Shown: in pieces, positions 1 through 39,535 of the stretch
How positions within the stretch are numbered: position 1 is the first letter of the stretch
Layout of the letters: each line of letters opens with the position of its first letter
Source of the DNA: Candidatus Methylomirabilota bacterium
GTDB taxonomy: Bacteria; Methylomirabilota; Methylomirabilia; Methylomirabilales; CSP1-5
Reading direction: 5' to 3'
Length of the DNA: 39,535 bases
NCBI GenBank assembly: GCA_027293415.1
Contig: JAPUFX010000131.1
Coordinates: 1-39,535 of the forward strand
The notes under the pieces: model-generated
Seen by the model: the letters and a program-made list of their open reading frames with translations, nothing else
Databases searched by the model: none
What the model was told of the DNA's origin: nothing
Program-made: the position numbers and the translations under genes

Positions 1-1436
1 CTCTTGATGTCGGTGTAGAAGTTGATCGTGTCGTCGCCGACCTCGCGGGCGCCATAGCTCGAATGTTTGTACCCCCCGAAGGGGAAATGGGAAAATCCTC
101 CGAGCCCTGGCCGGTTCACATGAATCATGCCAGCCTCGATCTTGTCGACGAAGGTGAAGGCCTGACCGATGTCTCTGGTGAAAATAGAGGCGCAGAGGCC
201 GTAGTCCACCGCGTTGGCGACCGTGAGGGCTTCCTCGAGGTCACCCACCTCGATGAAGCTGAGCACCGGTCCGAAGACCTCTTCCCGGGCAATTTCGTGC
301 TCAGGGCGAACATCGCCAATAATCGTAGGGACGTAGAAGTGGCCGTCGCGAAGCTCTTCGGGCTCGGATCCCCCCACGATCACATTTGCCCCTTCCTCAC
401 GAGCCCGCTGAACAAAACCCTGCACGTCCCGGAGGCGCACTTCGTCCACCAGCGGTCCCATCTGTACCTCTGGGCGATCGCCGGAACCCACGCGGATCGC
501 TTTCGTAGCCTGCACCAAGCGCTCGACAACCTCCTGGGCAACATTCCGCTCCACAATGGCTCGGCTGGTGGCGGTGCACCGCTGACCGGTCGAGCCGAAG
601 GCTGCAGTGAGCAGCGCCTTCACAGCGTTTTCCAGATCTGCATCCCGCAACACGATTTGCGGGTTCTTTCCACCCATCTCGAGCTGAACCTTGGCAAGAC
701 GCTGGGCCGCCGCCGCATGAATGGCCATGCCGACCTTTGTTGAGCCAGTGAAAGAGATCCCCCGGATCAAGGGGCTATTGACGAGTTCAGTTCCCACTTG
801 TGTCCCGCCGTGCACCAAGTTCAACACCCCCGGCGGCAGGCCTGCCTCTTGAAAGATCTCGACCACCCGGGTGGCGGTCGCGGGCGTCAGGGGCGAGGGC
901 TTTAAGACCACCGTGTTACCGCATACCAGGGCCGGTGCGATCTTCCAGCAGGGAATGGCGACCGGAAAGTTCCAGGGGCTGATGGCGGCCACCGGGCCGA
1001 TGGGCCGACGGGTGGTAAAGCAGAAGACGTGGGGGACCTCGGTCGGCAGGGTCTGTCCGCCTAACCGCCGACCCATTCCCGCAGCAAACTCCATAACATC
1101 AATGCCTCGCTGCACTTCTCCCCGCGAATCGCTGAGGATCTTTCCTTCTTCGCGGGTGAGTAGTTTGGCAACCTCTTCCATATACGACTCGAGCAGCTGT
1201 GCGGCCCGCAGCACGATCTTGCCCCGCTCAGGGGGAATGGTACGCCGCCAGGTCTGAAATGCGTCGGCTGCCGCCTGGATAGCCCGCCGGGTATCCTCGG
1301 TTGATGAATCCGGCGCGGTGGCGACCACATCGCGGACGTTAGCAGGATTCAGTCGCCGAATCCCCTCGACCCCCCGATGCTCCCATTTGGATCCGATGAG
1401 GTTTCCACACCGAATGGTTGTATCTCCGGCACCCAT
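1..1436 (-). CDS. NAD(P)-dependent aldehyde dehydrogenase (3' end outside window)
   Basis: The reading frame is open from an ATG at 1436 to the window edge, about 478 residues, so only the last few C-terminal residues are missing. The family oxidises aldehydes to carboxylates in the cytoplasm. Visible hallmarks are SPWNFPVA in the Rossmann half, FTGSTKVG at the cofactor loop, LEMGGKNP with the general-base Glu, and GSTGQRCTATSR with the catalytic Cys. GPVLSF and FGGYKHSSYGAREVG follow near the C-terminus. The GQRCTATSR style resembles 2,5-dioxovalerate (alpha-ketoglutarate semialdehyde) dehydrogenases of sugar-acid pathways, but the substrate is inferred only. It faces away from the REC-PilZ gene; the sugar ABC importer nearby is on the same strand but separated by that gene, so co-transcription is unlikely. 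A weak AAGGAG-type ribosome site lies just upstream of the ATG. Confidence 0.9.
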   Translation of the reverse strand, partial: MGAGDTTIRCGNLIGSKWEHRGVEGIRRLNPANVRDVVATAPDSSTEDTRRAIQAAADAFQTWRRTIPPERGKIVLRAAQLLESYMEEVAKLLTREEGKILSDSRGEVQRGIDVMEFAAGMGRRLGGQTLPTEVPHVFCFTTRRPIGPVAAISPWNFPVAIPCWKIAPALVCGNTVVLKPSPLTPATATRVVEIFQEAGLPPGVLNLVHGGTQVGTELVNSPLIRGISFTGSTKVGMAIHAAAAQRLAKVQLEMGGKNPQIVLRDADLENAVKALLTAAFGSTGQRCTATSRAIVERNVAQEVVERLVQATKAIRVGSGDRPEVQMGPLVDEVRLRDVQGFVQRAREEGANVIVGGSEPEELRDGHFYVPTIIGDVRPEHEIAREEVFGPVLSFIEVGDLEEALTVANAVDYGLCASIFTRDIGQAFTFVDKIEAGMIHVNRPGLGGFSHFPFGGYKHSSYGAREVGDDTINFYTDIK

Positions 1437-1680
1437 CTGCTTTCTCCTTTAAAGAAATTGTTCTTTTCTGGCCGTTCGATTGTTCTCATGAGGTCATGAC
1501 CAACTTATCTTCCGGCCCCATGTCTGTCAAGGATACGGTTGTGCTCCAAGATGGCCGGATTCTCATGCCCTTCTGACAGAATGGCAGACCCCTATCCTTT
1601 TCTGTTCTGTATGCACATCTTCTGACGAGAGAGAGAGCGTAGAAACTGAACATATACGCTCGTGGCTGCCAAAACGACAC

Positions 1681-1696
1681 TGGCACTCTCGTTGCT
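1681..1696 (+). promoter_or_regulatory. Sigma-54 (-24/-12) promoter
   Basis: TGGCAC-N5-TTGCT matches the RpoN consensus almost completely, with GG (1682-1683) and GC (1694-1695) separated by exactly 10 bases. Transcription would start near 1707, about 57 bases before the REC-PilZ start codon. It is the main signal in the 327-base gap 1437-1763 between divergent genes. Such promoters need an AAA+ activator; none is encoded in this window. Confidence 0.7.
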
Positions 1697-1763
1697 CAGC
1701 TGTGGGTGAGGAGAGTCCGCATCGACACTTTGTTCTCTCGTCGGGTTCGCGTGAAAGGAGACC

Positions 1764-2534
1764 ATGGTCGTGCAAGCCCAACGCTCTATCTTGGTGGTTG
1801 ATGATCATCCCGGGGTTCGGGAGCACTATCGGTGTCTCTTGGAGGCGGATGGATTTCACGTGGTCGAGGCCGCCAATGGGGCCGAGGCCTTGATTTGGTT
1901 TCTCAGAGAGACGGCAGATTTGGTCATTCTTGATTTGAGAATGCCCGTGTTGGACGGTCGGAGTTTCCTCGAGTACCGGCGGCGGCTGGCAAAAATTCGG
2001 GAGGTTCCCGTCCTGGTGATAACCTGCTGGCTCGATGATTCCGGGGTCCACCAGGACCTCCTGCGGCTCGGGGCGGACCCGGTGTTGCAAAAGCCCGTGC
2101 GGTGTGAGGACCTCCTCGGCGCCGTGCAGGAGACCTTCGTCAGACCCCACCGCCCGGCCGTTGTACCTCCTGAGGCAGCCACGGAGGCCGGTAAGCGTCA
2201 GGACGGCCGGGTGGCCTTCAGCGTCCCCATTCGGATCCGCGGACGCTCGGCCGCCAATATACCCGGCAGACTCCATGACCTGAGCGCCGGGGGACTCGGT
2301 GCGTATTTTCCTGATCGGCTCCTGCACGGTGAGCCAATCACCGTGAACCTCGACATCGAGGGGGGGACCCTGGCCTTGCCGGGGTTTGTGCAGTGGGCCG
2401 ACGAAAGAAGGACGACCAGGGGATACCGCCACGGCATCCGGTTCGCCCAAAGGCAGGAGCAGACCTTCCCCTTGCACGCCTATTCATTCTTCCACGAAAT
2501 CTCGCACCCCTCTACACACCGGGCAACATCCTAA
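1764..2534 (+). CDS. Response regulator: REC receiver fused to PilZ domain
   Basis: This is a 256-residue two-domain cytoplasmic signalling protein. The receiver spans about residues 8-126, with acidic pair D13/D14, phosphoacceptor D57 in VILDLRMP, switch T87 and K110 in LQKP. The PilZ domain spans about 144-240 and carries both c-di-GMP binding motifs, RxxxR at 145-149 and DxSxxG at 172-177 (DLSAGG). It therefore probably combines a phosphorylation input with c-di-GMP binding, as in regulators of motility, exopolysaccharide or surface behaviour. No DNA-binding or catalytic output domain is present. The ATG at 1764 follows a clear GAAAGGAG ribosome site. No histidine kinase is adjacent, so it is an orphan regulator. 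A sigma-54 promoter lies upstream. It converges with the ABC permease gene, leaving a gap of 15 bases. Confidence 0.92.
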   Translation: MVVQAQRSILVVDDHPGVREHYRCLLEADGFHVVEAANGAEALIWFLRETADLVILDLRMPVLDGRSFLEYRRRLAKIREVPVLVITCWLDDSGVHQDLLRLGADPVLQKPVRCEDLLGAVQETFVRPHRPAVVPPEAATEAGKRQDGRVAFSVPIRIRGRSAANIPGRLHDLSAGGLGAYFPDRLLHGEPITVNLDIEGGTLALPGFVQWADERRTTRGYRHGIRFAQRQEQTFPLHAYSFFHEISHPSTHRATS

Positions 2535-2549
2535 GAGCCACCTCCACCG

Positions 2550-3404
2550 TCACTTGATGGCCCCGACGGTAAAACCGGCGATGAACCGGCCGACGAAGAA
2601 GTTGTACACGATGGCGATCGGGACGCTGGCGATGAAACAGCCGGCCATCAACGAACCCCAGAAGTAGACATCCCCGCGGACGAGGAACGTCGGCACACCG
2701 ACGCTGACAGTGAACTTCGATGCGGCAGTGATGAAAGTGAGGGCATAGACGAACTCCTGCATGACTAGCGTAAAACTGAAGATCACCAGGGTGAGGACCC
2801 CGGCCACGGACATGGGCATCACGACCTTCACGAAGGCCCCAAAGCGGCTCAAACCATCGATCATGGCCGCTTCCTCGAGGTCCCGGGGGATGGCCTTGAA
2901 GAATCCCATCATCAGCCAAGTACAGAAGGGGACCGTGAAGCTCGGATAGACCAGCACGAGCGACCAGAGAGAGTCCTGGAGCCCAAGATCGGCAATGACC
3001 CGAGAGAGAGGGATGAACAGGAGGGTTGGGGGGACCAGATACGTCAGGAAGATGCCGATCCCGAGCTGTTCCCCTGCCCGCCCCGTCAGCCGGGCCAGGG
3101 CGTATCCGGCCGGGATCGCCAGGAGCAGCGTGATGGCGACGACGAGCACGCCCACCCAGGCGGTGTTCCAGAGCCATTGAACATACAGCGTCTCTTCGAA
3201 GAGAAGCTTCAAGTGTTCGAGGGTGGGGGGATCGTTGAAGAGAAAGGGATTGTTATTCGGGTTGAGAAGGTCTCTGGTCTCCTTGAAGGTGGTGAGCAGC
3301 ATCCAGTAAAACGGAAAGGCGGCAAAGGTGGCGAACGCTGCCACGATACCGAAGTGCCCCCCCTTGGCTCCCCACGCCTTGAGTTTGTGCAGACCCGAAG
3401 GCAT
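2550..3404 (-). CDS. Carbohydrate ABC transporter permease, MalG/UgpE type
   Basis: A 284-residue integral inner-membrane protein with about six predicted transmembrane segments. The cytoplasmic EAA loop (EEAAMIDGLSRFGAF, around residues 190-205) docks onto the ATPase. The N-terminal helix followed by a periplasmic stretch containing FKETRDLLNPNN is typical of the second permease (MalG-like) of CUT1 sugar importers. It is the last gene of a four-gene minus-strand operon and begins one base after the stop codon of the partner permease, which implies translational coupling. The substrate cannot be told from the permease; sugars, polyols or glycerol-3-phosphate are usual for the family. Confidence 0.92.
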   Translation of the reverse strand: MPSGLHKLKAWGAKGGHFGIVAAFATFAAFPFYWMLLTTFKETRDLLNPNNNPFLFNDPPTLEHLKLLFEETLYVQWLWNTAWVGVLVVAITLLLAIPAGYALARLTGRAGEQLGIGIFLTYLVPPTLLFIPLSRVIADLGLQDSLWSLVLVYPSFTVPFCTWLMMGFFKAIPRDLEEAAMIDGLSRFGAFVKVVMPMSVAGVLTLVIFSFTLVMQEFVYALTFITAASKFTVSVGVPTFLVRGDVYFWGSLMAGCFIASVPIAIVYNFFVGRFIAGFTVGAIK

Positions 3405-3405
3405 T

Positions 3406-4350
3406 TCAGGTCACCTCCGCACGCCGGGCTACGCGGAGAAGCAGGATGGCGCTCGCCGCGAGGACCGGGAGGAGGAAGAGGGCGATGGCGGCCCCCTGGG
3501 CGAGGTCGCCGCCATCGATGCCGGTAAAGAAGGCGAGGCTGGCGAGGACCTGGGTCATGTCGTACGGGCCGCCGCGGGTCAACACGTAGATGACGATCAT
3601 GTCGGTAAAGGTAAAGACGATGCCGAACAGGACGGCCACGAGCATGATCGGCATCACGAGGGGGATTGTGATCTCGAAGAGATGGCGCCAGAATCCGGCG
3701 CCATCGACGGCGGCCGCATCGTGGATGTCCTGGGGGATCGAGGTCAGCCCGGCCAAAAGGATGATGGTCGCCAAGGGGAGCAGCCGCCAGGCGTGGACCG
3801 TGATGACAGAAGCCATTGCCAAGTTGGGCTGCCCGAGCCAGATGGGCCACGTGTGGGGTCCGAAGATGCCCACGGCCCGGAGGGTCCAGTTGATGATGCT
3901 GTAGATCGAATCGAGGATCCAGAGCCAGCCGATGCTACCGAGGGAAATGGGCGCGACCCAGGGAAGCAGGATCAAGAGCCGCACGAACCACTTGCCGCGG
4001 AAGTCCTTGAGGAGCGCGAGCGCGAGGACCTTTGCCAGCACCAGAACTACAACGTTGGAGACAATGGCGAAGACGAAGGTGTTCCACAGGGCCTGTCGGA
4101 AGGTGGGATCCTGGATCACGTTCTTGAAGTTCTCGAGCCCGACGAACGCCATGCTCTCGCTGCCGACGGTGATGTCGCTCACACTGTAAAAGAGTGCCAG
4201 GAATAACGGAAAGCCGACCACGGCGACAATAAAGAGGATGGCGGGGCCGATCATCAGCCGGCCGAGCCACTTCTCGCTATCGAGGAAGTGGCCGAGCCGG
4301 CTCACGCGAGCATCCTGTGCCATGGCCACTGCTCTCGCCGGAGCTTCCAT
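3406..4350 (-). CDS. Carbohydrate ABC transporter permease, MalF/UgpA type
   Basis: A 314-residue membrane permease, the first of the pair in this importer. Six or so hydrophobic helices are visible, starting with IGPAILFIVAVVGFPLFLAL near residue 34. The EAA loop reads DAAAVDGAGFWRHLF around residues 205-220, and the GGPYDMTQVL segment after it is typical of CUT1 permeases. The ATG at 4350 is preceded by GGGAGGCGGA, a good ribosome site, and lies 10 bases beyond the ATPase stop; a second in-frame ATG at 4323 has weaker support. It forms the heterodimeric channel with the next gene and receives substrate from the lipoprotein encoded at the head of the operon. Confidence 0.92.
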   Translation of the reverse strand: MEAPARAVAMAQDARVSRLGHFLDSEKWLGRLMIGPAILFIVAVVGFPLFLALFYSVSDITVGSESMAFVGLENFKNVIQDPTFRQALWNTFVFAIVSNVVVLVLAKVLALALLKDFRGKWFVRLLILLPWVAPISLGSIGWLWILDSIYSIINWTLRAVGIFGPHTWPIWLGQPNLAMASVITVHAWRLLPLATIILLAGLTSIPQDIHDAAAVDGAGFWRHLFEITIPLVMPIMLVAVLFGIVFTFTDMIVIYVLTRGGPYDMTQVLASLAFFTGIDGGDLAQGAAIALFLLPVLAASAILLLRVARRAEVT

Positions 4351-4359
4351 TCCGCCTCC

Positions 4360-5391
4360 CTACAAGGGCCGTGGATCCGTCCGCAGCCCTGTGGCGCGAT
4401 TGAAGAACTTCAGGTCCTTGTGCTTAATGGCGAACTCGTAGGTCTCCCCTTGCTGAATGGGGAGGGTCATCGTGGAAGGGAGATTGGAAATGATCTTCTC
4501 GTGGGGAAACGGATCGCCGAGAACCCCGTACACCAGCCGATCTGCTCCCAGGTGTTCCACTCGGGTCACCTGGAACTGAAAGGTCGCCAGGTTGTCTTGC
4601 GCCTCATGGACCTGTGTGGGGAGAAAATCCTCGGGGCGGAAGCCCAGAATGTAATCATCCCTCTCCACAAGGTTCATGGGCGGGGATCCTAGGAAGCCCG
4701 CCACAAAGGTATCGGCAGGCTCCTTATAGACTTCCTGGGGTATTCCGAGCTGCCGGACCTTCCCGTGGTTCATCACGGCGATGCGGTCTCCCAGGCCCAT
4801 GGCCTCGATCTGATCGTGGGTCACATAGATCGTAGTGATCCCGATCCGTTTCTGGAACTGCTGGAGCTCGTCCCGGGCCGCAGTTCTCAGTTTCGCGTCC
4901 AGGTTCGAAAGTGGTTCGTCCAGCAGGAAGACACTTGGCTCCCTGACCAGCGCCCGGGCGAGGGCGACCCGCTGGCGTTCTCCACCTGAAAGCTCCCGGG
5001 GTTTCCGGTGGAGGAGCTTCTCGATCCCGAACATCGAGGCAGCTCCCTCTACTATTTTCGGGATGGTATCCCTGGGCGCTCCCTGGGCCTTGAGGGGAAA
5101 AGCAATGTTCTTGAAGACCGTCATGTGGGGGTACAGGGCGTAGCTCTGGAAGACCATGGCGATCTTCCGGGCCCGCGGGGGGAGTTCGTTCACCACCTGC
5201 CCCCCGATAAGCACGTCACCCTCGGTCTGCTTCTCGAGCCCGGCGATCATGCGGAGGAGGGTGGTCTTTCCGCAGCCGGATGGCCCGAGGAGGACCAGGA
5301 ATTCCCCCTCCTTCGTGGACAGGTCGACGCCATCCACCGCCTTGACGTACCCGAAGTACTTCTTGATGCCTCGGGTCTCAACTGTTGCCAT
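4360..5391 (-). CDS. Sugar ABC transporter ATP-binding protein, MalK/UgpC type
   Basis: A 343-residue ATPase that powers the importer as a cytoplasmic dimer. It shows Walker A GPSGCGKTT (about 35-43), the Q-loop VFQSYALYPHMTV, signature LSGGERQRVALARAL, Walker B VFLLDEPLSNLD and switch THDQ. The C-terminal 110 residues form the OB-like regulatory (MalK-type) region, including GFRPEDF, normal for CUT1 ATPases. It is the second gene of the operon, separated from the lipoprotein gene by 112 bases that contain a strong hairpin. I see no good ribosome site before the ATG. ATPases of this group are often shared between several importers, so it could serve others too. Confidence 0.93.
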   Translation of the reverse strand: MATVETRGIKKYFGYVKAVDGVDLSTKEGEFLVLLGPSGCGKTTLLRMIAGLEKQTEGDVLIGGQVVNELPPRARKIAMVFQSYALYPHMTVFKNIAFPLKAQGAPRDTIPKIVEGAASMFGIEKLLHRKPRELSGGERQRVALARALVREPSVFLLDEPLSNLDAKLRTAARDELQQFQKRIGITTIYVTHDQIEAMGLGDRIAVMNHGKVRQLGIPQEVYKEPADTFVAGFLGSPPMNLVERDDYILGFRPEDFLPTQVHEAQDNLATFQFQVTRVEHLGADRLVYGVLGDPFPHEKIISNLPSTMTLPIQQGETYEFAIKHKDLKFFNRATGLRTDPRPL

Positions 5392-5444
5392 AGGTGGTCG
5401 GTTCTCTGTCGTTGGCCGTGTCCCGCGCTGGCCTAACAGAGAAA

Positions 5445-5467
5445 GAGGCTCCGCGAATCGGAGCCTC
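5445..5467 (-). terminator. Intercistronic hairpin, leaky terminator or mRNA stabiliser
   Basis: A perfect 9-bp stem (GAGGCTCCG / CGGAGCCTC) encloses a 5-base loop, 36 bases past the lipoprotein gene stop. On the minus strand it is followed by TTTCTCTGTT, an interrupted U-rich tail. This would allow partial termination or protection of the upstream message, raising the amount of binding protein over the membrane components. Confidence 0.6.
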
Positions 5468-5503
5468 CCTCCCGTTGCGCCGGACAGTTCCCGCCATCTG
5501 AGA

Positions 5504-6865
5504 CTAAATCATCCCTTTCGCCTTCCACTTCTTCCAGATTCCTTGGCACTTTTTATGGGCCTTCGCGAGGGCATCCTCCGGGCTCCTCGCCCCGGAGGCC
5601 GCCTCGGCAAACATCGTATTGACGACCCAGGTGCTGAAGACCTCGTCAATAGCCGCGTTGGCGTAGCCAGGGTAGCCGACGTTCGTCGCCCAGTCGAGGA
5701 CATCCTCGAGCACCTTATACTTGGTGGGCGGCTTGGCCTTCGAGTCATGCGCAATTTGCTTCTGTAAATCGGGCACGGTATCGGGGAAGCAGGGGAAGTT
5801 ATAAAATTCGCTCTCGATGAACGCCTGCTTGAAGTTGTCGATGTAATCGACGAGGAACTGCTTGGCCCCCTCGATATTCTTGGCGAACTTCCAGATCACA
5901 TAGACGTCCATCACGTGCTCCAGACCGATCGCGCGAACCGGGCCCTTGGCCGCCCTCGCCAGCCAGATGTTATCCACGACGGCGATCTTCTTGTTCTCGC
6001 CGGTCCGGGTGATCGAAATCGCGTTGAGCGCCAGCGAGCCCTTCCCCGACAGCATGAAGCGGTTGTTCGAGGAGGGATCCCAGGCAAGGACCTCGGGGGT
6101 CATAGCCTCCTGGAAGAGGGCCTTGACGAACTTGATGGCCTCGAGAGTTTGCTTCGAGTTGAGGACCAGGTTGCCATCCTCGTCCTGGACCGAGGACCCG
6201 AAGGAGTACATGATGGTCCGCATGGCCATGCCGGTGTCGATCTCGGCCGACAGGCCGATCCCTACGGGAATGCCGTGTTTCTTCTTGATCTTGGCCCCCC
6301 CTATCCGGATATCGTCCCAGGTGTTGGGAGACATCCCGACACTGTCCCAGAGGTCCTTGCGGTAGTTGATGGGGTCGGGGACGTAGCTGTCGGAGAAGCC
6401 GTAATACTTCTTGGTCTTGGGGTTGTACGTGCTCCGCTTCGCTAGGTCAATGGCCTTGCCATACTTGCGCTCGACCTCCTGATAGATCTCCTTGTGGTCG
6501 ATCACCTGATCCTCGTACACGGGCGAGGGCCACATGAAGAGGAAGAGGTCATGTCCCTTCTGGGCCGAGACCTCGGCGGCCGCCCGGGAGTTGAGTCCCG
6601 ACAGGCCGATGTTGTCCACGATGACCTCGGTGTTGTTCTTCTGCCCCCATTCCTTAGTGTAAGTGCCGTTGAACCACTTGTCATACCTCGGGACAAAGTG
6701 ATTCCACTGGAGGATCCTGAGTGTTTGGGTTCCCTTCTTGGCCTTTGGCTGTTCGCCGCAGCCCCCAAGGAGGAGAGACGGAGCGGCCCCGGCTGCCACG
6801 GCTCCTGCACCGGCGGTCTTGAGGAAATCGCGCCTGGAAATGATTCCCTGTTTCTTGTCCTCCAT
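5504..6865 (-). CDS. Extracellular solute-binding lipoprotein (Tat-exported) of ABC importer
   Basis: A 453-residue family 1-type substrate-binding protein. The start is placed at the ATG at 6865 because GGAAGGAGG lies 8 bases upstream; an in-frame codon 11 residues earlier lacks support. The N-terminus has a twin-arginine signal (SRRDFLK, residues 10-16), a hydrophobic segment and a lipobox LLLGGC with the lipidated Cys at 36. It is therefore folded before export and anchored to a membrane. The mature part has the mixed alpha/beta composition of sugar-binding proteins (NHFVPRYDKW, ATNVGYPGYANAAI). It heads the operon and has its own promoter at 6992-7020. Tat export of a sugar-binding protein is less common than Sec export. 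The ligand is unknown. Confidence 0.92.
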   Translation of the reverse strand: MEDKKQGIISRRDFLKTAGAGAVAAGAAPSLLLGGCGEQPKAKKGTQTLRILQWNHFVPRYDKWFNGTYTKEWGQKNNTEVIVDNIGLSGLNSRAAAEVSAQKGHDLFLFMWPSPVYEDQVIDHKEIYQEVERKYGKAIDLAKRSTYNPKTKKYYGFSDSYVPDPINYRKDLWDSVGMSPNTWDDIRIGGAKIKKKHGIPVGIGLSAEIDTGMAMRTIMYSFGSSVQDEDGNLVLNSKQTLEAIKFVKALFQEAMTPEVLAWDPSSNNRFMLSGKGSLALNAISITRTGENKKIAVVDNIWLARAAKGPVRAIGLEHVMDVYVIWKFAKNIEGAKQFLVDYIDNFKQAFIESEFYNFPCFPDTVPDLQKQIAHDSKAKPPTKYKVLEDVLDWATNVGYPGYANAAIDEVFSTWVVNTMFAEAASGARSPEDALAKAHKKCQGIWKKWKAKGMI

Positions 6866-6991
6866 TACCCAGCCTCCTTCCTGTAAGGATGACGACACCG
6901 ATTGACCAGGACTCGCCGACCCGGCCTCTGAAGCCCTTCTGAGGCATTATCCATGTCGGGACTTCCGTGGTCTGATCAGAAGGTAGCCGGG

Positions 6992-7020
6992 ATTACATCA
7001 CGAGAACCGGAGGCTGTCAA
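6992..7020 (-). promoter_or_regulatory. Sigma-70 promoter of the solute-binding protein operon
   Basis: On the minus strand, a perfect -35 TTGACA (7015-7020) is separated by 17 bases from TGTAAT (6992-6997), with an upstream TG extension of the -10. It lies about 125 bases before the lipoprotein start, in the 290-base gap shared with the divergent Dpp-type ATPase genes. Confidence 0.6.
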
Positions 7021-7101
7021 GTTACAATATTTGATTTTTCAAACGGGGTTTTGGGGAAAGGTTGTGGGAGCTGGAAAGGGGCGGGAGATCGGAAGGAGGG
7101 C

Positions 7102-7131
7102 TTGGATTAACACGGGAAGGCGCGGTAGAAT
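7102..7131 (+). promoter_or_regulatory. Candidate sigma-70 promoter of the Dpp/Opp-type ATPase pair
   Basis: TTGGAT (7102-7107) and TAGAAT (7126-7131) are 18 bases apart, ending 24 bases before the ATG at 7156. A GAGGAG ribosome site follows. The match is fair rather than strong. Confidence 0.4.
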
Positions 7132-7155
7132 GACCCCCTCGGGGCGAGGAGACCT

Positions 7156-8133
7156 ATGGGTACGCTGCTTCAGGTGAAAGACCTGCGGACACACTTCTTC
7201 ACCCTCGAAGGGGTCGTGAAGGCCGTGGACGGGGTGTCTTACGACATCCGCGAGGGAGAGACGGTCGCTGTAGTGGGAGAAAGCGGCTGCGGCAAGTCGG
7301 TAAGCGCCCTCAGCATCATGCGGCTGGTGGCGTATCCGCCGGGTCGCATCGTGGGTGGCGAGATCTGGTTTAACGGACATGACCTCCTGACGCTGAACGA
7401 TGAAGAGATGAGACAGGTGCGGGGGAAGGAAATCGCCATGATCTTTCAAGAACCCATGACCTCGCTCAACCCCGCGCTCACCATCGGCCGGCAGGTGACC
7501 GAAACCCTCGAGGCGCATTTGGATATGCCGGCCTCCGATGCGAACCGTCGAGCGGCTGAGCTCCTCCGGATGGTGGGCATCCCCGAGCCTGAGCGACGCC
7601 TGCCCCAGTATCCGCACCAGTTCAGCGGCGGCATGCGGCAGCGAGTGATGATCGCGATGGCCCTGAGCTGCAACCCCAAGCTGATCCTCGCCGATGAGCC
7701 AACCACCGCCCTAGACGTGACGATACAGGCCCAGATCCTCGAGCTCATGAAGGACTTGACCCAGCGGTTTGGGGTCGCCATGATCATCATCACTCACAAC
7801 CTGGGGGTCGTGGCCCGGTACGCCGATCGGGTAAACGTGATGTATGCTGGCAAGGTGGTCGAGCAGGGGCGTGCACGTGACATCTACCAGAGCCCCCGAC
7901 ATCCCTATACCCTCGGTCTGCTCCGCTCGGTCCCTCGGCTTGACCTCCCGCGGAAAGCCAAATTGGACCCAATTGATGGGCAGCCGCCCGATCCGGCCAA
8001 CCTGGGACCGGGATGTAGCTTCGCGCCTCGCTGCAAGTTTGCCATTGAGAAGTGTCTCCACGAGGTTCCGCCACTCACACCGGTGCGCACGGGGCACCTA
8101 TCCGCTTGCTGGGTGGCGGATACCTTAGCATAA
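7156..8133 (+). CDS. Di/oligopeptide ABC transporter ATP-binding protein, DppD/OppD type
   Basis: A 325-residue ATPase. It has Walker A GESGCGKS, signature [15 protein letters not shown], Walker [15 protein letters not shown] and switch H in ITHNLG. The C-terminal oligopeptide-transporter extension has the family's cysteine cluster ([14 protein letters not shown] and a later C). It normally pairs with an OppF partner under two permeases to import peptides, nickel or related solutes. The partner is the next gene, but no permease or binding protein is encoded in this window, so the ATPases must serve components encoded elsewhere. The ATG follows GAGGAG at good spacing. Confidence 0.93.
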
Positions 8134-8143
8134 GGTGGCAGAG

Positions 8144-9190
8144 ATGGAAGAGGTCGGTCTGGAAGCTCGTGGGGGAACACAAGCGAAATCGAGGATCGGC
8201 CCTGATGTTCTCCTCGAGGTCCGCCGCCTCTGCAAGTACTTCTCCCTCACGTCCGGGGTTATCCTCCAGCGGGTGGTGGGCCTGATCAAAGCCGTGGATG
8301 ACGTTTCCTTCTTCATCCGCAAAGGGGAGACGCTTGGGTTGGTAGGTGAGTCGGGATCGGGCAAGACCACCACGGGCCGATGCATTCTTCAGCTCGATCG
8401 CCCCACTTCGGGGGAGGTCTTCTTCGAAGGGAGGGACTTGGCGGGGGTGGATGAGAACGAGCTTCGGCCCATGCGCCGGAAAATCCAGGTAATCTTCCAG
8501 GATCCCTACAGCTCTCTCAATCCCCGGATGACGATCGGACAGATTGTCGGAGAGTCGCTTCTGGTGCACCGAGTAGTCCAGGGCAAGGCAAAGTATCGGG
8601 AGCGAGTGAAGGATCTGCTCTCGGTGGTGGGCCTGAATCCCGTCATGGCAGATCGGTACCCCCACGAGCTGTCGGGGGGTCAGCGCCAACGGGTCGGCAT
8701 CGCGCGGGCCCTTTCGGTCGAGCCGAGCTTTATCGTGTGCGATGAGCCGGTCTCGGCCCTGGATGTCTCCATTCAAGCCCAGATTATCAACCTACTGGAG
8801 GACCTTCAGGCCCAGTTTGACCTCACCTATCTTTTCATCGCCCATGACCTGTCGGTCGTCCGGCACATCAGCGATCGGGTCGCTGTCATGTACCTGGGTA
8901 AGATCGCTGAGGTGGCGGACCGCCGAGAGCTTTATGAAAACCCGCTCCATCCGTACACGAGAGCCCTGCTTGCCGCCGTGCCCATTCCGGACCCCGCGGT
9001 GGAGGCGAAACGGGAGCGCGTCATTCTGAAGGGCGAAGTCCCGAGTCCGTTAAGTCCCCCCTCCGGCTGTGTTTTCCATCCCCGCTGCCCCATCGCCATC
9101 CCCGAGTGTAGTCAGGTCATCCCCGAGCTCCGCGAGGTTTCAGCCAACCACTGGGTCGCCTGCATCCGGGCCGAAGGGTACGCAGCGTAA
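8144..9190 (+). CDS. Di/oligopeptide ABC transporter ATP-binding protein, DppF/OppF type
   Basis: About 348 residues; partner of the preceding ATPase. Walker A is GESGSGKTT, the signature [15 protein letters not shown], Walker [15 protein letters not shown] and the switch IAHDLSVV. The C-terminal extension has the usual cysteines ([14 protein letters not shown], then C near the end). I prefer the ATG at 8144, which has AAGGTGG just upstream; a GTG at 8135 would add three residues but has no ribosome site. The two genes are separated by about 10 bases and are surely co-transcribed. A short copy of its C-terminal coding sequence recurs at 9478-9508. Confidence 0.92.
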
Positions 9191-9250
9191 GGTGGTGGGT
9201 CGGAGTGTCTCGTTTCCTGGATAACAACGCTTCCCGCTGATGGTCAAGAT

Positions 9251-9439
9251 ATGGAGATTACCACCGAAGAACAGGCCAAGGCTTGGCTAGCAGGAGCCCA
9301 GGGTACTTCGCTAGAGCCGGAGATTCTTTTTACGGATGCTCTTGGACGGATCGCCCTCGTGACCAGGTTTGGTGGGGAGAGCCCGGAGCGATGGGAACAC
9401 CTGTACGGATGCTGGCGCCGCGTCCAGGCCCCCCATTGA
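9251..9439 (+). CDS. Small hypothetical protein, 62 residues
   Basis: An ATG-started frame with plausible amino-acid composition (an acidic start EITTEEQAKAWL, then WEHLYGCWRR). It has no clear ribosome site and no recognised domain. It lies in the 379-base stretch after the DppF gene, which also holds a fragment resembling the DppF C-terminus (9478-9508). It may be a remnant rather than a working gene. Confidence 0.3.
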   Translation: MEITTEEQAKAWLAGAQGTSLEPEILFTDALGRIALVTRFGGESPERWEHLYGCWRRVQAPH

Positions 9440-9540
9440 TCCTGTAAGCGCACTATGGCCGCCTTGAAAGCAGGCCGCCAACCACTTGATCGCCTGCATC
9501 CGCGAACGGCACAATGGCACACTGGTAAGAGAGCACAGGC

Positions 9541-9552
9541 TATGTTAACATA
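9541..9552. promoter_or_regulatory. Perfect 12-bp palindrome upstream of the small-gene cassette
   Basis: TATGTTAACATA is a perfect inverted repeat, 17 bases before the ATG at 9570. Its position fits an operator for autoregulation of the cassette, but no regulator is known to bind it. Confidence 0.35.
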
Positions 9553-9569
9553 CGATCAAATTTGGACCC

Positions 9570-9833
9570 ATGGCGCTTGCTGAGCGGAAACGGGAAGCAA
9601 ACGAACGGAAGTTCAGCCATTGGGAGGACCTTCCCAGAGGAGGGCGTCGTTATTGGCTTGATCTCGCCGGGCGCCGTGGCTGGCGGGCGCGATACATCAA
9701 AGAGGTTGATGCGGAGGAGAACACCCTTCGATTTTGGCAGGAAATCTACGATGAGCGGGGTGAGCTCGTCGAGCGACATCTGAAGTACCCGGAGGACCGC
9801 AGACACGAGACAGTGGGGAGGGCGGACGAATGA
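9570..9833 (+). CDS. Small conserved-looking hypothetical protein of three-gene cassette
   Basis: An 87-residue charged soluble protein, rich in Arg, Glu and Trp (KFSHWEDLPRGGRRYWLDL, then YIKEVDAEENTLRFWQEIYDERGE). I do not recognise a named domain. Its stop codon overlaps the next ATG (ATGA), and a DUF2283 gene follows, so the three are a tightly packed unit. Such compact pairs of tiny proteins are often toxin-antitoxin or accessory modules, but nothing in the sequence proves a toxin activity. No clear ribosome site is visible; a 12-bp palindrome lies just upstream. Confidence 0.65.
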   Translation: MALAERKREANERKFSHWEDLPRGGRRYWLDLAGRRGWRARYIKEVDAEENTLRFWQEIYDERGELVERHLKYPEDRRHETVGRADE

Positions 9834-10096
9834 TCGTTACGCGACATCTTGTGGCTGAGAAGCTATCGGGTTATATCCAGGGTCACCTCCCTCTGGCCGA
9901 TCTTGTGAATTGGGCCGAAGAGGCTATGCGCGAGGGGGAATTTCAAGAGGCCTACCTTCCTACTATCCGAGATGCGGTGGCACGGCTAGGGCTTGCAGAT
10001 GTGGCGGCCTTTGGCCTTACCTGGGAGGATTGTGTCACTATGCTTTCGCGCCTCGGCTACCGGGCGACCGTCGACATCCAAGCAGTGAAGCCTTAG
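9830..10096 (+). CDS. Small hypothetical protein, middle gene of three-gene cassette
   Basis: An 88-residue mostly helical protein (VAEKLSGYIQGHLPLADLVNWAEEAM, then an IRDAVARLGLADVAAFGLTW stretch). Its composition and regular hydrophobic spacing support a real folded product. It overlaps the previous gene by four bases (ATGA), so it is probably translated by coupling. It ends 11 bases before the DUF2283 start. I cannot assign a function. The acidic helical character would suit a binding partner for the basic protein encoded upstream. Confidence 0.65.
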   Translation: MIVTRHLVAEKLSGYIQGHLPLADLVNWAEEAMREGEFQEAYLPTIRDAVARLGLADVAAFGLTWEDCVTMLSRLGYRATVDIQAVKP

Positions 10097-10107
10097 GAGA
10101 GAGAGCT

Positions 10108-10305
10108 ATGAAGGTAATTTACGATCCTGACACAGACACACTGAGCGTCGTTCTGAAGGACACGCCGGTTGCGGAGAGTGATGAGGACAAGCCTGGCGTG
10201 ATCCTGGACTACGACGAAAAGGGGGACTTGGTCGGACTGGAGGTCCTTGATGCCTCCAAGCGCGTGACCCAGCCTCGTGGGATCGAGTTTCTGACGACGA
10301 AGTGA
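10108..10305 (+). CDS. DUF2283 family protein
   Basis: A 65-residue protein starting at an ATG behind GGAGAGAG. The pattern YDPDTDTLSVVL, then GVILDYDEKGDLVGLEVLDASK, matches the DUF2283 fold, a small beta-rich domain of unknown function. Genes of this family often sit beside other very small genes in variable regions, as here. It is the last of three packed genes and ends just before the type ISP-like restriction enzyme fragment. Confidence 0.8.
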   Translation: MKVIYDPDTDTLSVVLKDTPVAESDEDKPGVILDYDEKGDLVGLEVLDASKRVTQPRGIEFLTTK

Positions 10306-10321
10306 GCGCTTTGCCAGACGA

Positions 10322-12337
10322 GTGTTAAGAGAGTATCTTCAGCAAATCTTTAATACCTCCAAACGTGGTGACGCCCGCGAAGAGAGCTTCTATCCCCACC
10401 TGAAAGAGCTCATCGAGACCTTTGCTAAGTCCAAGGGTAAGACAGGCGTCCACATCACCACCCTTCCGAAGAAAACCGAAGCCGGAAACCCCGACTTCCG
10501 CATCTGGGACGGCAAACAGCACATCGTCGGTTACATCGAGGCCAAGAACCTCACCGAGGAAAAGCTCCAGCACGTCGAAAGTTCTGATCAACTGAAACGC
10601 TACCGTCACACGTTCCCAAATCTCATCCTGACCAACTTCTTTGAGTTCCGTCTTTATCGGAACGGAGAACGGGTGGACACCATCCAAATTGCTCGTCCAT
10701 TTATTATCCACAAACTCAAGACGGTCCCACCCGCTGAGAAGGAACAAGAATTCCTCAACCTGCTGGAAAAGTTCTTCGCTTTCTCCCTTCCTCGGACTTA
10801 TACAGCCAAGACGCTGGCCCTGGAGCTAGCGAAGCGGACCCGCTTCCTCAGAGATCAGGTCATCGCCGAAGAGTTGCGCGAGGAGTCCGAACGGGGGAGT
10901 GGGTTTATTCTGGGTTTTTACGAAGCCTTCCAGAAGTACCTCATCGGCACCCTCACCAAGGAGCAGTTCGCTGATCTCTATGCTCAGACCATCACTTACG
11001 GCCTCTTTGTCGCTAGGACCAGGGCCGAGAACAGCTTCAATCGGAAGCTGGCCTTCCACAGCATCCCCCCTACCATCGGCATCTTGAGGGATGTATTTCG
11101 CTACATCTCCCTTGAGGATCTGCCTCAGCAGATGGAGTGGATCGTGGACGACATCGCTGAAGTGCTGGCGGTCGCCGATGTGAAAAAAATTCTCCACGAG
11201 AGAAAGGGGCGCGATCCGATTGTTCACTTCTACGAGCCCTTTCTGGCTGAGTACGATCCAAAGGAAAGAGAGCGTCGGGGGGTCTACTACACGCCGGAGC
11301 CTGTGGTCTCTTATATCGTCCGCTCACTACACCTGATCCTCAAAGACGTTTTTGGTTGCCCGGACGGGTTTGCTTCAGCTTCTGTACGGGTGCTAGACCC
11401 GGCAGCGGGCACTTGCACATTCCCTGCTGAGGCAGCAGAGATGGCAGTAAGGGAGTTCACAGAAAAATATGGTGCTGGTGGCCGAAAGGGCCTAATTCGT
11501 GACCATATCCTGAAGAACTTCTACGCGTTCGAGCTCATGATGGCGCCTTATGCTGTGGGGCATTTGAAGATCGGGTTCCTCTTTGAAGAACTAGGCCACC
11601 GACTTGCAAAGGATGAGCGATTCCAGCTTTATCTGACCAACACCTTGGAAATGGAAGATCTCGAACAGACCCCACTACCAGGTATGGCCTCCCTGGCGGA
11701 GGAATCCCATTTGGCCGGAAAGGTGAAAAAGGAAACGCCAATCCTGGTGATCCTAGGGAATCCGCCGTATTCCGGGCACTCGGCAAATGTAGGACCCTGG
11801 ATCTCGGATACCATTCAAACGTACTACCAAGTGGATGGAAAGCCCCTGGGGGAAAAGAATCCCAAGTGGCTTCAGGACGATTACGTGAAGTTCATACGCT
11901 TCGCCCAGTGGAAGATCGAGCAAGCTGGTGGGGGGGTTTTAGGCTTTATCACTAACCACGGCTACCTTGACAACCCCACTTTCCGGGGGATGCGCCAGTC
12001 GCTCATGGAAAGCTTTGAGCAGATTTACGTGCTGGACCTTCACGGCAATAGTCTCAAGAAGGAACGCTGCCCGGACGGGTCCGAGGACAAGAACGTCTTC
12101 GACATCCGCCAGGGCGTCGCCATCGGGCTCTTTATCAAAAAGCCTGGCCTAGAACGGAAGGTTTGCCATGCTGATTTGTGGGGTTTACGCGACCATAAGT
12201 ATGACTGGTTAGAGGGCCGCGAGATAGACACCACCCAGTGGACACAGATCGATCCAAAATCCCCCCTCTACCTCTCTACCTCTTTGTCCCGCGGGACGAG
12301 GCCTTGTTTGACCGCTACCAAAAATATTCGAAGGTAA
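10322..12337 (+). CDS. Type ISP-like restriction-methylase, N-terminal part (frameshifted)
   Basis: The first 671-codon piece of what should be a single protein of about 1,020 residues. Early on, PDFRI followed by YIEAK (about 60-80) looks like a PD-(D/E)xK nuclease core. The adenine-methylase part has motif I as LDPAAGTCTF, where most relatives have GTGTF, and motif IV NPPY (ILGNPPYSGHS). There is no helicase block between them, unlike full-size LlaGI-type ISP enzymes. The GTG at 10322 lacks a good ribosome site. True homology stops at about 12265; the last 24 codons to the stop at 12337 are out of frame. The coding sequence resumes in another frame in the next entry. Whether any active protein is made is unclear. 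Confidence 0.8.
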   Translation: MLREYLQQIFNTSKRGDAREESFYPHLKELIETFAKSKGKTGVHITTLPKKTEAGNPDFRIWDGKQHIVGYIEAKNLTEEKLQHVESSDQLKRYRHTFPNLILTNFFEFRLYRNGERVDTIQIARPFIIHKLKTVPPAEKEQEFLNLLEKFFAFSLPRTYTAKTLALELAKRTRFLRDQVIAEELREESERGSGFILGFYEAFQKYLIGTLTKEQFADLYAQTITYGLFVARTRAENSFNRKLAFHSIPPTIGILRDVFRYISLEDLPQQMEWIVDDIAEVLAVADVKKILHERKGRDPIVHFYEPFLAEYDPKERERRGVYYTPEPVVSYIVRSLHLILKDVFGCPDGFASASVRVLDPAAGTCTFPAEAAEMAVREFTEKYGAGGRKGLIRDHILKNFYAFELMMAPYAVGHLKIGFLFEELGHRLAKDERFQLYLTNTLEMEDLEQTPLPGMASLAEESHLAGKVKKETPILVILGNPPYSGHSANVGPWISDTIQTYYQVDGKPLGEKNPKWLQDDYVKFIRFAQWKIEQAGGGVLGFITNHGYLDNPTFRGMRQSLMESFEQIYVLDLHGNSLKKERCPDGSEDKNVFDIRQGVAIGLFIKKPGLERKVCHADLWGLRDHKYDWLEGREIDTTQWTQIDPKSPLYLSTSLSRGTRPCLTATKNIRR

Positions 12338-13386
12338 CCGAGATTCTTCCAGTCAATTGCTTGGGTGTGCAAACACACAGAGACAGCTTTGTTATCGACT
12401 TCGACAGGGCGGCCTTGAAGCACCGGATCAGAATGTTTCGGGACAAAAGCCTGCCTGACGAGATTACCCGCCAAACGTTCGGCCTCAAGGATAACCGGGA
12501 CTGGAAAATGTCACCGAAGCGCAAAGCAATCATTTCTGATGAGAGGTGGGAAGAGAAGATCACCAAAATACTTTACCGCCCTTTTGATGTCCGATGGATC
12601 TTCTACCACAAGGATGCCATTGACTTCGGGCGACCCGAAGTCATGCGTCACATGCTGCATGACAACTTGGCGTTAAATACGATGCGTCAAACAAAGATGC
12701 CAGAATGGAGGCATGCGGTTGTATCTAACATGATGGCGCCTGCGGTGTACGTCGAGATCAAAGACGGTTGTAACCTTTTTCCCCTTTACCTTTGCTCCGA
12801 CGGAGACAAGAAAGACCTCTTTACCGACCCAAGTAAGGCGACAGAAAGAAAGCCTAATCTTGATCCTTCCTTACTTCGAATGCTGAAAGAGACCTATGAC
12901 CAGGAACTAACACCAGAGGAGATTTTCTTCTACATTTACGCCGTTCTCTATTCTACTAGCTACCGAACGAAATACGCCGAGTTCCTGAAGACTGATTTCC
13001 CCCGCGTGCCATTTACCCGAGGACGGGAGCTATTCACTCAGATGGCTCATCTCGGGGAGAAGCTGGTGGGTCTTCACCTTTTGAAGTTACCGGAACTTGA
13101 CCCACCGATAGCTCGCTTTCAAGGGACCGGTGATAGCAAGGTAGAGAAGCAGCTTTACAGCCGGAAGGAAAAGCGGGTTTACATCAACAAAACACAATAC
13201 TTCGAGGCGGTAGAACCAGAGGTTTGGAAGTATCAGATCGGCGGCTACCAGGTCCTTGACAAGTGGCTCAAGGATCGCAAGGGGCGCTCGCTGAGCCTGG
13301 AGGACATCCGCCACTATTGCCGCGTTGTCACCGCCCTCTCAAAAACCATAGCAATCCAAGCCGAAATCGAATCGTCTTTATCCTGA
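12238..13386 (+). CDS. Type ISP-like restriction-methylase, C-terminal part
   Basis: This frame continues the preceding methylase; the genuine coding part starts at about 12266. YLFVPRDEALFDRY, then VTEILPVNCLGVQTHRD, and later DPSLLRMLKETYDQELTPEEIFFYIYAVLYS are typical of the C-terminal specificity (target-recognition) region of type ISP-like enzymes. It ends with GGYQVLDKWLKDRKGRSLSLEDI, another hallmark of that region. It overlaps the upstream fragment by 100 bases. The GTG at 12238 is unlikely to be a natural start. It is best seen as the second half of a gene disrupted by an 8-bp duplication. Confidence 0.75.
   Translation: MDTDRSKIPPLPLYLFVPRDEALFDRYQKYSKVTEILPVNCLGVQTHRDSFVIDFDRAALKHRIRMFRDKSLPDEITRQTFGLKDNRDWKMSPKRKAIISDERWEEKITKILYRPFDVRWIFYHKDAIDFGRPEVMRHMLHDNLALNTMRQTKMPEWRHAVVSNMMAPAVYVEIKDGCNLFPLYLCSDGDKKDLFTDPSKATERKPNLDPSLLRMLKETYDQELTPEEIFFYIYAVLYSTSYRTKYAEFLKTDFPRVPFTRGRELFTQMAHLGEKLVGLHLLKLPELDPPIARFQGTGDSKVEKQLYSRKEKRVYINKTQYFEAVEPEVWKYQIGGYQVLDKWLKDRKGRSLSLEDIRHYCRVVTALSKTIAIQAEIESSLS
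12266..12281 (+). repeat. 8-bp tandem duplication causing a frame break
   Basis: CTCTACCT occurs twice in direct succession. Removing one copy joins the two reading frames exactly, giving SPLYLFVPRDEALFDRY, the expected sequence for this family. Confidence 0.85.
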
Positions 13387-13442
13387 GGTCGAAGAAGATG
13401 TCATTGAGTTTACGCCACTAATGATCCCATAGTTGCCTGCCT

Positions 13443-14158
13443 ATGAATCTGCCGGATGATGAAATCCGACGTAAGGTTTTGACCCTCCTTGATCGCCACT
13501 ACGAGGAAGACTTCGAGGCCCTCGTATCAGTAGCCGATTTGGCCAACGAACTGGATCTTGATCGTCCTACTGCGGATCGACATCTGGCTGCCCTAAGTGG
13601 ACGGGACTTGTCTATATAAGCGGTCTGGCAACGGGGGGCCAATACGGCCATTACTATGTCCGTCTGACACCATTCGGCAAGGACGAATGGGATCGACGCT
13701 GCGGGAACCATTACCATTTGGCGCTACGACAACGCATTCTGGACAGGCTGAAGGAGATCGATGATCAAGACCACGGTCAGTCCACTAACTCAGAAGCCCT
13801 GATCTCTGATCTTGGCGCCGAGCGCAATGCCGTTTGTATCAACATAGTTGCACTGCACCGAGAAGATTTGGTGGAAATGCAAGAAATGGGTGGGGGTATC
13901 CCCACCTACATAGTCAGGTTAACTCCGAAGGGCCGAGCAACTGTCGAGGAACCTCGAAGTAACATGGTGTCAGACACGATTTTTCCGACTCCGGCCAATC
14001 TTTCCATCACCTCGGCACAGCATGGTCCGACGATCGACACCGAGCGGGGAGCTGGCACGCGGGCATTGAGACGCCAGGATGCGCCTCTGGCCCCTCCTTT
14101 GACATCTCCGGAAACCAGGGTTTCTCGATCGGCCTGGGCGCAGACCAGGAGTCGCTAG
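13443..14158 (+). pseudogene. Double winged-helix protein broken by a frameshift
   Basis: A 58-codon frame (13443-13619) begins IRRKVLTLLDRHYEED and carries a helix-turn-helix-like stretch ending HLAALSGRDLSI. From 13604 the continuation lies in another frame: GLVYISGLATGGQYGHYYVRLTPFGKDEWD, then a second copy of the same architecture (LRQRILDRLKEIDDQD to IVALHREDLVEMQE, then YIVRLTPKGRATVEE). The two halves are clearly duplicated winged-helix modules with matching VRLTP-G ends. One missing G in the CGGGA run at 13602-13606 would explain the break. The tail to 14158 is low-complexity linker. It probably once acted as a regulator or adaptor for the neighbouring restriction genes. Confidence 0.65.
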
Positions 14159-14529
14159 TGGTAGGATTTGGAAGCGAACAGGGCGGCCAGCACTATCTCC
14201 CCCAATTCTATCTCCGAGCCTGGGGGCGAAAGACGGGCAATACTTATCAGGTCAACGCTTATGATTTAGAGGGGTGCAGGTGGTTTCGCACCTCGACGAA
14301 GAACATCTGTCAGCAGAAAGCTTTCTACAACGTGGGATCGGGGTCTGGCTTGCCATTTGCGATTCTGCCGGAGAGCGGAAAAGGGAAGCGGAAGGTGTTG
14401 CGACAGAAATGGGGATGGACTCTACTGTTGCCCCCGAAAAGAATGACCCCTCTGGCTAGCCTTTCAGCAGAGCCCGTGGGCTCTTTCACCAGGGGGGTAC
14501 CTTTTCGCTCAAAGTATGATCCCGGTTGA
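14158..14529 (+). CDS. DUF4238-like protein fragment
   Basis: The first 55 residues (QHYLPQFYLRAW, then YQVNAYDLEG, STKNICQQKAFYN) match the start of DUF4238 proteins, which are usually about 250-350 residues long. After the FYN motif the sequence becomes basic and unlike the family, so the frame is probably truncated or shifted. The GTG start overlaps the preceding stop codon (TAGTG), which suggests former translational coupling to the winged-helix gene. Together with its two broken neighbours it marks a decaying accessory island. Confidence 0.5.
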   Translation: MVGFGSEQGGQHYLPQFYLRAWGRKTGNTYQVNAYDLEGCRWFRTSTKNICQQKAFYNVGSGSGLPFAILPESGKGKRKVLRQKWGWTLLLPPKRMTPLASLSAEPVGSFTRGVPFRSKYDPG

Positions 14530-14632
14530 CAAAACTGTCAAGGCCTTTTTACAGGCCCACTTGCGTGTGTCCCTACCGGCCTTGAATGGAGGAGGGGATT
14601 GAGGCATTTCAATCCGTTCTTCTTTAGGCCTG

Positions 14633-14959
14633 CTACATCTCGAAGCCGATGACGGTCACGATCTCGTCGGCCCGCACTTCCCCGAACACTCGGCTCATGG
14701 CGGCCAATAACCCCTCCTTGGTGCGACAAGAGGGTTCGTGTTCATAGATCATAAGCTCGTCAGGGATGGTTTCGATCTGGGCCGCCATCACAAAGGCCAC
14801 GCGCGCCTGGCCGACGACCGTATGATCCTGGCCCGGAGGACAGACGCAGAGAGTGATGGTCTGTCCTGGCATAAGGCCTTTCCGGAACCATTCGAGGCCG
14901 CGACGGACGGTGATGTTGAGCCCTGAATGAAAGGTCCCGCTGATAAAATGGAGGGTCAT
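14633..14959 (-). CDS. Hypothetical protein, 108 residues
   Basis: A soluble beta-rich protein on the strand opposite to its neighbours. The ATG at 14959 has GGTGGT 7 bases upstream; a GTG four codons earlier is possible. It reads FISGTFHSGLNITVRRGLEWF, then MPGQTITLCVCPPGQDHTVVGQARV, and ends with DEIVTVIGFEM. The arrangement is reminiscent of small ASCH/PUA-like domains, but I cannot support that firmly. The stretch 14530-14632 before it holds only an 8-bp inverted repeat (TCAAGGCC / GGCCTTGA at 14538 and 14578). Confidence 0.6.
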   Translation of the reverse strand: MTLHFISGTFHSGLNITVRRGLEWFRKGLMPGQTITLCVCPPGQDHTVVGQARVAFVMAAQIETIPDELMIYEHEPSCRTKEGLLAAMSRVFGEVRADEIVTVIGFEM

Positions 14960-15216
14960 ATGGCATACCACCAGTTGGTTGAGTCCGCAGAGTACTGACG
15001 CTGCTGACCCCGGTCAAGTGCTATCCAGAAGCCCCTCGACCAGGCCCGAATCAGTCCTTGCCTTTCCCGATGGTACGCTCTATGATCTCGCCACCGGATT
15101 TCCCCAGGAAAATGGCGACAGCACCGCCTCTGTGTATCCCCATTTGACCTCTTACTGAGCTGGCTCCGTTCGAGCATACAAGACGTTCCTGGTGCCGCGA
15201 TTAGGATTCGACACCA

Positions 15217-16575
15217 ATGGAAGCGCTGACCCTTCACCGTTTTCATTTTGCCTTCACCATCACCTACCACTACATCTTCGCGCAGCTGACAATGGGTCTG
15301 GCGTTGCTCATCTTCGTGCTCAAGACGATGGCACTGCGGGGCGATCCGGTCGCCAACCAAGCCGTGCGGTTCTGGGCCAAGATCCTTGGCGTGACCTTCG
15401 TGATGGGTGTGGTTACGGGCATTCCGATGGAGTTTCAGTTCGGGACCAACTGGTCTCGTTTCTCCGAGGCCGCGGGCGGAGTGATCGGTCAGACGCTGGC
15501 CATGGAGGGAGTCTTTGCTTTTTTCCTCGAATCTTCGTTTCTCTACTTGCTTTTGTACGGTGAGCGCCGGCTCGGTCAACGCGGCCACTGGGTCGTAGCC
15601 CTCTTAGTGTTCATCGGGACCTGGCTCAGCGGTTTTTTCATCGTCTGCACGAACGCCTGGATGCAGCACCCGGTCGGCTACGAGATCGCGCCTGACGGTA
15701 CCATCACGCTGGCGAGCCTGTCGGCTCTCTTCACCAATCCCTGGGCGATTCCGCAGTATTTGCACACCATGGTCGGCTCGGTGATCACGGGGAGCTTCAT
15801 GATGGCCGCGATCGGCGCCTTCTACGTTCTGCGCGGCGAGCACGTGGCAACGGCGCGACGGTTCATGTCCTTGGCAGTCGTGGTCGGACTCATCGCAAGT
15901 GTGCTGGCAGCGATGCCGACCGGCGACATTCAGGCAGGGCTGATCTATAAACATCAGCCCGTCACATTCGCGGCCATGGAAGGTCATTTCCACACCGAGG
16001 ACGGCGCAGGGTTGGTCCTCATCGGGCAGCCCAACGTCCCGGAGATGCGTCTGGATAACCCCATCGTCCTGCCGCGCGTGCTCTCCTTCTTGACTCACCA
16101 GCGTTGGGACGCGACGATCGTTGGGTTGAGCGATTACGATCGCCACCTGTGGCCCGACAATATCGAGCTGCTCTATTACTCGTATCACGTGATGGCGGGA
16201 CTGGGGACATTTTTCATTGGCATCATGATGCTCAGTGCGTTCTACCTGTGGCGCAGGACACTCCATGAACGGCGCTGGCTGTTGTGGATCTTGATGCTGG
16301 CCTTGCCGTTCCCATTTATCGCGAACACGGCAGGTTGGATGACGGCAGAGCTCGGCCGGCAACCGTGGCTCATCTATGGCCTGATGCGCACCGCCGATGG
16401 TCACTCGACTCAGGTGTCGGCCGGTAATGTGCTGTTCACGCTTCTCGGCTTCATGGGCTTGTATGTGATGCTGTCGGCACTGTATTTCTTCCTGATGACC
16501 CGGATTATCGCACAAGGTCCAGAATCGGATTCAACCGGACACCAATTCGAGATCAGTGCCGTTCCAACCCAATGA
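15217..16575 (+). CDS. cydA: Cytochrome bd ubiquinol oxidase subunit I
   Basis: A 452-residue inner-membrane subunit that oxidises quinol and carries the three hemes for high-affinity oxygen reduction. Expected ligands are present: H18 in TYHYIF (heme b595/d), H183 in QYLHTMVGS and M326 in YHVMAGLG (heme b558). Also seen are the quinol-site segment HQPVTFAAMEGHF, the acidic pair in AMEGVFAFFLESS and the invariant GRQPW at 380-384. The length indicates the short Q-loop class. The ATG at 15217 has only a weak ribosome site. The subunit II gene follows after 121 bases. It gives the cell respiration at low oxygen and often resistance to nitric oxide or peroxide. Confidence 0.96.
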   Translation: MEALTLHRFHFAFTITYHYIFAQLTMGLALLIFVLKTMALRGDPVANQAVRFWAKILGVTFVMGVVTGIPMEFQFGTNWSRFSEAAGGVIGQTLAMEGVFAFFLESSFLYLLLYGERRLGQRGHWVVALLVFIGTWLSGFFIVCTNAWMQHPVGYEIAPDGTITLASLSALFTNPWAIPQYLHTMVGSVITGSFMMAAIGAFYVLRGEHVATARRFMSLAVVVGLIASVLAAMPTGDIQAGLIYKHQPVTFAAMEGHFHTEDGAGLVLIGQPNVPEMRLDNPIVLPRVLSFLTHQRWDATIVGLSDYDRHLWPDNIELLYYSYHVMAGLGTFFIGIMMLSAFYLWRRTLHERRWLLWILMLALPFPFIANTAGWMTAELGRQPWLIYGLMRTADGHSTQVSAGNVLFTLLGFMGLYVMLSALYFFLMTRIIAQGPESDSTGHQFEISAVPTQ

Positions 16576-16696
16576 GCCGAATGCAAACTCATCAGGGGAC
16601 GGGGGTAGCTGTCGCGACCGTGTGCAGCGAGAAGGTTGGCGGAGGTAGTTGGAACGGCACCAGTGTGGGTGAGCCCGAAAGTGCGGGAGCCTGACG

Positions 16697-17737
16697 ATGG
16701 AGACTGTCTGGTTCTGGCTGCTGGCGTGGATGCTCGGGACCTACGTCGTGCTCGACGGCTTCGACTTTGGGGTTGGAATACTGCACCTCTTTGTGGCGAA
16801 GAGCGAGGCCGAGCGAAAACAGGTGATTCGCTCCATCGGTCCCGTCTGGGATGGCAACGAAGTGTGGTTAGTCGCAGCTGGCGGCACCATGTTCTTCGCT
16901 TTCCCCAAGCTCTTCGCGGTCGGGTTCAGCGGATTCTATCTCGCGCTGATGATCATCCTGTGGCTGCTGATATTTCGCGCCTTCGGCATCGAGCTCCGGC
17001 ATCAGTTGGAGGACCCGATTTGGACACAGTTCTGGGACGTTGCCTTTGCGGCGGCGAGCCTTCTGCTCGCGGTCTGTCTTGGAGCTGCGCTTGGCAACCT
17101 GGTGCGAGGCGTGCCGCTCAAGGAGGACGGGACATTTTTTGAGCCGCTATGGACCGATTTTCGGGTCGGGCAGCAGACCGGAATCCTGGATTGGTACACG
17201 GTCCTCGTCGCCCTGACCGCCGTGCTGGCCCTCGCCCATCATGGCGCGCTCTGGCTGAACGCGCGCACGGACGAAGCGGTCGCGGAGCGGGCAAATCGCC
17301 TGGCCGGTCGGCTCTGGCTTCTCGTTGTTATGTTCTCTATTATCACAACGCTTGCAACCGTCGTCGTGCAGCCAAATGTGACTGAAAGCCTGAGTGCACG
17401 ACCCTGGGGTGTGGTGTTCGTCGGAGTCGCCGTCGCAGGGCTGATTGGTGCATATGTGTTCCGCAGGCGGGGACGAGAGTTACAAGCTTTCCTGGCATCA
17501 GCCGGGTACTTGTATGGGATGGTGGCCCTGGCTGCGATCGGCATCTACCCGTATGTATTACCCGGTCGCGATCCGGCCTTGGGGCTGACAGCACAGGCCG
17601 CCGCCGCGGCGGAGACCGGCCTGGTGATGGCTATGTACTGGTGGATCCCAGGAATGCTGCTGGCCTGCGGTTACTTCGTCTACCTGTACTGGACGATGCC
17701 CGCAAAGTTCTCTATTCACGACACGGCTGAGCACTAG
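16697..17737 (+). CDS. cydB: Cytochrome bd ubiquinol oxidase subunit II
   Basis: A 346-residue membrane protein, the non-heme partner of CydA. It has the family opening YVVLDGFDFGVGILH, then GPVWDGNEVWLVAAGGTMFFAFPKLFA, and several predicted helices. The ATG at 16697 has GGGAG upstream. No third small subunit (CydX-like) was recognised, and no cydCD heme/thiol exporter is nearby. Co-transcription with cydA is likely given the 121-base gap and the same direction. Confidence 0.96.
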   Translation: METVWFWLLAWMLGTYVVLDGFDFGVGILHLFVAKSEAERKQVIRSIGPVWDGNEVWLVAAGGTMFFAFPKLFAVGFSGFYLALMIILWLLIFRAFGIELRHQLEDPIWTQFWDVAFAAASLLLAVCLGAALGNLVRGVPLKEDGTFFEPLWTDFRVGQQTGILDWYTVLVALTAVLALAHHGALWLNARTDEAVAERANRLAGRLWLLVVMFSIITTLATVVVQPNVTESLSARPWGVVFVGVAVAGLIGAYVFRRRGRELQAFLASAGYLYGMVALAAIGIYPYVLPGRDPALGLTAQAAAAAETGLVMAMYWWIPGMLLACGYFVYLYWTMPAKFSIHDTAEH

Positions 17738-17796
17738 CTCTGCGATTCTCGATGCCTGCCTCGGTCCGCGGAGTGGGGCGAAGGAGGTGATGAGCC

Positions 17797-18282
17797 TTGG
17801 AGGAAAAGGGAGACCTGCAGGCCAAGATCTATGACAAGCGCGATCGGTTCTTCCGGTGGCTCGGACTGGGGGAGGACGGCATCTATCTGATCGCCGGAGG
17901 GTTGCTGGCAGCCACGGCGGTCTTCCTGCTCATCTCCACGGGCGGGGAATTCCTCGAGGCTGTCAAGGACGGCAAACTGCGACTTCACGCGATCGAGATC
18001 CTGGACAGCCTCCTCCTCGTCCTCATGCTCGTGGAGATCCTTCACACCATCCGGATCGCCATCCTGCAACACGCCCTGGTCGTGGAGCCGTTCCTCATCG
18101 TCGCCCTGATTGCCTCGGTCCGACGCATCCTTATTTTGACCCCGGAGGCAGCGGAGTTCATCAAGACCGACCAAAGTGCCTTCAGAAACGCCATGATCGA
18201 GCTGGGCCTGTTAACTTTCCTGATCCTCGTCGTGGTGATCTCCATCGCCATCCTCAGAAAGTATGCGTCTAAGCCTATATGA
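17797..18282 (+). CDS. PsiE-like membrane protein
   Basis: A 161-residue protein with about four hydrophobic helices (IYLIAGGLLAATAVFLLI, ILDSLLLVLMLVEILHTI, VEPFLIVALIASVRRILI, LGLLTFLILVVVISIAIL). The LVEILHTIR and EPFLIVALIASVRRILI segments are characteristic of the phosphate-starvation-inducible PsiE family, whose function is unknown. The start is a TTG at 17797, chosen because AAGGAGGTGA lies at ideal distance and the frame begins MEEKGDLQAKIYDK. It follows cydB by 59 bases and may be in the same transcript. Confidence 0.8.
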   Translation: MEEKGDLQAKIYDKRDRFFRWLGLGEDGIYLIAGGLLAATAVFLLISTGGEFLEAVKDGKLRLHAIEILDSLLLVLMLVEILHTIRIAILQHALVVEPFLIVALIASVRRILILTPEAAEFIKTDQSAFRNAMIELGLLTFLILVVVISIAILRKYASKPI

Positions 18283-18448
18283 TCCTTGGTGTTTCCTTCA
18301 TGACCGGCCGCTCCCGTAAAAGAGAAATTGGAGAGAGATCGCTGCGCCGTTGATAGGAATTAACGCGGGGTAGTCGTAATGGGGTGATGGAATCGGGTGT
18401 GGGCGGATGGGCCCCACTGCCACACTCAGTTGCGAGGGGGACATTGGA

Positions 18449-19204
18449 ATGAAGCGAGGGATTCTTTCACGCGCACGACGCTTTGTTTATCATGAGCTCC
18501 TCAGGGAGCACGCTTACCTTTTGGTCCTGCGGCTATTTATGGGCATTGGGTGGATTCGCACGTGTTTAGAAAAGCTGGCTGAGGCAGGGTGGTGGGATGG
18601 CACGGCTGTCTCCATATTTCTCAAGGGACAAATGATAACTGGAGAGGTTGTTTTTCCTTTCTATCAGGAGCTCATAACCAATGTCTTTCTCCCAAATGCC
18701 CTGGTCCTCGGTTTCATCATCATGTTTGGCGAGGGTCTGATTGGTCTGTCACTTCTGACCGGTACCTTCACGAACTTCGGGCTCTTGAATGGGATGTTAC
18801 TTAACCTGAACCTGATTGGGGCCGGCGCCACCGATCCATCCGCTTTTTACCTGATTATTCAAAGCGTGTTGTTCATCTCTAACACTGGCGCCATTCTCGG
18901 GGTCGATATGCTTCTCTCGAAAAAGATCCCCTTTGCCCTGCTGGTGGCTCAACCCCAGTTTGAGCTCAAATATCTGTGGGTCGAGAAAGCGAGCTTTTTG
19001 GGATTGATCTTCGTTTCGGGTTTCATCGCTTCGTATGCCAGCTTCTATGTCCAGGATTGGAGCCCGAGTAGCGTGAAGGATCCGGCGATGATCGTTGTGG
19101 TTTTGGCGATGTTCGGGGCGCTTTCTTCCTTCATCACCTTCTTGCGCTTACTGTGGATTGGCTGGGGGCGCCCGATGGTCTGGGGTAGGGGGATCTCCGG
19201 GTAG
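18449..19204 (+). CDS. DoxX-family membrane protein
   Basis: A roughly 251-residue membrane protein. The start ATG at 18449 is preferred over one 14 codons upstream because of a GAGGGGG ribosome site. The segment LLVLRLFMGIGWIRTCLEKLAEAGWWDG, followed by three more helices with FGEGLIGLSLLTG and GLLNGMLLNLN, fits the DoxX/DoxD group, which includes a thiosulfate:quinone oxidoreductase subunit and redox-linked membrane proteins. A last helix pair lies near the C-terminus. Its place next to a quinol oxidase suggests a respiratory or redox role, but this is inference. No catalytic partner (DoxA) is adjacent. Confidence 0.75.
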   Translation: MKRGILSRARRFVYHELLREHAYLLVLRLFMGIGWIRTCLEKLAEAGWWDGTAVSIFLKGQMITGEVVFPFYQELITNVFLPNALVLGFIIMFGEGLIGLSLLTGTFTNFGLLNGMLLNLNLIGAGATDPSAFYLIIQSVLFISNTGAILGVDMLLSKKIPFALLVAQPQFELKYLWVEKASFLGLIFVSGFIASYASFYVQDWSPSSVKDPAMIVVVLAMFGALSSFITFLRLLWIGWGRPMVWGRGISG

Positions 19205-19281
19205 CGTGCGCTAATAGGGGAAAAAGCAGAACCCAATTCGGATAATTCGTTCTGAGCATCAACGGTAGAGGGGTCTCTCCG

Positions 19282-20505
19282 GTGGGAAAGGTTCAAGGCC
19301 TCAAGTGTCCGAAGTGCATGATGGGCTACCCGGTCGGGATCAAGGAGCCTCGGTGCCAGCAGTGTCACTATGTCCTAGAGGTAGAGGTAGACCTGAGTGA
19401 TCTCAAGCGGGAGGGACCCGACCTTTTCTTGCGGCGTAAGGATCGGAGCATCTGGCGATGGCGGGAGTTTCTTCCGATCGAAAAGGAGGAGGCGATTGTA
19501 ACCCTCGGTGAGGGGGGGACACCCCTCTTGCCCGCAGGGCGACTACGGCAGGAGGTTCGAGGGGCCGACCTGTACCTGAAAAACGACACCCTGCTCCCCA
19601 CGGGGTCGTTGAAGGATCGATCGAATGCCGTAGGAATCTCGCGTGCGGTGGAGGAGGGGCAGGATGTGGTAGCAGTTGCCTCCACAGGCAACGCGGCGTC
19701 TTCCGTGGCGGCCTACGCCGCCCGGGCGGGTCTTCAAAGCGTTGTTTTTGTTCCAGAGGTAACGGCCCCGGAAAAGGTGGTCCAAGCGGCCTCCTATGGC
19801 GCGCGAATCATCCGGGTGCAGGCGGACTACGACGGGACGGCACACCTCTACGGGCAGGCCCTGAAGTCGTTCGGCTGGTACAACTGCCTCTCGTCCAATC
19901 CGTTTCGGAATGAGGGGAAGAAGAGTTACGCCTATGAGATCTGGACGGACCTTGATGGCCAGGTTCCCGACTGGGTGATCCATCCAACAGCGGGCGGGAC
20001 GGGCCCAGCCGCCTGCTGGAAAGGATTCAATGAACTGTACCGGCTGGGCTGGATCGACCGGCTCCCCAGGATCGTAGTGGTGCAGGCGGCGGCCTGCGCC
20101 CCCATCGTCGAGTCTTACCAAGCGGGGCGGGATGAGATCTTGCCGGTCGAGCCGCGACAGACCATCGCCGAGAGTATTCGGGTCGGAGGACCCTCTACCA
20201 TGGCGTGGCGGGCCCTTCAAGCCGCCCGGGACTCAGGTGGGATGGCCGTGGCGCTCTCGGAGGTGGAGATCGAACGGAGCCAAAGTCTGCTGTCGAGAAA
20301 AGCCGGGATCTTCGCCGAACCGGCGGGGGCAATCTCTCTCGGGGCGGCCATTCGGCTGGCCCAGGATGGGCTGATTCATCCGGGCCACGTGGTCGTAGCG
20401 GTGATCACCGGCCACGGGCTGAAGCAGCCCCCAAGCGATCTCACCCTCCCGGTCGCTATTCCACCCGATCTCACCTCGCTGGGGGAAGCCCTCCAGGTCT
20501 CCTGA
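19282..20505 (+). CDS. thrC: Threonine synthase
   Basis: A 407-residue PLP enzyme that converts O-phosphohomoserine to threonine. An N-terminal zinc-ribbon-like region has CxxC pairs at 9-12 and 25-28. The PLP lysine is K111 in PTGSLKDR. The phosphate-binding loop is STGNAASSVAAYAARAG and the glycine-rich cofactor loop is TAGGTGPAACWKGF. The GTG start at 19282 follows AGAGGGG. It stands alone, without hom or thrB neighbours. Related cysteate or diaminopropionate enzymes share the fold, so the exact substrate is probable rather than certain. Confidence 0.88.
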   Translation: MGKVQGLKCPKCMMGYPVGIKEPRCQQCHYVLEVEVDLSDLKREGPDLFLRRKDRSIWRWREFLPIEKEEAIVTLGEGGTPLLPAGRLRQEVRGADLYLKNDTLLPTGSLKDRSNAVGISRAVEEGQDVVAVASTGNAASSVAAYAARAGLQSVVFVPEVTAPEKVVQAASYGARIIRVQADYDGTAHLYGQALKSFGWYNCLSSNPFRNEGKKSYAYEIWTDLDGQVPDWVIHPTAGGTGPAACWKGFNELYRLGWIDRLPRIVVVQAAACAPIVESYQAGRDEILPVEPRQTIAESIRVGGPSTMAWRALQAARDSGGMAVALSEVEIERSQSLLSRKAGIFAEPAGAISLGAAIRLAQDGLIHPGHVVVAVITGHGLKQPPSDLTLPVAIPPDLTSLGEALQVS

Positions 20506-20962
20506 CCTCCCGTGCCTTCCTCCAATTCCTTCCACCGAAGTATCAGCCCTGCAGTACCACCGTGTAGAACGAATAAGATCAAGACATCCTTCCAAGACCG
20601 TCTCTTTACCGGGAGATGGTGTCCGAAACAGAAGCGAGTAGTAAAGCCCGGTTGTTCATTGTAGGAATGCCACCATTTTCGTGGCAGGCACTCAGATGGG
20701 TCTGGGGTGGGGACTATCACCAGCCCAGTGGTGGGACTCTCCAACAGGGGAGGTTCGGGCCCAACTCCTTGACTCGTAGGCCTTAGATGCGGTCCGAAGG
20801 GCCGATTCCCTCACTGTCACGTCCAGACAGCGTCTGCTTGGTGGGATTTCCAACACTTGGTCCAGTTGTTGCATGTAGGACTTTAAGGATGCCTATGCAA
20901 GCTCGGAGATGTTCCAGGACCCAATGGACATTAGCCCAAAAGGCGGAGGGGGGGGTAACAGC
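20506..20962. other. Long intergenic region with small hairpins, no gene recognised
   Basis: No convincing coding frame is seen in these 457 bases. A 6-bp hairpin (TGCCAC / GTGGCA, 20668-20686) and other weak inverted repeats occur. The region precedes a PilZ gene, but I could not match it to the c-di-GMP riboswitch consensus. Confidence 0.5.
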
Positions 20963-21133
20963 ATGCCGGTATACGTTTTCAGGATCCAGGTAGCTCCTGA
21001 CGCGGAGCCGGAGCTCAAGGAGATAGCGGCGGTAGATTTTGTCACGGCGGTGCAAACCCTTGCGGCGTGGTGTCCCGGCGTCCACATTATCAAGCTAGAG
21101 GGGATCTGCACTGTACCCGCGGCGGTGGCCTAG
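20963..21133 (+). CDS. Small hypothetical protein, 56 residues
   Basis: A short protein starting MPVYVFRIQVAPDAEPELKE with alternating beta-like and helical segments (AVDFVTAVQTLAAWCPGVHIIKLEG). The ATG at 20963 follows GGAGGGGGG at good spacing; an earlier in-frame ATG at 20909 lacks one. Its stop codon is immediately followed by the ATG of the PilZ gene, so the two are surely co-expressed. I cannot assign a family. Confidence 0.55.
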   Translation: MPVYVFRIQVAPDAEPELKEIAAVDFVTAVQTLAAWCPGVHIIKLEGICTVPAAVA

Positions 21134-21505
21134 ATGCGGATGCAATACCCACTGAGTGGCGAGAGGCGACGTCATCGCCGGTGGGAGGTCGGAGGCAGGC
21201 ACGTGGGTCGGCTTGACAGCGCCCACCAGGCTTCCATCCTTGATCTCAGCCTCGGTGGAGCCCTGATCGAACATGCGAGTAGCCACGTCTGGCCCGAGAC
21301 CGTCGCATTTCTAACCCTGGCGGCCCCCGGACAGGAGGCTGGCCTGAAGTGTCGGGTCGCTCACTCGACAGTACACCGCTACGAGGTCCAGCCTACTGGG
21401 GACCGTGACCTGATCTACCGGTCGGGGCTGGAATTCTTAGATACCTCGGAAGCCTCCCTCCAACTCATCGATAAATTCATCGATTCCGTCAAAAAAGCAA
21501 ATTAA
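21134..21505 (+). CDS. PilZ-domain protein
   Basis: A 123-residue stand-alone PilZ protein that probably binds c-di-GMP. The RxxxR motif is in ERRRHRRW (R11/R12 to R15/R16) and the DxSxxG motif is D37-L-S-L-G-G42. The rest (GALIEHASSHVW, then LKCRVAHSTV and YRSGLEFLDT) follows the usual PilZ barrel pattern. It starts directly after the stop codon of a 56-residue gene. It is the second PilZ protein in the window. The target process is unknown. It converges with the AmmeMemoRadiSam B gene 43 bases on. Confidence 0.88.
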   Translation: MRMQYPLSGERRRHRRWEVGGRHVGRLDSAHQASILDLSLGGALIEHASSHVWPETVAFLTLAAPGQEAGLKCRVAHSTVHRYEVQPTGDRDLIYRSGLEFLDTSEASLQLIDKFIDSVKKAN

Positions 21506-21548
21506 TTAGACCACTCTAGGAAATCGGATCCCTCATCTGCATAGATTG

Positions 21549-22781
21549 TCAACCTGCGTGTTTGGCGGGAAACGTCACACTGCAGAAACTCACGACTCCC
21601 TGCGGATCAGCCGCTTGCCCGTAATGGAGGAGTTGCCCCGTCTGCCCTCTCATCAAATGCAGGAGGGCATAGGTCGGGGACAATCCGCAGATTCGGCGGC
21701 GATCTCCCTCCTTGCTCACAAAGGAAAAGAAGCCGTCTGGATCGCCGGCAATGACGCAATCGAGCATCTCCCTGTCTTGGTCCTCGATCCATCGAAGCAA
21801 GCCAGGCGTGATTGGATCGGCATCTCCAAAGCGGGCCCCCATGTGGGCGAGGTCGACCCCTGCGATGAGGCAGACCGGCTGCTCCTGCGCTTCGAGGAGA
21901 TCACGCAGGACCTCAAAGAAGCTCTGGACCTCTGGGTCATCCGAGGGGAGCTTTCCGTCAACGATCCGTTCCTGGAAAGAGTCGCACAGGATAGGGAGGA
22001 TCCGGATGGGTCGCTTGGTCCCAACGAGGTGCTGGAGCAGAATGACTTGGAGTTCAATGGAGTGCTCGGTCCGATGGGCAATGTCATCCACAGCGAGGAC
22101 ACTGGAACAACGGTCTCTGAGTTGTTGCAGCAAATTATGATCTGTAGAAACGGAGCCGAGTGGTGTCTCGAAATCCTTCGCGCAAACAGCAAAGGGCTTC
22201 GTGGTTCCAGCGTGGGCCGTCCCAAAGATGACGAATAGCTCTGCTTCCGTCTTCTCGTTCAGCCCGCGATAGGCCCAGGCATATCCCACTGCACCCCGCA
22301 TGTAATCAATATGGGGTGCGATCAGGGCTCGGAGGGGCTCCTGGACGGGTCCCGGCTTCCCGGCCGGGCCATCGGGATGATGCAGGAACTGATCGAGCAT
22401 TTGGCGAAGCTCCGCCGTTTCTGCGGGGTAAGATTTGCCAGCCAGAAAGGCTGCACGGGTGTTGGCCCGTCGGAATGCCTCTTCGAGCGCCTTCTGATGT
22501 TGCGTAAAGCGATCACTCTCCAAAAAGTAGTGTTTATCGAGCGTCGCGATGAGCTCTTCCACCTTGTCCCGGAAGAGGATCTCCCCGTTGCGCCGGACAT
22601 ACGCTGCCTGGATGTCGAGGACAGAATGTGTGCCGTCGAAGTAGCGGAGGACATTCACGGCGGCGAGCGGAACAAAGAGGACCGCCTCGGTGACGTGGGT
22701 CGGGTCCCTGAGGCAGAGGACCTGCCTCCCGTGCATCTCGGTTGGAAAAGCCTCTACCGGCCTGAGCTTCGGATACTCCAC
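21549..22781 (-). CDS. amrB: AmmeMemoRadiSam system protein B (Memo family)
   Basis: A 410-residue protein with a GTG start at 22781. The C-terminal two thirds are the Memo domain: ALIAPHIDYMRGAVGYAWAY, FGTAHAGTTKPFAV, HRTEHSIELQVILLQHL, CLIAGVDLAHMGARFGD and CGLSPTYALLHLM. These contain the conserved His/Asp/Cys residues of the iron-binding site. An N-terminal extension of about 140 residues (KLRPVEAF, DGTHSVLDIQAAYVRR) is typical of the bacterial AmrB group. It is the second gene of a pair with a radical SAM protein, separated by 27 bases. The usual AmrA (AMMECR1) and AmrS radical SAM partners are not here; the neighbouring radical SAM belongs to another family. Confidence 0.88.
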   Translation of the reverse strand: MEYPKLRPVEAFPTEMHGRQVLCLRDPTHVTEAVLFVPLAAVNVLRYFDGTHSVLDIQAAYVRRNGEILFRDKVEELIATLDKHYFLESDRFTQHQKALEEAFRRANTRAAFLAGKSYPAETAELRQMLDQFLHHPDGPAGKPGPVQEPLRALIAPHIDYMRGAVGYAWAYRGLNEKTEAELFVIFGTAHAGTTKPFAVCAKDFETPLGSVSTDHNLLQQLRDRCSSVLAVDDIAHRTEHSIELQVILLQHLVGTKRPIRILPILCDSFQERIVDGKLPSDDPEVQSFFEVLRDLLEAQEQPVCLIAGVDLAHMGARFGDADPITPGLLRWIEDQDREMLDCVIAGDPDGFFSFVSKEGDRRRICGLSPTYALLHLMRGQTGQLLHYGQAADPQGVVSFCSVTFPAKHAG

Positions 22782-22808
22782 TATCGAATCCGTCAGATAG
22801 TTAAGATC

Positions 22809-23765
22809 TCACTGGGAAGTCGGGGACTTTACGCACGGCGGGGTCCATTTACATCCCTGGAAGCTGTCTCGCCGGGGCAGCTCCGTGTGGATCGCATTAA
22901 GCACCTGCCACTTGTGGAGCGACCATTGCGGAGCCAGGAGGTGGTGCCGAGGCGGGTCCCCGGTGAGTCGATGAATCACCATGTATGGCGGGAGCATCTC
23001 CAAGAAGTCACAAACGGTCTCGACGTATTCCGTCATCTCCATCGGCCGATACTCTCCCCGAAGATACATGTCCCCCAAGACCGTTTGTTTGAGGATGTAG
23101 GTGAGATGGATTTTGATCCCGTCAACGGGTAATCTGGCGATCGCCTTCGCGGTTTCCAACATGTCTGCCCGGGTCTCTCCGGGGAGGCCCAGCATGACAT
23201 GAACGCAGGTATGGACGCCCCGGCCTGCTGTTCGGCTGACGGCGTCAAGAAACTCGGCTGAGCCATGCGCCCGGTTGACTAGCGTAAGGGTCCGGTCATG
23301 GATCGACTGAAGTCCGTATTCAATGGCGACGTACGTCCGCCTGGCGGTCTCCTGCAGCAGGTCAAGGACCGGATCCGGGGCACAGTCGGGCCGGGTCCCA
23401 ACCACTAGTCCCACGATGTCCTCGACCGCCAGTGCCTCTTCGTACAATTGCCTCAGGGTCTCAACCGAGGCGTACGTGTTGGTGTAACGCTGGAAGTAGG
23501 CCAGGAACTTTTCAGCTTTCTGCCGCTCGCGAACGTGGTGCTTCCCCCGCTCGAGCTGTTCCCGAATGGTGAAGGTGCCCACGGTGGAATGTCCGGAGCC
23601 CTGATGGCAGAAGATGCAGCCACCCACCGCCTTGGACCCATCATGGTTCGGGCAGGTAAAGTGAGCGTCGAGGGTGATCTTGTGAACCCGGCAGCCGAAT
23701 CGCCGCTGCAAAAAGCTCCGGAGGTCGGCGTAGCGCTTGGTATGTGTCGACGAAGCTGTTATCAT
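22809..23765 (-). CDS. TIGR01212/YhcC-like radical SAM protein
   Basis: A 318-residue radical SAM enzyme. The iron-sulfur cysteines are C38, C50 and C53 (CPNHDGSKAVGGCIFC), the longer spacing that marks the TIGR01212 family rather than the classical CxxxCxxC. Further signatures are VGTRPDC, VAIEYGLQS, HVMLGLPGET and KIHLTYILKQT. The reaction is unknown; proteins of this family are suspected to modify RNA. The ATG at 23765 has only a weak GGAAG ribosome site. It heads a two-gene transcript with the Memo-family gene. Confidence 0.9.
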   Translation of the reverse strand: MITASSTHTKRYADLRSFLQRRFGCRVHKITLDAHFTCPNHDGSKAVGGCIFCHQGSGHSTVGTFTIREQLERGKHHVRERQKAEKFLAYFQRYTNTYASVETLRQLYEEALAVEDIVGLVVGTRPDCAPDPVLDLLQETARRTYVAIEYGLQSIHDRTLTLVNRAHGSAEFLDAVSRTAGRGVHTCVHVMLGLPGETRADMLETAKAIARLPVDGIKIHLTYILKQTVLGDMYLRGEYRPMEMTEYVETVCDFLEMLPPYMVIHRLTGDPPRHHLLAPQWSLHKWQVLNAIHTELPRRDSFQGCKWTPPCVKSPTSQ

Positions 23766-23845
23766 AACTTCCGTATATTAGCCTGGCGCTCTTGCGGATT
23801 CAAGCGCTGATGTGACCAGCTGGGATCTTTCACGGGGCGCTGCTT

Positions 23846-23945
23846 GGATGCTTGGATGCTGACATGCTCGGACGCTCGGACGTTAGAACGCTCGTAATGC
23901 TCCTCCCTTCTCGCATCCCAGCCTTCTCGCATTCCAGCTTTCTAG
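23846..23945. repeat. Degenerate tandem repeats with 8-bp and 16-bp period
   Basis: From 23846, six consecutive 8-mers follow the pattern GGATGCTT, GGATGCTG, ACATGCTC, GGACGCTC, GGACGTTA, GAACGCTC. From 23906, a 16-bp unit (CCTTCTCGCATCCCAG) is repeated with one change, then half again. A heptamer run (CGGCTGA, CTGCTGA, CAGCTAT) follows, leading up to the mnmG start. Confidence 0.65.
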
Positions 23946-23990
23946 CCGACTGCGGGCGGCTGACTGCTGACAGCTATCACGGGAGGCACG

Positions 23991-25952
23991 ATGCCCAACT
24001 CGGCGTTTGACATCATCGTCGTCGGAGCAGGGCATGCCGGCTGCGAGGCAGCGTTGGCATCGGCCCGCCTAGGCTGTCGGACGCTGCTTATCACGTTAGA
24101 CCTCAATACGATCGCTGCCATGGCCTGCAGCCCCGCTGTCGGTGGGACCGGCAAGGGCCAACTCGTCCGGGAGATTGATGCCTTGGGGGGCGAAATGGCC
24201 CGCGTGACGGACCGGAGCGCGCTGCAATTTCGGATCCTGAATGCCTCGAAGGGCCCTGCCGTCCGATCGACAAGAGCCATGTGTGACAAACACAACTACC
24301 ATCTGGCCATGCACCAGGTCCTGGAGGGACAAGGAGGTCTCCATCTCCTCCAGGGTAGTGTCGAGCACTTGGTTGTGGAAGATGGGCGAATCGCCGGCCT
24401 TGTCAATCAAGAGGGGACCTTCATTGGCGCCCGGGCCGTTGTGATCACCGCAGGAACCTTCATGAAGGGGCTCATTCACATCGGATCTACCAACTTTTCC
24501 GGTGGACGGATGGGTGAGCGACCTTGCCACACCCTCTCCGACTCCCTCCGAGAACTCGGGTTTGCGTTGGGGCGCTTCAAGACCGGGACCCCGCCCCGGC
24601 TCAAGCGAGATTCCCTGGACTTTGACCAGATGCAGCGACAGGAGGGCGATCCTGACGCCCGCCCCTTCTCCCACGCCGCAACGCAACTGGATCTCGTGCA
24701 GGTCCCCTGTCATATCACGTACACCACGGCCAGAACGCACGAGGTCGTCGGGCGGAACTTGGACCGCTCGGCCCTGTACGGTGGGGTCATCAAAGGGACT
24801 GGAGCCCGCTATTGCCCTTCCCTGGAGGACAAGGTGGTCCGGTTCTGCGGCAAAGACCGGCACCAGGTAATCGTGCAACCCGAGGGGCGGGATTCCGAGG
24901 TTTTCTATCCGGGTGGACTAGGAAATAGTATGCCCCTCGAGGTGCAGGAAGAGATCGTCCGCACGGTCCCGGGTCTCGAAAGGGCGGAATTTCTTCGACC
25001 GGCTTACGCCATCGAGTACGATTTTCTGTATCCTCACCAGCTTCATATCACGCTGGAGACAAGGCACGTGCAAGGGCTATACACCGCCGGCCAGATCAAC
25101 GGGAGTTCAGGGTACGAGGAAGCAGCGGCCCAGGGGTTTTGGGCTGGGGTGAACGCTGCTCTCAAAGTTCAGGGCCAGTCCCCCTTTCTTTTGGACCGCT
25201 CCGAAGCCTACATGGCGGTGCTCGTGGACGATCTGGTGACGCGGGGGACGAGTGAACCGTATCGGATGCTTACCTCTCGGGCCGAGTACCGTTTGCTCCT
25301 CCGAGAGGACAACACCGATCTCCGTCTGATGGAAAAGGGCTACTCTCTCGGATTGATCTCCCGCGAGCAGTACGAGCGGGTGGAGGAAAGGAAACGGAAG
25401 ATCCAGGAAGCCATGGGTCAGATCAAGAGTCGGAAACTCTATCCTGTGCCCAGTGTAAATGCGGCACTTGCTCGCCTCGGAACTTCACCCTTAAACGAGG
25501 CTACTCCAATGATCCAGGTACTGAAGCGGCCAGAGGTGGGGTATGCGGACCTGGTCATGATGGATGGAGAGATGGACGACGGGGACCCGGACCTCGCCCA
25601 TCAGGTGGAGGTCCAGGTCAAATATCAGGGGTACATCCACCGCCAACTCCAGGAGGTGGAAAAGTTCAAACGTCTGGAGGCCCGGCGAATCTCCGAGGAC
25701 GTTGATTACCACGTGATCCCCGGGCTGTCCAATGAAGTGCGGGAGAAGCTTTTGGCCATTCGCCCAACCTCGATCGGGCAGGCTTCCCGCATCTCCGGTG
25801 TGACCCCCGCCGCCCTTTCGATCCTTCTCGTCTACCTTGAACGTTATCGTCGGGGCGATGTGGGAGCAGTCAGCTGTCGGCAGTCAGCAATCAGCAATCA
25901 CAGAGAGACATCAACTATCGCAGGCAACCCGGAGCTGACAGCAAACGGCTGA
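23991..25952 (+). CDS. mnmG: tRNA uridine-5-carboxymethylaminomethyl modification enzyme MnmG
   Basis: A 653-residue FAD enzyme that, with MnmE, modifies the wobble uridine of certain tRNAs. The N-terminal FAD site is VVGAGHAGCEAALA. Family signatures follow: SCxP-like ACSPAVGGTGKGQLVREIDALGG, GRMGERPCHTLSDSL, FKTGTPPRL and GQINGSSGYEEAAAQG. The C-terminal helical domain ends at about YLERYRRGD. The last 30 or so residues are unlike the family and are encoded by intergenic heptamer repeats that have replaced or extended the end of the gene. The start ATG follows GGGAGG. mnmE is not adjacent. Confidence 0.96.
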   Translation: MPNSAFDIIVVGAGHAGCEAALASARLGCRTLLITLDLNTIAAMACSPAVGGTGKGQLVREIDALGGEMARVTDRSALQFRILNASKGPAVRSTRAMCDKHNYHLAMHQVLEGQGGLHLLQGSVEHLVVEDGRIAGLVNQEGTFIGARAVVITAGTFMKGLIHIGSTNFSGGRMGERPCHTLSDSLRELGFALGRFKTGTPPRLKRDSLDFDQMQRQEGDPDARPFSHAATQLDLVQVPCHITYTTARTHEVVGRNLDRSALYGGVIKGTGARYCPSLEDKVVRFCGKDRHQVIVQPEGRDSEVFYPGGLGNSMPLEVQEEIVRTVPGLERAEFLRPAYAIEYDFLYPHQLHITLETRHVQGLYTAGQINGSSGYEEAAAQGFWAGVNAALKVQGQSPFLLDRSEAYMAVLVDDLVTRGTSEPYRMLTSRAEYRLLLREDNTDLRLMEKGYSLGLISREQYERVEERKRKIQEAMGQIKSRKLYPVPSVNAALARLGTSPLNEATPMIQVLKRPEVGYADLVMMDGEMDDGDPDLAHQVEVQVKYQGYIHRQLQEVEKFKRLEARRISEDVDYHVIPGLSNEVREKLLAIRPTSIGQASRISGVTPAALSILLVYLERYRRGDVGAVSCRQSAISNHRETSTIAGNPELTANG

Positions 25953-25962
25953 TTACTGACAG
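25864..25962. repeat. Heptamer tandem repeats within and after the mnmG 3' end
   Basis: In register from 25871: CAGCTGT, CGGCAGT, CAGCAAT, CAGCAAT, CACAGAG. A second run from 25935 reads CTGACAG, CAAACGG, CTGATTA, CTGACAG. The first run and most of the second are translated as the MnmG tail. Confidence 0.7.
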
Positions 25963-25989
25963 ATGCTTTTGCCGGCGAAGGAGGCTACC

Positions 25990-26979
25990 ATGCCGGCCAA
26001 TCTTCCCCCTCAATATCTTGAGGCCGAAAGGCGATATCGCCAGGCCAAGCATCACCCAGAAAAAATCCGGGTTCTGGAGGAGATGCTGGCTCTGATCCCC
26101 AAGCACAAGGGGACCGAGAAGCTGCGGGCGGACCTCAAGCGGCGACTTTCCAAACTGAAAACCGAGCTCGAAAGGCGTCCAGCCACCAAGCGAGGATCCG
26201 GGATCTTCGTAGATAGAGAGGGGATCGGCCAGGTGGTGCTGGTGGGTGCACCCAACGTGGGGAAGTCGGCTCTGGTGCGTTCCCTCACCAACGCCAGACC
26301 GGAGGTCGCGCCCTACCCCTTTACCACCAGAAAGCCACTACCCGGGATGCTCGAGTTTGAAAATGTGAAGATTCAGCTCGTGGACTTACCGGCCCTTTCG
26401 CCCGAGCTGGTTGAGGGATGGGTCGTAGGCATTATTCGCAACGCCGACTTGATCCTGTGGGTGGTGGACCTGGGTTCCGACGACTTGCTCGAACAGGTGG
26501 ACGCGACCGAAAAGATCCTCATGCAGGCCAAGATCATCCCGGAGGGAGCCACGGATCGGAGGGAGGTTACAGAGCCAGGACAGGTTTACATACGGATCCT
26601 CATGATCGGCAATAAGGCAGACCTTCCCGAGGCAGCGGATCGGTTCCTGATCCTCCAAGAACACGTGGGTGGGCGTTTTTCACTCCTGAGCGGTTCGGCC
26701 ATTGCCGGGACTGGATTGCAAGAGATCCGGCACCGGCTCTATGATGCCCTAGAAGTGCTGCGTGTCTATACCAAGGCCCCTGGCAAGGAGGCGGAGATTG
26801 CCCATCCGGTGGTCCTGCCCAGAGGGAGCACTCTTCTACAGGCGGCCGACGCGGTACACAAGGACTTTGCCGCAAAGCTCAAGTACGCCCGAGTCTGGGG
26901 ATCTGGGAAATTCGAGGGGCAGCGGGTCCACCGGGAATACCTCGTGCAAGATGGGGACATCATCGAATTCCACATTTAA
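25990..26979 (+). CDS. DRG-type GTPase with TGS domain
   Basis: A 329-residue GTP-binding protein. The ATG at 25990 is chosen because GAAGGAGG stands directly upstream. An N-terminal helical hairpin (about 1-65) precedes the G domain, with G1 GAPNVGKS at 86-93, the TTRKPLPG segment of G2, G3 DLPAL, and G4 GNKAD. The C-terminal TGS domain (VVLPRGSTLLQAADAVHKDF, then DGDIIEFHI) is typical of the DRG/Obg-related group, whose members associate with ribosomes. Such genes are common in archaea and eukaryotes and patchy in bacteria. The gene stands alone between two heptamer arrays. Confidence 0.88.
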   Translation: MPANLPPQYLEAERRYRQAKHHPEKIRVLEEMLALIPKHKGTEKLRADLKRRLSKLKTELERRPATKRGSGIFVDREGIGQVVLVGAPNVGKSALVRSLTNARPEVAPYPFTTRKPLPGMLEFENVKIQLVDLPALSPELVEGWVVGIIRNADLILWVVDLGSDDLLEQVDATEKILMQAKIIPEGATDRREVTEPGQVYIRILMIGNKADLPEAADRFLILQEHVGGRFSLLSGSAIAGTGLQEIRHRLYDALEVLRVYTKAPGKEAEIAHPVVLPRGSTLLQAADAVHKDFAAKLKYARVWGSGKFEGQRVHREYLVQDGDIIEFHI

Positions 26980-26984
26980 GCAAT

Positions 26985-27039
26985 CAGCTGTCGGCTATTA
27001 CCAGCAGATTTGAAATGTATGCTGTCAGCTATCGGCTGT
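26985..27039. repeat. Heptamer tandem repeats after the GTPase gene
   Basis: CAGCTGT, CGGCTAT (26985-26998) and CAGCTAT, CGGCTGT (27026-27039), with a further related stretch GCTGACAGCTGGCTATTGAC before the NUDIX gene. Confidence 0.6.
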
Positions 27040-27107
27040 CCGCTTGGGGTTGTTCGAGTTGGCTGCTGACAGCTGGCTATTGACTGCCAGTGCAAGAGGG
27101 GAGAGGG

Positions 27108-27665
27108 ATGAAGCGGCAGCATCCACTGACGGCGTGGCGAGTGCTCAAACGATCTGTCGCCTTTTCCTGCCCCTTCTACCAGATTGCCCAGGAGGAGATC
27201 AGGCTCCCCACCGACCACATTATTGATTACTACTACGTCACGATCCCCCCATCGGTCATGGTGGTCCCGATGACCGCGAATGGACGGATCGTCCTCCTCC
27301 AACAATACCGATATCCTATCAGCTCCTTCTCATACGAGCTTCCGGGCGGGAACACCGAGGGGAAGTCGCCACTCGCGACCTGCAAGGCGGAGCTTTTTGA
27401 GGAGACAGGCTACCGGGCCCGGCGATGGAAGCGCCTCGGGACCTTTCACCCGTACTCGGGCATGAGTGACGAAATCTGCCATGTTTATCTTGCCACGGAG
27501 CTGACGCCTGGCACGTATCGCCTGGAAGAGCGTGAGTTTATCCAGGTGATTGAAATGTCGATTCAAGAGGTATATCGATGGATCGAGCGCAATCGCATCC
27601 GTGACGGAATGACCCTGGCCAGCCTTCTGCTGGTCCGGCCCTACTTGAGGAAGAGGGCTCATTGA
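27108..27665 (+). CDS. NUDIX hydrolase, ADP-ribose pyrophosphatase-like
   Basis: A 185-residue protein from the ATG at 27108, which follows GAGGGGAGAGG. The layout (YYYVTIPPSVMVVPMTANGRIVLLQQYRYP, then ELPGGNTEGKSP) matches ADP-ribose/nucleotide-sugar pyrophosphatases. The Nudix box reads G-N-T-E-G-K-S-P through AELFEETGY. The invariant Arg of the usual REUxEExG is Ala here and the usual GE is GK, so it is degenerate, although the metal-binding EE pair remains. Its stop codon overlaps the TTG start of the next gene by four bases, which implies co-translation with the thiamine-diphosphate enzyme. Confidence 0.85.
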   Translation: MKRQHPLTAWRVLKRSVAFSCPFYQIAQEEIRLPTDHIIDYYYVTIPPSVMVVPMTANGRIVLLQQYRYPISSFSYELPGGNTEGKSPLATCKAELFEETGYRARRWKRLGTFHPYSGMSDEICHVYLATELTPGTYRLEEREFIQVIEMSIQEVYRWIERNRIRDGMTLASLLLVRPYLRKRAH

Positions 27666-29272
27666 AGATCGGAGAGTATATTTTTCGTCAGATAAAGGCC
27701 ACGGGTGTGGATCATATCTTCGGGATTCCCGGGGATTTCTCCCTTCCTCTCTGGCGGGCCCAGGAGGCTGCAGGCCTTCAGCCAATCGTGGTGACCCATG
27801 AGCCGTCTGCGGGCTTCGCCGCTGACGCGTATGCCAGGCTGCGGGGCCTCGGGGCCGCACTGGTTACCTTTGGTGCCGGCGGCCTCAACATGGTGAATCC
27901 CATTGCTCAGGCGTTTGCCGAGCGCTCGCCTGTCTTGGTGGTGAGCGGGGCACCCGAGATCAGGGATCGAGACACGGACGCGTTACTCCATCACCGCGTG
28001 AAGACCTTCGAGTCCCAGGTGATCGTCTACCGCGAGGTCACCGCAGCTACCGCAGTGCTAGAGGATCCCGCCACGGCCCTTGCTGAGATTGATCGGGTGT
28101 TGGCTACAATCCTCGAGCGGAAGCGTCCGGGATACCTGGAGGTCCCGAGGGACATGGTGGATGTGGCCGGTGGTGCCTCGGGGAGTATGGCGGGCGGCAA
28201 GCAGCCCGAGCGGGCAGCCTTGGAGGAGGCTATGGGCGAGGTGGTTGATCGGCTCAACCAAAGCCTGCGACCCGTCGTCTATGCCGGGGTAGAGATCGAA
28301 CGCTTTGACCTGCGCGAAAAGCTCATCGCGCTGGTGGAGAAGCTAAATCTTTCCGTCGTTACCTCGGTGGAGGGAAAAACAGTCTTCCCGGAAAATCACT
28401 CACACTTTGTGGGCCTCTACATGGGCCAGGTGGGTTCGGAGGCGGCCCGAAAGACGGTCGAGAGTGCTGATTGTGTCCTCATGCTGGGCACCTTCCTTAC
28501 CGATGTGAACACAGGCCTCTTTACGGCCAAGATCGACCGGGCCAAGCTCATCTCCGCCTCCTCCGAAGAGGTGGTGGTGAGCTATCACCACTACCCTGGG
28601 GTGAGTTTGGTGGATCTCGTTGATTATCTTCTGGCCTCCGGGGAGGTGCGATCCCATTCTCTCTTCTCTGTGGCAGAGCCAGAAAGACCCAAGGGCCGGC
28701 CGGGCGTGCGATTGGAGCCATTCACCATCATCGAAGAGATTAACCGTTTTCTCCAGCCAGGGCGGTATATCGTCGTCTCGGATGTGGGGGACTGTCTGTA
28801 CGCCAGCGTTGACCTCCGGACCGATCACTTCCTTGGGCCCGGATACTACAACAGCATGGGTTTTGGAATTCCTGCCGCCATCGCTGCAGGGTTGGCAGTG
28901 CCAGAGCGGCGAGTCATTGCCCTTGTTGGTGATGGGGGATTTCTCATGACGGGGATGGAGCTCGGCACGGCGCGGCGGCTTGGCCTTAACCCCATAATTA
29001 TCCTTTGGAATAATGGATGCTACGGCACGCTGCGGGCTATCGGTGGTGCCAAGCCATATTTTGATCTTCCTTCCTTGGACTATGTCGCAATCGCCCGGTC
29101 TATGGGAGGGGATGGGGTACGGGTGGAAACACGCCGACAATTCCGTCAGGCCTTGGAACAAGCCGGGGAGAGCCAGACCTTCTTTCTCATCGAAGCAATG
29201 CTGCCCGCTGATCGAATGTCACGCACCTGGCAGCGGATCGCTGCCGAGGTTCGCTCCCGCGTTCAGCCCTAG
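27662..29272 (+). CDS. Thiamine-diphosphate-dependent alpha-keto acid decarboxylase-like enzyme
   Basis: A 536-residue enzyme of the pyruvate/indolepyruvate decarboxylase and acetolactate synthase superfamily. The N-terminal PYR domain has the catalytic Glu in THEPSAGFAADAYAR, and the His-His pair in LLHHRVKTFESQ is typical of decarboxylases. The C-terminal PP domain has the ThDP motif GDGGFLMTGMELGTARRLGLN...NN. The opening reads VDHIFGIPGDFSLPL. The substrate is unknown; 2-keto acids such as indolepyruvate, phenylpyruvate or branched keto acids are likely. It uses a TTG start overlapping the NUDIX stop. A heptamer array starts immediately after its stop codon. Confidence 0.87.
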   Translation: MKIGEYIFRQIKATGVDHIFGIPGDFSLPLWRAQEAAGLQPIVVTHEPSAGFAADAYARLRGLGAALVTFGAGGLNMVNPIAQAFAERSPVLVVSGAPEIRDRDTDALLHHRVKTFESQVIVYREVTAATAVLEDPATALAEIDRVLATILERKRPGYLEVPRDMVDVAGGASGSMAGGKQPERAALEEAMGEVVDRLNQSLRPVVYAGVEIERFDLREKLIALVEKLNLSVVTSVEGKTVFPENHSHFVGLYMGQVGSEAARKTVESADCVLMLGTFLTDVNTGLFTAKIDRAKLISASSEEVVVSYHHYPGVSLVDLVDYLLASGEVRSHSLFSVAEPERPKGRPGVRLEPFTIIEEINRFLQPGRYIVVSDVGDCLYASVDLRTDHFLGPGYYNSMGFGIPAAIAAGLAVPERRVIALVGDGGFLMTGMELGTARRLGLNPIIILWNNGCYGTLRAIGGAKPYFDLPSLDYVAIARSMGGDGVRVETRRQFRQALEQAGESQTFFLIEAMLPADRMSRTWQRIAAEVRSRVQP

Positions 29273-29314
29273 CAGCTAGCAGCAGTCAGCAATCAGCTGT
29301 CGGCAAACAGCCGG
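29273..29314. repeat. Six-unit heptamer array
   Basis: In exact register: CAGCTAG, CAGCAGT, CAGCAAT, CAGCTGT, CGGCAAA, CAGCCGG, beginning at the base after the decarboxylase stop codon. Confidence 0.75.
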
Positions 29315-29396
29315 AGAGAAGTATCACTCTCAGCGGTCCGCTTTAGTATTCGTCGATGGATCCGAGTTCTTGTTGACAGATGACCGCTCTGTAGTT

Positions 29397-29753
29397 CTAG
29401 CACTGTTGATCTGGAAGGAGGATTTGGCGGTACAGTGCCTCCGTAAACCCGCGGATGAGGAGGGAACCTCGGGAGATGACAGGGACGCGAAGCCTGCCAT
29501 CCCGGTGAATGAGATACTGCTGGATCTCGTCATCCGTGATCTCGGTGCTGTCGAGATCCCACTCGTGAATTGCTGATCCCACCTTGACCCAGAGCTTCTG
29601 GTGTTGCTGAACGAGATGTCGGGTTTCTTTCGTGCCCAGGGGATTCGTGGAGATCTCGTGGACCACAAAGGGGATCTGGTGCTGCGAGAGGAACTCCCTC
29701 ACCTCGACGCAGGTGGGTCACCCCTCGAGATTGTAAAGAATCGTTTCAGCCAT
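29397..29753 (-). CDS. Probable glutaredoxin/thioredoxin-like selenoprotein (UxxC)
   Basis: A 118-residue thioredoxin-fold protein, read through one in-frame TGA. The ATG at 29753 has a strong GGAGGAGG site and a promoter upstream. The frame begins M-A-E-T-I-L-Y-N-L-E-G, then TGA (29718-29720), then P-T-C-V-E-V-R-E-F-L, so the stop sits exactly at the first cysteine of a CxxC redox motif, giving U12-P-T-C15. This is the position where selenocysteine replaces cysteine in many bacterial redox selenoproteins. The remainder (IPFVVHEIST, then RVPVIS, LLIRGFTEALYRQIL) matches glutaredoxin-type folds with the cis-Pro. A SECIS-like hairpin lies at the right distance. The alternative is a nonsense mutation or sequencing error. 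A normal gene call would give only the part after the TGA. It probably catalyses thiol-disulfide exchange in the cytoplasm. Confidence 0.78.
29682..29712 (-). promoter_or_regulatory. Candidate bacterial SECIS element
   Basis: On the minus strand, CTGCG pairs with CGCAG and GAGG with CCTC, separated by a small internal loop (TC against T), around a 10-base loop TGAGGGAGTT. The loop begins 17 bases after the TGA, within the range usual for SelB-binding hairpins, and contains G at its second position. A minor alternative pairs the inner GAGG around GAGTT. Confidence 0.55.
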
Positions 29754-29784
29754 GCTACCTCCTCCATTCTTTCCGCGAATCATC

Positions 29785-29982
29785 CTAGCCCGCATTATTC
29801 ACGAGCGGAGTGTTTTCGTCAACAATGCGCCTACAGGTGCGGCCTGGGCCGCACGTGTAGGTTTCGACTGGCCGCTCCCACGGCCTGCTCAAGGCTAGCC
29901 CTGAGCGACGCCCCGCAAACGTGGGGCCGAGTCGAAGCCCGGGGGGCGGATTATTCATTCCTATGTGAATAATCTGGGCTAG
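29785..29982. mobile_element. MITE-like element, 198 bp, with cloverleaf core
   Basis: The ends are inverted repeats of 18 bases (CTAGCCCGCATTATTCAC and GTGAATAATCTGGGCTAG) with 16 matches. The inside is highly structured: a hairpin at 29830-29861 (6+8 bp stem with one mismatch), then a 7-bp closing stem (TTCGACT / AGTCGAA, 29863-29936) enclosing three hairpins, and ATTATTCA / TGAATAAT at 29950-29973. There is no coding capacity, so it would need a transposase in trans. The core resembles widespread CCCTGAGCGA...TCGAAG-type intergenic repeats. Confidence 0.65.
29794..29822 (-). promoter_or_regulatory. Promoter of the selenoprotein gene, inside a MITE end
   Basis: On the minus strand, TTGACG (29817-29822) is 17 bases from AATAAT (29794-29799). 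The start of transcription would be near 29787, about 34 bases before the ATG. The -10 lies inside the terminal inverted repeat of the adjacent element. Confidence 0.6.
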
Positions 29983-29993
29983 CACGAGTTTCA

Positions 29994-30623
29994 TTGAAAG
30001 AGAAGGTGGAGGGAAATTCTGATGGGCGAGGTTATGATGGTCGCCCAAGAAGGTTTGCAGAAGGACCTCCTCTTTTGGTAAAGTACATCAATCACTTTGG
30101 GCCGAACCGCGGGTGGTGCGGGATTCGGCCTTACAACAGTTTCCAAGCCATGCCTGAGCTGACCGTCGACAACGCGCGCTTCCAGCACTTCCGGTCGGTC
30201 CGGTGGATTCTCCCTGGAGGTCCTTTACGAGCCGAGGCGTATCACCCCGTCGTGGAGGGTGACGAATGCCCCGGGTGTCTGGTGTGCGAGCGGACCATTG
30301 GTTGGTTCATGGAGTTTGCCCGCATCGGTCGGGAACTCGTCGGCATCAACCTCAGAGATTGTGTGCACTGGCGGAGCCTCCACGACAACCCACAACCCCT
30401 CATCGTTCCCGCCTCCAATCTGCAAGAAATCAATCACCAGACAGTCGTGCAACTTCGGGAAGCCTACTACGCGATTCCCGAAGCTGCCCGTCCCTTCCTA
30501 GAGGACGTCTGGCCCCATGACCAGGGTCTCTCCCAGAGCGACCGCTTTGAGGATCGCCTGGCCATTGTGGAGCGGATGGTCAAACTCTGGGAGGATGGCC
30601 AATACGTCGGCTGGCCCAGTTAG
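29994..30623 (+). CDS. Hypothetical protein
   Basis: An open frame of 210 codons; the true start is uncertain. A TTG at 29994 has no ribosome site, a TTG at 30075 has AGAAGGA upstream, and an ATG at 30150 begins MPELTVDNARFQHF. The part from 30150 on has convincing composition: ECPGCLVCERTIGWFMEFARIG has a CxxCxxC arrangement that might bind metal, followed by INHQTVVQLREAYYAIPEAARPFLEDVWPHD and a helical end. I do not recognise the family. Its 5' end touches the MITE-like element, which may have altered its start region. Confidence 0.6.
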   Translation: MKEKVEGNSDGRGYDGRPRRFAEGPPLLVKYINHFGPNRGWCGIRPYNSFQAMPELTVDNARFQHFRSVRWILPGGPLRAEAYHPVVEGDECPGCLVCERTIGWFMEFARIGRELVGINLRDCVHWRSLHDNPQPLIVPASNLQEINHQTVVQLREAYYAIPEAARPFLEDVWPHDQGLSQSDRFEDRLAIVERMVKLWEDGQYVGWPS

Positions 30624-30770
30624 TGCCGCACCTCCTTTCGTTTGTCAATCACACTCCGCGCTAGTGCGGCACTTCCGCTAGGGGGGCAGGCTCCCCTACG
30701 ACCCCTCAGTGCCCCTGGTGCAAGCTTGCGGCATTGGCGCGGAATTGGTTGGAGGGGCACTGGTGCCGCA
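30622..30770. repeat. Cluster of inverted repeats, possible small mobile element remnant
   Basis: AGTGCCGCAC (30622) pairs perfectly with GTGCGGCACT (30664). TAGGGG/CCCCTA (30679/30693) and CAGTGCCCCT/AGGGGCACTG (30707/30753) form two further perfect stems, and GTGCCGCA recurs at 30763. The first arm overlaps the upstream stop codon. It fills most of the 307-base gap 30624-30930, together with the heptamers downstream. Confidence 0.55.
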
Positions 30771-30870
30771 TCAATCGATGACCGTTCGCCGACGACCGAC
30801 GTCCGATAAAAATAGCTATCACCGGTCAGCGCCCAGCATTTCGGATGTTGCAAGTATGCACCTGCCTTTC

Positions 30871-30905
30871 AATCCGAAATCCGAAATTGCCAATCCGAAA
30901 TCGCG
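30871..30905. repeat. Heptamer array of AATCCGA type
   Basis: Five units in register: AATCCGA, AATCCGA, AATTGCC, AATCCGA, AATCGCG. A CAGCNNN-type heptamer run lies just upstream around 30813-30845 (TAGCTAT, CACCGGT, CAGCGCC, CAGCATT). Confidence 0.65.
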
Positions 30906-30930
30906 TGATTGCTGACCGCTAGGTAGTTGC

Positions 30931-31941
30931 ATGAAACCCACCTTTCAGATGCAATTGGTCAACGGCCCGTGGGGGGATCCGGCCCTGTACGTTCGGATTC
31001 GCTGGGCGCGGCGCGCTCTCCTTTTTGATTTGGGTTCTCTCACCTGCCTGCCAGCGGGCGAACTCCTCCGCGTGAGCGATGTCTTCGTGTCCCATACCCA
31101 CCTGGACCACTTTGTCGGTTTTGATCATCTCCTCCGGACAGTCCTCGGCCGGGACCGCACCCTTAACCTCTATGGGCCTCCGGGCATCATTGACAACGTG
31201 GATGGGAAACTGAGGGGCTACACCTGGAATCTCGTCCAGGACTACACCCTGAACATCGAGGTGTTTGAAGTCGATGTTGACACCGTACGAAGTGCGCGCT
31301 TCCCTTGCGCCGAGGCATTCCCGAGACGCGATCTGCCGGCGCGTCCGTTTACGGGTGACCTTTGGACTGAGCCTGGTTTCCAAGTCCGCGCGTCGCACCT
31401 GCACCATCAGGTTCCATGCCTCGCTTTCGCGGTCGAAGAGCCCTTTCACATTAATGTTGATAAGGAGCGACTTACGCAGCTGGAGTTGCCCGTGGGGCCC
31501 TGGCTTGCCGATCTCAAGGCGCAGATCCGTGCAGGGGCCGCCGACGATACCCCGATTCAGGTACCCGGAGGGCGGGCACAGACATTCTTGCTTGGGGAGC
31601 TGCGGGTCAGAATGATCAACATCACCCCGGGCCAGAAGCTCGCCTATGTGACCGATGCACTTTACTGTCCCGAGAATGTGGCACGCATCGTGGCCTTGGC
31701 CAAGGGTGCCGACGTTCTCTACTGCGAGGCCGCCTACCTGGATCGGGATGCATCGCTGGCGACACAGCGGTGTCATCTCACCGCCAGACAGGCAGGGCTG
31801 ATCGCCAGGGAGGCGGCAGTCCGGCGCCTCGCTCTTTTTCACTTTTCACCGCGATATGAGGGAAACGCGGAGGCTTTTCACCGAGAAGCCCGCGAGGCCT
31901 TCGGAGGATGGGTGACGGTGCCCAAGGGTCGCTGGAACTGA
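30931..31941 (+). CDS. Metallo-beta-lactamase fold protein, RNase Z-like
   Basis: A 336-residue hydrolase. The metal site HTHLDH is at 55-60, following LLFDLGSLTCL and VSDVFVS, the order seen in RNase Z-type proteins. Later elements are an ASHLHHQVPCLAFAV segment, YVTDALYC with a metal-binding Asp, LYCEAAYLDRD and LFHFSPRYEG, all RNase Z features. The classical flexible exosite arm is not obvious, so a tRNA 3'-processing role is possible but not proven; other phosphodiesterases share the fold. The ATG at 30931 has only a weak ribosome site. Confidence 0.85.
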   Translation: MKPTFQMQLVNGPWGDPALYVRIRWARRALLFDLGSLTCLPAGELLRVSDVFVSHTHLDHFVGFDHLLRTVLGRDRTLNLYGPPGIIDNVDGKLRGYTWNLVQDYTLNIEVFEVDVDTVRSARFPCAEAFPRRDLPARPFTGDLWTEPGFQVRASHLHHQVPCLAFAVEEPFHINVDKERLTQLELPVGPWLADLKAQIRAGAADDTPIQVPGGRAQTFLLGELRVRMINITPGQKLAYVTDALYCPENVARIVALAKGADVLYCEAAYLDRDASLATQRCHLTARQAGLIAREAAVRRLALFHFSPRYEGNAEAFHREAREAFGGWVTVPKGRWN

Positions 31942-32048
31942 AAAGATATGTTGCATCTATTGAAAGGGGCAACTGTCGGGTGTGAAATCACCCTGAGACC
32001 GTAATCGTGGAGGCCCCGGAGCCCTTAAAACGGAGAAGGAGGACACGT

Positions 32049-32810
32049 ATGCCCGCACAAGATTATTACTTCTCGCGAAAGGCTGTTCCCCGGTTCGGGA
32101 AGCTGTATTTTCTCAAAGTCCTCCACGAAGCCGATAGCGAAGGAGGCGGACGCAGTCTATTGGGATCGGTCGTCCAGGAGTTGCGTGAAGGTCTCTTTGG
32201 CTTAGGGCAGCATTACCCTGTCCCGCTGCACATGTCCAAGCCAGGGATTGTCCACGACGCCATCGAAAGGAATAGAAAACATCTCGACCTTGCCGCTGGT
32301 GACCGTATCGTGCTCTCGCAGAAGCTTGCTCAGGTCCAACAATCGGTTGTCATAAAACGGAAGGAGACTTTTGGTGCCGGGGTCGGCCCGTTTCCAAGCC
32401 TGCCGGCAAACTTTGGTCTCGACATGGACTATTCGCTCATGCGCCAGGTCACGTTGGCATTCGGCATGAACACGCAGTTCGAGTATATTCCTCTCGGTTA
32501 TTTCGCTAGGCTGTACCAATATGTCGACGGCGACGACCGGAAGGTCGATCGAAGCGGGGCAATCGAGGACAACAACATCGTTGATTCCATCTTGCTGGCC
32601 AAGGAATTCCACGTCACTTTTGAGTCTGAAAAGGATTTCGACGCGGACTTCGAAGCGAAGCTCAAGGCGTTTAGCAACATACCCGGAGTCGGCGCCAAGG
32701 TTGCCTACGCCAGACAGACCAAACGGAAAATACTCGCCAAGGTCAGTGGGAAGCAGTATTACCTGGTTGCCTTAGGCGTGAGTGACTGGGATGACTTTGA
32801 TCTGACATGA
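32049..32810 (+). CDS. Hypothetical protein, 253 residues
   Basis: The ATG at 32049 follows AAGGAGG at good spacing. It is a soluble protein without signal peptide or membrane helices. It starts MPAQDYYFSRKAVPRFGKLYFLK and ends YYLVALGVSDWDDFDLT. Alternating beta-like stretches (VKVLHEADSEGG, VTLAFGMNTQFEYIPLGYFARLYQYV) suggest an all-beta or alpha/beta fold. I do not recognise the family. It stands alone, between the RNase Z-like gene and the convergent M23 peptidase. Confidence 0.75.
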   Translation: MPAQDYYFSRKAVPRFGKLYFLKVLHEADSEGGGRSLLGSVVQELREGLFGLGQHYPVPLHMSKPGIVHDAIERNRKHLDLAAGDRIVLSQKLAQVQQSVVIKRKETFGAGVGPFPSLPANFGLDMDYSLMRQVTLAFGMNTQFEYIPLGYFARLYQYVDGDDRKVDRSGAIEDNNIVDSILLAKEFHVTFESEKDFDADFEAKLKAFSNIPGVGAKVAYARQTKRKILAKVSGKQYYLVALGVSDWDDFDLT

Positions 32811-32872
32811 GAGGACGTGTTCTGGACTAGCAAAAGCCTTTTTCTCGGTCAACCTGGCTGCTCGGAGGCCAT

Positions 32873-34246
32873 TCAGCTGTCGGGTTCAGGATCTCGGAGC
32901 TGGCTGCGGGCGGTCGCCGGAGTGGGGGATGGCTGGAGCTGCTTGACGAGTTGGTTGCGGAGACGGCGGAACCTGGCCCGCTGAGACTTGGGGATCGGGT
33001 CTCCCGGGATGAACTTCTGTGTGAGGGGGTTGACGAACCGACCATTTTTGATCACGCGGTAATCGAGATGGGATCCCGTAGCGAGACCGGTCGAGCCCAC
33101 GTAGCCGATGACCTGTTTCTGTCGAACGCGAGCCCCCTTGCGGATTCGCCTGGCGAACCGCGAGAGGTGGTTGTACATGGTGCGATAGCCCAGTCGGTGC
33201 CGGATCAGGATCGACTTGCCGTTCCCCCCATTCCGTCCGGCCGAGAGGACCACCCCGTCGGCGACGGCCCAAACCGGCGTGCCGGGGGGGGCGGCATAAT
33301 CGACGGCGAGGTGGGGCTTCACCCCGCCCAGGACCGGGTGGCGCCTGCGGTGGGAATAGCGGGAACTGATGCGGGTGAACCGGACTGGGGAGCGGAGGAA
33401 GGTCTTGCGAACGGATCGACCGTTAACGGTGTAATAGTCTCCTTTGCCCCGCTGGGTCTTGAAATAGATCCCGGTGTATGTCTTCTTACGCGTCTCATAC
33501 TGGGCGATGAGGATCTTCCCGTAGCGGAGGAACTTCCCACCGCCGTACTCCTTCTCGACTAAGAGCCGAAATTGATCTCCGAGTTGAGCGTTGCTGTTGA
33601 AGTCGAAATCCCAGAGGAAGATGTTGACAAGCTGAATGGTGAGCTCGGGTTTTTCCCCGAGGGCATCCATGCTCTCGAAAAGGGAAGATTTGAGCTTCCC
33701 CGCAATTTTTTCCACCCGTCGTTCGATGGGGACTTCGTGCTTGGCCACCCGATACCCTGTTCCCTTCCGGGTCACCTCGTAGGACTCCAGAGGGGAGGCC
33801 TGGTACAGGAAACGGAGGAGGTCTCCGCTCTTATCCAGTGTGGCTTGAAAGGTTGCCCCTGCCGGAATCTTTCGAAAGTTGAGATACGGCCGGAGGGCGC
33901 GACTGAGCTGATGGATCAGATGGTGGGAGAGGCCTTTGGCGCTCAGGGCCTGAGCAAAGGTTTGCCCCTGTTTTATCGCGCCATTGATCACCTTGTGGAA
34001 TGGACGTCGAGCGACGGGGGAGGGGGACTCTGCTACGGGAGGGGATGCGGCAGTGGATATGGAAGCCGGTTGTGGAGGCTCGGGGGTTCTCTTCCCGACT
34101 GGAAGGAGAAAGGAAATGACGAGGGCAGAGCAAAAGAAGAATCCTGCGAGAGAAAGCCCCACCCCGACTCCACCGGGGCCCTTGGATACGGGTCGCTGCC
34201 CTTTCAGGAGTCGGTCAATATCCCCTCGCGACTTGAAATCTCGCAA
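32873..34246 (-). CDS. Membrane-anchored M23 family metallopeptidase
   Basis: A 457-residue LytM-type peptidase that probably cleaves peptidoglycan cross-links in the periplasm. A single N-terminal helix (about 27-49) anchors it, followed by a Pro/Ser-rich linker. A middle domain of the MepM/OapA type follows (AQALSAKGLSHHLIHQLSRAL, GDQFRLLVEKEY, GIYFKTQRGKGDYY). The M23 domain has PHLAVDYAAPPGTPVWAVADGVV (zinc His and Asp), YNHLSRF and GSHLDYRVIKNG. In the last motif one position of the usual HLHY is Asp, as in many relatives. It uses a TTG start at 34246 behind GGGAGGGGG and has a promoter just upstream. Confidence 0.9.
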   Translation of the reverse strand: MRDFKSRGDIDRLLKGQRPVSKGPGGVGVGLSLAGFFFCSALVISFLLPVGKRTPEPPQPASISTAASPPVAESPSPVARRPFHKVINGAIKQGQTFAQALSAKGLSHHLIHQLSRALRPYLNFRKIPAGATFQATLDKSGDLLRFLYQASPLESYEVTRKGTGYRVAKHEVPIERRVEKIAGKLKSSLFESMDALGEKPELTIQLVNIFLWDFDFNSNAQLGDQFRLLVEKEYGGGKFLRYGKILIAQYETRKKTYTGIYFKTQRGKGDYYTVNGRSVRKTFLRSPVRFTRISSRYSHRRRHPVLGGVKPHLAVDYAAPPGTPVWAVADGVVLSAGRNGGNGKSILIRHRLGYRTMYNHLSRFARRIRKGARVRQKQVIGYVGSTGLATGSHLDYRVIKNGRFVNPLTQKFIPGDPIPKSQRARFRRLRNQLVKQLQPSPTPATARSQLRDPEPDS

Positions 34247-34268
34247 TACCCCCTCCCGTTGGTGCTGG

Positions 34269-34297
34269 CTTATAACAAATAATTAAACCCAATGCAA
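34269..34297 (-). promoter_or_regulatory. Candidate sigma-70 promoter of the M23 peptidase gene
   Basis: On the minus strand, TTGCAT (34292-34297) is 17 bases from TATAAG (34269-34274), about 22 bases before the TTG start. The region is unusually AT-rich for this window. Confidence 0.5.
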
Positions 34298-34493
34298 TGA
34301 TTTTTTTAAGAGATGGATGAGAGTATTGATTATAGGTTATTGATATACAAGGTGTCAGGCGCTCTGTGTCTATGTTTTGTTCGGTTCGGATTCGCAAGGG
34401 TTCTGGGGGGGGCTTGGTAGATTTCCTGTGGTATTCCGTGTCCCGATGCGATACCTTTTCTAGCGTACTCGGGAAATGGTCGTGGAGAGCGTG

Positions 34494-35030
34494 ATGGGGT
34501 GGCGGCATTTATGTGGGGTTCTGGGAAGCGCCCTCACGGGTCTGGGCCTTGCCACCTTCGTTTCTGCTGCCACTTTGGATCTCACCGGACCCAAGGAGAC
34601 GACAAAAAACCTCACCACGAGAAATGTCTCTACCCTGATGGATGTGTCCACGGCGGTTCCGGAGGAGTTGCACCTCGAAGTTATCGAATTCATTCAGGTC
34701 GTCGAAACCTCGCGAGAGCGCATCATCCTCGTCCTGGATCGCATCGAAAGCGGTTTGTATCCTTCTAAGGAGGGGATGGAGCGGGCCAGGACCATTGCGA
34801 CGACGTCGGCGCAAAGGGAAAAAGAATTCCTGCAGGCATTGATGGATCGCGTTCCGGCTCAAAGCGTCCCAAAGCTGGAGGAGGCGCTCACGGTGTCAGC
34901 CGAAAGCTGGAAGAGGATTCTGGCGGTAATCCACCTTCCCAAGCAGCAAGAAGAGCGGGGGCTTCCACAACGCCCCGGCTTTGACTTTAGTTACAGCCCA
35001 ATCCCCACGTTTCCTCCCCCCAGGGAATAA
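34494..35030 (+). CDS. Exported hypothetical protein
   Basis: A 178-residue protein with a signal peptide (MGWRHLCGVLGSALTGLGLATFVSAA). The ATG at 34494 is preferred to one at 34476 because GTGGAGAG lies upstream. The mature part is mostly helical with acidic/basic heptad patterns (IEFIQVVETSRERIILVLDRIESGL and RARTIATTSAQREKEFLQALMDRV), suggesting a periplasmic helical bundle, and it ends in a Pro-rich tail. I do not recognise a family. It is divergent from the M23 peptidase gene and so may share its regulatory region. Confidence 0.7.
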   Translation: MGWRHLCGVLGSALTGLGLATFVSAATLDLTGPKETTKNLTTRNVSTLMDVSTAVPEELHLEVIEFIQVVETSRERIILVLDRIESGLYPSKEGMERARTIATTSAQREKEFLQALMDRVPAQSVPKLEEALTVSAESWKRILAVIHLPKQQEERGLPQRPGFDFSYSPIPTFPPPRE

Positions 35031-35049
35031 ACACGGTACTACGCCAGCA

Positions 35050-35967
35050 CTATCTCCTGACTAGGCTGCGGAGAACGCCCAGGTTTCGGCGGTCAGCAGC
35101 CGCGGGGTCTTCCCCTTTCGGGGTCTCGAGGATCATGGGAATGCGCCGAAGTCTTGGATCGTTCAAGCAGAGACGGAACCCTTCCAAGCCGATGTGACCC
35201 TGACCGATGTGGGCATGGCGGTCCACCCGACTCCCCAGTTCTCGCTGGGAGTCGTTCAGGTGGATGCATTTGACGTGTTTCAGCCCGATCACATCGTCGA
35301 AGTGCCGCATGGTTTGTTCGTAGGCCTTCCGGCCCCGGATTTCGTATCCTGCGGCAAAGATATGGCACGTGTCGACGCACACCCCGACCCGTTCCCGTTG
35401 CGCTACCCCCTCTCGGATCGCCGCCAGATGCTCGAAGCGGTAGCCTAAGCTGGATCCCTGGCCGGCCGTGGTCTCCAGACAGATGACGACGGGGAAACCC
35501 TTGGTGCGATCCAAGACCACGTCAAACGCATTCACAACCCGCTTGATACCATCTGCCTCTCCAGCCCCGACATGCGCGCCCGGGTGCATGATCAGGTACG
35601 GGATCTCCAGAACTGCCGCTCGCCCCACTTCGACCAAGAGAGCCTCCAGCGATTTCCTGTACAACTCTGCTTGTGGAGAGGCCAGGTTGATCAGATAGCC
35701 GTTGTGGGCCACAACAGGCCAGATTCCAGTCGTTGCGCGATGTTGGTGGTAGGTCTTGATCTCGCGATCTGTGAGCGGCTTGGCTCGCCACTGGTTGTTG
35801 TTCTTCGTAAAGATCTGGATCGTGTCACAGCCGATCTGGTGGCCTCGGAGCAGTGCTTTGTCTACCCCACCAGCGATGGACATGTGCGCCCCCAACCTCG
35901 GCCCTGCCCGACTGAAGCGTTTACGGCTTAGGGTACCCTTCGAGCGCCTCACTGGCCATCTCCGCAT
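35050..35967 (-). CDS. nfo: Deoxyribonuclease IV (AP endonuclease)
   Basis: A 305-residue zinc enzyme that cuts DNA at abasic sites in base-excision repair. The family sequence starts at GAHMSIAGGVDKAL, followed by IQIFTKNNNQW, the zinc-site segments LIMHPGAH, VCLETTAGQG, VDTCHIFAAGYEIR, HLNDSQRELGSRVDRHAHIGQGHIGLEGF and ILETPKG. About 26 extra residues precede the usual start, including many Arg and Lys; a shorter start was not found in frame. It stands alone, converging with the exported protein gene. Confidence 0.95.
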   Translation of the reverse strand: MRRWPVRRSKGTLSRKRFSRAGPRLGAHMSIAGGVDKALLRGHQIGCDTIQIFTKNNNQWRAKPLTDREIKTYHQHRATTGIWPVVAHNGYLINLASPQAELYRKSLEALLVEVGRAAVLEIPYLIMHPGAHVGAGEADGIKRVVNAFDVVLDRTKGFPVVICLETTAGQGSSLGYRFEHLAAIREGVAQRERVGVCVDTCHIFAAGYEIRGRKAYEQTMRHFDDVIGLKHVKCIHLNDSQRELGSRVDRHAHIGQGHIGLEGFRLCLNDPRLRRIPMILETPKGEDPAAADRRNLGVLRSLVRR

Positions 35968-35985
35968 CCGCGCCTACGGTTCATG

Positions 35986-36152
35986 CTTGACAGTTCAGGG
36001 TTCAGAGTTGATGGTGCGACGGGATCGTCTCGTCATTGGAAATTGATGCTTACAGACGGTGACCGTTCAGCAGCGGATCAGTTCTTTACCCTGAACGGTG
36101 AACCCGTAACCCTGAACCGCTTTTACCCTGAACCGTGAACTCTTAACTCTGA
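35986..36152. repeat. Heptamer arrays of GTTCAGG / ACCCTGA type
   Basis: 35986-36013 reads CTTGACA, GTTCAGG, GTTCAGA, GTTGATG. 36088-36122 reads ACCCTGA, ACGGTGA, ACCCGTA, ACCCTGA, ACCGCTT, and from 36125 ACCCTGA, ACCGTGA, ACTCTTA, ACTCTGA. The two groups are approximate reverse complements. The last array overlaps the end of the next gene. Confidence 0.7.
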
Positions 36153-36959
36153 ACGATTGCCCAACATGCCCAAGCGGCAAAGGGCAAAGTCGTACTTGAT
36201 CGGATCGGCCGCATCGAAACGCTTTAGGTTCTGGGTGATGTCGAGTGCCATGGCCAGGCCCGGACTCTTCAGCCGAGTGAGGCCGAGCTGCCTCGAGACT
36301 TGGGCCACATGGGTATCCAGGGGGATAATCAGCTTCGAGGGTGTGAGGTCGGGCCAGAGGCCGAAGTCGATGTGGTCGCGCCGGACCATCCAGCGGAGGA
36401 AAAGGTGCAGGCGTTTGCACGCCCCTCCGCGCCTCGGGTTTGGGAGGAGATAATGCATCCCTTTCGAGAGATGGCCTCTGCGATAGACCGGTTGCGGGTC
36501 CAACTCGAGAAGCTGGTCAACCAGGGTGGTCAATGCTGCTCGGGTGTCTTCATGTCGATCGCTGTACCCGGTAAGGGTAAGGGCGCGGAGAGATCCATGC
36601 CGCTCCAGCGCCTGTCGGAGGAACCAGAGGAGGCAGATAACGTCCCTCCCGGTGTTAAAGCGGTACAAGAACCCGCGGAATCTCTCACCATCGTGCTTGG
36701 GGTTGAATTGCAAGAGAAATTGGTAGGGCTGGGGACCTAATACGTGGAGCAGGGCGTCGATCGGGGGGGTAAACCCTTCCACCCGGCCGTACGCAAAGCA
36801 GCTGGCGATAAACGCCACCACCTCGATATCTTCGGGTCGGTGGTACCGGCGGGGAAATTTGAGGGCCGACGTGGAAAGGTAGCTCAGATCATAAGTGTGA
36901 TAGAGGCTGTCCAGATAGGATTTGAGGCGCAAGGGGGGCCCGCTCAGCCGGACCCGCAT
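36123..36959 (-). CDS. TIGR02757 (DUF2400) family protein
   Basis: A 278-residue soluble protein. It shows the family features YHTYDLSYLSTSALKFPRRYHRPEDIEVVAFIASCFAYGRV, then CKRLHLFLRWMVRRDHIDFGLW and LIIPLDTHVAQVSRQLGL. The helical pattern with the conserved Asp resembles HhH-type DNA glycosylases, but the function is not known. The last nine codons (SELRVHGSG) and the stop are encoded by an ACCCTGA heptamer array. It lies three bases after the JAMM gene, with a GGGAG ribosome site inside that gene, so the two are one operon. Confidence 0.87.
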   Translation of the reverse strand: MRVRLSGPPLRLKSYLDSLYHTYDLSYLSTSALKFPRRYHRPEDIEVVAFIASCFAYGRVEGFTPPIDALLHVLGPQPYQFLLQFNPKHDGERFRGFLYRFNTGRDVICLLWFLRQALERHGSLRALTLTGYSDRHEDTRAALTTLVDQLLELDPQPVYRRGHLSKGMHYLLPNPRRGGACKRLHLFLRWMVRRDHIDFGLWPDLTPSKLIIPLDTHVAQVSRQLGLTRLKSPGLAMALDITQNLKRFDAADPIKYDFALCRLGMLGNRSELRVHGSG

Positions 36960-36962
36960 ATG

Positions 36963-37499
36963 CTAGCGCTCCCGAAGCGAGTCCTGCCGCTTCTCCATGA
37001 AGCCTATGGCATAAGGACAGATGATGTGGGTTTTCGCGATCTGATCTTTAGACTTATAGTAGGCGGCAATCCGGATCGAATAGCCATTGACGGCGCCCGA
37101 GAGGGTGCCGCCCTTTACATAACCCCAGGGTCTGGGCTTCGCGATGTCGTTGACGGCCATTACGATGCCGACGGTCCCTTCATTGAAGTATTGTTTGTCC
37201 TGTGTCGAGAGCTGCGTGGTGGCCCGGCTCGGCCCGTACTTGGCATGGGAGTGGTAGTCGCCGACACATTCCCAGCGGGTCGTGCTTCGGACCGCCTCCT
37301 CCACCCGTTGACTCCGGTTCCAATCGATGTGGACCTCCCGATACTTTCGATTGGCAGTCTGGTACGGGACCGCAAACTCGACAAAAACCTTGTTAGGAGT
37401 GCTATGGCCGAGAATAATGCCAAAGCACTCCCGGCGGTATACCTCGATCGTAGAGACGAGGAGGCCGATGAAGGCATTTTCGCTCAGATAGACTTCCAT
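36963..37499 (-). CDS. JAB/MPN (JAMM) domain putative metalloprotease
   Basis: A 178-residue protein. The zinc-site residues are E24 in YRRECFG, H83 and H85 in GDYHSHAKYG, and S98 and D101 in LSTQD. The spacing between the second His and the Ser is longer than in the usual JAMM motif, and the Pro after HxH is replaced, so it is a divergent member. JAMM proteins remove ubiquitin-like modifiers or process small proteins, but no ubiquitin-like or E1 gene is nearby. It is upstream of and probably co-transcribed with the TIGR02757 gene. The gap 37500-37749 upstream shows no further gene. Confidence 0.8.
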   Translation of the reverse strand: MEVYLSENAFIGLLVSTIEVYRRECFGIILGHSTPNKVFVEFAVPYQTANRKYREVHIDWNRSQRVEEAVRSTTRWECVGDYHSHAKYGPSRATTQLSTQDKQYFNEGTVGIVMAVNDIAKPRPWGYVKGGTLSGAVNGYSIRIAAYYKSKDQIAKTHIICPYAIGFMEKRQDSLRER

Positions 37500-37749
37500 C
37501 TCGATCCGTGCTTGTAAATGGAGTTAGTTAGCCCCGCATCTTTGCGAAAAGTAAGAAAGTCTCTGGTCTCTGAAAGCGCCAAAGGCGTGGGGTCGGTGGT
37601 GGTGCCCGTTGACTGAGGCTCTTCAGACATCCAGCAGTTGTTACAAAAATACCTCAGGCGCTGGGGGCTGGCAAGACCAAATTCTGCTTGACGAGACCAA
37701 AAAAATCGTCAGAATTTCTGTAATTCAGATTTTTTGAAGGAGGTGCACT

Positions 37750-37941
37750 TTGGTCCGTGTAATTTTAAAGGAGCGGGGGCAGATCACAATTCCTTCTAAG
37801 TTGCGGAAAAACCTGATGTTAAAGGCAGGAGACCTGCTTGAGATCGAGGTGAGGGGAGGCCACATCGTTTTGAAGCCCCTTCACGTTGTGGAACGCGGGG
37901 GAGACAGGTCTGAAGGATCTCCTGAGGAGCCGGGTGCATGA
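37750..37941 (+). CDS. AbrB/MazE-type DNA-binding protein
   Basis: A 63-residue protein with the swapped-hairpin DNA-binding domain: VILKERGQITIPSKLRKNLMLKAGDLLEIEVRGGHIVLKP. The start is a TTG at 37750 behind AAGGAGGTG. Its stop codon overlaps the ATG of the isoaspartyl peptidase (ATGA), so the two are translationally coupled. In other genomes such proteins are antitoxins with PIN or MazF toxins; none is adjacent, so it probably acts as an autoregulator or regulator of this pair. A poly-A/T rich stretch with a short GAATT/AATTC inverted repeat lies upstream. Confidence 0.8.
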   Translation: MVRVILKERGQITIPSKLRKNLMLKAGDLLEIEVRGGHIVLKPLHVVERGGDRSEGSPEEPGA

Positions 37942-38804
37942 AGCCATTGATCATCGTCCACGGGGGTGCCGGCCGGGTTCCGGAAGAGGGCTGGGCCGAG
38001 CGCCGCGAAGGTTGTCGAGAGGCAGCCCTCGCAGGGTGGGAGTGCTTGGTACGAGGCGGGTCAGCCTTGGATGCCGTGGAGGAGGCAGTCGCCTTTTTGG
38101 AAGATCATCCTCTTTTCAACGCGGGGAGGGGCTCGGTGCTTAACGCCGCGGGCGAGGTGGAGATGGACGCCTCGGTCGTGGAGGGACAGACTCTGCAGGC
38201 TGGGGCGGTGGGCGCGGTGCAGCATATCCGAAATCCTATCCGACTAGCCCGACGCCTTCTTGAGGATGGTCGCCATGTGCTGCTGGTGGGGGAAGGGGCA
38301 AACCGGTTTGCACGGGAGATCGGGATCGAGACGTGCCCGCCGGATGATCTCATCACAGACCGGCAGCGCGCGAGATGGCAGGCAATGCAAGAGACCGGGT
38401 TCGGGACGGTCGGCGCGGTGGCGATGGACAAAAGGGGAGGCATTGCGGCGGCCACCTCGACGGGGGGCCTTCTCGGGAAGCGGTCAGGCCGCGTGGGGGA
38501 CAGTGCGTTAATCGGGTGTGGGACATGCGCCGATGCGCTCTTGGGCGCGGCCTCCGCCACGGGAAATGGGGAGGCCATTATCCGAGTGGTATTGGCAAAG
38601 ACCGCGGTTGATCTTCTGGGGGGAAACCGCCATCCCATGGATGCTGCGAGGATGGCCATTGAAATTCTAGAGCGGCGCGGACAGGGGGAGGGCGGCATCA
38701 TCTTGATTGATCGGGAGGGGCACGTGGGTCATGCTCACAATGCGCCCTTTATGCCCGCTGCCTTCATGGACGAGCGTGCCCAAACTCCGACCCTTCTCTC
38801 TTGA
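37938..38804 (+). CDS. Isoaspartyl peptidase / L-asparaginase (Ntn hydrolase)
   Basis: A 288-residue proenzyme that matures by self-cleavage before T157 in GFGTVGAVAMD. Other features are IVHGGAGRVPEEGW at the start, AFLEDHPLFNAGRGSVLN, STGGLLGKRSGRVGDSALIGCGTCAD around the substrate-binding loop, and the late GHVGHAHN. It hydrolyses beta-aspartyl peptides and usually asparagine, in the cytoplasm. The ATG overlaps the AbrB-like gene stop by four bases. It matches plant-type/IaaA enzymes in length and domain order. Confidence 0.92.
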   Translation: MKPLIIVHGGAGRVPEEGWAERREGCREAALAGWECLVRGGSALDAVEEAVAFLEDHPLFNAGRGSVLNAAGEVEMDASVVEGQTLQAGAVGAVQHIRNPIRLARRLLEDGRHVLLVGEGANRFAREIGIETCPPDDLITDRQRARWQAMQETGFGTVGAVAMDKRGGIAAATSTGGLLGKRSGRVGDSALIGCGTCADALLGAASATGNGEAIIRVVLAKTAVDLLGGNRHPMDAARMAIEILERRGQGEGGIILIDREGHVGHAHNAPFMPAAFMDERAQTPTLLS

Positions 38805-38847
38805 GAAATCTTCTAGCTCCTACGTGATTCAGGTCAGAAAAAGCACC

Positions 38848-38877
38848 TTTACAGGCGAACGCACGGCGGGCTAGTAT
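38848..38877 (+). promoter_or_regulatory. Candidate promoter of the small exported protein gene
   Basis: TTTACA (38848-38853) and TAGTAT (38872-38877) are 18 bases apart, with the ATG 40 bases further on. Confidence 0.4.
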
Positions 38878-38917
38878 TGCGGTCAGAAATTGGCATGGAT
38901 AGCAAAGGAGGCTCGGA

Positions 38918-39199
38918 ATGCGATGGCAAATGTGGCTTATCGGTCTCCTTACCTCTCTTTACATTTTCGCACCTCAGGCCTGGGCCTGTGATTCCATGGG
39001 TCCCAATGGTCATGTTGGGGAAGCCCTGAGCGTGAGCCCCTCCGCCATCCAGATTCGGGACTTCCAAACTGGAAATCCCCTCAGCTTTCGGGCAACGGCG
39101 GAACAGCTCAGCGGTGTCAGGCCAGGGGACCGGGTCATGATCACATTCAAGAAGGAGGGTGACGTACTCGTCGCGGAGAAGATCAGAACGCTCCGCTGA
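38918..39199 (+). CDS. Small exported hypothetical protein
   Basis: A 93-residue protein with a signal peptide (MRWQMWLIGLLTSLYIFAPQAWA) and a mature part of about 70 residues that looks beta-rich (ALSVSPSAIQIRDFQTG, VRPGDRVMITFKKEGDVLVAEKI), similar in style to small periplasmic beta-barrel domains. The ATG at 38918 follows AAAGGAGG. The family is not recognised. It converges with the Rieske gene, leaving a gap of seven bases. Confidence 0.75.
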   Translation: MRWQMWLIGLLTSLYIFAPQAWACDSMGPNGHVGEALSVSPSAIQIRDFQTGNPLSFRATAEQLSGVRPGDRVMITFKKEGDVLVAEKIRTLR

Positions 39200-39206
39200 A
39201 TCGTCG

Positions 39207-39518
39207 TTACGGGCGTTCGATGAGGATGTCCCCTCCCTCCGCCTTCACCCGGTAGCTAGGGACAGGCTCGGAGGCAGGTGGGCCCATTGCTTCCCCAGTC
39301 TTGACATCGAACTGGGCACCGTGCCATGGGCACGTCACCGTGTCCCCATCCAGGTCCCCCTCCGAGAGGGGGCCGCCCGAGTGGGTGCAGGTGTCGCCGA
39401 TCGCGTAGAAGGTCCCGTTCTCATTGAAGAGGGCAATCCGTTCTCCCTCCAGTTCCACCAGGATTCCCGTTCCGGCAGCAATATCTTTGGTCTCAGCGAC
39501 CTTGATGAATTCGCCCAT
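39207..39518 (-). CDS. Rieske [2Fe-2S] ferredoxin-like protein
   Basis: A 103-residue single-domain Rieske protein. The cluster ligands are C44 and H46 (CTHSGG) and C63 and H66 (CPWHGAQF). The flanking segments (DIAAGTGILVELEGERIALF, AMGPPASEPVPSYRV) are typical of NirD/BphF-like ferredoxins that pass electrons to oxygenases or reductases. The ATG at 39518 follows GGAGGAAC at the window edge. There is no oxygenase in the window, so the partner is unknown. Confidence 0.93.
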   Translation of the reverse strand: MGEFIKVAETKDIAAGTGILVELEGERIALFNENGTFYAIGDTCTHSGGPLSEGDLDGDTVTCPWHGAQFDVKTGEAMGPPASEPVPSYRVKAEGGDILIERP

Positions 39519-39535
39519 AGTTCCTCCCTTGCAGC

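Follow-up and report, generated by a model that had tools for sequence, protein, structure and literature searches.

Does the in-frame TGA near the start of a small thioredoxin-fold gene end its translation, or is it read as selenocysteine (Sec), and if so, in what kind of protein? The question arises in the 39,535-nucleotide stretch of Candidatus Methylomirabilota DNA analysed here as a whole (the window), for which a sequence-only reading had proposed a glutaredoxin-like selenoprotein. We computed the gene, its homology, the conservation of the TGA, the Sec machinery, the constraint on a downstream hairpin, and the predicted fold, and from these we infer Sec insertion in the cell. With a probability of about 95%, the gene product is a selenoprotein of 118 residues from the ArsC/Spx branch, in which UGA12 is decoded as Sec through the hairpin and SelB.

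Gene and reading frame

The gene is read from the minus strand (Table 1), at exactly the coordinates that the sequence-only reading had given without naming a strand. As that reading had described, a strong ribosome-binding site precedes the ATG, 11 sense codons lead to the TGA, and P-T-C-V and the remainder of a full thioredoxin-fold sequence follow in frame. The frame stays open to the TAG, with this single TGA inside it. The predicted product of 118 residues reads MAETILYNLEGUPTCVEVREFLSQHQIPFVVHEISTNPLGTKETRHLVQQHQKLWVKVGSAIHEWDLDSTEITDDEIQQYLIHRDGRLRVPVISRGSLLIRGFTEALYRQILLPDQQC.

Table 1. Features of the selenoprotein gene and its putative SECIS element in the window
Feature	Coordinates	Strand	Basis
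Selenoprotein gene, 118 codons, ArsC/Spx-related UxxC protein	29397..29753	-	Frame and homologues
Ribosome-binding site GGAGGAGG, 4 bases 5' of ATG	29758..29765	-	Direct reading
Start ATG	29753-29751	-	Frame reading
In-frame TGA, codon 12, first position of UxxC, predicted Sec	29718..29720	-	TGA column in 34 genomes, Cys in 2
Codon 15 TGC, resolving Cys of the U-P-T-C motif, at least 90% conserved	29709..29711	-	Frame and alignment
SECIS hairpin 5' arm GUGAGGG, nt 16-22 after UGA	29696..29702	-	Folding and homologues
SECIS apical loop AGUUC, G second	29691..29695	-	Folding and model constraints of PMC13188914
SECIS hairpin 3' arm CUCUCGC	29684..29690	-	Folding and homologues
Stop TAG	29399-29397	-	Frame reading

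An ordinary gene caller sees a truncated ORF of 101 residues from GTG 29702, as had been anticipated, and this ORF could represent a shorter functional protein made downstream of a terminating UGA. However, 31 of 34 homologues have GCG in place of this GTG, which is therefore not a conserved start, and a protein beginning there would be without the first strand (strand 1) of the fold and without its active-site motif, so that we regard such a product as very improbable. Alternatively, a changed code or a suppressor tRNA might insert another amino acid, the frame being open under any reading of UGA as a residue. Against this, TGA ends 13 of the window's 26 other complete genes and is their commonest stop, so UGA is not reassigned; furthermore, the machinery for Sec is complete and the replacement residue in relatives is Cys (see below), which leaves recoding to another residue with next to no probability.

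Conservation of the TGA and its replacement by Cys

A profile built from the genus and run on 95 genomes of the phylum Methylomirabilota recovered full-length homologues with one internal TGA in 33 of them, Methylomirabilis-type genomes and Rokubacteria included, and a later profile added one further TGA homologue from outside the phylum (G125). The TGA column is identical in all 34 genomes, and the closest relative of the window protein, in G003, is 96% identical. No relatives were found among viral contigs or among plasmids.

In homologues that do not have the TGA, this column is Cys, in agreement with the proposal that the TGA replaces the first Cys of a CxxC motif. Such homologues are the Spx relatives of solved structure and two Rokubacteria members, G039 and G056 (loci L059 and L060), which read CDCP. 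In the latter two, the resolving Cys has changed to Ser and an extra Cys stands two residues before the Sec column (CDC); the redox pair is rebuilt, which is more than a simple substitution of Cys for Sec. Because they are nested within the Sec clade beside G065 in the tree (support 96/80), they are best read as cases in which Sec was lost to Cys, and both genomes still contain selA.

A lone TGA always permits the reading that it is a real stop, in a decaying pseudogene or through a sequencing error, and the window's genome is fragmented (221 contigs). The same TGA, however, recurs in 34 separately assembled genomes, and the TGA is therefore not a misread TGC or TGT. Purifying selection acts both before and after the TGA, with substitutions mainly at third codon positions: downstream of the TGA, dN is 0.12 and dS 0.53 between G000 and G004, and dN/dS is about 0.2–0.35 against G004 and G006. 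The hairpin and its codon choice are conserved as well (see below). A pseudogene or an error is already refuted for the family, and we give either almost no weight.

Selenocysteine machinery

The sel genes that the sequence-only reading had proposed looking for are all present in the window's genome: selA (E 1.5e-185), selB (389 bits, above cut-off), tRNA-Sec (selC; 75.9 bits, anticodon TCA), and selD, which has an in-frame TGA of its own (...GAGUACK...). SelA was found in 83 of the 95 genomes of the phylum; among the 33 TGA-bearing genomes of the phylum, no SelA match reached the cut-off used in G076, G077, and G087, of which G087 is rated complete and the other two are incomplete. Together with the TGA in 34 genomes and the Cys relatives, these genes strongly support the original suggestion that the TGA is decoded by the SelB pathway.

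Near the sel genes, the tRNA-Sec gene (L008:1501-1591, minus strand) has a phage-type integrase-like gene (1598-2662, minus strand) on its 5' side, at a distance of seven bases, and upstream of selD there is a sub-threshold match to the Rfam family RF02937, Clostridiales-2 RNA (L024:711-791, plus strand; 38 bits, cut-off 58.6, E 4.9e-6).

A conserved hairpin within the coding sequence

Downstream of the UGA, GUGAGGG-AGUUC-CUCUCGC (29702-29684) forms a hairpin of 7 bp, including one U-G and one G-U wobble, with an energy of −9.2 kcal/mol alone and a pair probability of 0.69–0.92 in a 45-nt context; in a 120-nt context the minimum-energy fold is a different one. The family conserves the element GCGAG[A/G]GA-(GUU, GUC, GGC or GGA)-UCUCUCGC at nt 16–34 after the UGA, a hairpin mostly of 8 bp (GCGAGRGA/UCUCUCGC) with a GUU-type 3-nt loop, and the hairpin is kept in 34 of 34 Sec members.

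The bSECIS model describes an apical loop of 3–9 nt on an upper stem of 4–16 bp, a G within the first two loop positions, 16–37 nt between UGA and apical loop, and a free energy of at most −7.5 kcal/mol (PMC13188914). The window element falls within each of these ranges, with a 5-nt loop on 7 bp (3 nt and 8 bp in most of the family), a G in its AGUUC loop as in the GUU, GUC, GGC, and GGA loops of the others, 22 nt from UGA to loop (23 in most homologues), and the energy of the hairpin alone given above. The hairpin fitting a bacterial SECIS that had been suggested to follow the TGA is thus real, but in another form than the one drawn: the earlier version, with a 4-bp stem and a 10-nt loop, reaches only −4.3 kcal/mol and a pair probability of 0.03, and is outcompeted by the AGUUC-loop hairpin, which is the one that the homologues conserve.

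Since the element lies within coding sequence, synonymous recoding was used as the control. The mean hairpin energy of the 34 genes is −13.1 kcal/mol, compared with −7.8 for synonymous recodings and −9.6 for the best of 1000 shuffled family means; significance is reached by the family only, the same shuffle test on the window gene alone giving p 0.10, which is not significant. The codon for Arg19 is AGR (AGG or AGA) in 33 of 34 members, against 22 of the 371 other Arg codons of the same genes (Fisher p 1e-32, a value that ignores the relatedness of the genomes), so that the hairpin, being within the coding frame, forces rare arginine codons. Leu22 is CTC in 34 of 34 and Ser23 is TCG in all 33 members that have Ser, the residue encoded by the loop varies (Phe, Ala, Ser, Asp), and the paired bases hardly vary. 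Covariation is slight because the stem sequence is nearly invariant, with one compensated pair in 23 distinct sequences, contributed by the divergent G125. In the Cys members G039 and G056, whose sequences here are GCCCGGCGCGCTCTG and GCCCGCCGGGCTCTG, both the hairpin and the AGR codon have been lost.

Folding 66 nt with the UGA included gave a z of 0.70, no support by itself. Neither Rfam SECIS_1, run over the whole genome, nor any Rfam family, run over the window, gave a match; SECIS_1 matched no control genome either, so that this negative carries no information. A genome-wide scan for the hairpin motif returned the window copy and two weak palindromes only, about the number in the reversed control.

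Relation to known families

The label "glutaredoxin-like" in the sequence-only reading describes the N-terminal part of the protein. PF00462 (glutaredoxin) matches with 37.9 bits (gathering cut-off 22.9), and the thioredoxin fold and UxxC are shared with glutaredoxin and Sec-glutaredoxin. However, this match covers residues 5–45 of 118 only, and the protein is far under bacterial glutaredoxin equivalog cut-offs (TIGR02181, glutaredoxin 3: 18.6 bits versus 90). Another family member scores 22.6 bits against PF00462, just under the cut-off. As a whole, the protein belongs to the ArsC/Spx superfamily and is not a glutaredoxin proper.

The nearest family is NF041106 (ArsC_rel_Se_1, "ArsC family (seleno)protein"; "Arsenate reductase-like protein" with UxxC in PMC13188914), which resembles the window protein in the place of the UxxC, in length, in aligning over the full length, and in having Sec members in the same phylum. 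Its model matches every one of 16 diverse members. The window protein differs, however, in its motif context (LYN..GUPTC versus YHRPGUxxC) and in scoring 57.6 bits, under the curated cut-off of 85, as does the other member whose score is shown (47.6); an NF041106-type TGA protein of the same phylum scores 137.8 bits. In the tree, the window clade (A, support 91/79) and the NF041106 clade (B, support 99/97) are separate and do not group. The window clade is a distinct branch of predicted selenoproteins, conserved across the phylum Methylomirabilota and separate from NF041106.

The closest PDB entries in both sequence and fold are Spx proteins (1z3e, 3gfk, 3l78), with ArsC-like structures also among the best matches, and Sec12 and Cys15 align with the first and second Cys of the Spx C-x-x-C switch. 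Nevertheless, the AlphaFold2 model (pLDDT 94.6) has a TM-score to Spx of only about 0.56, the score against TIGR01617 (Spx/MgsR) is 29.8 bits versus a cut-off of 75.05, the Arg directly before the cis-proline is missing, and RNA polymerase binding is not indicated. Ahead of the cis-proline, model residues 53–66 form two adjacent strands. Across 33 sequences, Y7, U12, R19, E20, L22, P38, H83, D85, G86, P91, V92, R101, G102, and Y108 are invariant, and P13, C15, K57, and R89 nearly so.

By its description, ArsC 2 (cd03032, UxxC), from the selenoproteome of the Global Ocean Sampling (PMC2398784), shares the superfamily and the UxxC with the window protein. Three Rokubacteria Spx-like proteins look closer to ArsC 2 (L070, L071, and L072 in G062, G085, and G061, at about 2,960-3,320); their in-frame TGA is the first residue of the C-x-x-C (QKPTUTSC), one of them exceeds the TIGR01617 cut-off of 75 with a score of 89.7, and they are a Sec version of the Spx switch. 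UXX-star proteins (NF041212 and relatives) likewise have Sec near the N terminus of a small redox fold, but they are short (a 70-position model), do not have the ArsC/Spx C-terminal part, and the window protein scores 26 against a cut-off of 66. A UXX-star-like selenoprotein of 78 residues (MAKQVIVYTQHGUGACDQ...) occurs within the window's genus (L073, L074, and L075 in G001, G005, and G004), and with the profiles used it was not found in the window's genome.

Predicted activity and genomic context

In the proposed mechanism, the ribosome would reach the UGA at codon 12, and the hairpin, from 16 nt downstream, would recruit SelB with Sec-tRNA-Sec. The inserted Sec would be the nucleophile of the U-P-T-C motif, attacking a disulfide or a similar substrate, and Cys15 would resolve the selenenylsulfide. 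Judging from what is known of the thioredoxin fold, the U-P-T-C centre would lie beside the cis-proline, as in thiol-disulfide oxidoreductases, and the protein is probably a selenol/thiol-disulfide oxidoreductase.

The selenoprotein could instead serve ArsC-type arsenate reduction, a role to which the matches of PF03960 (ArsC) to 10 of 16 members, and the conservation of Arg101 in all members and of Arg89 in nearly all, would be suited. Yet the scores are under the cut-offs of every matched ArsC-related model, and no arsenic-resistance gene was noticed among the conserved neighbours examined. Plain arsenate reduction is disfavoured because Val90, not Arg, precedes the cis-proline in the Spx alignment and because the motif is UxxC, whereas UxxS is listed for Sec-form ArsC (PMC13188914); we consider this role unlikely.

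Disulfide exchange is the preferred activity. In the window's genus, the neighbours (a TPP-dependent decarboxylase-like enzyme, a NUDIX protein, a TGS GTPase, and mnmG, on the opposite strand) offer no functional lead. In nine Rokubacteria genomes, a ChrR-type cupin (PF12973) lies directly downstream on the same strand, the only repeated Rokubacteria neighbour that looks informative, and it is a hint, no more, that the protein takes part in sensing or detoxifying oxidants. Instead of a general reductase, the protein might be a redox sensor based on selenium, with a Sec form of the Spx C-x-x-C switch that signals disulfide or peroxide stress to a partner such as, perhaps, the ChrR-type cupin, but this is quite improbable.

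Elsewhere in the window, a small protein with a CPGCLVC motif (30152-30623, plus strand) is encoded divergently from the selenoprotein gene; it has no Pfam match and is conserved in genomes of the same order (L076, L077, L085, L086, and L088). At 10322-13386 (plus strand), two overlapping ORFs in different frames (10322-12337 and 12238-13386) cover a large DNA-methyltransferase-like protein and look like one gene with a frameshift.

Implications

The mechanism is standard, and the protein branch appears to be unlisted. Among the 119 families and subfamilies of prokaryotic selenoproteins that a 2026 review sets out are NF041106 and a UxxS arsenate reductase (PMC13188914), and no separate entry there fits the window clade. 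As cited in that review, a Methylomirabilota genome has 63 predicted selenoproteins (Deng et al., 2026), among which the window family may be included. The distinct branch adds to the listed families and subfamilies a protein that standard gene calling would truncate or miss.

About a third of the Methylomirabilota genomes sampled have the branch; the phylum includes the genus Methylomirabilis, known for nitrite-dependent methane oxidation. In two of its Rokubacteria, the change from Sec to Cys goes together with the loss of both the hairpin and the codon constraint, a clean natural experiment on the demands that a coding sequence must satisfy to hold a bacterial SECIS.
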